From Mycolicibacterium sp. (lineage in GTDB: Bacteria > Actinomycetota > Actinomycetes > Mycobacteriales > Mycobacteriaceae), in the NCBI GenBank assembly GCA_020637165.1, contig JACJWN010000003.1, positions 1 to 64,000 of the forward strand: a stretch of DNA of 64,000 nucleotides, read 5' to 3'. The first letter of the stretch is position 1. Each line of letters begins with the position of its first letter. The notes under the pieces are model-generated. The model saw only the letters and a program-made list of their open reading frames with translations, did no database searches and was not told where the DNA came from. A program made the position numbers and the translations under genes. Below, piece after piece: positions 1-64,000 of this stretch.

Positions 1-203
1 GCCTTTCTTCCTTCGGGAGAGGGGCGCCTTGGACCTGTGGGTTCGGGGGTGGTTGTTGTCGCCCCGCTTTGGTGGTGGGGTGTGGTGTTTGATTTGTGGA
101 TAGTGGTTGCGAGCATCTAGCACGCAGGAGCGCCTTCGGTTTCGGCTGGGGGTGTTGTTGGGTGTTGATGTGCAATTTCTTTTTACTCAATTGGTTTTTG
201 TGT
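1..203 (+). other. 16S-23S internal transcribed spacer (3' part)
   Basis: The sequence runs straight into the 23S rRNA. It contains the stretch ggatagtggttgcgagcatc, close to the conserved mycobacterial spacer motif next to the antitermination elements. The T-rich segment at about 180-205 can pair with the A-rich segment after the 23S (about 3311-3335), which would form the RNase III processing stem. No tRNA lies in the visible spacer, as is usual for mycobacterial rrn operons. The 16S gene is outside the window. Confidence 0.85.
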
Positions 204-3318
<3,115 letters not shown>

Positions 3319-3441
3319 AAACACACAAAAACTCGCAACCACACACACATCCACAAACCACATAAACACCCACCCCACCACCAAAACACCAGCCCCCACA
3401 AATAAGGGCCGGCACAACGGGGACCAACAATTTACATAAAG

Positions 3442-3556
3442 TTACGGCGGCCATAGCGGCAGGGAAACGCCCGGACCCATCCCGAACCCGGAAGCTAAGC
3501 CTACCAGCGCCGATGATACTACCCCCACGGGTGGAAAAGTAGGACACCGCCGAACA
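3442..3556 (+). rRNA. rrf: 5S ribosomal RNA
   Basis: The sequence from ttacggcggccatagcggca to gtaggacaccgccgaaca matches mycobacterial 5S rRNA. The two ends pair (ttacggcgg with ccgccgaa). The length is about 115 nt. It follows the 23S after a spacer of roughly 120 nt and is the last gene of the operon. Confidence 0.96.
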
Positions 3557-3565
3557 CACACCAAA

Positions 3566-3597
3566 GGAGCGCCCCCCGAGAAATCGGGGGGCGCTCC
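3566..3597 (+). terminator. rRNA operon terminator
   Basis: A perfect 14-bp GC-rich stem (ggagcgccccccga / tcggggggcgctcc) with a gaaa loop starts 9 nt after the 5S. It is followed by a short T-containing tail (ccatttatgg). It ends the rRNA operon. Confidence 0.9.
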
Positions 3598-3787
3598 CCA
3601 TTTATGGCCGTTTGATTTGCGCGGAAATTGTGGGTGCGCGCGGTAGAAAGATCTTCGAAATCCTACAGCCGCCAGGTTCGCCTAAATGAGTTGGCCAAAT
3701 CCCCCCGAAACTTGAGTTCAACAATTGCGGCCCGGGAATTGGACGCCGAATTGTCTGTGGAAACACGCTGCCCGTATCCTCTATCCG

Positions 3788-4654
3788 ATGGGTGAGGATA
3801 GAAATGGCGACAAGGGCGGTCGCCCGGTGCGGCGCCCTGCCGAGAAGGGCCGGGCCGAGAAGGGTCGGGCCGGCAAAGCGCGGTCGGCAGGTTCGGCTCC
3901 CCGGCGCTCCGGACCGGACCGGGCCCGTCGAGCCCAGCCCCGCCCGCCCGCAGATGCCCCGTCTTCGGATGGCAAGGAAGCACCCCGGCAGTCGAGCGGT
4001 CCCGCCATTCCCGCCACCGTCGAGGCGCGGCAACTCGCTGCGGATGTGCGCGCCGAGTTGTCCACGCTGGACCGCGCGACAGCCGATACCGTCGCACGTC
4101 ACCTTGTCGCGGCCGGTGAACTGCTCGACGAGGATCCCGTGGCCGCGCTGGCCCACGCCCAGGCGGCGCGAACCCGTTCCGGTCGCATCGCCGCGATCCG
4201 CGAGGCGGTCGGCATCGCGGCCTATCACTGCGGCGACTGGGCTCAGGCGCTGTCCGAGTTCCGGGCCGCTCGTCGGATGGGCTCCAAGTCCCAGCTGCTG
4301 CCGCTGATCGCCGACTGCGAGCGCGGGGTCGGGCGTCCGGAACGGGCCATCGAGTTGGCCCGCAGCCCGGAGGCCGCCCAACTCGCCGGAGACGACGCCG
4401 ACGAGATGCGTATCGTCGCCGCCGGCGCCCGCATGGACCTGGGCCAGCTCGATCAAGCCTTGGCGGTGCTGTCCTCCCCGGCGCCGGATCCGTCCCGCAC
4501 CGGGTCGACCGCGGCCCGGCTGTTCTACGCCTACGCCGAGACTCTGCTGGCGCTGGACCGGCCCGCCGATGCGCTGCAGTGGTTCATGTACTCCGCGGCT
4601 GCCGACCTGGACGGGGTCACCGACGCCGAGGACCGGATCGACGAGCTCGCCTGA
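3788..4654 (+). CDS. TPR-like protein, Rv1691 family
   Basis: The 288-residue protein matches M. tuberculosis Rv1691 by position and architecture. Residues 1-70 are a low-complexity stretch rich in Arg, Lys, Pro and Ala. Residues 80-288 are Ala/Leu-rich helical repeats of tetratricopeptide type, which normally mediate protein-protein contacts. The start at the ATG of MGEDRNGDKGG was preferred over an upstream in-frame GTG/ATG because the upstream residues look untranslated. No catalytic motif is visible and no specific function is known. It is the first gene of the long co-directional housekeeping run and ends 1 nt before the next start. Confidence 0.8.
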   Translation: MGEDRNGDKGGRPVRRPAEKGRAEKGRAGKARSAGSAPRRSGPDRARRAQPRPPADAPSSDGKEAPRQSSGPAIPATVEARQLAADVRAELSTLDRATADTVARHLVAAGELLDEDPVAALAHAQAARTRSGRIAAIREAVGIAAYHCGDWAQALSEFRAARRMGSKSQLLPLIADCERGVGRPERAIELARSPEAAQLAGDDADEMRIVAAGARMDLGQLDQALAVLSSPAPDPSRTGSTAARLFYAYAETLLALDRPADALQWFMYSAAADLDGVTDAEDRIDELA

Positions 4655-4655
4655 G

Positions 4656-5666
4656 ATGGAATCGCTTGCCCGCCAACACGACTGTCTGCTACTCGACCTG
4701 GACGGCACCTTGTTCCGTGGGCATGCTCCGACCCCCGCCGCGGTGCCGACCCTCGACGCCCTCGACTGCCGGGTGCTCTTTGTCACCAACAATGCGTCCC
4801 GTTCGGCCGAGGAGGTCGCCGATCACCTGAAGGAACTGGGCTTCACCGCCTCCGTCGGGGATGTGGTGACTAGTGCCCAGAGTGCCGCGCGGCTACTGGC
4901 CCAGCGGCTTGCGGGCCGCTCGAAGGTCCTCGTCGTCGGCACCGAGGCACTGGCCGCCGAGGTCAGGGCCGTCGGGCTGGAACCGGTCCGGCTGTTCAGC
5001 GACGGTCCGGTGGCGGTCATCCAGGGGCTCTCCACGACGATCGCCTGGGCCGATCTGGCCGAGGCGGCTTTGGCTATCCGGGCCGGCGCAACCTGGGTGA
5101 CCTCCAACCTTGATTCCACCCTGCCGACCGAACGGGGTCTGCTGCCCGGGAACGGGTCCATGGTGGCCGCACTGCGTGCCGCGACCGGGGCCGAGCCGCT
5201 GGTTGCCGGCAAGCCGGCGCCGGCGTTGATGCGTGATGCCCTCGCGCGCGGGGAGTTCCGCGCCCCGCTGGTCGTCGGTGATCGTCTGGACACCGACATC
5301 GCCGGAGCCAATGCCGCGGGGCTGCCCAGCCTCATGGTGCTCACCGGCGTCAGCTCCGCCTGCGACGCCGTCCATGCCGATCCCGGCGATCGGCCCACCT
5401 ATATCGGATCCGACCTGCGGGCGCTGCTTTACAAGGCCGGAGACCTGGCCGTCGCGGCCCACCCGGCCTGGGAAACCCGCGCCGACAGCGATGCGGTGAC
5501 CGTCCGTTCCACCGGCCGCGACCCGGGAGCGGACGGCCTTTCGGTGGTTCGCGCCACCGCGCGGGCGGTGTGGGATGCCGACGGATCCCGGCGGGTGATC
5601 GCCGGCGACGAACCCGCCCGTGCGGCGCTGCAACGCTGGGCGCTGCTCGATCAACCGATCCGATAG
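4656..5666 (+). CDS. HAD phosphatase, glycerol-3-phosphate phosphatase (Rv1692 family)
   Basis: The 336-residue protein has HAD motif I, DLDGTLF, near residues 13-19, the NNASRS region of motif II near residue 45, the lysine of AGKPAP, and motif III/IV in VVGDRLDTDIAGA. This is the NagD/PGP-like subfamily with a C2 cap. The M. tuberculosis orthologue Rv1692 dephosphorylates glycerol-3-phosphate, recycling glycerol from phospholipid breakdown; that activity is transferred by orthology. The ATG immediately after the previous stop was chosen over a longer frame that overlaps the TPR gene. A C-terminal extension of about 80 residues after the HAD core is typical of the actinobacterial orthologues. 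Confidence 0.85.
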   Translation: MESLARQHDCLLLDLDGTLFRGHAPTPAAVPTLDALDCRVLFVTNNASRSAEEVADHLKELGFTASVGDVVTSAQSAARLLAQRLAGRSKVLVVGTEALAAEVRAVGLEPVRLFSDGPVAVIQGLSTTIAWADLAEAALAIRAGATWVTSNLDSTLPTERGLLPGNGSMVAALRAATGAEPLVAGKPAPALMRDALARGEFRAPLVVGDRLDTDIAGANAAGLPSLMVLTGVSSACDAVHADPGDRPTYIGSDLRALLYKAGDLAVAAHPAWETRADSDAVTVRSTGRDPGADGLSVVRATARAVWDADGSRRVIAGDEPARAALQRWALLDQPIR

Positions 5667-5679
5667 CGTTAACGCCGAG

Positions 5680-5859
5680 ATGAACACCGAACCACAGCAG
5701 ATCCGGGCTCGGGTGGACGCCGTGCTGGCCGACCTGCCCCGGGTCGACACGGACTCCTCCCCGGACATCGAGGCGATCGACATCGAGGCCCTGGGAAGCC
5801 GCCTCGAAGCGGCGCACCAGATTCTGGTCGACGCGCTGGAATCGGTCGAGAAGGGCTGA
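5680..5859 (+). CDS. small conserved protein, Rv1693 family
   Basis: This 59-residue acidic, helical protein lies between the phosphatase and tlyA exactly where Rv1693 lies in M. tuberculosis. The ATG at 5680 (MNTEPQQIRARVD) is preferred to an upstream start that would overlap the phosphatase gene by 47 bp. No domain is recognised. Tight spacing (13 nt before it, 7 nt after) suggests co-transcription and possibly translational coupling to tlyA. Confidence 0.75.
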   Translation: MNTEPQQIRARVDAVLADLPRVDTDSSPDIEAIDIEALGSRLEAAHQILVDALESVEKG

Positions 5860-5866
5860 GCTGCGC

Positions 5867-6691
5867 ATGACGCGGCGTGCCCGGGTTGATGCGGAGCTGG
5901 TCCGGCGGGGGCTGGCCCGGTCGCGGCAGCAGGCCGCTGAACTGATCGGCGCCGGTCGGGTGAGCATCGACGGAATGCCTGCGGTCAAGGCGGCGACAGC
6001 GGTCGCCGTCACCGCCCGTTTGACCGTCGAGGGTGCCGACGAGCGCACCTGGGTGTCCCGCGGGGCGCACAAGCTCATCGGAGCCCTGGACGCCTTCGGG
6101 ATCGACGTCGCCGACCGCCGCTGTCTCGACGCCGGCGCGTCGACCGGCGGGTTCACCGAAGTGCTGCTGGACCGGGGCGCGGCCGAGGTGGTTGCCGTCG
6201 ACGTCGGCTACGGGCAGCTTGCCTGGTCGCTACGTTCGGATTCCCGGGTGCGGGTCATCGAGCGCACCAACGTGCGCGAGGTGACCCCCGAGGCGATCGG
6301 GGGGCAGGTCGACCTGGTCGTTGCGGACCTCTCGTTCATTTCGCTGAGCACGGTGCTGCCCGCACTGCTGGGGTGCGCCGATCCGCGCGCCGATATCGTT
6401 CCGATGGTGAAGCCGCAGTTCGAGGTCGGCAAGGGTCAGGTGGGGACCGGGGGAGTCGTCAGCGACCCTCAGTTGCGTGCCGCAGCGGTGCTCTCCGTCG
6501 CGAATCGGGCGGCGGAACTCGGCTGGGGAACCGCCGGGGTGACGGCCAGTCCGCTGCCCGGGCCGTCCGGCAACGTCGAGTATTTCCTGTGGCTGCGGTC
6601 CGGATCAGACGGCGATTCGGTCGGACAGGCACTCGTCGGGGAAGCGCTCGCCGATGCCGTGCGCCGGGCTGTTGCGGAGGGACCCCAATGA
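5867..6691 (+). CDS. tlyA: 16S/23S rRNA 2'-O-methyltransferase TlyA
   Basis: The 274-residue protein has an N-terminal S4 RNA-binding domain (about residues 5-60, [16 protein letters not shown]) and an FtsJ-type Rossmann methyltransferase domain with the SAM loop [15 protein letters not shown]. In mycobacteria TlyA methylates the 2'-OH of C1409 in 16S and C1920 in 23S rRNA, and its loss gives capreomycin/viomycin resistance. The gene looks intact. Its stop overlaps the nadK start (ATGA). Its position in the chromosome near an rRNA operon is conserved only in mycobacteria with rrnB. Confidence 0.95.
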
Positions 6692-7626
6692 CCGACTCAG
6701 CGGGGACCAGGACCGTTCTGCTCGTCGTTCACCCTGGGCGCGGGGCGGCCAGCGAAACCGCGCGCCGGGTCGGCAAAGCCCTGGGGGAGAACGGTATCCG
6801 TCTCCGGCTGCTTTCCAGGGAAGCGGTCGATCGCGGCAGCCTGCATCTGGATCCCGCGGAGTTGCACACCACCGGCGCCGAGATCGAGGTGGTCGACGGG
6901 GAGGGCGACGAGCACGCGGCCGAGGGCTGTGAGCTGGTTCTGGTCCTCGGTGGCGACGGCACGTTACTGCGCGCCGCCGAACTGGCCCGCAACGCCGAGA
7001 TTCCGGTCCTGGGAATCAACCTCGGCCGGATCGGGTTCCTCGCAGAAGCAGAAGCCGAGGCCATCGACGAGATTCTCGAGCACGTCGTCGCCCACGACTA
7101 TCGGGTGGAACACCGGATGGCCCTCGATGTTGTGGTCAGTGTCGGCGAGGAGGTGCTTTACCGCGGCTGGGCACTCAACGAGGCCAGCCTGGAAAAGGGC
7201 GCCCATCAGGGTGTCCTGGGCGTCGTCGTCGCGATCGACGACCGCCCGGTGTCGGCGTTCGGATGCGACGGCGTTCTGGTGTCCACGCCGACGGGCTCGA
7301 CCGCCTACGCATTCTCGGCCGGAGGTCCGGTGGTGTGGCCGGACCTCGAGGCGATCATCGTGGTGCCCAACAACGCCCACGCGCTGTTCGCCCGGCCGAT
7401 GGTCACCAATCCCAACGCGGTCATCACCATCGACGTCGACCCAGACAATCCCGACGCGCTGGTGCTCTGCGACGGACGACGCGAAGCGGTGGTGCCCGCC
7501 GGTGGGCGCCTGCAGGTGACCAAGTGCCATACCCCGCTGAAATGGGTCCGGCTGGACAGCGCCCCGTTCACCGACCGGCTGGTGCGCAAGTTCCGGCTCC
7601 CGGTCTCCAGTTGGCGCGAGCGGTAG
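6688..7626 (+). CDS. nadK: NAD kinase
   Basis: The 312-residue protein phosphorylates NAD to NADP using ATP or polyphosphate (the mycobacterial enzyme, PpnK, uses both). Visible motifs are the GGDGT nucleotide-binding loop ([11 protein letters not shown]), the LNEASLEKG substrate loop and the glycine-rich [10 protein letters not shown]. The ATG at 6688 overlaps the tlyA stop; a much longer upstream frame was rejected because it would run through tlyA. recN follows directly with no gap. Confidence 0.95.
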
Positions 7627-9399
7627 ATGCTCGCCGAGATCCGCATCGAGGCGCTAGGCGCGATCAATTCGGCCACCGCCGAGTTCGACCGCGGACTGAC
7701 GGTGCTGACCGGTGAGACCGGCACCGGCAAGACGATGGTGGTGACCGGCCTGAACCTGCTCGGCGGCGCGCGTGCCGACGCCACCCGGGTGCGGTCCGGA
7801 TCGGCGCGCGCGGTGGTGGAAGGCAGATTCACCACCGATGATCTCGACGCGCAGACCGTCGTGGCGGTCGAGGAGGTCCTGGAATCGACGGGAGCCGACC
7901 GCGACGACGACGGCAGCGTCATCGCGTTGCGTTCGGTCAACCGGGACGGTCCATCCCGCGCCTATCTCGGCGGACGCAGCGTTCCGGCGAAAATACTGAC
8001 CACGTTCACTTCCGGTCTGTTGACCCTGCACGGCCAGAACGATCAACTCCGACTGATCCGACCCGACGAACAACGCGCGGCGTTGGACCGGTTCGCCGGC
8101 GCTACCGCGACGCTGGAGCGCTACCGCAAACTGCGGGACGAGTGGCTGCTCGCCCGTCGCGATCTGACGGAACGGATCGACCGCGCCCGCGAGATGGCGC
8201 AGGAGGCCGACCGGCTGAAGTTCGCACTCGAGGAGATCGACCGGGTGGACCCGGCGCAGGGAGAGGACGAGGCCCTGGTCGCCGAGATCCTCCGGCTGTC
8301 CGAACTCGATGCCGTGCGGGAGGCTGCGGCCGGGGCGCGCGCTGCGCTCTCCGGGCTTGACGATGCCGCACCCGACGTCGAGGACCGCTCGGCTACCGAA
8401 GCGCTGGCCCGTGCTGCCGCGCTGCTGGACTCCGCCGGTGATGCCGATCTGGCCGCACTGGGCCGCCAGATCGCCGAGGCGCTCACCGTGGTCGGCGACG
8501 TCGCCGGGGAACTCGGCGAGTTTCTCGCCGACTTGCCGGCCGATGCCAGTGCCCTCGAGGCCCGCCTGGAGCGGCAGTCCGAACTGCGCAACCTGACGCG
8601 CAAGTACGCCGCCGACGTCGACGGGGTCCTCGCGTGGGCCGCGGAGGCCCGCTCCCGGCTTGCCCATCTCGACGTCTCCGAGGAGGCGCTGGCCGGACTG
8701 TCGCGAAGGGTGCGCGAATTGGCCGAACGGGTCGCGCAGGCCGCCGTCGAGTTGTCCGACCTGCGCAGGAATGCCGCCAACGACCTGGCGGCGGCGGTCA
8801 CCGACGAACTGGCCGGCTTGGCAATGGCCGATGCCGGCTTCACCGTCGGGGTCACCACAATTCCCGCCTCCGAGGATGACGGCGCCGGGTTGTCGCTGCC
8901 GTCCGGTGTGTTCGCCCACGCGGGCTCCGAGGGCGTCGATGTGGTGGAGTTCGGGTTCACCGCGCGCCGGGTTTCCGGGGATGCTGCCGGCTCCGTGCTT
9001 CCGCTGAACAAGAGCGCTTCCGGCGGCGAGTTGTCACGGGTCATGCTTGCTCTCGAGGTGGTCCTGTCGGCGTCCGCCGAGGGAACCACCATGGTCTTCG
9101 ACGAGGTCGACGCCGGTGTCGGCGGCCGGGCGGCGGTCCAGATCGGCCGGCGGCTCGCCCGGCTGGCACGCAGCCACCAGGTCATCGTCGTCACACACCT
9201 GCCGCAGGTGGCCGCCTACGCCGATACCCACCTCGTGGTGGATAGCAACGGACCGGCCAGCGAGGTGCGCCGGCTCGACGACGAGCAACGCGTCGCCGAG
9301 CTGGCCCGGATGCTGGCGGGGCTGGGGGAGTCCGACACCGCCCGGGCGCACGCCCGCGAATTGCTCGACACGGCCCGGGCGGAGTCCGCGGAACCCTGA
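7627..9399 (+). CDS. recN: DNA repair protein RecN
   Basis: The 590-residue SMC-like ATPase acts in recombinational repair of double-strand breaks. The Walker A motif GETGTGKTM is near residue 30. The central half (about residues 160-390) is Ala/Glu/Arg-rich coiled coil. The C-terminal head carries the ABC signature SASGGELSR and Walker B MVFDEVDAG. The length is normal for the family. Translation starts at the base after the nadK stop. Confidence 0.95.
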   Translation: MLAEIRIEALGAINSATAEFDRGLTVLTGETGTGKTMVVTGLNLLGGARADATRVRSGSARAVVEGRFTTDDLDAQTVVAVEEVLESTGADRDDDGSVIALRSVNRDGPSRAYLGGRSVPAKILTTFTSGLLTLHGQNDQLRLIRPDEQRAALDRFAGATATLERYRKLRDEWLLARRDLTERIDRAREMAQEADRLKFALEEIDRVDPAQGEDEALVAEILRLSELDAVREAAAGARAALSGLDDAAPDVEDRSATEALARAAALLDSAGDADLAALGRQIAEALTVVGDVAGELGEFLADLPADASALEARLERQSELRNLTRKYAADVDGVLAWAAEARSRLAHLDVSEEALAGLSRRVRELAERVAQAAVELSDLRRNAANDLAAAVTDELAGLAMADAGFTVGVTTIPASEDDGAGLSLPSGVFAHAGSEGVDVVEFGFTARRVSGDAAGSVLPLNKSASGGELSRVMLALEVVLSASAEGTTMVFDEVDAGVGGRAAVQIGRRLARLARSHQVIVVTHLPQVAAYADTHLVVDSNGPASEVRRLDDEQRVAELARMLAGLGESDTARAHARELLDTARAESAEP

Positions 9400-9507
9400 C
9401 CCAGACGCAGTCCGGGCTGTTGCTGGTGTGACTGTATGTGACTTCTGAGGCAATTGGTACGGCGCGCCTACCGTCGGAATATGCCCAGCGCCGACAGAAT
9501 CGGGCCC

Positions 9508-10692
9508 ATGAAGATGTCAGCGCTGCTCTCGCGTAACGCCAATGCACGGCCGGGGGTCATCGGGGCCGCCCGGGTTGATCGTGACATCGACCGACTGCTG
9601 CGGCGCATCGGTCCCGGCGACATCGCGGTTCTGGACATCTTGGATCTGGACCGGGTCACCGCGGATGCCCTCGTCGACGCCGGCGTCGTCGGGGTGGTCA
9701 ACGCCTCGCCGTCGATCTCCGGGCGCTACCCCAACCTCGGGCCCGAGGTGCTGGTCGCCAACAACATCGCCCTCATCGACAACGCTGGTCCGGAGATCTT
9801 CAAGAAGATCAAGGACGGGTCGAAGGTCCGGTTGTACGACGGCGGTGTGTACCACGGGGAGCGTCGACTCGTGCACGGTGTGGAACGCACCGATGAGGAG
9901 ATCGCCGACCTCATGCATGACGCCAAGACCGGCCTCGTCGCTCACCTGGAGGCCTTCGCGGGCAACACCATCGAGTTCATCCGCAGCGAGAGCCCGCTGC
10001 TGATCGACGGCATCGGCATTCCCGATATTGACGTCGACGTCTACCGGCGCCACGTCGTCGTCGTCACTGACGGTCCGGCCGCGGCAGAGGACCTGAAGTC
10101 GCTCAAGCCCTTCATCAAGGAGTATCAGCCGGTGCTGGTCGGTGTGGGCGCCGGCGCGGACGTTCTCCGGGAGGAGGGCTACCGCCCACAATTGATCGTC
10201 GGCAACCCCGAACAGATCAGCGCCGAGTCCCTCAAGTGCGGTGCGCAGGTGGTCCTGCCGGCCGACGCGGACGGTCACGCCGGCGGGCTGGAGCGTATCC
10301 AGGACCTGGGGATCGGGGCGATGACGTTTCCGGCCGCGGGTTCGGCGGCAGACCTGGCCCTGTTGTTGGTGGATCATCACGGCGCCTCGCTGATCGTCAC
10401 CGTCGGCCACTCCGCCAGCATCGAGGAGTTCTTCGACCGCTCCCGCGCCCAGAGCAATCCGTCCACCTTCCTGACGCGTCTGAAGGTCGGCGAGAAGCTG
10501 GTCGACGCCAAAGCTGTTGCCACGCTGTACCGCAGCCACATCTCCGGGGGTGCGATCGCGCTGTTGGTACTGGCGGTGCTGTTCGCGGTCGTCGCAGCCC
10601 TGTGGGTCTCGCATGCCGACACCGTGGTCATCGACTGGCTGTCCACCTACTGGAACCGCATCAGCCTGTGGGTGCAGAGCTGGGTGACCTAG
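9508..10692 (+). CDS. steA: septation protein SteA (Rv1697 family)
   Basis: The 394-residue protein is strongly similar to Rv1697, with shared segments such as AFAGNTIEFIRSESPLLIDG and the C-terminal TM segment near residues 350-375 (GAIALLVLAVLFAVVAAL). The cytoplasmic domain resembles thiamin pyrophosphokinase-like folds. In Corynebacterium glutamicum SteA and its partner SteB act in the RipC-FtsEX daughter-cell separation pathway. The start at MKMSALLSRN was chosen to match the orthologue; upstream ATG 9481 and GTG 9454 are in frame but less likely. The partner gene follows after 1 nt. Confidence 0.88.
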   Translation: MKMSALLSRNANARPGVIGAARVDRDIDRLLRRIGPGDIAVLDILDLDRVTADALVDAGVVGVVNASPSISGRYPNLGPEVLVANNIALIDNAGPEIFKKIKDGSKVRLYDGGVYHGERRLVHGVERTDEEIADLMHDAKTGLVAHLEAFAGNTIEFIRSESPLLIDGIGIPDIDVDVYRRHVVVVTDGPAAAEDLKSLKPFIKEYQPVLVGVGAGADVLREEGYRPQLIVGNPEQISAESLKCGAQVVLPADADGHAGGLERIQDLGIGAMTFPAAGSAADLALLLVDHHGASLIVTVGHSASIEEFFDRSRAQSNPSTFLTRLKVGEKLVDAKAVATLYRSHISGGAIALLVLAVLFAVVAALWVSHADTVVIDWLSTYWNRISLWVQSWVT

Positions 10693-10693
10693 C

Positions 10694-11632
10694 GTGAAGT
10701 CGCGTCGGCGCAGGGTCATCACGCTGGCCGCGGTGATTGTCGCCTTGGCCGTCGGTTTCGTGCTGGGCGCCCGGTTGAACTCCGGCCCGATGCTTTCGGT
10801 TCTTCGCAACGACAAGGGCGACCTGCAGCAGCGTGTCGATGCACTCGTTCAGGAGAACAGGGCGCTGGGCGAAAGGCTGTCCGCTGCCGATGATTTCGAC
10901 GCCGCGATGTCGGAGAGGATGGTCCGCGGTGCGCTCGCCGATAAATCCGTGGTGATCTTCCGCGCCCCCGACGCCCAGGGCGCCGACGTCGACGGCGTGG
11001 TTCGGCTGATCGGGCAGGCGGGCGGTTCGGTGACCGGCACGGTGGAACTGACGAGCGAGTTCATCAACGGGAATTCCGGCGAGAAACTGCGATCGGTGGT
11101 CAATTCGCCGATTGTCCCTCCCGGGACGCAACTCAACACCGACCTCGTCGACGAAGGCGCTCAGGCCGGGGACCTCCTCGGCATCGCCTTGCTGATCAAC
11201 CGCGATGCGGCCGCCGAGCCCGTCGACGACGCCGCGCGTGACACGGTACTCGCATCGCTGCGCGATACCGGTTTCCTCACCTATCGAGAGCTTCCCGGCG
11301 CAGCGAACGCTGCCGTCGTGGTCACCGGGGGTGCGCTGGCGCAGGACGCCGGCAACCAGGGCGCAACGGTCGCCCGCTTCGCCGCGGGCCTGGCGCCACA
11401 TGGTGCGGGCACTGTTCTGGCTGGTCGCGCCGGATCGGCCGCCGGCGTGTCGGCCGTGGCTCTCGTCCGGGCCGAACCGAACATGTCGGCGCTGGTGAGC
11501 ACCGTGGACGACGTCGATGCCGAATCGGGCCGAATCACCACCGTGCTGGCGCTGCAATCGATGATCGGCGGCGGTCCGCCCGGTCAGTACGGTGTCGGCG
11601 CGGGTGCGGTCTCGGTGACCGTTCGGCAGTAG
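10694..11632 (+). CDS. mctB: SteB/MctB protein (Rv1698 family)
   Basis: The 312-residue protein has an N-terminal membrane anchor (residues 9-26, ITLAAVIVALAVGFVLG), a short coiled coil (about 38-62) and an Ala/Gly/Val-rich extracytoplasmic domain. M. tuberculosis Rv1698 was described as MctB, limiting intracellular copper; the corynebacterial orthologue SteB works with SteA in cell separation. Both roles are taken from the family. The GTG start at 10694 follows the steA stop by 1 nt. A copper link would fit the copper locus 47 kb downstream, but nothing in the sequence connects them. Confidence 0.87.
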   Translation: MKSRRRRVITLAAVIVALAVGFVLGARLNSGPMLSVLRNDKGDLQQRVDALVQENRALGERLSAADDFDAAMSERMVRGALADKSVVIFRAPDAQGADVDGVVRLIGQAGGSVTGTVELTSEFINGNSGEKLRSVVNSPIVPPGTQLNTDLVDEGAQAGDLLGIALLINRDAAAEPVDDAARDTVLASLRDTGFLTYRELPGAANAAVVVTGGALAQDAGNQGATVARFAAGLAPHGAGTVLAGRAGSAAGVSAVALVRAEPNMSALVSTVDDVDAESGRITTVLALQSMIGGGPPGQYGVGAGAVSVTVRQ

Positions 11633-11760
11633 GCGCCCCGGAAACATGTCGCGGTGTGTCAGCGCCGCGCCGTCGGGGTCGGTGTTAGGGTGAGTTTCCG
11701 TGGGTCGGCAGGCCCCAACCGGTCTTTTCGGGGCGTTTCCGTTCCGGAGCGTCCCGGTAA

Positions 11761-13599
<1,839 letters not shown>

Positions 13600-13607
13600 A
13601 CCCGCCG

Positions 13608-14227
13608 GTGGCCGACCACGACTTCGAGACCGTTTCGACCGAAACCCTCTACAGCGGAACGATTCTCGCTCTGCGCGCCGACGAGGTGCGGATGCCCGGC
13701 GGTGTCACCGCGACCCGGGAGGTGGTCGAGCACTACGGCGCGGTCGCCGTCGCGGCGGTCGACGACGAGGAACAGCTGGCCATGGTGTACCAGTACCGGC
13801 AAGCGCTCGGCCGGCGGCTCTGGGAACTGCCCGCGGGTCTGCTCGACGAGGCGGGGGAGGATCCCGCCGACGCGGCCGCCCGCGAACTGCGCGAGGAGAC
13901 CGGCCTGGTGGCTGAGGACTGGCGGGTGCTTGTCGACGTCGCGTCCTCTCCGGGATTCTGCGACGAGGCGGTGCGGGTCTACCTGGCACGCGGGCTACGG
14001 CACGTCGGCCGCCCGGAGGCCGACCACGAGGAGGCCGACCTGACGGTGCACTGGCAGGGACTGCGATGGGCGGTCGATCGGGTGTTGGCCGGGGAGATCG
14101 TCAATTCGACGGCCGCGGCGGGAATCCTGGCCGCCCACGCGGTCATCGTCGACGGCAAGCCCACCAGGCCCGTGGACGCGCCGTGGCCGGATCGGCCGTC
14201 GGCGCTGGCGGTGCGCAAGGGGCACCG

Positions 14228-14231
<4 letters not shown>
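13608..14231 (+). CDS. Nudix hydrolase, ADP-ribose pyrophosphatase type (Rv1700 family)
   Basis: The 207-residue protein has a Nudix box around residues 78-104 with the metal-binding core [10 protein letters not shown]. The orthologue Rv1700 hydrolyses ADP-ribose and related nucleotide diphosphates. The first Gly of the box is shifted by one residue (AGLLDEAGE), as in Rv1700, so it is a family trait and not damage. The GTG start follows pyrG by 8 nt, and the stop overlaps the xerD start (GTGA). Confidence 0.9.
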
Positions 14232-15172
<941 letters not shown>

Positions 15173-15346
15173 ACTTCAGGCCGGATGCCGCGACTTCAGC
15201 ACAAGGTCGGGCGGTGCGGTGTTCCCGTCGGCGTCGCGCTGCGTCCACCGAGTGACGGCGACGGACAGACCACGGATAGACTTTGCGCCGATGTTCGCCA
15301 CGCCGCCGATTCGCCCCGTCCGGGGCATTCCCGTCGGAGTAGCGGC

Positions 15347-16204
15347 GTGACCGACCAGCACGAAGAGCAGCTCGGTCCCACCGGCCGCCCACTCCGGGAT
15401 ATTCCTGAACCCCAGCGGCTGGACCGGCACGGCCCCGCGGTGGTCCTTTCGATGTGCAACCAGAAGGGCGGGGTAGGCAAGACCACTTCCACCATCAACC
15501 TGGGTGCGGCACTGGCCGAGTACGGCCGGCGGGTGTTGCTCGTGGACCTGGATCCCCAGGGCGCACTCTCGGCGGGCCTGGGCGTGCCGCATTACGAACT
15601 TGCCAACACCGTGCACAACCTGATGGTCGAGCCGCGGGTGGGCATCGACGACGTGCTGATCCATACCCGGGTGGAGGGTCTGGATCTGGTTCCGAGCAAT
15701 ATCGACCTCTCCGCCGCGGAGATCCAACTGGTGAACGAGGTGGGCCGGGAGCAGACCCTGGGCCGCGCCCTCCGGCCGGTGATCGACAGCTACGACTACG
15801 TGCTGATCGACTGCCAGCCGTCGCTGGGCCTGCTCACCGTCAATGCGCTGGCGTGCTCGGACGGGGTGGTTATCCCCACCGAATGTGAGTTCTTCTCGCT
15901 TCGCGGACTGGCACTACTCACCGACACCGTCGACAAGGTGCGTGACCGGCTCAATCCCAGACTGGCCATCAGCGGCATCCTGGTCACCCGTTACGACAGC
16001 CGTACCGTCAACGCCCGGGAGGTGATGGCCCGGGTCATCGAACGCTTCGGCGATCTGGTGTTCGACACGGTCATCAACCGCACCGTCCGCTTTCCGGAGA
16101 CCAGCGTCGCCGGGGAGCCGATCACCACGTGGGCGCCGAAATCCAGCGGCGCTCTGGCCTACCGCACACTGGCCCGTGAGGTCATCGACCGCTTCGGCAA
16201 GTGA
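15347..16204 (+). CDS. ParA/Soj-family ATPase (Rv1708 family)
   Basis: The 285-residue protein carries the deviant Walker A motif KGGVGKTT (K40-T47), Walker A' VLLVDLDPQG and Walker B VLIDCQPS of the ParA/MinD family. It is not next to parB but directly upstream of scpA, and its stop overlaps the scpA start (GTGA), suggesting a role with the SMC-ScpAB condensin. This is inference from context. The GTG at 15347 with a ggag RBS was chosen; the frame is open further upstream, but those residues look random. Confidence 0.9.
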   Translation: MTDQHEEQLGPTGRPLRDIPEPQRLDRHGPAVVLSMCNQKGGVGKTTSTINLGAALAEYGRRVLLVDLDPQGALSAGLGVPHYELANTVHNLMVEPRVGIDDVLIHTRVEGLDLVPSNIDLSAAEIQLVNEVGREQTLGRALRPVIDSYDYVLIDCQPSLGLLTVNALACSDGVVIPTECEFFSLRGLALLTDTVDKVRDRLNPRLAISGILVTRYDSRTVNAREVMARVIERFGDLVFDTVINRTVRFPETSVAGEPITTWAPKSSGALAYRTLAREVIDRFGK

Positions 16205-17019
16205 CTACCGAGGCGGCGCCCGAGAAGGGCTTCAGGGTCCGGCTGACCAACTTCGAGGGTCCGTTCGACCTGCTGTTGCAGCTGATCTTCGCCCACCGGC
16301 TCGACGTCACAGAAGTAGCTCTGCACCAGGTGACCGACGATTTCATCGCCTACACCCGGCAGATCGGTGCCCAGCTGGAACTCGATGAGACCACCACATT
16401 CCTGGTGATTGCGGCCACGTTGCTGGACCTCAAGGCCGCCCGCCTGCTGCCCGCCGGTGAGGTGGAGGACGCCGAGGATCTCGCTCTTCTGGAGGTGCGC
16501 GATCTGCTGTTCGCCCGCCTGCTGCAGTACCGCGCGTTCAAGCACGTCGCCGAGATGTTCGCCGAGTTGGAGGCGGCCGCCCTGCGCAGCTACCCGCGTG
16601 CGGTGGCGTTGGAGGAACGGTTCTCGGAGTTGTTGCCCGAGGTGATGATCGGTGTCGATGCGCAGCGATTCGCCGAGATCGCCGCGGCGGTGTTCACCCC
16701 CAGGCCGGTTCCGACGGTGGGCACCGATCACCTGCACGCGGCCCGGGTATCGGTGCCCGAGCAGGCCGAGCGGCTGCTGGAGGTACTGGAGCGCCGCGGG
16801 GTGGGCCACTGGTCGTCTTTTTCCGAACTGGTGGCCGATTGCTCCGAGCCGATCCTGATCGTCGGGCGGTTCCTGGCTTTACTCGAGCTCTACCGGGCTC
16901 GGGCGGTAGCATTCGACCAATCAGAACCGCTTGGTGTGCTTCAGGTTTCGTGGACCGGGAACCGCTTGGTGAATGAAGATCTGGTGAGGGCCGAGTGGGA
17001 AGAGCAGGACCAACCGTGA
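16201..17019 (+). CDS. scpA: segregation and condensation protein A
   Basis: This 272-residue kleisin subunit of SMC-ScpAB starts with the family signature (TNFEGPFDLLLQLI, residues 17-30), has a central helical linker and ends with the winged-helix segment around SFSELVADC. It bridges the SMC heads and recruits ScpB. The gene starts on a GTG overlapping the parA-like stop, and its own stop overlaps scpB. Confidence 0.95.
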   Translation: MTTEAAPEKGFRVRLTNFEGPFDLLLQLIFAHRLDVTEVALHQVTDDFIAYTRQIGAQLELDETTTFLVIAATLLDLKAARLLPAGEVEDAEDLALLEVRDLLFARLLQYRAFKHVAEMFAELEAAALRSYPRAVALEERFSELLPEVMIGVDAQRFAEIAAAVFTPRPVPTVGTDHLHAARVSVPEQAERLLEVLERRGVGHWSSFSELVADCSEPILIVGRFLALLELYRARAVAFDQSEPLGVLQVSWTGNRLVNEDLVRAEWEEQDQP

Positions 17020-17702
17020 CCGACGAGATCGTCGACGAATCCGATCTATCCGGCCCCGAGGTCACCGACCTCGACGATGGGGATCTGACTCGGGTACTGG
17101 AGGCACTCCTCCTCGTGGTCGACTCTCCGGTGACGCCCGAGGCGCTGGCGTCGGCAACCGGGCAGCCGATGGACCGTGTCACCGAGACGCTGCGCCGGAT
17201 GGCCGCGGAGTTGGCCGATCGTGACAGTGGGATTGACCTCCGGGAGACCGGTGGCGGCTGGCGGATGTACACGCGGGCCCGATTCGCCCCCTACGTCGAG
17301 CGTCTCTTGCTCGACGGAGCGCGCTCCAAGCTGACCCGTGCGGCGTTGGAGACGCTGGCGGTCGTGGCCTACCGGCAGCCGGTCACCCGGGCGCGGGTCA
17401 GTGCCGTTCGGGGCGTCAACGTCGATGCGGTGATCCGGACGTTGGTGGCGCGCGGATTGATCACCGAGGCCGGCGCGGACCCGGACAGCGGCGCGACCAC
17501 TTTCGCCACCACCGAGTTGTTCCTCGAGCGGCTCGGCCTGTCGTCGTTGGCAGACCTTCCCGACATCGCGCCGCTGCTGCCCGACGTCGACATAATCGAC
17601 GACCTGAGCGAGACGCTCGACAGCGAGCCCCGGTTCGCCAAGCTTGCAGCTTCGAGCCAGCCGGACAAGCCCGCCGCCATCAACGTGGATACCGATGTCT
17701 GA
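17016..17702 (+). CDS. scpB: segregation and condensation protein B
   Basis: This 228-residue partner of ScpA has two winged-helix domains, the first around LEALLLVVDSPVTPEALA and the second around TRAALETLAVVAYRQPVTRA, both diagnostic of ScpB. The start is the GTG overlapping the scpA stop; an upstream GTG at 16995 is possible but overlaps scpA further. The C-terminal 45 residues are acidic and probably disordered. The 3' end overlaps rluB by 8 bp. Confidence 0.94.
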   Translation: MTDEIVDESDLSGPEVTDLDDGDLTRVLEALLLVVDSPVTPEALASATGQPMDRVTETLRRMAAELADRDSGIDLRETGGGWRMYTRARFAPYVERLLLDGARSKLTRAALETLAVVAYRQPVTRARVSAVRGVNVDAVIRTLVARGLITEAGADPDSGATTFATTELFLERLGLSSLADLPDIAPLLPDVDIIDDLSETLDSEPRFAKLAASSQPDKPAAINVDTDV

Positions 17703-18465
17703 GACCGTGCGGCCTGGCGAGGGACCCGGCGAGGAGGGCATCCGGCTGCAGAAAGTGCTGTCCCAGGCGGGGATCGCCTCCCGGCGGGTGGCTGAGCGGA
17801 TGATCATCGATGGTCGGGTCGAGGTCGACGGTGCCGTGGTGAGCGAACTGGGCACCCGGGTCGATCCGCGAACCGCGGACATCCGCGTCGACGGGACCCG
17901 GGTGGTCCTCGACGACTCCATGGTGTACCTGGCGTTGAACAAACCGCGGGGGATGCATTCGACGATGTCCGATGACCGCGGTCGTCCCTGCATCGGGGAT
18001 CTGGTCGAGCACCGGGTGCGCGGCAACAAGAAGCTCTTCCACGTCGGCCGGCTGGACGCGGACACCGAGGGACTGCTGCTGCTCACCAATGACGGCGAAC
18101 TGGCTCACCGGTTGATGCACCCGTCGTTCGAGGTGCCGAAGACCTACCTGGCGACCGTCGCCGGATCGGTACCGCGGGGTCTGGGAAAGACGCTGCGGGC
18201 CGGGATCGAATTGGAGGACGGCCCGGTCAAACTCGATGACTTTGCCGTGGTGGACGCCGTTCCGGGCAAGACGCTGGTTCGGGTGACCCTGCACGAGGGA
18301 CGCAAGAGGATCGTCCGGAGATTGCTGGCGGAGGTCGGGTTTCCGGTGCAGGCGTTGGTGCGGACGGACATCGGCTCGGTGGCGCTGGGTGACCAGCGGC
18401 CCGGCAGCATTCGGGCCCTGACGCGGAAAGAGGTCGGCGAACTGTATCGGGCGGTGGGTCTGTGA
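17695..18465 (+). CDS. 23S rRNA pseudouridine synthase RluB/RsuA family (Rv1711)
   Basis: The 256-residue protein has an N-terminal S4 domain (about 14-60, [14 protein letters not shown]) and a RsuA/RluB/E/F catalytic domain with the Asp of motif II in [17 protein letters not shown]. It isomerises a uridine in 23S rRNA; the exact target cannot be read from sequence. The ATG within the scpB end was chosen because the S4 domain begins soon after it. The stop overlaps the cmk start. Confidence 0.9.
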
Positions 18466-19142
18466 GTGGTGTGGTGATCGCGATCGACGGTCCGGCCGGA
18501 ACCGGAAAGTCCTCGGTGTCAAGGGGTTTGGCTCAGGCGCTGGGTGCGCGATATCTCGACACGGGTGCGATGTACCGGATTGCGACGCTGGCGATGCTGC
18601 GCGCCGGGGTCGATCTCGACGACCCACAGTCGATCGCCTCCGCGTCGCCGGTATCGATGTCGGTGGGATTCGATCCGGAGGTGGAGTGTGTCTACCTCGA
18701 CGGCGAGGATGTCTCGGCGGCGATTCGCGGTGATGAGGTGACCCGTGCGGTGTCGGCGGTCGCGGCGGTGCCGGCAGTGCGCTCGCAGATGGTCGTCCTG
18801 CAGCGTGAAATGGCATCGGGAGCGGGCAGCGTGGTGGTCGAGGGCCGCGATATCGGAACCGTGGTGCTGCCAGAGGCGGACGTCAAGATCTTCCTGACCG
18901 CCTCGGCGGAGACGCGGGCCCGACGCCGCAATGACCAGAACGTCGCCGCCGGATTGCCCGACGACTACGAGACGGTTTTGACCGACGTGCGACTGCGGGA
19001 TCATCTGGATTCCACCCGTGCGGTGTCACCGTTGCGACCGGCCGAGGACGCCCTGATTGTGGATACCAGCGATATGACACAGAGCGAGGTCATCCACCAT
19101 CTGCAGAATCTGGTTGAACAGCGGACGGGGGCGATGAGATGA
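18462..19142 (+). CDS. cmk: cytidylate kinase
   Basis: The 226-residue enzyme phosphorylates CMP/dCMP with ATP. The P-loop is GPAGTGKSS (residues 10-18). The CMP-specific insert and the [11 protein letters not shown] motif place it in the Cmk family. It starts with GTG overlapping the rluB stop and overlaps der by 4 bp. Confidence 0.95.
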
Positions 19143-20545
19143 GTGACGGCGAGACATGGTCCGACGAGAGCGATTGGGAGATCGCCGAGGACCAGCTGAT
19201 CGAGCAGGCGGAGGAGATGGCCGCGCCGCCGCCGGTGCTGGCGGTGGTCGGGCGTCCCAACGTGGGCAAGTCGACTCTGGTCAACCGGATCCTGGGCCGA
19301 CGGGAGGCGGTGGTGCAGGATCTGCCCGGCGTCACCCGGGACCGGGTGTCCTACGACGCGCTGTGGAGCGGGCGCCGCTTCGTGGTGCAGGACACCGGCG
19401 GTTGGGAACCCGACGCGAAGGGCCTGCAGCAACTGGTCGCCGATCAGGCCGCGGTGGCCATGCAGACCGCCGACGCGGTGGTCCTGGTGGTCGACGCCGT
19501 CGTCGGCGCCACCGCCGGTGACGAGGCGGCCGCGCGAATCCTGCGCCGTTCCGGCAAGCCGGTGTTCCTGGTGGCAAACAAGGTGGACAACGAGAAGGGC
19601 GAGGCAGAGGCCGCGGCGCTGTGGTCGCTGGGACTGGGGGAGCCGCACCCGATCAGTGCGATGCACGGCCGGGGCGTGGCCGACCTGCTCGACCGGGTGA
19701 TCGCGGAGCTGCCCACGGTGTCGGAGTCGGCACGCTCCGGCGGCGGGCCGCGGCGGGTTGCGCTGGTCGGAAAGCCCAACGTCGGTAAGAGTTCGCTGCT
19801 GAACCGGCTGGCCGGGGCGGAGCGGTCGGTGGTGCATGACACCGCCGGCACCACCGTCGACCCGGTGGACTCGCTGATCGAACTGGACGGCAGGATCTGG
19901 CGCTTCGTCGATACCGCCGGCCTGCGGCGCAAGGTGGGACAGGCCAGCGGCCACGAGTTCTACGCCTCGGTGCGCACGCACAGTGCCATCGACGCCGCCG
20001 AGGTGGTGATCGTGTTGGTCGACGCCTCCGAACCGCTGACCGAGCAGGACCAGCGCGTGCTGTCGATGGTGATCGAGGCTGGCCGCGCGCTGGTGCTGGC
20101 GTTCAACAAGTGGGATCTGGTGGACGAGGACCGGCGTTACCTGCTGGACCGTGAGATCGACCTGCAGTTGGCGCAGTTGCAGTGGTCGCCGCGGGTCAAC
20201 ATCTCCGCGAAGACCGGACGCGCGGTTCAGAAGCTTGTTCCAGCCATGGAAACCGCGCTGGACTCGTGGGACACCCGCATCTCCACCGGGCAGCTGAATA
20301 CCTGGCTCAAGGAGGTCGTCGCTGCCACGCCGCCACCGGTGCGCGGCGGAAAGCAGCCGCGAATCCTGTTCGCCACCCAGGCAACCGCGCGTCCACCGAC
20401 TTTCGTGCTGTTCACCACCGGCTTCCTGGAGGCCGGATACCGCCGTTTCCTCGAGCGCAAGCTCAGGGAAACCTTTGGGTTCGAGGGCTCGCCGATCCGG
20501 ATCAATGTCCGCGTCCGCGAGAAGCGTAAAGCCAAGCCGCGCTAG
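19139..20545 (+). CDS. der: ribosome assembly GTPase Der (EngA)
   Basis: The 468-residue protein has two tandem GTPase domains, each with its own P-loop (GRPNVGKST near residue 38 and GKPNVGKSS near 210), and a C-terminal KH-like domain. It acts in 50S subunit maturation. A short acidic N-terminal extension is typical of mycobacterial Der. This is the last gene of the long operon-like run. Its stop codon shares a CTAG with the stop of the convergent HNH gene. Confidence 0.95.
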
Positions 20546-21888
20546 TGGTCTCGGGGCAGCATCCGCTCTGGGTGATGGTAGGAATTGGTGCCGCCGCGCA
20601 GTGGCAGATGCGGCGGGGGTAACCATTCGGTGCGGCCGTCCCTGAGCTTGCGGGTTCGCCATCCGTCCTGCTTGATGAGCCGATGATGCGGACCGCAGAC
20701 GAAGGTCAGGGTGTCGATGTTCGTCAGGCCGCCCGTGGCCCATTCATCGACATGGTGGACTTCGGTCAGGTAGCCAGGAACGTCACATCCCGGCGCGGTG
20801 CACCCACGGTCCTTGTTGTGCAGAACTATTCGCTGGTCAGCGGAGGCAATCCTCTTGGTGCGACCGAGGTAGATGGGACGTTGGGAATGCTCCTCGAAAA
20901 CGCACAGATAGTGCCAGGAGTGGCTGGCCAACCGGATCACGTCCCGCATGGGCACCAACGTGCCGCTCGCAGTGACCGCGTGACCGGCTCCGGTCTGCAG
21001 TTGCTCCAGTGTCGCGCTGACGATCACAGTCACGGGTAAGCCGTTGTGCTTACCGAGTTTCGGATCTCCGAGTTGTCCGCGAACCAACGCGCTGAGCGCG
21101 TCATGCTGGCGTTGGGCGTGGCTTCGCATGTCGCCGTCGACGACGTCCTGAGTCGGCTCTCCGGTGACGGTGGGGCTCTGGTCGGCGGGATTACACATTC
21201 CCGGGGCGCCGAACTTGGCGAGCCACGCGTCGATCTCGGCCCTGAGTTGTGGCGTCGCGACGAGCCGCCCGACGCTCATCCCGTCTGGCCGTTGCCGGCC
21301 GCACCAGGTGAACCCACGCCGCCGGTCGCGTTCTTCATCGCTGAATTTGCCGTCCGGATTCAGCTGCAGCGCCAGCCTGTCGGCGACCTTCTCCAACTGG
21401 TCGGGGCGCAGTTCGAGAGCTTTTTCTGCGAGGAACTTTTCGGCGTCCTCCACTGCGGCCGGGGATAGATCGGCCGGAAGATCCCGGAAGAACTTCTGTA
21501 TCGACCGGAGATGTTCGGGGTCGAGCTGGCCCGCTTCCCATGCTTTCGCGGTGGCGGGCAGCTGCGGCGGCAGTGTCTGGCCCGTCAGCGTCGTTCGTGC
21601 GCTCAGCTGGCGTGCGTCGCGGAGCCGGCGGCGCGACTCGGAGAGGCTCAGGCGCAGGACGTCGGCGATGACCCTGGGCAGTATCCGGCCGATCTCGCCG
21701 TTGTCGTTGCGGTCCAAGGAGCTGGTGATGGAGTGCGACGAGGCGCGTTGACTTCGAGTCGCGATCTCCAAACGGTCAAGCGCCTCGAGACGCTCCCCGG
21801 CTGGCAGAGCGTCCCAGTCCAGCGCGCCGACGGTCTGGACGGCGGCGTCCAGAGCGGCGAACGCCTCGGCGACCGGGTTCGAAAGCAT
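20542..21888 (-). CDS. DUF222 / HNH endonuclease domain protein (13E12 repeat family)
   Basis: The 448-residue protein has an N-terminal DUF222 helical domain (about 20-330) and a C-terminal HNH nuclease motif: two Cys pairs (CTAPGCD and the downstream VCGPHHR) and [11 protein letters not shown]. This is the multi-copy 13E12 family of mycobacteria, whose cellular role is not established. In M. tuberculosis one member (Rv1702c) lies nearby in the equivalent block. An SOS-box-like site overlaps the start codon. The gene reads against the preceding operon and shares a CTAG stop overlap with der. Intact by inspection. Confidence 0.88.
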
Positions 21889-21894
21889 GTTCGA
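21879..21894. promoter_or_regulatory. LexA (SOS) box-like site
   Basis: The sequence tcgaaa-gcat-gttcga differs from the mycobacterial LexA consensus TCGAAC-N4-GTTCGA at one of 12 conserved positions. It overlaps the start codon of the HNH gene, so bound LexA would block its expression. Several 13E12 genes of M. tuberculosis are known to carry SOS boxes. Confidence 0.65.
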
Positions 21895-21927
21895 ATCATA
21901 GGTCTGCCCACTGACAAGAATAGCGAC

Positions 21928-22623
21928 TCACTCGAGCCACGCCCGATTGCCGTAGGAATCCAGGTGCACCACCTGCTCCACGGGTTTGCGTGTGGTCGGT
22001 CCATAGCGGCCCCGAGGCCAGCCCATCGGGACCACACACACCGGGGTGACCGACAGGGGCAGGCTCAGGATCTTGCGTGCCGACGTGACACTCCACAGCG
22101 GCAGGGTGATCAGCGAAGCCCCCAGCCCCATCGCGCGAGCAGCCAGCAGGAGGTTCTGAACACTCGGGTAGATCGAGCCGAAGAACGAGGACTCGCCAAC
22201 GAACGGCGAGGGCAGGTAGGGGGCTCGCATGCCCCCGCGCAGGCAGGGGACGACCAGCACCGGGATCTCGGTGAAGTGATCGACCTGCCACTGCACCGCC
22301 CGCAGGATCTTCGTCATGGACTCGTCGCCCTTGGCGACGCGCTTGCCCACGCCGCCGTAGAGGGCCCAGGCCTGCCGGTACCGCTTGGCGAGTTGGCTCT
22401 TGACGTGCTGGTCCTTGACGACCAGGAACTCCCAATTCTGCCCGTTGGACCCGGTGGGCGCCCGCAGGGCAAGTTCAATACATTTCAGGACTACGGCGTC
22501 GTCGACCGGATCCGGCAATACCCGGCGCACCGCCCGCTGGGTCATCATGGCGTCCAGCAGTGGCATGTCCAGGCGGGCGATCGCCTCGTCGTTGGACGGT
22601 ATCGGGTTCGGAGTAGCGGCCAT
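21928..22623 (-). CDS. nitroreductase family protein
   Basis: The 231-residue FMN-dependent oxidoreductase-like protein has the N-terminal TQRAVRRVLPDPVDD and LALRAPTGSNGQNWEF segments that hold the FMN phosphate, and the C-terminal MGLGASLITLPL and GWPRGRYGPTTRKP segments. The substrate is unknown. A paralogue with the same C-terminal signature lies at 32465-33184. It is transcribed divergently from the TauE-like permease 38 bp away. Confidence 0.85.
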   Translation of the reverse strand: MAATPNPIPSNDEAIARLDMPLLDAMMTQRAVRRVLPDPVDDAVVLKCIELALRAPTGSNGQNWEFLVVKDQHVKSQLAKRYRQAWALYGGVGKRVAKGDESMTKILRAVQWQVDHFTEIPVLVVPCLRGGMRAPYLPSPFVGESSFFGSIYPSVQNLLLAARAMGLGASLITLPLWSVTSARKILSLPLSVTPVCVVPMGWPRGRYGPTTRKPVEQVVHLDSYGNRAWLE

Positions 22624-22661
22624 GCCTTCCGAGCCTACGGGCGCCGATTAGGGTTCGGAGG

Positions 22662-23444
22662 GTGTCAGTCGCCGACATGGTCGTCATCGTCCTCGCCGCG
22701 CTGGGGGCTGGGGCGATCAACTCACTCGTGGGGTCAGGCACCCTGATCACCTTTCCGACCCTGATCGCTCTCGGCTTTCCGCCGGTGACGGCGACGATGT
22801 CCAACGCGATCGGACTCGTAGCCGGCGGGGTGTCCGGCACGTGGGGATATCGCGCCGAGCTGGCAGGGCAATGGCGGCGGCTGCGCTGGCAGATCCCGGC
22901 GTCGCTCATCGGTGCGGTCATCGGCGCATTCCTACTGCTGCACCTTCCGGAGCGGGTGTTCATTCAGATCGTCCCGGTGCTACTGGTGCTGGCGCTGCTA
23001 CTGGTAATCGCGGGTCCGCGGATCCAGGCGTATGCGAGGAGGCGCGCCGAGGCCGCTGGGCGCTCGGCTGAGCACGTTTCGACTGCTCGGATGGCCGCCT
23101 TGGTGCTGGGGACGTTCATCGTCGGTGTGTACGGCGGCTACTTCACCGCCGCCCAGGGCATCCTGCTGATAGGCGTGATGGGGGCGTTGCTGCCCGAGGA
23201 CGTCCAGCGGATGAACGCGGCGAAGAATCTGTTGTCGCTGCTGGTCAACATCGTCGCCGCGGTCGCGTACACCCTCGTTGCCTTCGATCGGGTGAGTTGG
23301 GCGGCGGCCGGCCTGATCGCGATCGGCTCTCTCTTCGGGGGTTGGCTCGGTTCCCATTACGGCCGGCGACTGTCGCCGACCGCGTTGCGGGTGGTGATCG
23401 TGGCCGTTGGCCTGATCGGGTTGTACCGGCTGCTCGGCGTATGA
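22662..23444 (+). CDS. TauE/SafE-family membrane permease
   Basis: The 260-residue polytopic membrane protein has about eight hydrophobic segments in two repeats, each starting with a Gly-rich motif (AGAINSLVGSGTLITFP near residue 16 and GVYGGYFTAAQGILLI near 154). The family exports or imports sulfur-containing organic anions, but the substrate here cannot be assigned. The GTG start follows a ggagg sequence. The gene ends 76 bp before tRNA-Pro. Confidence 0.85.
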   Translation: MSVADMVVIVLAALGAGAINSLVGSGTLITFPTLIALGFPPVTATMSNAIGLVAGGVSGTWGYRAELAGQWRRLRWQIPASLIGAVIGAFLLLHLPERVFIQIVPVLLVLALLLVIAGPRIQAYARRRAEAAGRSAEHVSTARMAALVLGTFIVGVYGGYFTAAQGILLIGVMGALLPEDVQRMNAAKNLLSLLVNIVAAVAYTLVAFDRVSWAAAGLIAIGSLFGGWLGSHYGRRLSPTALRVVIVAVGLIGLYRLLGV

Positions 23445-23520
23445 ACGGCGTACCCAAGTTCGTCTCGGCCGGCTGCTGGGGTAGGCTTTCGACCTGCTGC
23501 CGGCGATCCCGGCAGCGCCG

Positions 23521-23595
<75 letters not shown>

Positions 23596-23600
23596 AACAG

Positions 23601-23624
23601 AAACCGGCTCTGATCAGCGGTTTT
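23601..23624 (+). terminator. possible tRNA-Pro terminator
   Basis: Seven bases after the tRNA, aaccggct and agcggtt can pair with one bulge, and the right arm ends in tttt. This is a weak but plausibly placed intrinsic terminator. Confidence 0.4.
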
Positions 23625-23803
23625 CCTTGAGTTTTGGCCACCGATTCGGTCCGTCCAGGCCGGTGTCGGGGCCAATCTGGGTCCCAGAGGCCCGCCGCAG
23701 CGGTCTCGAACAGGGTTCAGACGGCCTTCGTGCGCACGTTGTATGCGCCAATGCATGTTAAGTGCGACTATGCACCCGCCGTAACTCTCCCAGAATCCAG
23801 GGC

Positions 23804-23824
23804 CACTTGACCGCTGGTCAAGTG
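23804..23824. repeat. palindromic copy of the tRNA-Pro anticodon arm
   Basis: A perfect inverted repeat (arms cacttgacc / ggtcaagtg, 3-nt centre) matches the anticodon arm of tRNA-Pro at 18 of 21 positions, but the loop lacks the GGG anticodon and no other tRNA arm is present. It sits in about 450 bp without a recognisable gene (23625-24078). It may be an old recombination core or a duplicated att fragment. Confidence 0.6.
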
Positions 23825-24035
23825 CACTCCGTGCGGCTGACACCAGCTGGATGCGAGGGATTCGTTTAGGCGCCGGTGCGGAGCAGGGCGCCGGGAATTT
23901 TTCAGAGTGCCCTGTTTGTCTGATGCGATGCGCACCAGCGCTTCGTGCGCCTCCGAAGTCCTGGGCGACATGCTGGACGACCTTCGTTCCAGTGACGCCT
24001 TGATGCGGCGACCGGTGAACAGAGCGGGTAGCGAT

Positions 24036-24054
24036 GTACGGTTTTTGTCCGTAC
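24036..24054. promoter_or_regulatory. inverted-repeat operator before the toxin-antitoxin pair
   Basis: Perfect 6-bp arms gtacgg / ccgtac with a 7-nt centre lie 25 bp upstream of the antitoxin ATG. Ribbon-helix-helix antitoxins of DUF1778 type bind such sites to repress their own operon. The assignment rests on position and symmetry. Confidence 0.55.
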
Positions 24055-24078
24055 GCTGGCGTTCGGGAGGTAGCGGTA

Positions 24079-24348
24079 ATGGCAGTTAAGGCAAAGCGTA
24101 TTGAGATTCGCGCGGAGGAGGCGACTCTGGATCGCATCCAGCGAGCAGCCGGTGCGGTCCACGAGCAGACCTCTGAATTCGTCCGTAAAGCGGCTCTGCA
24201 GCGGGCGGAGGAGGTGCTGCGCAACGAGTTGGTGACGATGATGGAGCCGGAGCAATTCGACGAGCTGATGGCGTGCCTCGACGTCGCAGACGAGGCACCT
24301 CGGCTTGCCGCCGCTGCGCGCACACCTGCAGTGTTCACACGTCGCTAA
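24079..24348 (+). CDS. DUF1778 antitoxin (TacA/AtaR type)
   Basis: The 89-residue protein has the ribbon-helix-helix N-terminus KAKRIEIRAEEATLDRIQRAA, the SEFVRKAALQRAEE helix and a C-terminal toxin-wrapping tail, as in DUF1778 antitoxins. It should neutralise the GNAT protein encoded 9 bp downstream and repress the pair through DNA binding. The ATG at 24079 has a gggagg RBS 8 nt upstream; an upstream ATG at 24034 lies in the operator and is rejected. Confidence 0.85.
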   Translation: MAVKAKRIEIRAEEATLDRIQRAAGAVHEQTSEFVRKAALQRAEEVLRNELVTMMEPEQFDELMACLDVADEAPRLAAAARTPAVFTRR

Positions 24349-24357
24349 CCGAACCGG

Positions 24358-24873
24358 ATGTTTGAATCGGCACGACTCGGTGACCACCACCAACTCGACG
24401 AGTTCGACTGCGGCAAAGCGGCATTGAACTCCTGGCTTCACGGCCAAGCGCGGCGCGCAGACTCCAGTGGAGTTGCCCACGTTTACGTATGGACGCCAGC
24501 CGGGAAGCAGAAGGTTTGCGCCTACTACGCGATCTGCCCCACTGAGGTCATTCGCACCGACGCCGGAATTTCGGGGTCATTGGCCGGCGGATACTCCCGG
24601 ATACCGGGTTATCTCATTGCCCGATTGGCTCTCGACGCGTCGCTGCAGGGGCGCGGATACGGTGCACAGCTACTTCTCGACGCACTCGGAAAGGTGGTGA
24701 AGGCCGCTGAAATCGGCGGGGGACGACTCATCGTCGTCGATGCAATGGACGATGAGGCTTATGGGTTCTACGAATGCTTCGACTTCACGCCGGTGAAGAA
24801 GCGCAGGGGACGGCTGGTTATGAAGATGTCTACTGCGGCGTCCGCGTTACGCGCGTTCGAGGACCAGCCGTAG
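24358..24873 (+). CDS. GNAT acetyltransferase toxin (TacT/AtaT type)
   Basis: The 171-residue GNAT protein has the features of TacT-like toxins: FDCGKAALNSWL near the N-terminus, the acetyl-CoA pyrophosphate loop QGRGYGAQLLLDAL and a C-terminal AYGFYECFDF with the catalytic Tyr. Family members acetylate aminoacyl-tRNAs and stop translation. The target amino acid cannot be predicted here. It is encoded 9 bp after its DUF1778 antitoxin within the att-bounded islet, and all core motifs look intact. Confidence 0.85.
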   Translation: MFESARLGDHHQLDEFDCGKAALNSWLHGQARRADSSGVAHVYVWTPAGKQKVCAYYAICPTEVIRTDAGISGSLAGGYSRIPGYLIARLALDASLQGRGYGAQLLLDALGKVVKAAEIGGGRLIVVDAMDDEAYGFYECFDFTPVKKRRGRLVMKMSTAASALRAFEDQP

Positions 24874-25046
24874 CGGCTGAGCGGAGTGGCCTGCTTGCCC
24901 ATGGCGGGCGCAAGCATGTGGTGGGACCAATTTGGGACCAAGCGTCCTGCGCGCTGCTGAACGAACTGCGCGTTTACGCCCGATCCGCAGGCATCGAATA
25001 ACGCGCATACCGAGCGTGAACAGGCGCAACATGCCAGCCCCATTTG

Positions 25047-25089
25047 CTGGGGGTCAAGTGGTCGCAGGTTCAAATCCTGTCAGCTCGAC
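25047..25089 (+). repeat. att-like direct repeat, right copy
   Basis: 42 of 43 positions are identical to the tRNA-Pro 3' half at 23553-23595, but no acceptor 5' half or D arm is present, so this is not a tRNA gene. It closes an islet of about 1.5 kb. Confidence 0.85.
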
Positions 25090-25165
25090 GCATTGACCAG
25101 CACGAACGCAAGTCCGTGCAACAAACGTGCAAGACACAGCGTGGCTCCTACTAGAGGAGCACGCC

Positions 25166-25324
25166 ATGCATGCACTTGTCACGTCCGACTTCCGCACCCG
25201 CAAGATCGGCGCCGACCGCTTCGCCATCTGGCAGCTGGTCGGCAACCACTGGGAGCGCCTGGCCGACGTTTACCCCACCCGCCAGGCCGCCCAGGACTTC
25301 ATTCGACGGGCGGTCGCACGATGA
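25166..25324 (+). CDS. small protein of unknown function
   Basis: A 52-residue basic protein (MHALVTSDFRTRKIGADRF...) with a gaggag RBS six bases before its ATG and a 4-bp ATGA overlap with the next gene. No domain is recognised. The size and tight pairing with the next gene resemble cargo of mycobacterial phages and integrated elements, which fits its place just outside the att repeat. Confidence 0.6.
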   Translation: MHALVTSDFRTRKIGADRFAIWQLVGNHWERLADVYPTRQAAQDFIRRAVAR

Positions 25325-25635
25325 CCACGCCAGAACCGCAGCCCCCCGCTGGCGCGGTCGAGGTCGGCCCCTGGGTGGCCGGCGAGCGCCTGTACCGCTG
25401 TGCCCCGACGGCTTTCGGTGATATCAACGTCAGCGTCGTCGGCTCCCAGGCCCGTGACGGCTGGACGATCAACAACGTCGCGGTGTCGCTGCCCGACGCG
25501 CTGGCAGTGAATGGCCGGCTGATCCCGGTCGGCGTCGATCGGAGCGGCCAGCAGGCGCGCGAACTGGCCGCCGCGCTGATCGCCGCCGCCGACGATGCCG
25601 CGCGGCGGGATGGGTTGGTGCCGCCGGTGGTGTGA
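25321..25635 (+). CDS. hypothetical protein
   Basis: The 104-residue protein is not recognised. It has a Pro-rich N-terminus, a compact central part with alternating hydrophobic residues, and a C-terminal Ala-rich helix (ARELAAALIAAADDAARR). The ATG overlaps the stop of the preceding small gene, so the two are probably co-transcribed. A strong hairpin follows 20 bp after the stop. Confidence 0.6.
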   Translation: MTTPEPQPPAGAVEVGPWVAGERLYRCAPTAFGDINVSVVGSQARDGWTINNVAVSLPDALAVNGRLIPVGVDRSGQQARELAAALIAAADDAARRDGLVPPVV

Positions 25636-25655
25636 ATCCCGTATCGTCAGCGCCC

Positions 25656-25696
25656 GAACCGCCCCGGCCACATCCCCCCGATGGCCGGGGCGGTTC
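25656..25696 (+). terminator. strong hairpin terminator
   Basis: A perfect 15-bp GC-rich stem (gaaccgccccggcca / tggccggggcggttc) with an 11-nt loop lies after the small two-gene unit. It has no long U tract, as is common for mycobacterial terminators. Confidence 0.75.
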
Positions 25697-25753
25697 GCTG
25701 CTCGACTTGTTAACCTGAGCCCGCCGCAAACATCTGCGTAGAGGGGGATTCGC

Positions 25754-26176
25754 GTGAGTCAGCCGCCAAGTGCCGGGTGGTATCCCGACCCATCGGACCC
25801 TTCCCGGAACATCTACTGGGACGGAACCAGCTGGAGTCGGCCGCCCAGCGTGCCGCCGGCACAGCAGCCGCAGCAAAAGCAGGATGGCTCCGGCGTCAGC
25901 AAAAAAACCGCGGTTGCCATCGGTGTATGCATCCTTGCCGCTATCGGGCTGTTTATGACCATGCAGTCGGTGAGTCTGTTTAGCGGCACCGGGTCGATCT
26001 GGACCGGCGTCGCAATCGTCGGGGCCGCCACAGCAACGTCCTACTTTCTCGGCGCTACGAAGTGGGTCCGCGTCGTCGCCACGATCTGCCTAGTGTTCGC
26101 GCTGTTCAATGCTATCTATATCGAGAAGCAGTTGTCCGACAAGCGCAATGAGATCAGCGAAATTTTCAACGGCTAG
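25754..26176 (+). CDS. DUF2510 membrane protein
   Basis: The 140-residue protein has an N-terminal DUF2510 module (residues 7-30, AGWYPDPSDPSRNIYWDGTSW), a Gln/Pro-rich linker and three hydrophobic segments (about 53-70, 78-98, 103-120). Its GTG start has a gaggggg RBS. The function is unknown; DUF2510 is a common actinobacterial N-terminal module on membrane proteins. The gene converges on another DUF2510 gene, sharing a CTAG stop overlap. Confidence 0.75.
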   Translation: MSQPPSAGWYPDPSDPSRNIYWDGTSWSRPPSVPPAQQPQQKQDGSGVSKKTAVAIGVCILAAIGLFMTMQSVSLFSGTGSIWTGVAIVGAATATSYFLGATKWVRVVATICLVFALFNAIYIEKQLSDKRNEISEIFNG

Positions 26177-27042
26177 CTGATGTAGACAACCAGCGAAGCA
26201 CCAGCAGCGTTCTCGCCGGCACACCGTTTCGCATTGGGCCATGCGGTCGTCGTGGCCGGAACGCAACGCATTGTGTATTCCTGTCGGGTTATCGGGCTGT
26301 AGACACTGAGAGTGGCGGCCCCGAGGGTTGAATACCAAGCCCTCCGAACGTTGTCCGCAAAAGCGCAACTGGTGTCTTCCGAGGCAACACCGGTTAAACC
26401 TGATGGGCAGATGGTGAAATCCTCGTAATCCGGCGGGACCACAGGCGGGGCTGGCGGCGGCAGCCGGCGCGGTGGGAGTCGGGGTGCCGGCGGCGGCTCG
26501 TCTTTCGCGAAGGCGAACGCACCCGGCGGAGTCTCCCAAAGCACACCGGCTCCATCAGCGGTCACATCGACCGAAACGTCATGAGTAACCCCGTCGCGGG
26601 TCTTGACAGTAGCGATCCCCTTGTACTCGTTGCCGGACTTGTGGACCAGGTTCACGTCGACGACTCTGAGGCCAAGCTTTCCCAACTCTGGGTCATTGTC
26701 GATATCGCGCTGCATCGACTCACGGACGGTGGCGGCAACCGATTCGGACGGCACTCCCGTCGGAGTGGTCATCGTTGGTGCCGCAGTGGGTGAAGCGCCT
26801 GGAGTCGGAGCCGACGATTCGGGGGGCTCGCTCTTGGGCCATAGCAGCATTAGCAGCATCCCACCCATTAGGCCGACAAGCCCGACCAGCACTGTGATTA
26901 GCAGGCGGGTTTTTGATTGCTTCTCCTGATGGTGTTCCTCGGGAAAATCCTCGGCGGCCGGCGCTGCTTCCCAATCATGCCCGTTCCAGTACCTGTTGCC
27001 CGGGCCACCCAACGGGTCGGGAAACCAGCCTGGCTCGGTCAT
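26173..27042 (-). CDS. DUF2510 single-pass membrane protein
   Basis: The 289-residue protein has a DUF2510 module at residues 4-26 (GWFPDPLGGPGNRYWNGHDW), one TM helix (about 46-67), a Thr/Pro-rich linker, and an extracytoplasmic part with a DUF4333-like segment, a Pro-rich stretch (about 185-205) and a C-terminal domain with three or four Cys that could form disulfides. The ATG at 27042 was chosen over a TTG two codons upstream. The substrate or partner is unknown. Confidence 0.72.
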   Translation of the reverse strand: MTEPGWFPDPLGGPGNRYWNGHDWEAAPAAEDFPEEHHQEKQSKTRLLITVLVGLVGLMGGMLLMLLWPKSEPPESSAPTPGASPTAAPTMTTPTGVPSESVAATVRESMQRDIDNDPELGKLGLRVVDVNLVHKSGNEYKGIATVKTRDGVTHDVSVDVTADGAGVLWETPPGAFAFAKDEPPPAPRLPPRRLPPPAPPVVPPDYEDFTICPSGLTGVASEDTSCAFADNVRRAWYSTLGAATLSVYSPITRQEYTMRCVPATTTAWPNAKRCAGENAAGASLVVYIS

Positions 27043-27153
27043 GGTCAAATTCTAGTTCGCTAGCTGCGAGGGGGCACCAAACTTGCGGCCCGGCAAAGGC
27101 GATCACTCCAGGACGATTGAGGGCTCCAGACCGATCCTCTTTGGGCCGGTGGT

Positions 27154-29352
27154 CTAGAGGTCGAGTTCGATATCGGAAAAGGCGAGGCTGTCGCACACCG
27201 TGATCCGGTCCGTTTCCGTACCGTCGGCCTCCGCGCTGGTCACGCCGCGGATCTTGTGGGTCACGCAGGCTCGGCACAGCCCGCTGCGGCACCCGGTCGG
27301 CACCCGTATACCGACCCGGTTTGCCGCCTCGAGCAGCGTTGTCGCACCGTCGATTTCGACGCTGCGGTGAGTGCGGCTAAACGTCACTGTGTAGCGGCGG
27401 CCGTCGTCGACCGGCCGGTCCAGCAAGGGCGCGGCGAAGGACTCGGTGTGGAAGCGTTCCGGCGCCTGGCCCATATCGGCCATGTATCCGCGGACGGCGT
27501 CTACCAGTCCCTGCGGTGCGCAAACGAACGTCTCGCGGTCGACATGGCCAACGAGGCTTGCGATGAGTTCCGGCGTGGGCCGGCACCCGGTGAAAACGTG
27601 AGCCGAGATGCCTCCGGCCGCGGCGAGTTCACGAATCTCCCGCTCGAAGAGAACCGAGTCGCTGTCGTGATTGAAGTACAGCAGCACCGCCCCTTCGCCG
27701 TTCCCCGACCGCACCAGTGCCCTCAACTGGCTCAGGATCGGAGTGATTCCGACGCCGCCGGCAATGAAGAGCGCGCCACTCGGAACCTCGGCCACGGCGA
27801 GGCCCCCGCTTGAGACCGGCGGCTTGAGGACGGTCAGGTAACTGCCGGGTTCAACATCGTTGAGCAGGTTGGAGACCCGGCCTCCTTCAACATGTTTGAC
27901 GCAGATGTCCATCGTGTCCGAGCCCTCGCTGTCGTGCAGCAGGCTGTACTGACGAATCAGTGCATCCCTCCCGACATCGACCCGAAGGGACAGGAATGCC
28001 CCGGGTTCCCAACACACCTCGTCCCAGCCGCTCGGCTTCTCCAATCGGATCAACAATGCCGAACCTTTGGCGAGTCGCTGCGTCGAGATGACCCGGACCG
28101 GCACGCCGTACCAGCGGGTCTTCTCCAAATATGGAGCCTCGGGCAGGGTCCGATAGCTCAGACCCGCCTTGAGCCTGCGGGTCAGGGCCGCGGGTCGGCG
28201 CAGCAGGCTCAGCGGCCTCGACTTCTCGAATTCGCCGACGGGGATCGACAAGCCGGTGACGGCCTTGAACAATGTGGAAGCGGTCTCGCCGATCGGGGTC
28301 TCGTAATAGGGCAAGCCGTGCCGCAACGCGATTTCCTTGACTTGTGGAGCGATTTCCCGTTGGCGATTGGGAGGCAGGTCGGGAAACAGGTGGTGCTCGA
28401 CGTGGGTGTCCAGCCCACCGTAGAAGACCCTGAAGTCCGGGCGGTTGTCGAAGGGCACCTCTTCCTCAAGGAACCGTTCGATCCTGGAGTCGAAGCTTTC
28501 GCTGCGCAGAAAGTTTCGCGTACCGCGGATCTGCCGCCGGTAGTACTCGTCGCGGGTCTCGTCCGGACCTGGATCGGGAAAGACCTCCATGTCTCCGGCG
28601 TGGTGCTCGATGGCGACGAGGAAAAGAACCGAGGCATAGCCAGCGATGCCGCCGACGTGGTTGGCGATCATCGCGGGCAGGAAGTTCCGCCCGGTTTCCC
28701 GGGGTTCGGTGATCAGCCGGCGCACGGTGTCCTGCCAGGCGATCCGCACCGGGTCCCGCAGAGTCTCTCGTGACCAGAACGGCCTGCCGTCGATCAGCCG
28801 CGCACAGTTCGCGACGAGGAACGGTGCCACCTGGGACAAGAAGGGAGCTACTGCGCCGAGAATGGCCAACTGCACCGCGTGGTGGCCGAACCAGTCCTGG
28901 GCGGGCTGACCGCGAACGACGCTGTACCCCAGATCGTGGTCTTTGCCGAGGATGTTGGTGTACGGGTGATGGCCCTCGTGGTGCATCACCTTCCACTGCG
29001 CTTCATCGACGTTGAAGTCCCACGCATAGAGGTCAGAGTGGTAACCGGTGTTGTCGTCGAGATGGTCGTAGGAGCCGTGCAGGATGTTGTGGCCGAGTTC
29101 GGAAAACTGCAGCAGCCGGTAGAGCGCTTCAAGTACGGCGGCGCGGCGAACCGCGCCCGGACCGCCGGCGCGCAGCAGTTCACGGCGGCGTGCGTCGATC
29201 GCCTGCCCGTAGGCGGCGACATTGCGGATATGGGCGAGGTCATCCTCGCCCATCGCGGCCCGGGTGCGGGCATAGAGGCTCTGAAGTTCTTCGACGAGAG
29301 GGGTGTCACAGGATCCGCGGTCGACCGTGACAAGCCCGGCAGGAGCAGACAT
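27154..29352 (-). CDS. self-contained fatty acid desaturase fused to ferredoxin reductase and [2Fe-2S] ferredoxin
   Basis: The 732-residue protein joins three modules. Residues about 70-380 are a membrane fatty acid desaturase with three His boxes: H88-x3-H92, H124-H125-x2-H128-H129, and H317-x2-H320-H321. Residues about 412-635 are an FAD/NAD(P)H reductase with RQYSLL (467-472) and GGVGITP (532-538). Residues about 652-732 are a plant-type ferredoxin with C688, C693, C696 and C720. The last two modules would pass electrons from NAD(P)H to the di-iron centre. In M. tuberculosis the comparable functions are split between DesA3 and Rv3230c. The ATG at 29352 was chosen because upstream residues run into the divergent promoter region and the AraC gene. 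Substrate unknown. Confidence 0.87.
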   Translation of the reverse strand: MSAPAGLVTVDRGSCDTPLVEELQSLYARTRAAMGEDDLAHIRNVAAYGQAIDARRRELLRAGGPGAVRRAAVLEALYRLLQFSELGHNILHGSYDHLDDNTGYHSDLYAWDFNVDEAQWKVMHHEGHHPYTNILGKDHDLGYSVVRGQPAQDWFGHHAVQLAILGAVAPFLSQVAPFLVANCARLIDGRPFWSRETLRDPVRIAWQDTVRRLITEPRETGRNFLPAMIANHVGGIAGYASVLFLVAIEHHAGDMEVFPDPGPDETRDEYYRRQIRGTRNFLRSESFDSRIERFLEEEVPFDNRPDFRVFYGGLDTHVEHHLFPDLPPNRQREIAPQVKEIALRHGLPYYETPIGETASTLFKAVTGLSIPVGEFEKSRPLSLLRRPAALTRRLKAGLSYRTLPEAPYLEKTRWYGVPVRVISTQRLAKGSALLIRLEKPSGWDEVCWEPGAFLSLRVDVGRDALIRQYSLLHDSEGSDTMDICVKHVEGGRVSNLLNDVEPGSYLTVLKPPVSSGGLAVAEVPSGALFIAGGVGITPILSQLRALVRSGNGEGAVLLYFNHDSDSVLFEREIRELAAAGGISAHVFTGCRPTPELIASLVGHVDRETFVCAPQGLVDAVRGYMADMGQAPERFHTESFAAPLLDRPVDDGRRYTVTFSRTHRSVEIDGATTLLEAANRVGIRVPTGCRSGLCRACVTHKIRGVTSAEADGTETDRITVCDSLAFSDIELDL

Positions 29353-29424
29353 GACATCCAGGCTAGGTGGGTGACACCGCAGGAAGAATGTCCTGATCGG
29401 ACACGAATTTGATATTTTCGGGCG

Positions 29425-30480
29425 ATGGTCGCCGCGTCCGCCCCTCCGATCTGGGCGGTGCCGCGCGGCACTGAGGGTGTTCGCATCATGACCCAAGCGG
29501 TCGCCGGGCGTATGTCGATCGCCGAGTGCCTGGCGGGCACCGGTCTGGACGAATCGGATCTCGCCGACGAAGACGCGGAGATCTGGGCGCACCAGGAGTT
29601 CACCGTCGTACGCAACATCGTCGGCAGGCTCGGCGATCAACCCGGCCGCGGTACCGAGATCGGGGGCTTCAGCACATTGGGGCGCACCGGCATCGTCGGT
29701 TACGCATTCCTCACCAGCGCCACCGTTCGTGACGGCTTCGAGCGTACGATCCCGTACCTGGCGCTGGCGCCCTCGCACATGCCCCTGTCACTGGGCGGTG
29801 ACGATGCGCACGACTACATCAGGGCCGATGACAGCGACATTCCCGCAGACATAAGGTCATTCGTCGTCGAACGGGACCTTGGCGGACTGGCGGCGGTCCT
29901 TCAGGGGGCCAACGTTAATCTGGTTCCGGAATGGATTGAGACCTCGCTGGCCCCCGAACACGCTGAGCGCCTTGCCCGTTGCTGGTCTGCGACATGCGAC
30001 ATCCGTCCCCGTCGATCGATCAATCGCATCGCCTTTCCTGCCGGCGCCTTCGATGTTGCGCTACCGCAGGCTGATTCCAACACGGCTAGGGTTGTCGAGC
30101 GGCAGTGCCAGCAACTGCTCGAACGACGGCTGTCCCGCGTCGGGGTAGCCGGCCAGGTTCGCAGCCGTTTAATGCACGATCAATCGGCTTTTCCGTCGAT
30201 GCAGGAGCTCGCCGACGAACTTCACCTCGACCCGAGAACGCTGCGCCGCAAACTCACCGACGAGGGAACCTCGTTCCGGAACCTGGTAGCCGACGTGCGA
30301 CGCGGGCGAGCCGAGCGGTTGCTGAACGACGATCTGCCGATCGAGGCTGTGGCCCGCCAACTCGGCTACGCGGAGACCGCGAGTTTCACCCGCGCCTTCA
30401 TCCGGTGGACGGGAAGCTCGCCCAGTCGGTTCCGGGCGTCGGCGCGGTGCGATCGGAGTGCCACGGACAGTGCCGGGTAG
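29425..30480 (+). CDS. AraC-family transcriptional regulator
   Basis: The 351-residue protein has an arabinose-binding-like N-terminal domain (about 30-210) and a C-terminal double helix-turn-helix AraC domain (about 250-340; MQELADELHLDPRTLRRKL and VARQLGYAETASFTRAFIRW). It resembles the VirS type that sits divergent to lipid-modifying operons in mycobacteria. It is divergent from the desaturase fusion with 72 bp between starts, so it probably regulates that gene; this is inferred from arrangement. Confidence 0.82.
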   Translation: MVAASAPPIWAVPRGTEGVRIMTQAVAGRMSIAECLAGTGLDESDLADEDAEIWAHQEFTVVRNIVGRLGDQPGRGTEIGGFSTLGRTGIVGYAFLTSATVRDGFERTIPYLALAPSHMPLSLGGDDAHDYIRADDSDIPADIRSFVVERDLGGLAAVLQGANVNLVPEWIETSLAPEHAERLARCWSATCDIRPRRSINRIAFPAGAFDVALPQADSNTARVVERQCQQLLERRLSRVGVAGQVRSRLMHDQSAFPSMQELADELHLDPRTLRRKLTDEGTSFRNLVADVRRGRAERLLNDDLPIEAVARQLGYAETASFTRAFIRWTGSSPSRFRASARCDRSATDSAG

Positions 30481-30582
30481 CTGGTGAGGTTTTGCCTACC
30501 CCGTTGCTTTTCGGGTACGCGTGTGATGCCAACGATGTCGATCGAGCAGCGCGGTGGCGAATGCGTCGAAGTCTGATGACCG

Positions 30583-30966
30583 CTAATCCGCGATGAAGGG
30601 CACATCGGCACCTTCGGCGAGCACGATGTAGATCCGTCGCCATGGGTCGTCGCCGACCAGCTTCCACTGATGGCCGGAACCGGTGGTGTCCTCGGCCAGG
30701 AGCACGTCGCCGGGGGCCAGGGTGAACTCCTCGCCGTCGCGGGTGATGAATAGCAGGGTCCCGGTGAGTGTCACGACGAGTTGGCGCACCGGCGCGGTGT
30801 GCCAGGCCAGCGCGCCGCCGCTGGCGGTCTCCTCCACGGTCACCCGGGTCGAAGCTATCGCCGAAGAAACGAGGTCGTCGTTACGCCCGCGTGCCAGGTC
30901 GATGTGGCCGATCTGGACATGGGACTGCTCGTCGGCTCCGGTGAACAAACGCACGCAGCGAATCAC
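30583..30966 (-). CDS. cupin-domain protein
   Basis: About 127 residues form a small beta-barrel cupin; the ALAWHTAPVRQLVVTLTG and FTLAPGDVLLAEDTTGSGH segments correspond to cupin motifs 1 and 2. The GTG at 30966 (VIRCVRLFTG) follows a gaaaggg sequence and gives the usual N-terminus; the frame is open to 31086 but the extra residues look unrelated. Substrate unknown. Confidence 0.65.
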   Translation of the reverse strand: MIRCVRLFTGADEQSHVQIGHIDLARGRNDDLVSSAIASTRVTVEETASGGALAWHTAPVRQLVVTLTGTLLFITRDGEEFTLAPGDVLLAEDTTGSGHQWKLVGDDPWRRIYIVLAEGADVPFIAD

Positions 30967-31098
30967 GGTGTGAACCCTTTCGTAGTGCTCGGCGAGCACG
31001 CTATCGGGACTTGAGCGCCGCCGCGCCCAACCAAGGCGGGCCGCCTGGATCTGCGGTTCGGGTGATACGGATTGTCGAGCCATCATCGGGCCGTGGGC

Positions 31099-31707
31099 CT
31101 AGCTGTCGGTATCTCGATGGCCCCGGCGGGCACGAAACATCCGGTTGTTGACCCTGTTGCCGCATCTGCCCATGTCACACCAGGTGCTGCGATGGTTGCG
31201 GGAGCGATCGTAGAAGGCTCTCCGGCAACCCTCGTTGGCGCAGGTCTTGAAATGTGCCCAGCTGCCCTCACGCTGAGCGTCGGCGATGACCAGCAGCAGA
31301 GCGAGCAACCGCCCAGCCATGGACTCGCCGACCGGGGCCAACCGTACGTTGCCGTCGGCGTCCAGGTGGACGTAGGCAGTGGCCAGGCGGGCGATGCCGT
31401 TCAACGGCGCCAGCTGCTCTTCCGTTGGTGCCGGGCCACCGCTGTGGTGCGCCACCAGAGCGCGTAGTGCCTCCCGGAAACCGCGGATGGTCGCGAGTTC
31501 CTCGGTGGTGGGACAGCCGCCCGGGGAAACCAGTCCCTGCGCCTCCAGCCACTGCTGCGAACTGGCCGGATCGGCCAGCCGGTCGATGCCGGAGACCAGG
31601 TCAACGCTGTTGATCAGGGCTTGGACACGGTTCAGTGGTTCCGGTGCGGGCCTGGTCTCGGTATCGGGTGAGCTAGCGCCGGGCCCCTTCTCAGGTGTCG
31701 GCAACAT
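31099..31707 (-). CDS. CGNR zinc-finger regulator
   Basis: The 202-residue protein has an N-terminal ABATE stress-sensing-like domain and a C-terminal CGNR zinc finger: CANEGC, then WCDMGRCGNRVNN about 20 residues later, followed by a basic RMFRARR tail. These proteins are treated as transcription regulators. It is divergent from a small gene of unknown function with an inverted repeat between them, so autoregulation is likely. Start is ATG 31707 (a GTG one codon upstream is possible). Confidence 0.8.
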   Translation of the reverse strand: MLPTPEKGPGASSPDTETRPAPEPLNRVQALINSVDLVSGIDRLADPASSQQWLEAQGLVSPGGCPTTEELATIRGFREALRALVAHHSGGPAPTEEQLAPLNGIARLATAYVHLDADGNVRLAPVGESMAGRLLALLLVIADAQREGSWAHFKTCANEGCRRAFYDRSRNHRSTWCDMGRCGNRVNNRMFRARRGHRDTDS

Positions 31708-31726
31708 CACCCCACTCTAATGGCTC

Positions 31727-31755
31727 GTGACCGGTAAACCAGCTTGACTGGTCAC
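31727..31755. promoter_or_regulatory. inverted repeat in divergent promoter region
   Basis: The 9-bp arms gtgaccggt and actggtcac (one mismatch) are separated by 11 bp, between the CGNR regulator and the divergent gene at 31830. It is a candidate operator for the regulator. Confidence 0.5.
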
Positions 31756-31829
31756 GGTGGGGCTGCCTACCGTCGAAGGCGCTAGAAACGGGTCATGACA
31801 GATCGTCATCCCGGGAGGAGGTAGCGCCC

Positions 31830-32330
31830 ATGAGGCAGAATCAGTTCCAACAGGACATCAACCAGGACATCGTCCTGGACCGCAGCTTTGACATCGCGGC
31901 CCCAGAGCAGGACATGGGCCGCCCGTCCCTGGCAGCCCGGCTGCAGGCACGTCTGTCGGCGTCGAGGCTCGACCGCGAGGTCGAAGCGGGCGCCATGGTC
32001 GTCCCCGGAACTCCGCTGGCCGCACACGTGGCACGGCTCACTTCGGTGAAGCAGCGCCAGGCCCTGGCCCGCGGACTGCGCCGGGCCGTCGACGCGACCG
32101 ATAGCCCCTGGCGCGGCGTGAGGGCTCCGTTCCCGATTCACTCGGGTCGAATTGCGGCAAGCCGCGCGGAGATCGATCAGATCACTTCGCTGCTGGAGTC
32201 GCCCCGCCCGGTCCACCCGCGCGGGATGGCCCGGCTGCGGATGCTGCTCACCGACGGCACCGGACCGCTATATGACGGCGGATCCGGCAGCCTGGCCGCT
32301 GAGTTGCGCGCCGTGGTGGCTGCGCTCTAA
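31830..32330 (+). CDS. hypothetical protein
   Basis: The 166-residue protein is not recognised. It begins MRQNQFQQDINQDIVLDRSF, has no TM segment or signal peptide, and is Arg/Ala/Leu-rich and probably helical. A strong gggaggagg RBS precedes the ATG, supporting real translation. It is divergent from the CGNR regulator and may be its target. Confidence 0.6.
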   Translation: MRQNQFQQDINQDIVLDRSFDIAAPEQDMGRPSLAARLQARLSASRLDREVEAGAMVVPGTPLAAHVARLTSVKQRQALARGLRRAVDATDSPWRGVRAPFPIHSGRIAASRAEIDQITSLLESPRPVHPRGMARLRMLLTDGTGPLYDGGSGSLAAELRAVVAAL

Positions 32331-32464
32331 CCCAGCGAGGCACTGACACAGCGACGTGACGTGCCGCCGCCCTGAAACACATCAGGGCGGCGGCATCGCC
32401 GTACCAGGCCTCGCAACAGCAGATCCGCGAGCACCCCGCGAGCCATCACCCGGCCGCCTACCAT

Positions 32465-33184
32465 GTGCTGGTGGACGGCGACGGAGGAAGCGATCAGAAC
32501 GCGCAGTTTCTACCGCCGGCACCGCACGAGGCGTTGGCCCGCCTCGGCATGCCGATGGAGGATGCGATGCGCACCCAGCGCGCAGTTCGCCGGCTGCATC
32601 TCGAGCCGGTATCGCATGACGTCCTGCTGCCACTTCTCGAACTCTCGCTGAAAGCGCCCACGAGTTCCGACACCCAGGACTGGCATTACGTGGTGGTGGA
32701 GGACGCCGCCCAGAAGGCCAGGCTGGCCAAGCTGTACCGCCGGCTCTACCGAGTGATCAACCCCATTATCGAACGTCGGGCGCGAGGCGACGAGCGAGAG
32801 CGACGCACCATCGCACCCGGCCAATGGCAGGCCGAGAACTTCGAGCAATTACCGGTTTTCGTCATCCCCTGCTATCGAAGAGGACTCAAACACCGGCCAG
32901 TCGGACACCCCCAGATTTCGGTGGCGTCCTTTTACGGTTCGGTTTTCCCCGCTGTTCAGAATCTGCTGCTGGCGTGCCGGGCCGTGGGCCTCGGCGCATC
33001 GCTTCAGACGCTGCCGATCTGGTGGGTTCCCGCGGTGCGGCGCATCCTCGGGTTGCCCCGCAACATAGTTCCGGTCTGCATCATCCCCATCGGTTGGGCC
33101 AAGGGACGCTACGGCCCCACTACCCGGAGACCTATCGGTGAGGTAGTCCACTTCGACCGCTTCGGAAATCAGCCATACCGTTGA
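32465..33184 (+). CDS. nitroreductase family protein (paralogue)
   Basis: The 239-residue protein shares the TQRAVRR, LKAPTSSDTQDW, GLGASLQTLPIW and RYGPTTRRPIGEVVHFDRFG signatures with the nitroreductase at 21928-22623. FMN binding is expected; the substrate is unknown. The GTG at 32465 gives an N-terminus that aligns with the paralogue (ALARLGMP versus AIARLDMP); the start is not certain because no clear RBS precedes it. Confidence 0.78.
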   Translation: MLVDGDGGSDQNAQFLPPAPHEALARLGMPMEDAMRTQRAVRRLHLEPVSHDVLLPLLELSLKAPTSSDTQDWHYVVVEDAAQKARLAKLYRRLYRVINPIIERRARGDERERRTIAPGQWQAENFEQLPVFVIPCYRRGLKHRPVGHPQISVASFYGSVFPAVQNLLLACRAVGLGASLQTLPIWWVPAVRRILGLPRNIVPVCIIPIGWAKGRYGPTTRRPIGEVVHFDRFGNQPYR

Positions 33185-33256
33185 TGGGATTTCCGATGCG
33201 CCCTCGACTCGCACTGCAGCATCGACGTTCTCCGATCGTCGGACGGTGCGCTTGGC

Positions 33257-33625
33257 TCAGTTGACCCGGGTCCACGGCTGACAGTTCCGCGACTCGAAAG
33301 CCTTCACCGTCGAATTGATGTTTGCGTACATCGGGCCCATCGAGATATTCGTCTCGACCACATGGTCTTTGTTCGCATCGGGCGTGCTGTAGGTGAACCA
33401 CAGACACATTGAGTCCTCGGTCGGCACATTGTTGATCCACACGCCCCAGGCCGAACCCGATCCACCTGTGCGATACAAGCCCGGAGCAATGTCGGGGCCA
33501 ACGACGAAGAAGCCGTTCCCGGGTACGGGGTCCATCGGGTCGGCCGCGGCCGGAGCGGGAAGCGCAACCACGGACCAGACGGCAACCAGAACAGTGAGGG
33601 CGCGAGGCGGACGTTTCAGTGCCAT
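33257..33625 (-). CDS. small exported protein
   Basis: The 122-residue protein has a Sec-type signal peptide (basic MALKRPPR, hydrophobic core ALTVLVAVWSVVALPA, cleavage near AAA-DP). The mature part contains GLYRTGGS and two Cys that could pair. It resembles conserved small secreted mycobacterial proteins of unknown function. Confidence 0.7.
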   Translation of the reverse strand: MALKRPPRALTVLVAVWSVVALPAPAAADPMDPVPGNGFFVVGPDIAPGLYRTGGSGSAWGVWINNVPTEDSMCLWFTYSTPDANKDHVVETNISMGPMYANINSTVKAFESRNCQPWTRVN

Positions 33626-33880
33626 GATTCCTCGTCAAGTGGTTGCCTGACTACATCGGGAGCCTATGCCCGCACGCACCCCGCAAACAAGAGCCGGCCG
33701 GATCATTCTGATTCGCGAGGCATCGGGTCGGCGAATCCATCACCGGACGAACAGCGGATCTCGACAACTCGATGCCCGTTTGAACGGGGCCACGGCGTCG
33801 AGCGCCGAGGGTGCATGACCTGCTCGCAAAGAGCGGCGCAGTGCGATTCGGAGTCACCCGCGGCGCGGTAGCGTGGCCCG

Positions 33881-35134
33881 ATGGATGTCGAAGACGTCGA
33901 GGTAGTGGTCGTCGGTGCCGGGCTGGCAGGATTGCGCTGCGCGGCTTTGCTCACCGAGGCGGGCCGCGAGGTGCGGATCTGGGAAGCCGCCGATGAGGTC
34001 GGCGGCCGGATCAGGACCGACGTGATCGACGGTTTCCGCTGTGATCGCGGATTCCAGGTTCTCAACCCCGCCTATCCCGAACTGGAGCGCTGCGTCGACC
34101 GTGCCGGGCTGCGACTGCAGCCGTTCACGCCGGGAATGGGAGTACGCCGGGAAGGGGGTTCGGTAGCTCTGGTCCATCCGCTGCGGGCGCCCACCCGAGT
34201 GCCCGCCATGATCGCTCGAGGGGTCTTACGGCCCCGCGATCTGGTGGCGCTGGCCCGGTGGGCGAGCCCCGCGCTGCGTCCGGGCCGCCTCAAACATTCC
34301 CCCGGCGAGGACGCCACTCTGGTGGCAGCGCTCGACCGGTGCGGGGTGTCCGGCGAACTGCGCCGCGTCATCGACCGGTTCCTGTCCGGCGTCGTTCTCG
34401 ACGACACCGGGGCGACATCCAACGCGTTCGCCCTGTTGTTGGTTCGGATGTTCGCGCTCGGGGTTCCCGGGCTGCCCGCCGGCGGAATGACCGCTCTGCC
34501 AGAGCAACTGGCCGTGCCGGTGCGTGAACGGCTGTCGCTGAACCGCCGGGTGTCCGCCATCAACGCCTCGGGTCGCGGGTGGCGGGTCAGTGCCGAGGAC
34601 GGTGCCGCGGTGCACGCCAGGGAGGTCGTGATCGCCACCGACACGACAGCCGCGGCGCAGTGGATCGGGGGAGCGCCGGCTCCCACCCGCGGCGTCGTCA
34701 CCGACTGGTGGGCCACTGACCGGCCGTGGGACGGTCCGCCCATGCTCTGGGTGGACGGCCGTCCCGGCCGGCCGGGGCCCGTCGTCAACACCTCGGTGAT
34801 CAGTGCCGCCGCGTCTACCTACGCCCCGCCCGGACGGCATCTGATCGCGGCCTCGGCGCTGCTGGGCAGCAAACATCCCGAACCGCCCGAGGCGCAGATG
34901 CGGGCACACGCCGCTGCCATCCTCGGTATCGACGCCTCGGATTGGCAGCCGATCACCCGCCATGTCATCCCACATGCGCTGCCGGTTCAGCCTCCTCCGC
35001 TGGTCGTGCGTCAGTCGATCCGGGATGCGTCGGGACTCTGGATGTGCGGCGACTACCGCGACACCGCCTCGATTCAAGGGGCTCTGGTCAGCGGTCGGCG
35101 GGCGGCCGCGGCCGTACTCAAAGCGTTGAGCTGA
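33881..35134 (+). CDS. FAD-dependent amine oxidase / phytoene desaturase-like oxidoreductase
   Basis: The 417-residue protein has an N-terminal dinucleotide-binding motif VVVGAGLAGLRCAALL (residues 8-23) followed by E(A)ADEVGGRIRT, the classic GG motif of the amine oxidase/protoporphyrinogen oxidase superfamily. It has a C-terminal FAD-contact segment GLWMCGDYRDTASIQGALVSG. Substrate unknown. It is a single gene with no clear partner. Confidence 0.8.
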   Translation: MDVEDVEVVVVGAGLAGLRCAALLTEAGREVRIWEAADEVGGRIRTDVIDGFRCDRGFQVLNPAYPELERCVDRAGLRLQPFTPGMGVRREGGSVALVHPLRAPTRVPAMIARGVLRPRDLVALARWASPALRPGRLKHSPGEDATLVAALDRCGVSGELRRVIDRFLSGVVLDDTGATSNAFALLLVRMFALGVPGLPAGGMTALPEQLAVPVRERLSLNRRVSAINASGRGWRVSAEDGAAVHAREVVIATDTTAAAQWIGGAPAPTRGVVTDWWATDRPWDGPPMLWVDGRPGRPGPVVNTSVISAAASTYAPPGRHLIAASALLGSKHPEPPEAQMRAHAAAILGIDASDWQPITRHVIPHALPVQPPPLVVRQSIRDASGLWMCGDYRDTASIQGALVSGRRAAAAVLKALS

Positions 35135-35159
35135 AGTGAGGGTTGTCGCGACGCTGTGC

Positions 35160-36008
35160 TCAGTTGGTCCACGTGGTGGTTTCGCTGACCGGTCTGCGCT
35201 CGGTCCCGGGTCGCGACATGTCGTCCGCGGGGGGAAGACCGATGCGGATCAGCGCCTGGGGATGGGCCTCCCCGTCGAACACCTCGCAGGACAATCCCAA
35301 ACGGGTGCGCATGTCATTCAACGGCTCGGTCATCGGACAGCTGGCCAGGCCCATCGCGGTGGCCGTCAACGTGAGGTGACTGAGTGCCTCGCCGGCCAGT
35401 AGCCGCATGCCATCGTTGTCCTGCCGGGTGCCCAGCACCAGCACAACCGCATCATCGTCTGGCTCTCCGGCCGCATCGGTAGAGAGCAGAGCGAGGCTAC
35501 CGTCTTCGTGGCGAATCCAACGAGATCGTGGAACGACGGCCATCGCCGCGCCCAATCGTGCCGCGCGGATGTACAACAACTCCAACGTGGCAGGCGGGAT
35601 CTGGCGCGCCGGATATCGGCGCAGGTCGGCCCGGCGCCGAGAAATGGCAGCGGCCAACTCTAGCTGCGCTGCCTCGGGCGGCTGCTCTACGACCTCGAGT
35701 ATTGCCAGGTGACTGTCATCTCGGCCGTCCGGGAAACGCCGCACCCGCGGTGACCAGCCTGCGGCGCCAAGTGCGACAACGCAATGGTCCAGAACCGCCC
35801 CGCAACCGAGCAGCACATCGCGCCGATCCGTAGGTGATTCCCCCGCTTGCCGGCGCCAATCGGCATACAGGTGCATCGCGGCGCCGTTGACCTCCCACCG
35901 CCAGGGCTGCAGGTTGCCCGCAGAGGGCGCACGGGCGGCGAGTCCGAGCGCGTTCTCCAGCGTGATCCTGTCCGGGAAGGGGGGCGCCAGCGGTCTCACC
36001 TCCGTCAT
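35160..36008 (-). CDS. Acg-type nitroreductase-like protein
   Basis: The 282-residue protein belongs to the Acg (Rv2032/Rv3131) branch: LAARAPSAGNLQPWRWEV near the N-terminus, DVLLGCGAVLDHCVVALGAAG, and a C-terminal GMRLLAGEALSHLTLTATAMGLA followed by PQALIRIGLPP. It is about 50 residues shorter than Rv2032, with the loss in the middle (around residues 160-190). Acg proteins bind FMN without clear nitroreductase activity and are usually under DosR; no DosR box was seen upstream here. Confidence 0.75.
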   Translation of the reverse strand: MTEVRPLAPPFPDRITLENALGLAARAPSAGNLQPWRWEVNGAAMHLYADWRRQAGESPTDRRDVLLGCGAVLDHCVVALGAAGWSPRVRRFPDGRDDSHLAILEVVEQPPEAAQLELAAAISRRRADLRRYPARQIPPATLELLYIRAARLGAAMAVVPRSRWIRHEDGSLALLSTDAAGEPDDDAVVLVLGTRQDNDGMRLLAGEALSHLTLTATAMGLASCPMTEPLNDMRTRLGLSCEVFDGEAHPQALIRIGLPPADDMSRPGTERRPVSETTTWTN

Positions 36009-36262
36009 TGCGCGGCGAACTGTCGTTAAGCGGTGAATTTCAGATTATCCATTTTCCATCGTCCCGCCGTGGATCTACCGAGCCACCGGGTGGCGGGTCG
36101 GCGGCTGTCGGACGAGGTCAACCCGCGGCACTGCCGGGGCCTCCTCAGGCCGATTCAGCTGTCTCGCAGGGCACGTTCTGGAAGCATGGCGGGTAGGGGA
36201 GACACACCTGCGTCGGGCGCGAAGGGCCCGCCGATTTTCGGCAATTGAACGCGAGGGAAAGA

Positions 36263-37342
36263 ATGAGTGCAGTCTTGATGACGGGTTTTCCGGGATTTCT
36301 CGGATCGGCTCTGCTTCCCAGGATCCTCGCCAAGCGGGAAGGGGTCATTGCCGTCTGCCTCGTGCAGGCGGCGCACCTGGATGAGGCGAGGGCGAAGCTG
36401 GCCGAGATTCAGGCAGCCCATCCCCACACCGTTGACCGGGTCCAACTTGTCGAGGGCGATATCGCGGCACCGGGCCTGGGGCTTTCGGACTCGGTGCCGG
36501 TGGAAGACGTCACCGAGGTCTGGCACCTGGCGGCGGTATACGACCTGTCCGTACCCGAGGGCATCGCCAAGCGGGTCAACGTCGGCGGCACCGAGCACAT
36601 CCTGCGATTCTGCCGGGAGCGCTCGAACTTCCGCCGCCTGCAATACGTGAGCACCTGCTACGTCTCAGGCCGCTATGACGGCGAATTCACCGAGGAGATG
36701 CTCGAGGAGGGCCAGGAATTCCAAAACCATTACGAAGAAACCAAATACGAAGCCGAGCGACTGGTGCGCGCCGCGATGGCCGAAGGCCTGCCGGCGACAA
36801 TCTACCGCCCCGGCATCGTCGTGGGGGACTCGCACACCGGTGAGACCCAGAAGTACGACGGACCCTACTTCGTGGCCGCCTACATGAAGCGTCTTCCCGT
36901 AGTGGCGTTCCTGCCGGACGTCGAGGAGACGGTCATGGCATCGCTGGTTCCACGGGACTATGTCATCGCGGCGATGGACGAACTGAGCGTGATGGACACT
37001 TCCGAGGGCAAGACCTACCAGTTGACCGACCCCGATCCACCGACGGCCCGCGAGGTGGCCGAGATCTTCGGCAGGCACCTCGGTAAGAGACTCGTGTGGT
37101 TGCCCATCCCGGTATCGGTGGTTCGTGGACTGCTCGACACGGTCCCCGGGATGGAACTGCTCACCGGGCTACCCGCGGAGACCCTGGACTACTTCGCGTT
37201 CCCCACCACGTACGGCACCGCACACGCCGTTGCCGACCTCGAAGGCACCGGGGTCTCATGTCCCCGCTTCCGCGACTACGCCGACAAATTGCTCGACTAC
37301 ATGGCGGCCCACCCGGAGTTCGACTCACAGGCAATGGTTTAG
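36263..37342 (+). CDS. SDR-family reductase (NAD_binding_4, fatty acyl reductase-like)
   Basis: The 359-residue extended SDR has the Rossmann motif TGFPGFLGS (residues 7-15) and an active-site Tyr-x3-Lys in HYEETKYEAERL, preceded by STCYVSG. The subfamily includes thioester reductase and male-sterility fatty acyl-CoA reductase domains. The ATG at 36263 with a gaggga RBS was chosen over an upstream TTG. It is followed 9 bp later by an acyl-ACP-reductase-like gene, so both may handle fatty acyl thioesters or aldehydes. Confidence 0.8.
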   Translation: MSAVLMTGFPGFLGSALLPRILAKREGVIAVCLVQAAHLDEARAKLAEIQAAHPHTVDRVQLVEGDIAAPGLGLSDSVPVEDVTEVWHLAAVYDLSVPEGIAKRVNVGGTEHILRFCRERSNFRRLQYVSTCYVSGRYDGEFTEEMLEEGQEFQNHYEETKYEAERLVRAAMAEGLPATIYRPGIVVGDSHTGETQKYDGPYFVAAYMKRLPVVAFLPDVEETVMASLVPRDYVIAAMDELSVMDTSEGKTYQLTDPDPPTAREVAEIFGRHLGKRLVWLPIPVSVVRGLLDTVPGMELLTGLPAETLDYFAFPTTYGTAHAVADLEGTGVSCPRFRDYADKLLDYMAAHPEFDSQAMV

Positions 37343-37351
37343 AGAGACCCC

Positions 37352-39427
37352 ATGACTGAGCAATCGTTGGTCGTCAATATCAGCCTGAGCGACCCGGGAC
37401 GGGATTACGACGAGTCGGTGGATTTCCTGGGAAAGTCCTTCCGAATCGTCCGGGTAGGTGTCGGCGGCAGCGTCAAACGGGCGATAGAAGAACTGCGCAA
37501 GTGGTCCGGGGAGGCCGCGGCCATCGGAGTCAGCGGCGTCCACGACGCCCAGGTTTCCGGGTCGTGCAAGGGTAATCCCGGCAAACTTCGCAAGGCAGTC
37601 GACGAGGCCACCGACCCGTTCGCCGGGCCGGTAGTCACCGATGGCCACCGGTTGCGCACCGTGTTGCAGGAGTGGACCATTCGGCATCTGGCCGGCGAGT
37701 TGCCCGGCTACTTCAACAACGCGCGGGTGGTCGTGCTCGGTGGACCCAACCACTACCGCACCACCCGAGTGCTCTCGGAGAGCACGCAGAACATGTTCTT
37801 CGCCGACCCGGCGGTGGAATACGGTCTCGCGGACATTCACACCCCCTTCGAACTGTTCGAGCGTGCCGTGTCCGCCTCTGGCTGGCTTCTCGAGAAGCTG
37901 CCCTCCGTGGTGGTGTCGACGGCGACCAGCCCAGGCCGGAAACTCATCGATTCCCGGGTGCGAAAGGCCCTGCAGGACTGCGATGTCGTGGTGGCCACCT
38001 TCCGGGAACTCGCCCAGTTCGAGATGGACGACCTGAAGGGCAAGACCCTGATCTCAACGTCCATCGGTGCCGAGCGGCTGAACAGTCTGCGGGAGCGGGG
38101 AGTGGACCTCATCCTTGACGATGTGCCGCAGCCCTTCGCCTCTGTGGTGGTCAATGAGGCGACGCTTGAGGCGCTGATGCTGGTGGCGGGCGAAGCCGAG
38201 GAGTCACGGCTGTCCGACGACGACCTGCTCGAGATGATCCAGTCGGCGGAGTTGGAGCCGAGGATCCTCTACCCGGGCGGGTTCAAACGGAAGTCGCGGT
38301 TCGCTTTCGTGATCCATCCGCTGTCCCAGGAGTACTTCCGCAATGTGAAGCCGCTCGACGCCGTCGCCGACGTGGCGCCGGGGATCTTCATGGACGGCAT
38401 CGAGAAGCTGATGGCGCACGCGCCGCCGTTCGTCTACAGCCATGTCACCGGCATCACGTCGCCGACCGGCGCCGAGGTCGAGGGCTGGCTCATCACCGTC
38501 GGCGGCACCCCGAAGGAACTCATGGCGCACGATCCGGAGTTCACCTACTCGCGCCTGCTCGCGGCGGCCGACATGGCACAGAAGATGGGCGCGCAGATCA
38601 TGGGCCTCGGCGCGTTCACCAAGGTGGTCGGCGACGCCGGTGTCACGGTGGCCAAGCGCGCACCGCTTCCCATCACCACCGGCAACTCCTACAGCGCCTC
38701 GGGTGCGCTGTGGGCCGCTCACGACGCGGTTCGCCGGCTCGGCATCGCCGAAGTGGACGCCAAGGGACATATCAAGGGCAAGGCGATGGTGGTCGGGGCG
38801 ACCGGCGCGATCGGCTCGGTGTGTGCGCGACTCTTGGCGATGGCCGCCGACGAGGTGTGGCTGGTTTCGATCGAACCGGCGAAGTTGCTGGCGCTCAAGG
38901 CCGATATCGAACGGGACAACCACCGGGCGACGATCCACGTGGGCGCCAGCGCCGACGAGCACATCGGCGACATGGATGTCATTGTCACGGCCACCTCGGG
39001 GGCCGGCAAGAAGGTCCTCGACATCATGAAGGTGAAGCCGGGTGCGGTCATCACCGATGTCGCGCGGCCGTTGGACCTTTCGGCCGAGGACGTGGCCAAA
39101 CGGCCCGACGTGCTGGTCATCGAGTCCGGCGAGATCGAACTGCCCGGAGATCCGCACATGAAGGGAATCGGCCTGCCGAAGGGCGTCGCCTACGCCTGCC
39201 TGGCCGAGACCATCGTGCTGGCACTTGAGGGCCGCTACGAGACATTCACCGTCGGGCGCAATATCGAATGGGAGAAGGTCAAGGAGATCTATCGGCTCGG
39301 GTTGAAACACGGCATGAAGCTTGCCGCGATCTCCGGTGTCAACGGGGTCTATACCGACGAAGACCTCGCCAGGATCCGGGAGCTTGCGCTGGCCGAACGG
39401 GAGGCCATGACAGCGGCGGAGTCCTGA
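37352..39427 (+). CDS. two-domain protein with C-terminal acyl-ACP reductase (AAR)-like half
   Basis: In this 691-residue protein, residues about 310-670 resemble cyanobacterial long-chain acyl-ACP reductase: TTGNSYSA near 443, the Rossmann motif VVGATGAIGSVCARLL near 479-494, and YACLAETIVLALEG with C616 at the place of the catalytic Cys of the cyanobacterial enzyme, followed by GRNIEWEKVKEI. Those enzymes make fatty aldehydes. The N-terminal 310 residues are not recognised; they have alternating hydrophobic strands and segments such as RVVVLGGPNHYRTTRV. The tight spacing (9 bp) to the SDR gene suggests an operon for aldehyde or alcohol formation. The activity is inferred. Confidence 0.75.
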   Translation: MTEQSLVVNISLSDPGRDYDESVDFLGKSFRIVRVGVGGSVKRAIEELRKWSGEAAAIGVSGVHDAQVSGSCKGNPGKLRKAVDEATDPFAGPVVTDGHRLRTVLQEWTIRHLAGELPGYFNNARVVVLGGPNHYRTTRVLSESTQNMFFADPAVEYGLADIHTPFELFERAVSASGWLLEKLPSVVVSTATSPGRKLIDSRVRKALQDCDVVVATFRELAQFEMDDLKGKTLISTSIGAERLNSLRERGVDLILDDVPQPFASVVVNEATLEALMLVAGEAEESRLSDDDLLEMIQSAELEPRILYPGGFKRKSRFAFVIHPLSQEYFRNVKPLDAVADVAPGIFMDGIEKLMAHAPPFVYSHVTGITSPTGAEVEGWLITVGGTPKELMAHDPEFTYSRLLAAADMAQKMGAQIMGLGAFTKVVGDAGVTVAKRAPLPITTGNSYSASGALWAAHDAVRRLGIAEVDAKGHIKGKAMVVGATGAIGSVCARLLAMAADEVWLVSIEPAKLLALKADIERDNHRATIHVGASADEHIGDMDVIVTATSGAGKKVLDIMKVKPGAVITDVARPLDLSAEDVAKRPDVLVIESGEIELPGDPHMKGIGLPKGVAYACLAETIVLALEGRYETFTVGRNIEWEKVKEIYRLGLKHGMKLAAISGVNGVYTDEDLARIRELALAEREAMTAAES

Positions 39428-39465
39428 CCGCCGCTATAGCGCGGGATCGGCGAGGGCATCCGCAC

Positions 39466-41589
39466 TCAGCCCTCCGCCGGCACGACACCCTGTAGGCGGC
39501 TCTTCACGGTCGACTTCGCCCGGGCCTCGGCCCGCACCCTCCTGCCGTTGCGGGTGAACCCGGTGGGGGAGACCGACGCCGAGATCAGCATGTCCTCCCC
39601 GGAGATGAACGGATGGAAACCGACCCCGCCGCCGCCGCGTCCCTTGACCGGTATGTCGTTGCAGGCGGTCACTTTCCAGCCCTTATCCGACACCGACAGG
39701 ATGGCCTCGCTGTCCGCGCCTGTGAGCGGCAGCGCGGCGATGACCTCGTCGCCGTCGGCGGCCAGGCGCACCCCGGCGACGCCATTGCCTGCCGCGCCCT
39801 GCGGATTGACCGCCGACGGGTCGATGCGCAGTATTTTGCCGCGGCGGGTGACGAGCGCCAGGTGTGCCCCTTCGGGCAGCACTCCCGCGCAGAGCAGACC
39901 GGTGATGTCAGGGGCGACCGGAACGTCGCGGACCTTGGTGGGAAGCCCGGCGCCGGTGGTGAACTTGACCCTGCCGTCGGTCCACACCGCCCAGCCCAGC
40001 CCGGCGGAGAGCAGCTCGCCGTGGCTGTCGGACAGGATGCCCTGGTGATCAAGACGCCAGGCGGCGTTGGGTTTACGGGGCCCGTCGTTGTCTTTGCCGG
40101 CCGACACCGGCGCGGCGTCAAAGTCCAGGTTGGTCCGCCGGTCGAACTCCGCGGCCTCGAACAGCTTCGCGGTTTCCTTCAACTCGGCGTCGATGAGCTT
40201 CTTTCGGGCCTTCGGGGACTCGAGCAGCTCAGTCAGACGGGTGAACTCATTCTCGAGCTTCTCGGCTTCGGTGCGCAGCTCGATGACGTCGAGGCGGGTC
40301 AGCCGGCGCAGTTGCATCGCCAGCACATAGTCGGCCTGCACGTCGTCGATATCGAACCGTGCGCACAGACCGGCACGGGCCTCGTCGACGGTGTCGCTGC
40401 CGCGGATCACCGCGACGGCGGCGTCGATGTCGATGTGCACCAGCAGCAGACCGGACACGAGATGCCGGCGAGCTTTGACCTTCTCCAGCCGGTGTTCGCT
40501 GCGGCGGACCACCACGGAGTCGCGCAACGTCAGGAACGCTCCGATGAGCTCCCGCACCGACCACCACCGCGGAACCCGGTCGGCATCGAGGGCCACCAGG
40601 CTGGCGGCGAAGGTGGATTCCAATGGGGTCAGTGCCAGCAGCGCGGTGACCAACTGGTGCGGGTCGTGACCGCGTTTGGCGCTGACCACGATGCGCAGAC
40701 CGTTGCGTCGGTCGGTGAGGTCGGACATGTCCGAGACGCCGGGGAGGTCGCCGCCGGCGATCAAGGAGCGGATACGTTCCTGAACGGTGGAACTTGCCAC
40801 CCCCGGGGGCAGTTCGGTGATGACGACATTGCGGCCCTCCACCGTCACCTTCCCGCGGACGGTGAACGAGCCGCGTCCGGTGGTGATGTAGTCACGCAGC
40901 CCGTCGGAGCCGACCACCGTTCCGCCGCTGCCCCAGTCGGGTCCGGGGAGCAGCTCCATAAGTTGGTCGTCGGACAGTTTCGGTTTGGCCAGCAGCGCCC
41001 GGCAGGCGGCCATCACGTCGCGGGGGTTGTGGGCCGGCACTTTGGTGGCCCACCCCTCGGCGATCCCGACCGCTCCGTTGACGAGCAGCACCGGGAAGCG
41101 GGCGGGCAGGATCACCGGTTCGACCCACTCGCCGTCAAAGGTGTCCACCATTGGGACGCCCTTGTCGGACAGCTCGGCGGTGAGCGCCGCGCCGGCCGGG
41201 GACAGCCGCATCTCGGTGTAGCGGTCGGCGGCGGGGATGTCACCCTGGATGCGGGGGAACGCGCCCTGCCCGTCGATGATCTTGACCCGCTGGAAGTCGG
41301 CTGCCAGTAGCGCAGCGGCGCCGTACATGGCGGTGGAACCGTGCGGGTGCAGATTGCCGGTAACGGCGCTGCAGACCTTGGAACTCTTCTGAGGTTTGTT
41401 GCCGGGCAACAGATTCGACGAATACATCTGGTACAGCAGCCGCCGCTGTCCGGGCTTGAGGCCATCGTAGGCGCTGGGTATGGCCCGATCGCTGGTGCTG
41501 TAGAGGGCGAACTGGAGCTGGTAGCGGTTCCAGTAGTCGTCCGCGGAGACGTCGTGGACCAGATCGGGGTTCTGTTCGATGACGGTCAT
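39466..41589 (-). CDS. type II topoisomerase TopoM, subunit A (GyrA/ParC-like)
   Basis: The 707-residue protein has the winged-helix CAP region with catalytic Y124 in ADRYTEMRLS, the HPHG motif (81-84), a coiled-coil tower (about 400-470) and a shortened C-terminal domain (about 510-707). It pairs with the GyrB-like gene 15 bp upstream on the same strand. The pair matches the atypical M. smegmatis TopoM, reported to introduce positive supercoils and absent from M. tuberculosis. The usual quinolone-contact residues are changed: HPHG is followed by S-T-A-M-Y-G, so the Ser/Asp pair of GyrA 83/87 becomes Thr/Gly. Confidence 0.85.
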   Translation of the reverse strand: MTVIEQNPDLVHDVSADDYWNRYQLQFALYSTSDRAIPSAYDGLKPGQRRLLYQMYSSNLLPGNKPQKSSKVCSAVTGNLHPHGSTAMYGAAALLAADFQRVKIIDGQGAFPRIQGDIPAADRYTEMRLSPAGAALTAELSDKGVPMVDTFDGEWVEPVILPARFPVLLVNGAVGIAEGWATKVPAHNPRDVMAACRALLAKPKLSDDQLMELLPGPDWGSGGTVVGSDGLRDYITTGRGSFTVRGKVTVEGRNVVITELPPGVASSTVQERIRSLIAGGDLPGVSDMSDLTDRRNGLRIVVSAKRGHDPHQLVTALLALTPLESTFAASLVALDADRVPRWWSVRELIGAFLTLRDSVVVRRSEHRLEKVKARRHLVSGLLLVHIDIDAAVAVIRGSDTVDEARAGLCARFDIDDVQADYVLAMQLRRLTRLDVIELRTEAEKLENEFTRLTELLESPKARKKLIDAELKETAKLFEAAEFDRRTNLDFDAAPVSAGKDNDGPRKPNAAWRLDHQGILSDSHGELLSAGLGWAVWTDGRVKFTTGAGLPTKVRDVPVAPDITGLLCAGVLPEGAHLALVTRRGKILRIDPSAVNPQGAAGNGVAGVRLAADGDEVIAALPLTGADSEAILSVSDKGWKVTACNDIPVKGRGGGGVGFHPFISGEDMLISASVSPTGFTRNGRRVRAEARAKSTVKSRLQGVVPAEG

Positions 41590-41604
41590 CGGTCCGGTCT
41601 CTCC

Positions 41605-43638
41605 TTAGTTGAGGTCGAGGGCGGCGGTGTCGATCCGCGCGGCGGCGGCGGCCATCCAGTCGCGGCGACCCTCCGGCGGTCCACCGAACAGGGTGTGGTG
41701 CAGGTTCACTGCCTTGTCGTCGGGTTTGATCCGGTAAACGGTGCGCTGGGCGGGGTCCAGGACGGTGTTCCAGAAGTCGTCGGCGTTCATCTCGCCCAGA
41801 CCTTTGTTGCGCTGCACCTCTACCTTCTTCTTCGACGCGGCCTTCAGGCGGGTGACCGCCTCGTCGCGTTCGGCCTCGTCCTGGCAGTAGATCCGGGTGT
41901 CGGGGTCATAGACCACGAACAGCGGCGGCATCGTCACGTACACCATTCCGGCCTCGACGAGAGGGCGGTAGAAGTCAAGGAACATCGAGATGAGGCTCGA
42001 GTTGATATTGCCGCCGTCCGGGTCGGCATCGGAGGCAAAAAGGATCCGGTCATACCGGCACTTCTCCGGATCGCAGTGGTCACGCACCCCGCAGCCCAGG
42101 ATCCGCTCGATGGCGTCGAACTCGTCTTTGCTGCGGGCCTTGGTGGCGGTCCACCCGAAGGTGTTGGGCGGCTTGCCTTTCAACGGGAAGGCCGCCTGGA
42201 AGGTGGCGTCGCGGGCGGCCTTTACGGTGCCCAGCGCCGAGTCGCCCTCGCAGATGAACAGCTCCGCGCCGCTGCCTCGGCCGCTCTCGCGGCTGGGCAG
42301 CAGCTTGGGCGGCAGGGACAGGTTGGTCCCCAGCCCCTTGGCTTTGGACGCAGCGCGGGAGCGTTCCTTGGCGCCCTCCGCACTGCGGCGTGCCCGCGCA
42401 GACTCCAATGCCAGCTTGACCCAGGTGCCGACCGCGGAGGAGTTGGCGGGGCTGGCCGCCCACACCGTGACCGCACGGGCCACCTCCGGCGCCATCGCCA
42501 GGTTCAGCGACCGCGACGACACCGCGGTCTTGGCCTGGGAGTCCCAGGACACATCCGGTGCGCGGGTGTCCACCGCCAGCGCGGTGACCGCCGCGAAGTC
42601 CTGGGCCTCGGGGCCGTCTTCGCCTTTGGCCAGGCCGAGGTCACGCATGCGGCTCGCCTTGTCGGCCAGCGCCTCGGTGAGGCCCTTGACCGCAGCAGAC
42701 AGGTGCGATCCGCCGTTGGCGGTCCGAACGGTGTTGCAGAACGCGGCGACGGTGGCCGGTTCGGCGGGGCCGGCGGCGACCGACCACCGCATCGGTGTCG
42801 GACCGCGGCCTGTGGTGTAGGAGCCCGATCCCTCCACGGCGAGGCTGATCTCAGGTCTCGGTGTCCCCGCCGCGCTGCACATCAGCTCCAGCAGCGCGTC
42901 GGTTCCCCAGGGTCCGTCGAACGGTTCGGTCAACATCTCCGGCACCGATCCGTGCGGCCAGCCCTCGTCGACCACGCGCAGGCGCACACCCGGGCACATG
43001 CGAACCGCGGCCTGGGCCCGCAGTAACACCTCGGCGATGTCCAGGGAGCAATCCGGGGCGACGGTGGGGTCGAACAGGATGCGCACCGATGTTCCGTGCG
43101 CGTTGGAGGTGCGGTTGGTTCTTCCGCGCAGCCGCTGGGTGTCGTTGCGGGTGAACTCGGCACCGGGGTCGAACCCCGTCCCGCTGAAGGTTCCCGGGTA
43201 GCCGTGGCCGAAGCTCTGAACGTAGGTCTTGCCGTCGCGGGTCACGGTGACATCGGTGCGGGAGGAGATGAACACCGCGGCCGCCGCGCCGATCCCGTTC
43301 AGGCCTGCGCCGGTCGTCGTGGCGTCGGTGTGGGCGGAGAACTTCCCTCCGGCCCGCGCTGTGCCGAGGGTCTTGACGATGCCGTTCTTACCGGTGCCGG
43401 GGTCGGTGTCGACGGGCAGTCCACGGCCGTCGTCGGCCACCGTCACCGAGCCGTCGGTATGCAGGGTGATCGCCACCGTCGACCCACCGTGGCGCGGTTC
43501 GGCGACCTCCTCGACCGCGTTGTCGACGATCTCCCGCATCGCGGTCAGGTACACCTCCTGCCCGAGATTGACCGCCGGACGCAGCCTCGTGTGCTGGACG
43601 TCGTCCAGTTCGGTGATGTCGGCGGCGGTGTAGCTCAC
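41605..43638 (-). CDS. type II topoisomerase TopoM, subunit B (GyrB/ParE-like)
   Basis: The 677-residue ATPase subunit has a GHKL domain (REIVDNAVEEV, DDGRGLPVD, NGIGAAA), a transducer domain and a TOPRIM domain with ICEGDSALG and ASDADPDGGNI, then the C-terminal NKGLGEMNADDFW motif. The GTG at 43638 has a ggagagg RBS six bases upstream and is preferred over the upstream in-frame start. It is the first gene of the pair. An Ala/Lys-rich insert near 420-450 is unusual against standard GyrB. Confidence 0.85.
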   Translation of the reverse strand: MSYTAADITELDDVQHTRLRPAVNLGQEVYLTAMREIVDNAVEEVAEPRHGGSTVAITLHTDGSVTVADDGRGLPVDTDPGTGKNGIVKTLGTARAGGKFSAHTDATTTGAGLNGIGAAAAVFISSRTDVTVTRDGKTYVQSFGHGYPGTFSGTGFDPGAEFTRNDTQRLRGRTNRTSNAHGTSVRILFDPTVAPDCSLDIAEVLLRAQAAVRMCPGVRLRVVDEGWPHGSVPEMLTEPFDGPWGTDALLELMCSAAGTPRPEISLAVEGSGSYTTGRGPTPMRWSVAAGPAEPATVAAFCNTVRTANGGSHLSAAVKGLTEALADKASRMRDLGLAKGEDGPEAQDFAAVTALAVDTRAPDVSWDSQAKTAVSSRSLNLAMAPEVARAVTVWAASPANSSAVGTWVKLALESARARRSAEGAKERSRAASKAKGLGTNLSLPPKLLPSRESGRGSGAELFICEGDSALGTVKAARDATFQAAFPLKGKPPNTFGWTATKARSKDEFDAIERILGCGVRDHCDPEKCRYDRILFASDADPDGGNINSSLISMFLDFYRPLVEAGMVYVTMPPLFVVYDPDTRIYCQDEAERDEAVTRLKAASKKKVEVQRNKGLGEMNADDFWNTVLDPAQRTVYRIKPDDKAVNLHHTLFGGPPEGRRDWMAAAAARIDTAALDLN

Positions 43639-43858
43639 AGGGATCCTCTCCGGTCTCGTCTGCAAGATCGAGTGTCCAACGTGGCTGTGACAGTCACGGC
43701 GGCAGGGGATGCGACACGCCGGGGAGGGGGGCCAAAGTCACACGGCTAGCACCGCGTGATGTCGAGTTGGCCGATCGCGCCGGCTTCCCACATACCCCTC
43801 CGCCACTAATCGCCGGAATCCACGGATGTGTCCGGCGAAGCTGCACTACCTTTTGCCG

Positions 43859-44122
43859 ATGAACAACAGCACGTTCCAGCTGCGACGTTGGGCCGCCGGT
43901 CTCACGGTCGCCGCGCTGCCGCTGATCGGCATTGCGCTCGCGCCGAGCAGCTTTGCTGACCCCGGCTACTCCGACGACCCCGGCTCCAGCGATACCGGTC
44001 CCTGTGCCTGGGACGTGGCCTCGGTGGCGTGCATGGAGTGGGAACAGGGTGGCGCTGCCTCCGTCTGCGGGTTCAGTCCGGATTCGATGGGCTGCCTCGA
44101 GGCCGGATCCGCAGCGAACTGA
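43859..44122 (+). CDS. small exported protein
   Basis: The 87-residue protein has a clear signal peptide (basic QLRRWA, hydrophobic AAGLTVAALPLIGIALA, cleavage near SFA-DP). The mature domain of about 53 residues has four Cys (PCAW, ACME, VCGF, GCLE), likely two disulfides. Function unknown. The ATG at 43859 is preferred since upstream residues would mask the signal peptide. Confidence 0.65.
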   Translation: MNNSTFQLRRWAAGLTVAALPLIGIALAPSSFADPGYSDDPGSSDTGPCAWDVASVACMEWEQGGAASVCGFSPDSMGCLEAGSAAN

Positions 44123-44182
44123 AACGGTCCGGCACCGCCGCCGGCCCCGTAACAAGACTGGCGCAAGGGCAGACTCCGGCAC

Positions 44183-44734
44183 ATGTATCCCGGCAGACCT
44201 CGAATCCTGGGCGAGGTCGGTGGTCTGGTGATCGCCGAGGACGGCCCACGAGTGCTGGTCGTCGATCGGGGAAATGGCCCACTCGCGATCGTGGCATTCG
44301 TGACCGGCGTCGTGGCAATGGTGTTCGGTGGGTTCGGCACTTTGACGCTGTTCACTGCCGCGGCCGGCCATGGGGCCGGGCTGCCGCTGGGGTTGTGCAT
44401 CGCGATGCTCGCGATCGGGGCGGTCGCAGCGGTAGCCGTCGTGGCCATGGTCCGTCGCATAGGGCGGACCCGTTTCGCTCCGATCGGCAACTATCGTCCC
44501 GTCGCCGTCTTCGACCGGGCGGCCCGGACTTACTTCGACGGGGACGGACGGGCGGTGGCCCCGTTGGACGCCGTCACATTCCATCGTCGGCTGCAGGTGG
44601 GATCGAGTTCGCTGAAACTGGTGGTCCACACACCGACCGGGGAGTACGTGCTGCTGCGTGGCAATCCCTTTACCGGCGGCCTCGGCGACCTTGCCGACGT
44701 GCTGGCAGGCGCCATTCGCGGCAATTCGCGCTGA
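44183..44734 (+). CDS. membrane protein of unknown function
   Basis: The 183-residue protein has two adjacent TM helices (about residues 33-57 and 66-90) flanked by a short N-terminal and a longer C-terminal soluble part that looks PH-domain-like in its strand pattern. No recognised family. The gene is 60 bp after the small exported protein gene and may be co-transcribed. Confidence 0.6.
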   Translation: MYPGRPRILGEVGGLVIAEDGPRVLVVDRGNGPLAIVAFVTGVVAMVFGGFGTLTLFTAAAGHGAGLPLGLCIAMLAIGAVAAVAVVAMVRRIGRTRFAPIGNYRPVAVFDRAARTYFDGDGRAVAPLDAVTFHRRLQVGSSSLKLVVHTPTGEYVLLRGNPFTGGLGDLADVLAGAIRGNSR

Positions 44735-45436
44735 CAAGACGGCCACCGGCCGTGTGCAGTTCAGGCCAGAACCAATGGCTGCGCCATCGTCAACCCCATC
44801 CCAGAGAACCGTGGAATCGGAACCAGCACGGCGCCCGGGAGGGAGGCTGTGTGGCGGTCCGGTCGTCTGCCGCCAACGGTGACCTCCGGCGAGCGAAACA
44901 GCCGATGCGGCTTACGCCGCTTCACTCCAGGAACCCACACCCTCGCTCCTGTCCGCAGATTCCCCCCGATCGATCGCCGGGGGACGCCGCCGAGGGGTTT
45001 GCGCCGGACCGGTCCACGCGGATCGGCGGAGTCGGCGTGTGTTGCGGAAGGCGGCGAGAATATCAGCGTCCATTTCGGTTTCACCTCGTAGATATCGTTA
45101 TTTGGTGCCACGTTGGGCCGGTGATCGGCCTCATCGCTGAAACTAAGGGGTGAGATGCAAGGCTGAAGACAGGGAATCGTCAAGTTCGGCTCAAATTCCG
45201 GGCCTGCCGATTTCCAATTCGGTCGCCGTGACGCTGACTCGGTCTGCGGGTGGACGGCGAAAGCGGTAGAAACCCCTTGGTCGGCGGTGCGTCAGGGCCC
45301 TCATGCCTGCCGGGGTCGCTCCCGCCAGCCCGAGTGTCCGATATCGACGGATTCTCGGCGCGGTTGCCCGCCAGAGCCGATACTGGACCGACGGATGTCG
45401 CGAGGGTCGACACCACGAAGAAGGGAGTTCGCGACT
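44735..45436. other. about 700 bp without a convincing gene
   Basis: Reading frames of 70-140 codons exist on both strands, but none has both a good start region and protein-like composition. A G-rich gggaggg stretch at 44837-44843 precedes a GTG (44849), yet the encoded sequence looks random. No repeat, tRNA or obvious terminator was seen. The last part must contain the promoter of the cNMP-binding gene. Confidence 0.5.
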
Positions 45437-46042
45437 ATGGGCGCCGAGGAGAAGATTGGCCACAAGTCGTGGACTGACCTCCAGGAGGCGGATGACGCCC
45501 GCCGTCTGCGGCAGTTCCCGGCATTCGGGAACTTCTCGGATGCCGAACTGAGGCACCTGGTCGGCGTTGCACACCACGACTCGACATCCGCACCATGGCC
45601 GCTGATTCATGAGAAGACGCCGGCAGATGCCTGCTACATCCTGCTCAGCGGCGAGGTCGGTGTGTACGTCGGCCGAGAGCACATCGCCACCCTCGGGCCG
45701 GGCGAGGTGATCGGTGAATCCGTCCTCCGCCAGGGCAAGCTTCGTTCCGCGACGGTGACGACGACCGGGCCGACCGAGGTGCTGCGCATCGAAGCGGAGG
45801 ATCTGGCCGGATTGCTGAACCAAATTCCCGCCCTTCGGGAGGTTATCGACGCCACCGCGGAGCGACACACCCCCGTCACCCCAGAGCCGTCAGCTCCGCC
45901 CGAACCGACACGTTCGAAGGTCAATGCCTCTGTTCCAGTCGAATTGATCAGTCAGTTTGAAAAGACCGCCGGGGCAGCCGGAGTCACCGTTTCGGGCGCG
46001 CTCGAAGCCGCGCTCAGCGACTGGATAGAGCGCAACAGCTGA
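45437..46042 (+). CDS. cyclic-nucleotide-binding domain protein with ribbon-helix-helix-like tail
   Basis: In this 201-residue protein, residues about 28-140 form a cNMP-binding (CAP_ED) domain with LLSGEVGVYVG, LGPGEVIGESVLRQGKLRSATV and a Pro-rich linker after it (about 145-158). Residues 159-201 (SKVNASVPVELISQFEK, then VSGALEAALSDWIE) look like a ribbon-helix-helix or short DNA-binding tail rather than the winged helix of CRP. The ATG at 45437 has an aaggga RBS; longer upstream reading is rejected. Possibly a cAMP- or lipid-sensing regulator; inferred. Confidence 0.75.
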   Translation: MGAEEKIGHKSWTDLQEADDARRLRQFPAFGNFSDAELRHLVGVAHHDSTSAPWPLIHEKTPADACYILLSGEVGVYVGREHIATLGPGEVIGESVLRQGKLRSATVTTTGPTEVLRIEAEDLAGLLNQIPALREVIDATAERHTPVTPEPSAPPEPTRSKVNASVPVELISQFEKTAGAAGVTVSGALEAALSDWIERNS

Positions 46043-46064
46043 GGCGGTACGGTTTACCGGGCTC

Positions 46065-47138
46065 TCACCCGGCTTGTTGGTCCAGGAAATCGTCGATCAT
46101 CACCCAGGTCGTCGCGGGCGCCGAGCGCCCTGTGAGGACTCCGAGATGTCCGCCGGGGGCGGTCTCGAGGCGAACCTGAGGAGCGTTGGGCAACAATTGC
46201 CCAACCTGATGGGCGACCTCGACGGGAACGAGCACATCACTGGTTCCGGCCACGTTCATCACCGGCACCCGCACGTCGGCGAGGTCCACCACCTTGTTGG
46301 GGCCGGCAACCTTGCCTTGCGCGAGCTCATTTCGCTGGACCAGTCGCTGGTAGATCTGCAGGGTGGCACGCCCCGGATAGGCGAGCATGCTGTTCATCAA
46401 CCCGTCGACCGCCTCGACCTGAGCCAGGAACTCCCGGTCGTCGCGGTGCCTGATCAGAGTGACCGGCTTCTTGAGGTACGTCGTCAACGACGTTGCCTTG
46501 AAGGCGGGGCCGACGATTTGGGCCGGCAGCCCGCCGAGGGCTTTGAGTCCCGTCCCGATGATCCGGCCGCCGGTGTATTTCCCTGCGCTGCGCAGGGGCG
46601 CGACCATCCGGTGCTTGCTGAGGTCGAAGGGACTCGCCACCATGGCGATCGACTTGACCGGCAGCGTGTCATCGGCCGCGGTGGTCAACAGCGCCAGAAG
46701 GCCTCCCAGACACCAGCCGATGAGATGCACCGGCGCACCGCCGCAGTCCTCGGAGACCTTTTTGATCGCGTTCGGCACCACATCGGTGACCCAGAATTCG
46801 ATACCGAGGTCGCGGTCTGACAGACCCATCTCGCCGTAGTCCACCAGGTAGGTCCGGTGGCCTTCCTTCAGCAGATGTTCGGTAAGCGAACAACCGCGCC
46901 GCAGGTCGAAGCACGCCGACTGCGAGCCCAGCGGCGGTACCAGCAGAATCGGGTCGCCGCCCAGCGGCACGCCGGCCGGCAGGTAGCGATGGAGAGTAGA
47001 TTTATGGCCCTCGCTGATGACCTCCGAGGGCATCCGCGTGGTGTCGGCCATGCCGCCCTTGACCACGAAGTCGAACAGGTTGGAAACGGCTTTACGCCGT
47101 TGTTCGGGCGTCCGGGTCCTGTCGAACAGCGAGCTCAT
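46065..47138 (-). CDS. PHA synthase-like alpha/beta hydrolase
   Basis: The 357-residue protein is of class III PhaC/alpha-beta-hydrolase type. The nucleophile elbow is GWCLGG with C143 in place of the lipase Ser, and the other triad members are probably the Asp in GTSDVLVP and the His in PGGHLG. It could polymerise or cleave hydroxyacyl thioesters. No PhaE/PhaR, PhaB or phasin gene is nearby, so a polyhydroxyalkanoate role is not supported by context. It lies 24 bp downstream of the TetR gene on the same strand. Confidence 0.78.
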   Translation of the reverse strand: MSSLFDRTRTPEQRRKAVSNLFDFVVKGGMADTTRMPSEVISEGHKSTLHRYLPAGVPLGGDPILLVPPLGSQSACFDLRRGCSLTEHLLKEGHRTYLVDYGEMGLSDRDLGIEFWVTDVVPNAIKKVSEDCGGAPVHLIGWCLGGLLALLTTAADDTLPVKSIAMVASPFDLSKHRMVAPLRSAGKYTGGRIIGTGLKALGGLPAQIVGPAFKATSLTTYLKKPVTLIRHRDDREFLAQVEAVDGLMNSMLAYPGRATLQIYQRLVQRNELAQGKVAGPNKVVDLADVRVPVMNVAGTSDVLVPVEVAHQVGQLLPNAPQVRLETAPGGHLGVLTGRSAPATTWVMIDDFLDQQAG

Positions 47139-47162
47139 GGCCTGAGGATACGGCGACCGCCG

Positions 47163-47744
47163 CTACCCGGTGGCGGTGTCCGTGGAACCCATCAGAGCCG
47201 ACTGCACCGCCGGGGCCACCAGCCGGACCAGCTCGTCCTCGGTCGCCGACGCCAGCGGCTCCATCCGCATCACATACCGCGACCCGACCACCCCGACTAC
47301 GTAGGACACCGCCAGCGTGACGCGCATCCGGGCGTCGGGCACCCCGAGGAACGCTGCCACCCGGTCGACGATCACCGACTCCAGGAACTCGCGCAGCGGC
47401 GCGACCGCCTTGGCCGCGCCGGCGCCGTCGCTCACCATGGCTGCTATCCGCTCGCGTGTCTCGGGCTCATCGAGCATCCGCAACGTCACCCGCACCAAGC
47501 GCTCGGCGAGGCCATCGATCCCCGGCGCGAGGAGCTGGGCGATGGCGGTCCCGGGGTCGCTCGGCAACCGCATGGCCGCGGCGAAGAGTTCCTCACGATT
47601 GGCGTAGTAGCGACGGACCAGGTCCGGCGCGACGCCGGCGGCGGCGGCAACGCCCTTGATCGTGGTGTCGAGGTAACCCTGCCGGGCATACATACCGCGC
47701 GCGGCGTCGAGGACGGCGCGTTTGACTTCGTCGGCGTTAACCAT
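47163..47744 (-). CDS. TetR-family transcriptional regulator
   Basis: The 193-residue protein has an N-terminal TetR helix-turn-helix (residues 8-54, LDAARGMYARQGYLDTTIKGVAAAAGV then RRYYANREELF) and a C-terminal ligand domain of the TetR_C_17-like type. It leads the PhaC-like gene and is divergent from an FAD monooxygenase gene 131 bp away; it may control both. Confidence 0.85.
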   Translation of the reverse strand: MVNADEVKRAVLDAARGMYARQGYLDTTIKGVAAAAGVAPDLVRRYYANREELFAAAMRLPSDPGTAIAQLLAPGIDGLAERLVRVTLRMLDEPETRERIAAMVSDGAGAAKAVAPLREFLESVIVDRVAAFLGVPDARMRVTLAVSYVVGVVGSRYVMRMEPLASATEDELVRLVAPAVQSALMGSTDTATG

Positions 47745-47875
47745 GTTGGGCCATCCTCAATCTCCGAGCGGCTCCCATCTGACCGACCCGGACTATAGCC
47801 ATCACCGGGAAGGCGGTTCAGTCACGGGTGGTCGGGTCCCCTGTCGCTTCGGCCGGATACGCGGGACAATCGGGT

Positions 47876-49057
47876 ATGCGGATCGCCATCAGCGGTGCGG
47901 GTGTGGCGGGTTCGGCGTTGGCCTACTGGCTGCAGCGCACCGGACACACCACGACCTTGATCGAGCAGGCGCCGGCCTTCCGGGCCGGCGGCTACATGAT
48001 TGACTTCTGGGGCGTCGGATACCAGGTCGCCAAGCGGATGGGCATCGAGGACCGAATTCGCGACGCCGGCTACCAGGTCCGCTGTGTGCGCTCGGTCGGC
48101 CCGGGTGGGGAAGTGAAGGCGGATCTACGGACCGACGCCATACGCAGGGCGATCGGTGAGGACTTCACCAGCCTGCCGCGCGGCGATCTGGCCGCTGCGG
48201 TCTTCGACAGCGTCGACGGCGACTGCGAAACCCTCTTCGGGGAGAGCATTGTCGCCGTCGAGCAGCGTTCGGATGGTGTTCGGCTGAGCTTGGCCAACTC
48301 CGCATCACGCGATTTCGACCTGCTCATCGGCGCCGACGGGCTGCACTCGAACGTTCGCGGACTGACCTTCGGCCCGGAATCGGAGTTCGAGCAATACCTG
48401 GGCTGCAAGGTAGCCGCCTGCGTCGTCGACGGTTACCGGCCCCGTGACGAACTGACCTACGTCACCTACAACGTTCCGGGCCGGCAGGTGGCCCGGTTCG
48501 CCCTGCGCGGTGACCGGACCATGTTCCTGTTCGTCCATCGCGCCGAGCGCGCCGACACCGGCGTTCCGGCCATCGAGGAGTTGCGCGACCAGTTCGGCGC
48601 AGCCGGGTGGGAATGCGCGCAGATCCTGGACGCTCTCGGCGACGGTGAGGGCCTCTATTTCGACGTGGTCAGCCAGATCCGGATGAACCGGTGGTCGCGG
48701 GGCCGGGTTCTGCTGATCGGCGACGCCGCGGGATGTATCTCCCTACTCGGCGGCGAGGGGACGGGCCTGGCTATGACGGAGGCCTATGTGCTGGCCGGCG
48801 AATTGATGCGAGCCGGAGGCGATCACCCCGGCGGCGATCACCGCAGGGCGTTCGAACGGTACGAGCGTCGGCTGCATCCGTTCATCGAGTCCAAACAAGC
48901 CGCGGCCGTTCGCTTCATCGGTTTTTTCGCCGCCCGCACCCGCCGCGGATTGTGGTTTCGCAACGCGGCGATGCGTGCGATGAACTTCGCACCGCTTACC
49001 AGGGTCTTCGCCGGGGAATTCCGCGACGACTTCGAACTTCCGGATTACGGCATCTAA
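47876..49057 (+). CDS. FAD-dependent aromatic-ring monooxygenase family protein
   Basis: The 393-residue flavoprotein has the GxGxxG motif in ISGAGVAGSALAYWL (residues 5-19), the DG motif in FDLLIGADGLHSNVR and the GD motif in GRVLLIGDAAGCISLLGGEGTGLAM. It belongs to the PHBH/TetX-like class A monooxygenases. Substrate unknown. The ATG at 47876 was preferred over an upstream GTG. Divergent TetR suggests substrate-induced expression. Confidence 0.83.
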   Translation: MRIAISGAGVAGSALAYWLQRTGHTTTLIEQAPAFRAGGYMIDFWGVGYQVAKRMGIEDRIRDAGYQVRCVRSVGPGGEVKADLRTDAIRRAIGEDFTSLPRGDLAAAVFDSVDGDCETLFGESIVAVEQRSDGVRLSLANSASRDFDLLIGADGLHSNVRGLTFGPESEFEQYLGCKVAACVVDGYRPRDELTYVTYNVPGRQVARFALRGDRTMFLFVHRAERADTGVPAIEELRDQFGAAGWECAQILDALGDGEGLYFDVVSQIRMNRWSRGRVLLIGDAAGCISLLGGEGTGLAMTEAYVLAGELMRAGGDHPGGDHRRAFERYERRLHPFIESKQAAAVRFIGFFAARTRRGLWFRNAAMRAMNFAPLTRVFAGEFRDDFELPDYGI

Positions 49058-49096
49058 GGTCCCGGCAGGTAAGGCTCTCATGTAAGGCTTTGTCCC

Positions 49097-49951
49097 GTGG
49101 ATTGGGTTGCTGCGGCGAAGTTCGCATTCGGGCTGAGTCTGGCCGTCCTGGTCTTCGGCTCGGGACTCGGCGCCCGATTCGGTGATGTGGCCGCGCTGCT
49201 ACGCCGGCCGGGATTGCTGGCCCGCTCCCTGCTTGCCGTGCTCGTCGTCGCTCCGGTGTTGGCGCTGACCCTGGTGGCCATCTTCAACCTCGATCACGAC
49301 ATCGCGATCGCTCTTGTCGCGCTGTCGGTTTCGCCGCTGCCGCCACTGCTTCCAAGCCGGAGCGGGAAGGCCGGCGGCAAGCCGGAATACGGTTTTGGTC
49401 TCGTCCTGGTTCTCGCCGTGCTCGCGGTTCCGAGCATTCTGCTCTCGGCCGAGATTCTGGGTGCGGTGTTCGGCAGGGACTACGTCGCTACCCCGTTCGC
49501 GATCGCGACATCGCTGCTTCTCTCGGTACTGGGCCCACTGCTGGCCGGGATGCTTGTGGCCAAGGTCTCGCCCTCGACCGCTTCGCGTCTGGAAAGACCA
49601 CTGCACCGGGTGCAACTGTGGCTGCTGCCGATAGCGATGGTCGTGTTGCTGATCTCATCGGCACCGGAAATGTGGGGTTTGATCGGCAACCACACACTGA
49701 TGGTGCTGGGGATCTTTATTCTGAGCGCTTTCGCCGTCGGCCACTTGTTCGGCGGGCCGGATCGACGCGACGCCACGGTGCTGGCCTTCGCCACCGCCTG
49801 CCGACACCCGGCCACTGCTCTGGCCCTGGCGGCGGCGAATTTTCCGGCGGCCGATGCGCGCGCCGCCGTGGCGCTGTACGGCCTCGTCACCGTCGTCGTC
49901 GGTGGGGTCTACGCGCTCTGGAACAACAGGCGTCCGGCGAAGTCGGGTTGA
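49097..49951 (+). CDS. BASS-like transporter (bile acid:Na+ symporter superfamily)
   Basis: The 284-residue membrane protein has eight or nine predicted TM helices. Two discontinuous-helix regions (VALSVSPLPPLLPSRSGKAGG and LAFATACRHPATALALAAANF) match the crossover segments of the BASS fold. Substrate not assignable. GTG start 39 bp after the monooxygenase gene, so the two may be co-transcribed. Confidence 0.72.
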   Translation: MDWVAAAKFAFGLSLAVLVFGSGLGARFGDVAALLRRPGLLARSLLAVLVVAPVLALTLVAIFNLDHDIAIALVALSVSPLPPLLPSRSGKAGGKPEYGFGLVLVLAVLAVPSILLSAEILGAVFGRDYVATPFAIATSLLLSVLGPLLAGMLVAKVSPSTASRLERPLHRVQLWLLPIAMVVLLISSAPEMWGLIGNHTLMVLGIFILSAFAVGHLFGGPDRRDATVLAFATACRHPATALALAAANFPAADARAAVALYGLVTVVVGGVYALWNNRRPAKSG

Positions 49952-50073
49952 CTACTGGGTGCCTAGGGCGCCGCGTAACCGCCCTTCGGCCGTGGCCGCG
50001 CCATCACCCTGGATCCCCCTTATCATCGAACGGAGTCACCACACGAGGCCGCGGAGGCCGGACGGGGCGGTAA

Positions 50074-52794
50074 TTGGTCGGGGAATCGCAAGCGTCATCG
50101 GCGTGGCTGGATGTGGTTTCGCCCGAACATTATTCGCGGCCGACCGGCGCGGTCGCGACGATGCTGCGGGTTGACCCTACTGTTGGGCTCGACGACGCCG
50201 AGGTCGCCCACCGCCGGCGAGTCGTCGGGCCCAATCTCCTCACGGCGCCCAGTCCGGTATCGGAGTTCCGACTGCTGGTTCGGCAGCTTCTGAGCCCTGT
50301 CGTGGCGTTGCTGGCCGCGGGCATGGTGTTGTCGCTGTTCTTCCGCGAGTGGCAGCAGGCCGCGGCGATCGGCATCGTTCTGCTGATCAACACCGCGATC
50401 GGCTACCTCACCGAGCGCAAGGCGCTCCGCTCGATGGAGGCGCTGCGCGCCCTGGGGGGCCGGGTTGCGCGGGTTCGGCGCAATGGACAGTCCGCGATGG
50501 TCGACGCCAAGGATCTGGTTCCCGGGGATGTGGTGCTGCTGGATGCCGGCGATGTGGTCTCCGCCGATCTGAGATGCCTGAGCGCGGCAGCACTCGGCGT
50601 CGATGAGTCCGCGCTGACCGGTGAATCGGTTCCGGTGGACAAGGACCCCGGGCCCAATCCCGCCGGAAGCGGATTGCATGAACGTTCGGCGATGCTTTTC
50701 AAGGGGACTCATGTCGTCCGGGGCAGCGGCGAGGGGATCGTCGTCGGCACCGGGCTGGCCACCGAACTCGGCCGCATCACCGAACTGGTCGAGGTTGCCG
50801 ATTCCGGCGAGTCGCCCATGGAGGGTCATCTCAGGCGCCTGTCGTGGCAACTCGTGTGGCTGACGCTGGCGCTGGCCGCAGGTATCGCCTTGGCCGGAAC
50901 GCTCACCGGCCGGCCGGTGCCCCTGATGATCGAGACGGCCATCGCGTTGACCGTGGCGGCGATCCCCGAGGGCCTGCCGATCGTGGCTACCGTCGTACTG
51001 GCGCGCGGAATGCTGCGGATGGCACGCGATCACGCGCTGGTCGAGAAACTGGCGGCGGTGGAGACGCTGGGATCGACGACGGTCCTGCTCACCGACAAGA
51101 CCGGGACGCTGACCGAGAACCGGATGGAGGTGGAACGGCTCACCACCGCCGAGGCAACCTTCAGCTTCGACTATTCCGGGGGCGCCGTACTGGACGGTGG
51201 GGTGCCGGCCGACCCGCGATCGACCCCCGAGCTTCGGCGGGCGCTGCAGGTCGGGGTCTTGTGCGGTAACGCCGACTATGACCCCGAGGAGGCCAAGGGC
51301 ACCGGCGATCCGATGGAGGTGGCCCTGGTGCGCGCCGGTTCGGTGATTGGTCTGGAGCGTGCCGAGCAGCTCCGACGGTATCCGGAGGTGGCGGAGCGTC
51401 CGTTCGACCCGTCCACCAAGTGGATGGCGACCGTGCACCGCGACGGCGACGGATATTTCACCGCGCTCAAGGGGGCGCCCGAAGCCGTTCTCGCGCTGAC
51501 CGCGAAGGCCGGTCTGGCCGGCCGGCCGATGGGGGAGCAGGACCGGTCCGCATTCCTGCGGATCGCCGAGGATCTGGCCGGCGAGGGGTTGCGGGTGCTG
51601 GCGCTGGCAGCCGGTCCCTGCAGTGATCCCGAGCGGGTGATCTCCGGGGAACTGGCGTTCCTGGGTCTTGCGGCACTGCGTGACCCGCCCCGGGCCGGCA
51701 TCGCCGATGCGGTGGATGAGCTGAGCCGCGCCGGAATCCACGTGGTGATGGCCACGGGTGATCATCCGGCGACGGCAGTGGCCATCGCCGACGCCGTCGG
51801 TATCGCCGGTCCGACTTCGGTGGTCACTACGGGAGAGCAGCTACCGGAGTGGCAGGAGCGCTGCGCCGACGGCGGGACCACCGGACGTCGGGTCTTCGCA
51901 CGGGTCAGCCCGGAGGACAAACTGGCGCTGATCGAGCTGTTCCAACGCGACGGCGCCGTGGTGGCGATGATCGGCGACGGTGTCAACGATGCGCCGGCAC
52001 TAGTCAAGGCGGACATCGGGGTCGCCATGGGCCTGCGGGGGACCGAGGTGGCCCGGGAGGCCGCCGACATGGTGCTCCTCGACGACCGGTTCGAGACGAT
52101 CGTCAAGGCCGCCCGCGAGGGCAGGGTGATCTTCGACAACATCCGGCGGTTTTCGGTGTACCTGCTGTCCTGCAACCTCGCCGAGGTGCTTGTGGTCGCC
52201 TTGGCCATCGTCGTCGGCCTTCCGCTGCCGTTGCTGCCCCTGCAGATCCTCTTTCTCAATCTGGTCACCGATGTGTTCCCTGCCTTTGCGCTGGCCGCGG
52301 GGGAGGGCGAGGGCGATGTCCTGGATCGTCCCCCCCGACCGCCGCGCGAGCCGATCATCACCCGAGGTTTGTGGCGGATCATGGCGGCCTACGCCGCTGC
52401 GATAGCGCTCAGCACCATGGCGGCGCAGTTCGTCGCCCTGCACTGGCTGGGGCTCAGTCCGGCCGCGGCGCGGACCGTGTCCTTTCTGACGATCGCCTTC
52501 GCGCAGCTGTGGCACGTTTTCAACATGCGAACACCGGGTAGTTCCGTCCTGCGCAACGCCGTCACCACCAACCGGCTGATCTGGTCCGCACTGCTGTTGT
52601 GTGCGGTTCTGCTGGTCGGAGCCGTGACGGTGCCCGCACTGGCCGACACGCTCGGCACCGCAACCATCGGTGTTGGCGGGTGGGCCCTGGTGATGCTCGC
52701 CAGTGCGCTGCCGTTGTTGGCCGGTCAGCTCTGGCTGGTCATCAGCAAAGGCCGAACGGCCATCCACCGGAGCGAAAGCGGGAACCCACAGTGA
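50074..52794 (+). CDS. P2-type cation-transporting ATPase (CtpF-like)
   Basis: The 906-residue P-type ATPase has the actuator motif LTGESVPVD, the TM4 signature AIPEGLP typical of P2 Ca2+/Mn2+-type pumps, the phosphorylation site DKTGTLTEN and the hinge MIGDGVNDAPAL. About ten TM helices are expected. In M. tuberculosis the related CtpF is a DosR-controlled cation pump. The TTG at 50074 was kept because the N-terminal WLDVVSPEHY segment resembles the usual cation-ATPase N-terminus; the RBS is weak. The transported ion is inferred. Confidence 0.85.
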   Translation: MVGESQASSAWLDVVSPEHYSRPTGAVATMLRVDPTVGLDDAEVAHRRRVVGPNLLTAPSPVSEFRLLVRQLLSPVVALLAAGMVLSLFFREWQQAAAIGIVLLINTAIGYLTERKALRSMEALRALGGRVARVRRNGQSAMVDAKDLVPGDVVLLDAGDVVSADLRCLSAAALGVDESALTGESVPVDKDPGPNPAGSGLHERSAMLFKGTHVVRGSGEGIVVGTGLATELGRITELVEVADSGESPMEGHLRRLSWQLVWLTLALAAGIALAGTLTGRPVPLMIETAIALTVAAIPEGLPIVATVVLARGMLRMARDHALVEKLAAVETLGSTTVLLTDKTGTLTENRMEVERLTTAEATFSFDYSGGAVLDGGVPADPRSTPELRRALQVGVLCGNADYDPEEAKGTGDPMEVALVRAGSVIGLERAEQLRRYPEVAERPFDPSTKWMATVHRDGDGYFTALKGAPEAVLALTAKAGLAGRPMGEQDRSAFLRIAEDLAGEGLRVLALAAGPCSDPERVISGELAFLGLAALRDPPRAGIADAVDELSRAGIHVVMATGDHPATAVAIADAVGIAGPTSVVTTGEQLPEWQERCADGGTTGRRVFARVSPEDKLALIELFQRDGAVVAMIGDGVNDAPALVKADIGVAMGLRGTEVAREAADMVLLDDRFETIVKAAREGRVIFDNIRRFSVYLLSCNLAEVLVVALAIVVGLPLPLLPLQILFLNLVTDVFPAFALAAGEGEGDVLDRPPRPPREPIITRGLWRIMAAYAAAIALSTMAAQFVALHWLGLSPAAARTVSFLTIAFAQLWHVFNMRTPGSSVLRNAVTTNRLIWSALLLCAVLLVGAVTVPALADTLGTATIGVGGWALVMLASALPLLAGQLWLVISKGRTAIHRSESGNPQ

Positions 52795-52804
52795 GGGCCA
52801 CACC

Positions 52805-53206
52805 ATGAGTAACGCGAAGAAGATGCACACGGCTTTGGGTGCCGCGACGGCGTTCGCCCTCACCGCCTGTGCGGGCACAGCGCAGACCGCGGCGGATCCG
52901 ACCGATACGTCGGCCTCCGGTCAGGCCACGGCGACCTCCGCCGCGGCCCCGTCGGCGGGGGAGAAGCCCGGCAAGGATTTCCTGTTCGGCAAGTGGGGAA
53001 CCGACGGCGACTGCGACCTGGCCATCGACCTGCGCGCGGACGGCACCAGCGACGGCCCGTTCGGGGATTGGACCTACGACGACGGCATCATCAGCTTCGC
53101 CGATGCCCCGGATCTACTGATTAGCGTCACCGTCATCGACGGCCAGAGCATGGAGTCGACCAATGACAGCAGCGGAAAAACCACCAGGATGACCCGGTGC
53201 CCGTGA
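52805..53206 (+). CDS. small lipoprotein
   Basis: The 133-residue protein has a lipoprotein signal (ALGAATAFALTACAG; lipobox LTAC, acylated Cys near residue 20), then a Thr/Ser/Ala-rich linker and a small beta-rich domain (about 55-133) with Cys pairing likely. Function unknown. It starts 11 bp after the P2-ATPase gene and is probably co-transcribed with it. Confidence 0.7.
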   Translation: MSNAKKMHTALGAATAFALTACAGTAQTAADPTDTSASGQATATSAAAPSAGEKPGKDFLFGKWGTDGDCDLAIDLRADGTSDGPFGDWTYDDGIISFADAPDLLISVTVIDGQSMESTNDSSGKTTRMTRCP

Positions 53207-53238
53207 AGGCGGCGGCCCCTACGGCCTCGCCGGAAGGA

Positions 53239-55674
53239 TCAGTTGCGGCCGGCCGGGTGGGCGTCGAGCCACCGGTAGGTCAGAAGCTTGACGCGGTCGA
53301 TGATGAGGAATTCGGCAAAGGCGAATCCCCACACCACCGCCGCCCACATCCATCCCAGCGGTGTCATCAGTAGCCCGTAGACGGCGATCAGGGTGGCGAT
53401 CACCTGGGTCCCGACAACCGCGCCGAGCATCACCGGCGCGGGGCCGGGCCGGGACCAGAACGGGCCGCGGGTGCGGGTGACGAAAACCGTCAAGTGCCCG
53501 GCCACCGAAAGCTTGAGATAGATCAGCGTGCGGATCACGTCGCGGTCCAGGCCCCAAACCTTGTCAGCGAGCAGGAACAGCAGGAACGTCGCTGCTACCC
53601 CGGCCAGGCCCAGCGCGGTGGCGACGGTGAGCACGCCGCGCATGTCCCAGGCCGCCGGTTTGGTGGCGCCGCGGACCCGGTCGTAGGCGATGGTGAGGAT
53701 TGCGCCGTCGTTGAGCAGTGCCAGCAGCACGATCATCACCGCGGTCACCGGAAAGAAGTTCACGAAAACGATCGACAGCGTGATCAGCAGCAGGATTCGG
53801 ATGGTCTCGGCGATGCGGTACGTCGCATAGCTGGTCATCCGGGCGAAGATCTCGCGAGCCTGCCGGATCGCGGTGACGATCACCGACAACCCGGGGGCCA
53901 GCAACACCACATCGGCGGCGGCGCGGGCGGCGTCGGTCGCGCCAGCCACTGCGATCCCTGCGTCGGCCTGCTTGAGGGCGGGCGCGTCGTTGACCCCGTC
54001 TCCGGTCATCCCGACGATGTGCCCGTCGGATTGAAGCAGCCGGACGATGCGGAACTTGTGCTCCGGGAATACCTGGGCGAAACCATCGGCCGCGGCGACC
54101 TTGGCGGCAAGTTCGCCGTCGACCGTGGACCCGTCCAGGCCCGCGGCGTCGACGATGCGGTCACCCAGTCCGACCTGGCGGGCGATCTCCCGGCCGATCG
54201 CGACCTGATCCCCGGTGACCATCTTGACCTCGACACCGAGTTCCTTTGCCGCGGATATGGTTTCGGCCGAATCCTCGCGCGGCGGATCGGCCAGTGCCAG
54301 CACGCCCATCAGTCGCCAGGCGCCCTGCCCATCGGTTCGGGCGACCCCCAGTGAGCGGTATCCGTGATCGGCGAACCCATTGACGACCTCGTCCACTCGG
54401 GCGGCCGCGCCGTCCTCATCGTCCACGCCGTCCCGGTGACACAGCGCCGCGATCACCTGCGGAGCGCCCTTGCTGACCCGGAAGCGTTCTCCTGAGGCGT
54501 TGCGAACCTCTGCCTCGGTGCGTTTGTTGACCGGGTCGAATGGGGTGAAACTCTCGACGGTCACTTCGGCGGCCGATCCTGCCGCGCCGAGGACGGCCCG
54601 GTCTATCGGGTCGTTGTTCTCCGCTCGTGAGGCCCACGCCGCCACCGCCAGCACATCGTCATCGGCAACCCCCGGCGCCGCCCAACAGGAGACGAACGCC
54701 AGCCGGTTCTGGGTGAGGGTGCCGGTCTTGTCCGAACACAGCAGGTCGACTCCGCCAAGTTCCTCCACCGCGGGCAGGTGGCTGACCACCGCCTGGTGCC
54801 GGGCCAGTTTGCGGGCGCCGACCGCCATGGTGACCGACAGGACCGCCGGAAGCGCGACCGGCACGGAGGCGATGGTGACGACGAGGGCGAACTCCAGGGT
54901 TTCCAGCAACGGGTTCCCGCGGATCAGGGACACCACCACCGTGAGCGCGACCAGTACCGCGGCGAGGGCGATCAGGTAATTGCCGATGCGCAGTACGGCG
55001 CGCTGGAAGTGGCTGACGCTGCCCGCCGTCTGCACCAAAGCAGTGGTCTTGCCCATGAAGGATGACGCGCCGGTGGCGTAGACCACGGCGTCGGCTTCGC
55101 CGCGAACCAGCACCGAACCCGAATAGAGCACCTGTCCCCGTCCGCGGGGCACGGCCAGCGACTCGCCGGTCAGTGCCGACTGGTCCACCTCGATCGTGAC
55201 ATCCTCCAGCACCCGCAGATCGGCGGGCATGACGTCGCCGAGGCGCACCCGGACCACATCGCCCGGAACCAGTTCGCGCACAGCCACGGTCGACCACGCG
55301 CCGTCGCGCAGTGCCCTCGCCGAGGAGGCCAGCCCCTTCTTCAGAGCGGCGATGGCTCCGGCGGCCTGATGCTCCTCGACGAAGGCGACCACGCCGTTCA
55401 TCAACAGCAGAACCCCGATGATCGCCGCATCGGTCCAATGCCGTACGAGGACCGAAAGCACCAGTGCCACTTCGATCATCCACGGGATGGGCGCCCAGAA
55501 ATAGCCCAGGAAGATCAGGACCGGGTTGCGACGGCGCTCACTGATCTCGTTGGGGCCGTAGCGCTGCAGCCGGTTCGCCGCATCGGCGGTGCTCAAACCT
55601 TTTGCAGTGCAGTCGAGTTCGTCGAGCAGTTGCTCCAGTGGCACCTCTGCTGACACTTGGTCGGCGGCGGCCAA
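53239..55674 (-). CDS. P3A-type plasma-membrane H+-ATPase-like pump
   Basis: The 811-residue P-type ATPase has TM4 motif ASVPVALPAVLSVTMAVGA and CSDKTGTLTQN, both signatures of P3A proton pumps; the hinge is MTGDGVNDAPALKQADAGIAV. It would export protons and energise the membrane. It converges on the P2-ATPase/lipoprotein unit. The TTG at 55674 has a GGGAGG Shine-Dalgarno six bases upstream; upstream ATG 55695 and GTG 55749 are in frame without such a site. Confidence 0.84.
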   Translation of the reverse strand: MAAADQVSAEVPLEQLLDELDCTAKGLSTADAANRLQRYGPNEISERRRNPVLIFLGYFWAPIPWMIEVALVLSVLVRHWTDAAIIGVLLLMNGVVAFVEEHQAAGAIAALKKGLASSARALRDGAWSTVAVRELVPGDVVRVRLGDVMPADLRVLEDVTIEVDQSALTGESLAVPRGRGQVLYSGSVLVRGEADAVVYATGASSFMGKTTALVQTAGSVSHFQRAVLRIGNYLIALAAVLVALTVVVSLIRGNPLLETLEFALVVTIASVPVALPAVLSVTMAVGARKLARHQAVVSHLPAVEELGGVDLLCSDKTGTLTQNRLAFVSCWAAPGVADDDVLAVAAWASRAENNDPIDRAVLGAAGSAAEVTVESFTPFDPVNKRTEAEVRNASGERFRVSKGAPQVIAALCHRDGVDDEDGAAARVDEVVNGFADHGYRSLGVARTDGQGAWRLMGVLALADPPREDSAETISAAKELGVEVKMVTGDQVAIGREIARQVGLGDRIVDAAGLDGSTVDGELAAKVAAADGFAQVFPEHKFRIVRLLQSDGHIVGMTGDGVNDAPALKQADAGIAVAGATDAARAAADVVLLAPGLSVIVTAIRQAREIFARMTSYATYRIAETIRILLLITLSIVFVNFFPVTAVMIVLLALLNDGAILTIAYDRVRGATKPAAWDMRGVLTVATALGLAGVAATFLLFLLADKVWGLDRDVIRTLIYLKLSVAGHLTVFVTRTRGPFWSRPGPAPVMLGAVVGTQVIATLIAVYGLLMTPLGWMWAAVVWGFAFAEFLIIDRVKLLTYRWLDAHPAGRN

Positions 55675-55680
55675 AAAACA

Positions 55681-55686
55681 CCTCCC
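55681..55686 (-). promoter_or_regulatory. Shine-Dalgarno deciding the H+-ATPase start
   Basis: GGGAGG on the minus strand lies six bases before TTG 55674, favouring the MAAADQVSAEV N-terminus over the upstream ATG and GTG candidates. Confidence 0.5.
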
Positions 55687-55698
55687 ACTGTGCATATT

Positions 55699-55743
55699 CC
55701 GGAAGGGCATGTCCCGGAAGGCCCCTCCCCGGAAGGGCACTCG
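55699..55743. repeat. three tandem 15-bp repeats
   Basis: Units beginning ccggaagg recur at 55699, 55714 and 55729 with exact 15-bp spacing; the first and third share ccggaagggca. They lie upstream of the preferred start of the H+-ATPase gene. They could be regulator sites or, if translation starts at 55749, encode a PFR-containing pentapeptide-like repeat. Confidence 0.55.
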
Positions 55744-55876
55744 CCGCAACGGTACTCACCCGAACGCCGCACACATAGGGCCAACCGTCATCGATTCGCT
55801 GCGAAAGGCGGAGCATCCGTCGGTCCGAATACCCGCAACCGGGGCCGATTACACGGCCCCAGCCGGGAAACTCAGA

Positions 55877-57118
55877 TCAGGCCGTGACGTGGTCGATGAC
55901 CGCGTCGAACGCATTGAGAATGAACTCATCCATATCCGGATCCGACGACACCGGTTGCGAAGACTGCTTCACGATCGCGATCCCTCGCCGGCGGTCGACG
56001 TAGACCCACTGTCCATGGACGCCGATCGCGGTGATCGCCTCACGACCGGGAGTGTGGCGAATCCACCACTGCGCCCGGTAACTCCAGTCACCACCGGCCC
56101 AGGGACCCACCGCCTCGGGTCCGCGGGAGAACTTCTCCCGGCTCCCTCCTCGCTCAAGGGTCGCGATCACGCCGGCGGGAACGATCTGCTGTCCGTCGGC
56201 GATACCGCCGCTGAGCAGCATCATGGCGAACCTGGCGAGATCACGGGGTCCGGCATTGAGCCCGCCGCCGGCTACCAGTGTGCCGCAGCGGTCCAGCAGG
56301 ACGTAGGTCTCGGCCTCGGTTCCGAGTCTGGACCACAGCGCTGTGGACAGCTTGTCCTGAAACGACGTGCCGGTCGCCCGGTTGGTGAGCCAGTTGACCA
56401 CGTCGGTCTTGGGTGTCTGGTACCGGAACACGGCCCCGTGATCACGGTCGGGATCCTTCTGCAGGGTGGCCAGGAAGTCGTAGAGACCGGCCGCGTCGTC
56501 CCCGGGCTCGGCGTCCAGCCAGCCGAGCACCCGACCGTAGCGGACGATGCTCGATGTCGGGTCGGCGTAATCCTCGCTGAAATCCATGGAATTCGTCATG
56601 TCCAGCACCTGACCGATGGTCGCTGCGGTGAATGCCGACGCGGCGGCCAGTTCGGGAACCACATCGACCACCTGGGCTTTCTCGTCGAGAAGGCCGTCAT
56701 CGACGGCCATCAACGCGATCAGTCCGGCGAAGGACTTGGTCACCGACATCATCTGATGAGGCTGCGCGGCGTGCATGCCGTTGGAGTAGTGCTCGTAGAC
56801 CAGCCGATCGGGGGTGGTCACCAGGAACGAGTCGGTGAAGGTCTCACGCAGAAAGTCGGAGAAGTCCGCGCTGCCGCCTGCAGGGCGATTCACCCGAAGG
56901 TTGCTGATGTCGGTGTCCAGGTCGACGTGCAGCGGCCGCACGGGTCCACCGTTGGGAACCGGAGCGGACGGGAAGATGGTCCGCATGTGCAGGTAGGCCC
57001 ACCGGTTGTACGGCGGCGTCATCAGCGCGTTGGAACGGTCGACCCGTTTGCCGGGCGGAGGTGGGAAGCCCTCCATCAGGCCCAGTTCGTGGGCGCTCGC
57101 GTATGGGTCGTCGGTCAT
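55877..57118 (-). CDS. serine hydrolase, beta-lactamase/NylB-like
   Basis: The 413-residue penicillin-recognising-fold enzyme has the nucleophile motif S125-V-T-K128 (HQMMSVTKSF), and the following AGLIALMAVDDGLLD and later DLARFAMMLLSGG and VHGQWVYVDRRRG segments fit the class C/6-aminohexanoate-dimer hydrolase group. There is no signal peptide, so it is probably cytoplasmic. It is not the blaC type that neighbours sigC in M. tuberculosis. ATG 57118 is 40 bp after the metallothionein-like gene; upstream Pro/Ala/Thr reading is the antisense of that gene. Confidence 0.78.
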   Translation of the reverse strand: MTDDPYASAHELGLMEGFPPPPGKRVDRSNALMTPPYNRWAYLHMRTIFPSAPVPNGGPVRPLHVDLDTDISNLRVNRPAGGSADFSDFLRETFTDSFLVTTPDRLVYEHYSNGMHAAQPHQMMSVTKSFAGLIALMAVDDGLLDEKAQVVDVVPELAAASAFTAATIGQVLDMTNSMDFSEDYADPTSSIVRYGRVLGWLDAEPGDDAAGLYDFLATLQKDPDRDHGAVFRYQTPKTDVVNWLTNRATGTSFQDKLSTALWSRLGTEAETYVLLDRCGTLVAGGGLNAGPRDLARFAMMLLSGGIADGQQIVPAGVIATLERGGSREKFSRGPEAVGPWAGGDWSYRAQWWIRHTPGREAITAIGVHGQWVYVDRRRGIAIVKQSSQPVSSDPDMDEFILNAFDAVIDHVTA

Positions 57119-57158
57119 CGCCGAATCCGGGCCGTCAGTTGACGCCGCCGGTTGTCGC

Positions 57159-57314
57159 TCAGTTGGTTCCGCAGGCGCAGTCGGGGCCGCAGGAGCACTG
57201 TGTGCAGGTGCAGTTCGGGTTGTCGCAGGCGTTGTTCTGGCCGCAACTGCAGTCTGGTCCGCAGGTGCAGGGAGAGCAGGTGCAGTTCGGGTTTTCGCAG
57301 ATGGTGGCACTCAT
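57159..57314 (-). CDS. metallothionein-like protein, duplicated Cys-rich repeat
   Basis: The 51-residue protein has 14 Cys and no His or aromatic residue. Residues 6-24 and 30-48 follow the same pattern, C-x4-C-x-C-x2-C-x-C-x3-C-x-C, with a 24-residue period (ENPNCTC... and DNPNCTC...; GPDCSCG and GPDCACG). Such density means Cu(I) or Zn(II) thiolate binding. It is not similar to M. tuberculosis MymT. An AGAAGGA RBS lies eight bases before the ATG. The gene is 41 bp after sigC and 40 bp before the hydrolase, on the same strand, so it is probably in the sigC operon. Confidence 0.88.
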   Translation of the reverse strand: MSATICENPNCTCSPCTCGPDCSCGQNNACDNPNCTCTQCSCGPDCACGTN

Positions 57315-57355
57315 GGCGGCGATCCTTCTCTTTCGGTTCCGAATTACCTCAGCCG

Positions 57356-57901
57356 TCAGCCGGCGCGGTCATCGCGTCGTGCCGCGGTGATGAGATCTTC
57401 CCTCGCCCGTGCCACCCGTGAGCGGATGGTGCCCGTCGGACACCCGCAGACCTCGGCCGCTTCGGCGTAGGACAGACCCAGTACCTGGGTGAGGACCAGA
57501 GCATCCCGCCGGTCGGACTCCAGCCCGTCGAGCAGCATCCTGACTTCGATGACGTCTTCGAACCGCGCTCCTCCCGGAGTGGCCCCGAGCAATCCCTCGA
57601 GATCCACCGAAGTGGTGGTCCGGGGGCGGGCCTGGTTGCGGCGGATCTGGTCCACGACGACGCGGCGGGCGATCGAGAGCAGCCAGGTGCGCGCCGAGGA
57701 GCGGCCGGCGAACCGGGGCAGCGCACCGATCACCCGCAGGTAGGTCTCCTGGGTGAGATCGTCGGCGCTGCCGGGATCGGCTAGGAAGGCGACGGTTCGC
57801 CACACATCGCGCTCGGTCGCCCTGATGAATTGATCGAGGGCCCCGCGGTCACCTCGACCGGCAGCCATCGCCAGCCCGGTCAGCGGATCCTCGTCGGTCA
57901 C
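57356..57901 (-). CDS. sigC: ECF RNA polymerase sigma factor SigC
   Basis: The 181-residue sigma factor strongly matches M. tuberculosis SigC: GSADDLTQETYLRVIGALPRF (region 2), SSARTWLLSIARRVV, and the region-4 helix-turn-helix LSYAEAAEVCGCPTGTIRSRVARARE. There is no anti-sigma gene adjacent, as for mycobacterial sigC. SigC has been linked to copper acquisition and to ctpB expression. Here it is divergent from ctpB. GTG 57901 was chosen over TTG 57907, with small effect on the product. Confidence 0.9.
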   Translation of the reverse strand: MTDEDPLTGLAMAAGRGDRGALDQFIRATERDVWRTVAFLADPGSADDLTQETYLRVIGALPRFAGRSSARTWLLSIARRVVVDQIRRNQARPRTTTSVDLEGLLGATPGGARFEDVIEVRMLLDGLESDRRDALVLTQVLGLSYAEAAEVCGCPTGTIRSRVARAREDLITAARRDDRAG

Positions 57902-58029
57902 GACCAAAACCTTAGGTGATCGCGCCGCAGGGCGGGGCGCGGACCCGCGATCGAGGGGTAATTTGAGACGCAGCGTCGCGGAACTTTGGGCCGGTGGCAG
58001 CCGACCAATAAGGCGACTGTGCGCTATCA

Positions 58030-58047
58030 GGCCCTACCAGTAGGGCC
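58030..58047. promoter_or_regulatory. perfect palindrome before ctpB
   Basis: The arms ggccctac / gtagggcc with a 2-bp centre end 4 bp before the ctpB ribosome-binding site (gaggagg). The short centre makes an RNA hairpin unlikely, so a dimeric protein, perhaps a metal-sensing repressor, is the better reading. The regulator is unknown. Confidence 0.6.
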
Positions 58048-58059
58048 CCGAGGAGGACG

Positions 58060-60330
58060 ATGACCACCACGACCGTCGCCAGTGGAACCGACGCCCCGCC
58101 GTTGCGCCGCGTCGAACTGGACGTGTCGGGGATGACGTGCGCGGCCTGTGCCGCCCGGGTGGAGACGAGGCTGAACAAGCTCGATCACGTCCGGGCTTCC
58201 GTCAACTACGCCACCAGGGTGGCCACTGTCGACGCGCCGGAGGCCACCTCGACGGACGATCTGTGCGAGGTGGTCCGGCGGGCCGGTTACGAGGCCGATT
58301 TGCGGGCCCCCGGCACCGAGGAGCGTCCCGACCCCGACGACGCCGCCGCACGGTCACTGCTGATCCGCCTGGGCGTGGCCGCGGTCTTCTTCGTGCCGCT
58401 GTCGCATTTGTCGGTGATGTTCGCCGTACTGCCGTCGACCCGTTTCCCGGGATGGCAGTGGTTACTCACCGCGCTGGCGCTGCCGATCGTGACCTGGGCC
58501 GCCTGGCCGTTCCACCGGGTCGCGTTGCGCAATGCCCGGCACCGGACCGCGTCGATGGAGACGCTGATCTCAGTGGGCGTCACGGCGGCGACGTTGTGGT
58601 CGCTGTTCACGATCTTCGCTGCCCATCCGCAGCGCCAGACCACCGGACTCTGGCAGGCGCTGATGAGCAGCGACGCCATCTATCTGGAGGTTGCCGCCGG
58701 GGTCACGGTGTTCGTCCTGGCCGGGCGCTACTTCGAGGCGCGGGCCAAGTCGAAGGCCGGCAGTGCGTTGCGGGCTCTGGCGGCGATGAGCGCCAAGACC
58801 GTGGCGGTGCTGCACGCCGACGGCAGCGAGATGGTCATTCCCGCCGAAGAACTCAAGGAGCAGCAGCGCTTCGTGGTTCGGCCCGGAGAGACGATCGCCG
58901 CCGACGGTTTGGTGGTCGACGGCGACGCCGCCGTCGACACGAGCGCGATGACCGGCGAGTCCAAACCCGCCCGCGTGCATCCGGGTTCCGGCGTCGTCGG
59001 GGGAACGGTGGTGCTGGACGGACGCCTGGTCGTCGAAGCGGCGGCGGTCGGGGCGGACACCCACTTCGCCGCCATGGTGCGTCTTGTCGAGGAAGCCCAG
59101 GTCCAGAAGGCCGACGCGCAGCGACTGGCCGACCGCATCTCGGGCATCTTCGTGCCCGCGGTGTTCGCCATCGCGGCGGCGACTGCCGCGGGCTGGCTGC
59201 TCGCCGGCGCCGGTGCCGACAAGGCGTTCTCCGCGGCGTTGGCGGTGCTGGTCATCGCCTGCCCCTGCGCTCTGGGTCTGGCCACACCGACGGCGATGAT
59301 GGTGGCTTCGGGCCGAGGGGCCCAACTGGGCATTTTCCTCAAGGGCTACCGCGCGCTGGAGGCCATCCGCAATGTCGACACCGTCGTCTTCGACAAGACC
59401 GGCACCCTGACGACGGGACATCTTTCGGTGACTGGGGTGACCGCCGCCGTCGGATGGCAACCCGATGATGTCCTGGCCTACGCGGCCGCCGTGGAGTCCG
59501 GCTCTGAACATGCCATCGCCACGGCGATTCTGGGGGCCACCGATCGCCGTGAACCGGTGACCGGGTTCCGCGCACTTCCGGGCAACGGCGTGACCGGGAC
59601 CGTCGGCCCGGTCGGACAAACGGTCACCGTCGAGGTCGGGCGGCCAAAATGGGTGGGGCGGGAGGGGAGCGTTCCCGATCCGGTCGATGTGGCCCGGCGC
59701 GCCGCCGAGGCCCATGGGCAGACCGCTGTTCTGGTGTCGGTTGACGGGCGGGTGTGCGGTGTCGTCGCGGTGGCCGACGCGGTCAAACCCAGCGCGGCCG
59801 AAGCGGTTGCCGCGCTTAATGAAAGGGGACTGCAAACGACCCTGCTCACCGGCGACAACGCAACGGCGGCCGCCGAGGTTGGCGCCGAGGTCGGAATCGA
59901 CGATGTGATCGCAGAGGTGTTGCCCGAGGGCAAGGTCGACGTCATCGAGCAGCTGCGGGATCAGGGTCGCGTTGTCGCCATGGTCGGCGACGGGATCAAC
60001 GACGGGCCCGCCCTGGTCTCGGCGGATCTCGGACTGGCCATCGGGCGGGGTACTGATGTGGCGATCGCGGCCGCCGATGTCATCCTGGTGCGTGATGACC
60101 TGCGTTCGGTGCCGCAGGCGCTCGATCTCGCGCGGGCGACGATGCGCACCATCCGGATGAATCTGGTCTGGGCGTTCGGCTACAACGTGGCGGCCATCCC
60201 GATCGCCGCGGCCGGGCTGCTGAACCCACTAATCGCGGGTGCTGCGATGGCCTTCTCGTCGTTCTTCGTCGTCTCCAACAGCCTGCGTCTGCGGAACTTC
60301 GGACGAGGCGGTTCGGCCCCCAACTCATGA
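58060..60330 (+). CDS. ctpB: P1B-type copper-transporting ATPase CtpB
   Basis: The 756-residue ATPase has an N-terminal heavy-metal domain with GMTCAAC (C27, C30), the actuator TGES, the TM6 metal site C401-P-C403 ([12 protein letters not shown]), DKTGTLT and [10 protein letters not shown], and the C-terminal YN...MAFSS motif of Cu(I) pumps. Similarity to M. tuberculosis CtpB extends through the whole length, including GNARHRT-type and [10 protein letters not shown] segments. CtpB is thought to move Cu(I) across the membrane, possibly to supply cuproenzymes. Divergent from sigC; followed 52 bp later by a CopZ-like gene. Confidence 0.9.
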
Positions 60331-60382
60331 CGGCGTCCGAAAGCCCGTAGACAATCATGCTGAATAAAGAAAGGGTTAGTCA

Positions 60383-60598
60383 GTGTCTCAGGAATTCTCC
60401 GTCACCGGCTTGAGCTGCCAGAGTTGCGTCAAGCACGTCACCACCGCGCTGACCGCGCTTCCGGGCGTCGACTCCGTGCGGGTCGACCTCGGCAGCGACG
60501 CGCCGTCGAAGGTCTATGTCGACGCATCCCGTCCGCTGGGGGATGATGAAGTACAGGCCGCCCTCGCGGAAGAAGGCGACTACTCGCTGGTCAGGTGA
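60383..60598 (+). CDS. heavy-metal-associated (CopZ-like) copper chaperone
   Basis: The 71-residue single HMA domain has GLSCQSC (C12, C15) and a beta-alpha-beta-beta-alpha-beta pattern. It would carry Cu(I) to CtpB or the sensor. GTG start with an aaaggg sequence upstream. It lies just after ctpB and is likely in the same operon. Confidence 0.85.
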   Translation: MSQEFSVTGLSCQSCVKHVTTALTALPGVDSVRVDLGSDAPSKVYVDASRPLGDDEVQAALAEEGDYSLVR

Positions 60599-60648
60599 AG
60601 ACCTTCCGGCGGGTCAGTGTGGACGTCGGGGAGATAGGGAGCAAGGCG

Positions 60649-60792
60649 ATGCCTCGAGCTGTCGGAGATCGGTACGCGTGCGGACAATGCGGCGCGGCCC
60701 TGGTGTACGAGAAGGCCTGTCCCTGCTGTAAGTCGGCCGGCGACCACGTCGAGATGTGCTGCGGGGAGCAGATGGCCAAGGTCGATTCCTGA
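60649..60792 (+). CDS. small Cys-rich zinc-ribbon-like protein
   Basis: The 47-residue protein has seven Cys in CGQC, CPCC and MCCG. The motif set suggests a zinc ribbon or desulforedoxin-like knuckle with additional thiols. The ATG at 60649 is preceded by aggga; the frame is open back to GTG 60595, which overlaps the chaperone stop, so a 65-residue form is possible. Likely in the copper operon; role unknown. Confidence 0.68.
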   Translation: MPRAVGDRYACGQCGAALVYEKACPCCKSAGDHVEMCCGEQMAKVDS

Positions 60793-60811
60793 GGCGTTAG
60801 CGCCTGTTGGT

Positions 60812-62800
60812 TCAGGGCCTGTTCTTGGCCAATTCGCGCAGCATGTTGTTGTAGGCCACCATCTCGTCATCGGCGTAGCTCGATTCCGAATGCCGGTCGG
60901 AGCGCACCGCGTCCCGGCGATCCTGTCGTGCCCATTGGGTGACCAGGGCGATCACAACCACCACCAGTGGCACCTCGCTCGCCCCCCAGGCGATCGCGCC
61001 CCCGAGGTGCTGGTCCTCGTTGATGTTCGCGACCCACGGCAGGGCGAGGCTGCGGTAGAAGTTGCCCCCCACGGTGGAGGTCATGGTCATCATCGCGATG
61101 CCGAAGAAGGCGTGGAAGGGCATGACTGCGAAGAGCAGGGCGAGTCTGCCGATGTAGGGGAGTCGGCGCGGACCGGGATCGACGCCGATGATGCCCCAGT
61201 AGAAGAGGTATCCGGTGATCAGGAAGTGCACGGCCATGAACTCGTGGCCCCAGTGGTAACGGACCAGGGTGTCGAAGAACGGGGTGAAGTAGACCGCATA
61301 TAGCGAGCCGACGAACAGCACGAATGCCGTTATCGGATTCGAGAGGAAGGCCGTGATCCGGGAGTGCACGAACCGGACGATCCACTCCCGCGGACCGGGG
61401 GGCTGACCCGGGGCGGAGGCCGGTAGGACGCGCAGCGCCAGGGTGACCGGAGCGCCCAGCACCAGCAGAACGGGGGCGAACATGTTCAAGGTCATGTGCT
61501 CGACCATGTGCACGCTGAACATCGCCGACCCGTAGGAGCGGACGCCCGACCCGGTCGCGAGCAGCAGCGCCGAGCACCCGGCGACCCAGGCGACCGTGCG
61601 GCCGAGCGGCCAGTGCACATCCCGGCGGCGCAGGCGCAGCACCCCGTACACGTAAAGGCCGGCGAGTAGCACCGCTGCAACACCGAGGAAGGTGTCGAAT
61701 CGCCAGAGGGTCGACAACCGTAGCGCCGTGGGCGCACCGGGCAGCTCGTAGCCGAGAAGGACATCCCAGATGGTCGGCTTGCCGTCGAGCAGCCGGGGGG
61801 AGGTCTGGATCGTCATCGCCGACAGTGCCACCAGCGTGGCCATCGCCGCGATGGCACCGCCCGGCCCGCTCGACGTACTGCCCGCGCGCAGCGCATATGC
61901 GCTTTTCACTGTCGCGGCCAGCAGCACAGCGGCGGCCAGCAGACCGAGGATTCCGTAGTCGGATCCGATCAGGCCGCCGATACCGGCCCGCAGCAACAGC
62001 AGCAGGGTCCCGTAAACCAGTGCGGTCGCCCCGGCGGCGACCTCGACGATCAGGACGCGACGGCGTACCGCGGACTCGGGAGGAGCAGCGGCCCCCACGA
62101 TCTTGATTCCGGCCCAGATCGCGATCGCCAGGGCGAAGACGATGACCGAACTCGTCGCGTAGTCGTGATCGGGTCCCTGGCCGGCATCTCCGGAGACCGG
62201 AACCGCCACGATTCCCACGACGGCCGGAATCATCAGCGGGAGGTGCCATTCCCACCGCAGCACCAACCGCGAGGTGATCGCCAGAACGGCGGCGCAGACC
62301 GTGACGACCACCCAGGCGCGTGCGCTTTCCGATGCGCCCAGCGCATCGGGGAGCCGCCCGCTGACCAACAACCGGGCCGCCGCGACACCGGAATCCACCG
62401 CAGCCTGGACGACAACCATCGTCAGCGCCGCCACCAGCCAGAGCGGCGAGAGCCGTTCGATCACGAGGTGGGCGCGGAAGGCGGTGGGGTCGACGACCCC
62501 GCGATCGTCGGGCTGCGCGGTGATGATCACCATCACCAGTGCGCCCAGACAGGCCGAGCCGGCCAGCGCGGCCGTGAAATAGCCGACCAACTGCGCGACG
62601 ACCGTTGCCGTCGCGGGGGTCGGGACCGCGGGGGACAGGACAGTGAGCGCATAGACCGCGCCGATACCGACCGCGGCGGCGTAGCCGGCCAGCAGAAGCC
62701 GGCCCGTCGCGCGGGGTCGGGCCTGCGCTGTCCCGGGCTGTTGTTTCGGGGCCTCCGCCGGTGGGGCGGGGTCAGGATGCGTCGACGTCATTGATTCCAT
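60812..62800 (-). CDS. CtaG/CopD-type copper membrane protein (Rv0102 family)
   Basis: The 662-residue polytopic protein has an N-terminal CopD-like half (about residues 30-340) and a C-terminal caa3_CtaG domain (about 380-620) with SVHMVEHMTLNMFAP and HEFMAVHFLITGYLFYWG, whose Met/His residues probably bind copper. It matches Rv0102, which lies next to ctpB (Rv0103c) in M. tuberculosis, a conserved link. The likely role is copper delivery to cytochrome oxidase. ATG 62800 or ATG 62791. Convergent with the Cys-rich gene. Confidence 0.85.
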   Translation of the reverse strand: MESMTSTHPDPAPPAEAPKQQPGTAQARPRATGRLLLAGYAAAVGIGAVYALTVLSPAVPTPATATVVAQLVGYFTAALAGSACLGALVMVIITAQPDDRGVVDPTAFRAHLVIERLSPLWLVAALTMVVVQAAVDSGVAAARLLVSGRLPDALGASESARAWVVVTVCAAVLAITSRLVLRWEWHLPLMIPAVVGIVAVPVSGDAGQGPDHDYATSSVIVFALAIAIWAGIKIVGAAAPPESAVRRRVLIVEVAAGATALVYGTLLLLLRAGIGGLIGSDYGILGLLAAAVLLAATVKSAYALRAGSTSSGPGGAIAAMATLVALSAMTIQTSPRLLDGKPTIWDVLLGYELPGAPTALRLSTLWRFDTFLGVAAVLLAGLYVYGVLRLRRRDVHWPLGRTVAWVAGCSALLLATGSGVRSYGSAMFSVHMVEHMTLNMFAPVLLVLGAPVTLALRVLPASAPGQPPGPREWIVRFVHSRITAFLSNPITAFVLFVGSLYAVYFTPFFDTLVRYHWGHEFMAVHFLITGYLFYWGIIGVDPGPRRLPYIGRLALLFAVMPFHAFFGIAMMTMTSTVGGNFYRSLALPWVANINEDQHLGGAIAWGASEVPLVVVVIALVTQWARQDRRDAVRSDRHSESSYADDEMVAYNNMLRELAKNRP

Positions 62801-62876
62801 TCTGACTGCGTCATCGCCGAGTGTAGAACCGTCTACTGTGCCGTGCGGTACCGGGAACTTTCCCGGCCACGGCCGC

Positions 62877-62902
62877 GACCAATGCTGGTGACCAATGCCG
62901 GT
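62877..62902. repeat. tandem 13-bp repeat in divergent promoter
   Basis: Two adjacent copies of gaccaatgctggt / gaccaatgccggt differ at one base. They lie between the CtaG-like gene and the DUF5134 gene. The core gaccaat also occurs upstream of ctpB (about 58009-58015). A shared regulator or promoter element is possible. Confidence 0.4.
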
Positions 62903-62942
62903 ACCGACCTGTTCGCTCAGCTACCCGCCCAGGAGTGACGAG

Positions 62943-63578
62943 ATGATTCATGACCTAGCGCTGCGCTGGCTCGTCACCGCGCTGTTCGTTTTCAGCGCCG
63001 CGGTGTGTGTTCGGGCCATATTTGCCGGCCGACACTCGGCGACGAACCTGGTCAGCCACCTTCTGCACGCTCTGATGGCGATCGCGATGGCTGTGATGGC
63101 CTGGCCTCGGGGTGCCGACCTGCCGACCCGGGCGCCGATGGTCTTCTTCGCGCTGGCCGCGCTGTGGTTCGCGGTGATCACCTTCAAAACTAGCGGACAC
63201 CGGGTGGCCAACGGCTACCACACGATCATGATGCTGGCGATGGCGTGGATGTACGCGGCCATGGGCGGCCTGCCGCTTCCGAAGGCGGCTGACCATGACA
63301 TGCCCGCGATGCCGTCGATGGACGCGGCCCCGGCGCATTCCGGGCACGCGGGGCATACCGGGCACGGCTCGCATTCCACCGGCCACGCCACCGCCGACGC
63401 CGCAGTCTGGCCGGGGGTGCTGAACTGGGCGTTCACCATCGGCTTCGCGGTGGCCGCGGTGTTCTGGCTCTACCGCTTCTTCGCCGGGCGTCCCGGCTCC
63501 GAGAACCGCGGTCTGGGCGTGCTGTGCCAGTTCGCCATGGCGACCGGAATGGCCATCATGTTCGGCGTGATGCTCTAA
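62943..63578 (+). CDS. DUF5134 membrane protein with His/Met-rich loop
   Basis: The 211-residue protein has five or six hydrophobic segments. Between the fourth and fifth it has a loop (about residues 115-155) with repeated GH, HSGHAGH and MPAMPSM motifs, typical of extracytoplasmic copper binding. Related proteins (Rv0970 type) sit in copper operons of M. tuberculosis. The ATG at 62943 follows aggagtg. Divergent from the CtaG-like gene. Confidence 0.75.
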   Translation: MIHDLALRWLVTALFVFSAAVCVRAIFAGRHSATNLVSHLLHALMAIAMAVMAWPRGADLPTRAPMVFFALAALWFAVITFKTSGHRVANGYHTIMMLAMAWMYAAMGGLPLPKAADHDMPAMPSMDAAPAHSGHAGHTGHGSHSTGHATADAAVWPGVLNWAFTIGFAVAAVFWLYRFFAGRPGSENRGLGVLCQFAMATGMAIMFGVML

Positions 63579-63581
63579 GGC

Positions 63582-64000
63582 TCAGGCAGCCGAGCCGTCG
63601 CTGGGCCGCAGGTGTCCGCGCCGGCGCCCGCGGGTAGCGTTCTGCGGCAGCACGATCTCGCCGGGCTCGCCGAGGGCGCTCTGATCCGGATGGCTCCCCC
63701 CGGGGCGGTGCCACCGCCACACCAGCCATCCGAGTACCGCCGCGGCGACCACCGGCACATGGGTCAGGGCGCGGTCCACGGTGACCCGCCCGGCAACGGC
63801 GTCGCCGACCACATAGACCGACAGGACCGCGACGAAGGCGACGAGCACGGTCGTCAGCCCGGCTGCGAAAACGGGCCGAAGCGCCGCGGCAAGCATCGCT
63901 ACTCCCAAGGCCGCCGACCACGCGGTCGACTCGTTGAGGACATGACCGCCCATCGCCGCGTGCGGAACTCCCAGGTGTGCTCCCAGCCCCTGCGCCGTCG
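63582..64000 (-). CDS. membrane protein, 5' end outside window
   Basis: The visible 139 residues have three hydrophobic segments (SAALGVAMLAAALRPVF, LTTVLVAFVAVLSVYVVG and VPVVAAAVLGWLVW) and a polar C-terminal tail. The frame is open to the window edge and the residues before the first ATG (HLGVPHAAMGGHVLNEST) look genuine, so the gene starts beyond 64000. It converges on the DUF5134 gene with a 3-bp gap. Probably part of the metal region; no function assigned. Confidence 0.6.
   Translation of the reverse strand, partial: TAQGLGAHLGVPHAAMGGHVLNESTAWSAALGVAMLAAALRPVFAAGLTTVLVAFVAVLSVYVVGDAVAGRVTVDRALTHVPVVAAAVLGWLVWRWHRPGGSHPDQSALGEPGEIVLPQNATRGRRRGHLRPSDGSAA

Follow-up and report, generated by a model that had tools for sequence, protein, structure and literature searches.

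The window analysed here, a 64,000-nucleotide stretch of a Mycolicibacterium genome, encodes a tandem cysteine-rich protein within a cluster of copper genes. We propose, with a probability of about 0.7, that this is a small cytosolic Cu(I)-binding metallothionein that buffers or stores Cu(I) beside the copper machinery, its two modules doubling the capacity. The protein frame is conserved, the family to which it belongs is modular and linked to the copper cluster, and four relatives carry a RicR-type operator pattern. By 2020, as an account of that year puts it (PMC7387436), just two bacterial metallothioneins, MymT among them, had been investigated for their biological function. If our reading is true, a second, modular mycobacterial metallothionein family, without detectable homology to MymT and frequently located in a copper cluster with a linked sigma factor, would add a buffer to copper handling.

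A tandem cysteine-rich protein in a copper cluster

The open reading frame at 57159-57314 of the minus strand (ATG to TGA) translates to MSATICENPNCTCSPCTCGPDCSCGQNNACDNPNCTCTQCSCGPDCACGTN. The protein has 51 residues, 14 cysteines, of which 12 fall in six C-x-C pairs, and no histidine; it is small and cysteine-rich with its cysteines in C-x-C clusters, as bacterial metallothioneins are. Two modules, starting at C6 and C30 and thus offset by 24 residues, have the identical spacing C-x4-C-x-C-x2-C-x-C-x3-C-x-C. The initial annotation had described a 51-residue protein with 14 cysteines and two repeats 24 residues apart, preceded by its own ribosome-binding site and separated by about 40 bp from a sigma-factor gene and a hydrolase gene. 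The translation gives exactly that protein, AGAAGGA stands ahead of the ATG, and the gene is separated by 41 nt from the sigma-factor gene and by 40 nt from the hydrolase gene, all on one strand. The order of the cluster is hydrolase, metallothionein and SigC-like sigma factor, then copper ATPase, HMA, CtaG, DUF5134 and zf-HC2, with the following features:

55877..57118, minus strand: beta-lactamase-family hydrolase gene, 40 nt 3' of the tandem gene (PF00144)
57159..57314, minus strand: tandem metallothionein gene, 51 aa, 14 Cys (translation, frame constraint, relatives)
57171..57227, minus strand: module 2, residues 30-48, spacing as in module 1 (sequence, alignments A1 and A2)
57243..57299, minus strand: module 1, residues 6-24, C-x4-C-x-C-x2-C-x-C-x3-C-x-C (sequence, alignments A1 and A2)
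57323..57329, minus strand: Shine-Dalgarno-like AGAAGGA upstream of the tandem-gene ATG (sequence; a similar AAAGGA in L054)
57356..57901, minus strand: SigC-like ECF sigma factor gene, start GTG at 57901, alternatively TTG at 57907 (NCBIfam NF007231)
57909..57914, minus strand: TAAGGT, candidate leaderless-type -10, 7 nt before the sigma-factor GTG (sequence)
57980..58006, plus strand: ECF-type promoter GGAACT-N16-CGACC upstream of the copper ATPase (conserved motif)
58060..60330, plus strand: copper-type P-type ATPase, CtpA/B-like (Pfam; TIGR01511, 508.7 bits, cut-off 397)
60383..60598, plus strand: HMA (CopZ-like) metallochaperone (PF00403)
60812..62791, minus strand: Caa3_CtaG membrane protein (PF09678)
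62854..62880, plus strand: second copy of the ECF-type promoter, ahead of the DUF5134 gene
62943..63578, plus strand: DUF5134 gene of the same cluster (PF17197)
63582..64000, minus strand: zf-HC2 anti-sigma-like gene, continuing past the window end (L248:3583-4305)

The window contains the seven-cysteine module twice, whereas 200 order-1 resamplings of the window never yield it, and the frame is under constraint, which rules out a chance ORF. Across 14 distinct tandem genes, counting all codons, the mean pS is 0.55 and the mean pN 0.18, with pN below pS in 91 of 91 pairs. Because these genes were chosen by their cysteine pattern, their fixed cysteines are partly an artefact of selection, and the fair figure is the one that excludes the cysteine codons: pN 0.31 and pS 0.49, with pN below pS in 83 of 91 pairs. 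Fifty single-module sequences treated in the same way give pN 0.33 and pS 0.52 (989 of 1225 pairs). In the antisense frame of the 14 tandem genes pN (0.285) lies above pS (0.20), and coding on the opposite strand is thereby ruled out. TGC and TGT alternate at 12 of the 14 cysteine columns of the tandem set, and in the alignments the non-cysteine residues N, P, T and G and the module spacing are also kept across the family. Conservation of the frame in related loci had been named at the outset as a check, and it was borne out both by the relatives found there and by pN falling below pS outside the cysteine codons. We consider the tandem gene very likely to be real and to be maintained as a protein.

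Distribution of the modular family

Neither Pfam nor NCBIfam returned a match to the window protein at E up to 1, and at that threshold Pfam gave none for the single-module and three-module proteins or for one MymT relative either. Among solved structures there were just two weak and unconvincing matches (E 0.59 and 6.3). A search with the module alignment A1 matched 49 of 297 genomes of the genus, 11 of these 49 with two adjacent modules, and 3 of 396 genomes of the phylum, all three from the window's own family; on the loci fetched for two of the 49 (G044 and G121) and for one of the three (G234), the module spacing is absent. A single-module query of the family genomes (E 0.01) matched 20 of 201, comprising 14 with the module pattern, 4 without it and 2 whose loci were not fetched (G381 and G231). 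The alignment search supersedes an earlier search of the genus (69 of 198 at E 0.1), in which many matches were weak, and loci without the module pattern were dropped (L085, L086, L088, L089, L091, L093 and L193).

One locus (L212, match at 6001-6156) encodes a three-module protein, with no adjacent sigma-factor gene on that locus, and another (L223) has lost one cysteine from the first module. The single module may be the ancestral form, and proteins of one, two and three modules would offer a natural series for how module number sets metal capacity. Gene finders may miss many copies, which are about 35 codons long and leaderless-looking. No paper naming this family appeared among the matches listed in literature searches that covered only a minority of subscription papers. 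We consider the family genuine, and it is described nowhere in the databases and literature that we searched.

Relation to MymT and other cysteine-rich proteins

MymT is about 50 aa long, comes from the same genus and has seven cysteines, and its clusters (C-x4-C-x-C / C-x-C / C-x-C-G) follow the order of one module in alignments A1 and A3. In MymT, however, the spacers between clusters are 7 and 8 residues long, compared with 2 and 3 in the module, and the new family has one, two or three modules. Profile comparison with hhalign of A1 (24 modules) and A3 (eight MymT relatives) detected no homology (probability 0.4%, E 0.15). The earlier statement that the protein does not resemble MymT is therefore right as regards profile homology, but the order of the cysteine clusters is the same, with longer spacers in MymT. 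MymT relatives are present in 68 of 148 genomes of the genus, and the window genome has no MymT match at E 0.001. Both mymT and four genes of the family carry the operator pattern TACC-N7-GGTA (below). The window protein may work like MymT. According to PMC7924339, MymT can take up as many as six Cu(I); purely by analogy, the capacity of the tandem protein might be roughly double that number.

The SmtA/BmtA-type metallothioneins, which we take to be those of the Pfam family Metallothio_Pro, are likewise small and cysteine-rich, but the window protein has no Pfam match (E up to 1), no histidine and a modular repeat. The string C-x-C-x2-C-x-C of the module occurs in SmtA as well. The fungal copper thioneins of the Neurospora type have short, C-x-C-rich units of seven cysteines, as the module does; their different spacing and kingdom set them apart.

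The family is linked to copper genes

The linkage of the metallothionein family to the copper cluster is strong. Among the 11 tandem genomes, the tandem gene lies directly 3' of the sigma-factor gene in five (G000, G182, G032, G778 and G854) and is separated from it by one PepSY_TM gene in three (G003, G776 and G834); in the remaining three (G106, G111 and G126) the two genes are on separate contigs. The hydrolase gene pointed out as a flank in the initial annotation is present in the window, but it is not a conserved partner, adjoining the tandem gene in just two (G000 and G182) of the eight sigma-linked tandem genomes. In 46 of the 49 genus genomes the neighbourhoods examined reached 12.5 kb or more where contig ends permitted, the others being covered by 3-kb loci only (G092 and G190) or by a 3-kb locus and coordinates (G177).

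A scan of records with titles gave 22 loci, all metagenome-assembled, nine of them titled Mycobacterium, Mycolicibacterium or Mycobacteriaceae. Five distant look-alikes (L221 and L224-L227) were excluded from the linkage count, leaving 17 loci that come partly from the same genomes as the genus set. Eleven of these are linked to a sigma-factor gene, either directly behind it (L207, L211, L217, L218, L219, L220 and L223) or behind a PepSY_TM gene (L208, L209, L215 and L216), and six show no linkage on their contigs (L206, L210, L212, L213, L214 and L222).

The single-module genes have a placement of their own. In 9 of the 38 non-tandem genomes the ATPase gene lies on one side of it and the CtaG gene on the other, and the locus also carries the sigma-factor gene. 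The sigma factor, the ATPase and a single module lie within about 4 kb in G177, and in G049 the gene is beside CtaG and DUF5134 genes, with the sigma factor on another contig. Elsewhere the neighbours are NicO, DUF1775 and CopC genes (G149 and G157) or, for one copy in G063, an HMA-like gene. In total 26 of the 49 genomes have a copper link, namely 8 sigma-linked tandem genomes, 11 with a single module in the cluster and 7 others (CopC/DUF1775/NicO in two, HMA-like in one and the operator in four); being related to each other, these genomes are not independent cases. The initial reading of a metallothionein-like gene at a copper-linked locus finds support: the gene is conserved, the linkage recurs, and neither Pfam nor NCBIfam has a matching family.

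Two groups of SigC-like sigma factors

The window sigma factor scores 235.5 bits on the NCBIfam SigC model NF007231, a narrow pass of the cut-off of 219; L232, the nearest scored relative of M. tuberculosis SigC, reaches 370 bits on the same model. In a 60-row tree, which does not include L191 (the second factor of G143), the window factor lies across a fork from M. tuberculosis SigC, with support of 93/80, not a starred branch. Its region 2 is 60% identical to that of M. tuberculosis SigC, compared with 81-87% for the ten best rows and up to 73% for the rest of the window's group. G057 has one sigma factor on each side of the fork; G024 and G161 also straddle it, G161 via a long branch. The SigC model accepts the tested members of both sides. 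The genus has two SigC-like groups, and a few genomes have both. The name sigC given at first is thus upheld by the NCBIfam cut-off, but not by the tree, where the window factor is not grouped with M. tuberculosis SigC.

According to PMC7924339, SigC acts against copper starvation in M. tuberculosis, driving the expression of ctpB and of the nrp operon. The same source describes sigC there as monocistronic, with no anti-SigC identified at the time; a putative anti-SigC has been named rscA (PMC6917791), and the M. avium complex has a fusion of sigC with Rv0093c, the latter bearing an anti-sigma signature (PMC7563442). Tblastn matches to the zf-HC2 gene of the window, several of them partial, immediately precede the sigma gene in 8 of the 10 fetched loci of M. 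tuberculosis type (not L255 and L256) and also in L257, the loci with matches being L192, L249-L254, L257 and L258. This position ahead of the sigma gene fits the putative anti-SigC as presented in PMC6917791.

Promoters and the question of SigC control

Of 44 distinct stretches between the sigma and ATPase genes, 43 have an ECF-type promoter, GGAAC[CT]-N16-CGAC, ahead of the ATPase, and no other spacer between 12 and 20 was seen. The fetched loci, many of which are related, total 942 kb and contain the motif GGAAC[CT]-N16-CGAC[CT] 92 times, compared with 3.2 times in resampled sequence, and this type of promoter is also found ahead of DUF5134, PepSY_TM, HMA, CopC and DUF1775 genes. It likely marks a copper-related regulon of the SigC-like factor.

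In the fetched loci we did not identify an ECF-type promoter directly before a metallothionein gene, neither the window gene nor the single-module genes. GGAACC is present at the window gene, but a -10 element 16 nt further on would fall at the start codon, and GGAACC is missing in G182, so this candidate was rejected. In six clusters (L066, L067, L070, L161, L162 and L174) such a promoter lies 61-122 bp from the single-module gene and points away from it; the one in L070 faces a 162-aa ORF without a Pfam match. A scan of 57050-58100 for sigma-70 promoters and terminators found nothing. The sigma gene is preceded by TANNNT-N5-10-RTG in 44 of 44 distinct sigma-ATPase stretches, with 1.9 expected from shuffles. 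Given this -10 before the sigma gene and no ECF promoter at the window gene, co-transcription of the two is the simplest reading, and the window gene is probably transcribed with the SigC-like gene from the latter's own housekeeping-type promoter. For the window gene the case for SigC control, as first suggested, is weak: no ECF-type promoter lies directly ahead of it. Such control is predicted only for four relatives (L059/L216, L157/L215, L159/L208 and L209), where a PepSY_TM gene preceded by an ECF promoter comes first and the metallothionein gene follows it.

A different operator is found in part of the family. The 15-bp palindrome TACC-N7-GGTA lies at the promoter of 4 of 60 family genes, not including the window gene, and of 12 of 12 mymT controls, with a background of 0.008 per 210 bp. 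The four are single-module genes (L062, L171, L177 and L178; genomes G098, G850, G861 and G807), and since their upstream sequences are near-identical they may represent one event. The copper regulator of mymT is RicR (PMC4801387).

Proposed function and alternatives

We propose that each seven-cysteine module wraps one Cu(I)-thiolate cluster and that the tandem gene would thereby double the capacity of a single module. The protein would buffer or store Cu(I) next to an HMA chaperone, a CtpA/B-like ATPase and a CtaG protein that move copper to the membrane, and in the window genome it would be made together with the SigC-like factor, from the housekeeping-type promoter of the sigma gene. Several points weigh against the proposal: M. 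tuberculosis SigC answers copper starvation (PMC7924339), a setting in which a detoxifying metallothionein would be odd, 23 of the 49 genomes have no recognised copper link, and profile comparison detected no homology to MymT.

A version compatible with this proposal, which we regard as possible but tentative, ties the protein to copper starvation: as a store or relay it would hold scarce Cu(I) destined for cytochrome oxidase through CtpA/B and CtaG. The role of M. tuberculosis SigC, the conserved ECF promoter of the cluster and the four genes behind PepSY_TM argue for it. The missing ECF promoter directly before the window gene and the single-module genes speaks against it, as does the separation of the window sigma factor from M. 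tuberculosis SigC; the RicR-type operator in four relatives suggests a response to excess instead. More speculatively still, copper metallothioneins of one, two or three units may have been drawn into a SigC-type acquisition cluster, where the tandem form would be a Cu(I) store feeding CtpA/B and CtaG under limitation and not a detoxifier.

A cysteine-rich peptide might just as well bind Zn(II) or Cd(II), and SmtA-type metallothioneins handle zinc and cadmium (PMC7387436). The protein might serve zinc or cadmium, or take part in general thiol and oxidant buffering, with no more than an incidental position among the copper genes. This would suit the 23 of 49 genus genomes in which neighbourhoods and operator pattern reveal no recognised copper link, and also the genus g30, where the module gene adjoins a mycothione reductase gene in 11 of 11 fetched loci, as it does on a Tsukamurella plasmid. 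We nevertheless consider it unlikely, because the two placements in the sigma/Cu-ATPase cluster, the CopC neighbours and the RicR-type operators point to copper, and the family is most likely for Cu(I).

The metallothionein reading also has to be weighed against the polycysteine leaderless short ORFs of mycobacteria (PMC4633059, PMC9094748), which are likewise short, cysteine-rich and often leaderless. A cysteine-responsive attenuator of this kind would act in cis on a downstream gene and not as a protein. A leaderless-type -10, TANNNT 5-11 nt before the start, accompanies 42 of the 49 single-module genes, compared with 3 of the 11 tandem genes and 90 of the 574 control starts, and the window gene has a same-strand gene 40 nt downstream. 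We find this reading very improbable. By the calls of a simple custom caller (used for neighbours and starts, and able to err, most of all on the antisense strand), 41 of 60 loci have a convergent 3' neighbour, 16, the window gene included, have one on the same strand, and 3 have none within 500 nt, so that for the majority of copies no gene follows in line that could be attenuated. The module spacing and the residues N, P, T and G are conserved, and the 24 aligned modules have no adjacent cysteine codons.

Occurrences outside the genus

We set aside the reading of the family as mobile cargo: a phage collection gave no match, and a plasmid collection gave no record for the tandem protein and one for the single module, the Tsukamurella plasmid. 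No gene is annotated at the module there, the gene table of the collection being incomplete. In g30 and on this plasmid (L074-L084 and L126) the single-module gene sits between the mycothione reductase gene and an alpha/beta hydrolase gene.

The distant look-alikes are of two kinds. Records titled Oscillospiraceae, Tenericutes and Ferruginibacter (L224, L226 and L227) contain similar cysteine repeats, which may reflect convergence, transfer or misbinning. Two Acidimicrobiales ORFs (L221:5444-5482 and L225:1741-1779) have the cysteine motif ahead of a tail that appears to resemble a regulator of the BlaI/MecI type.
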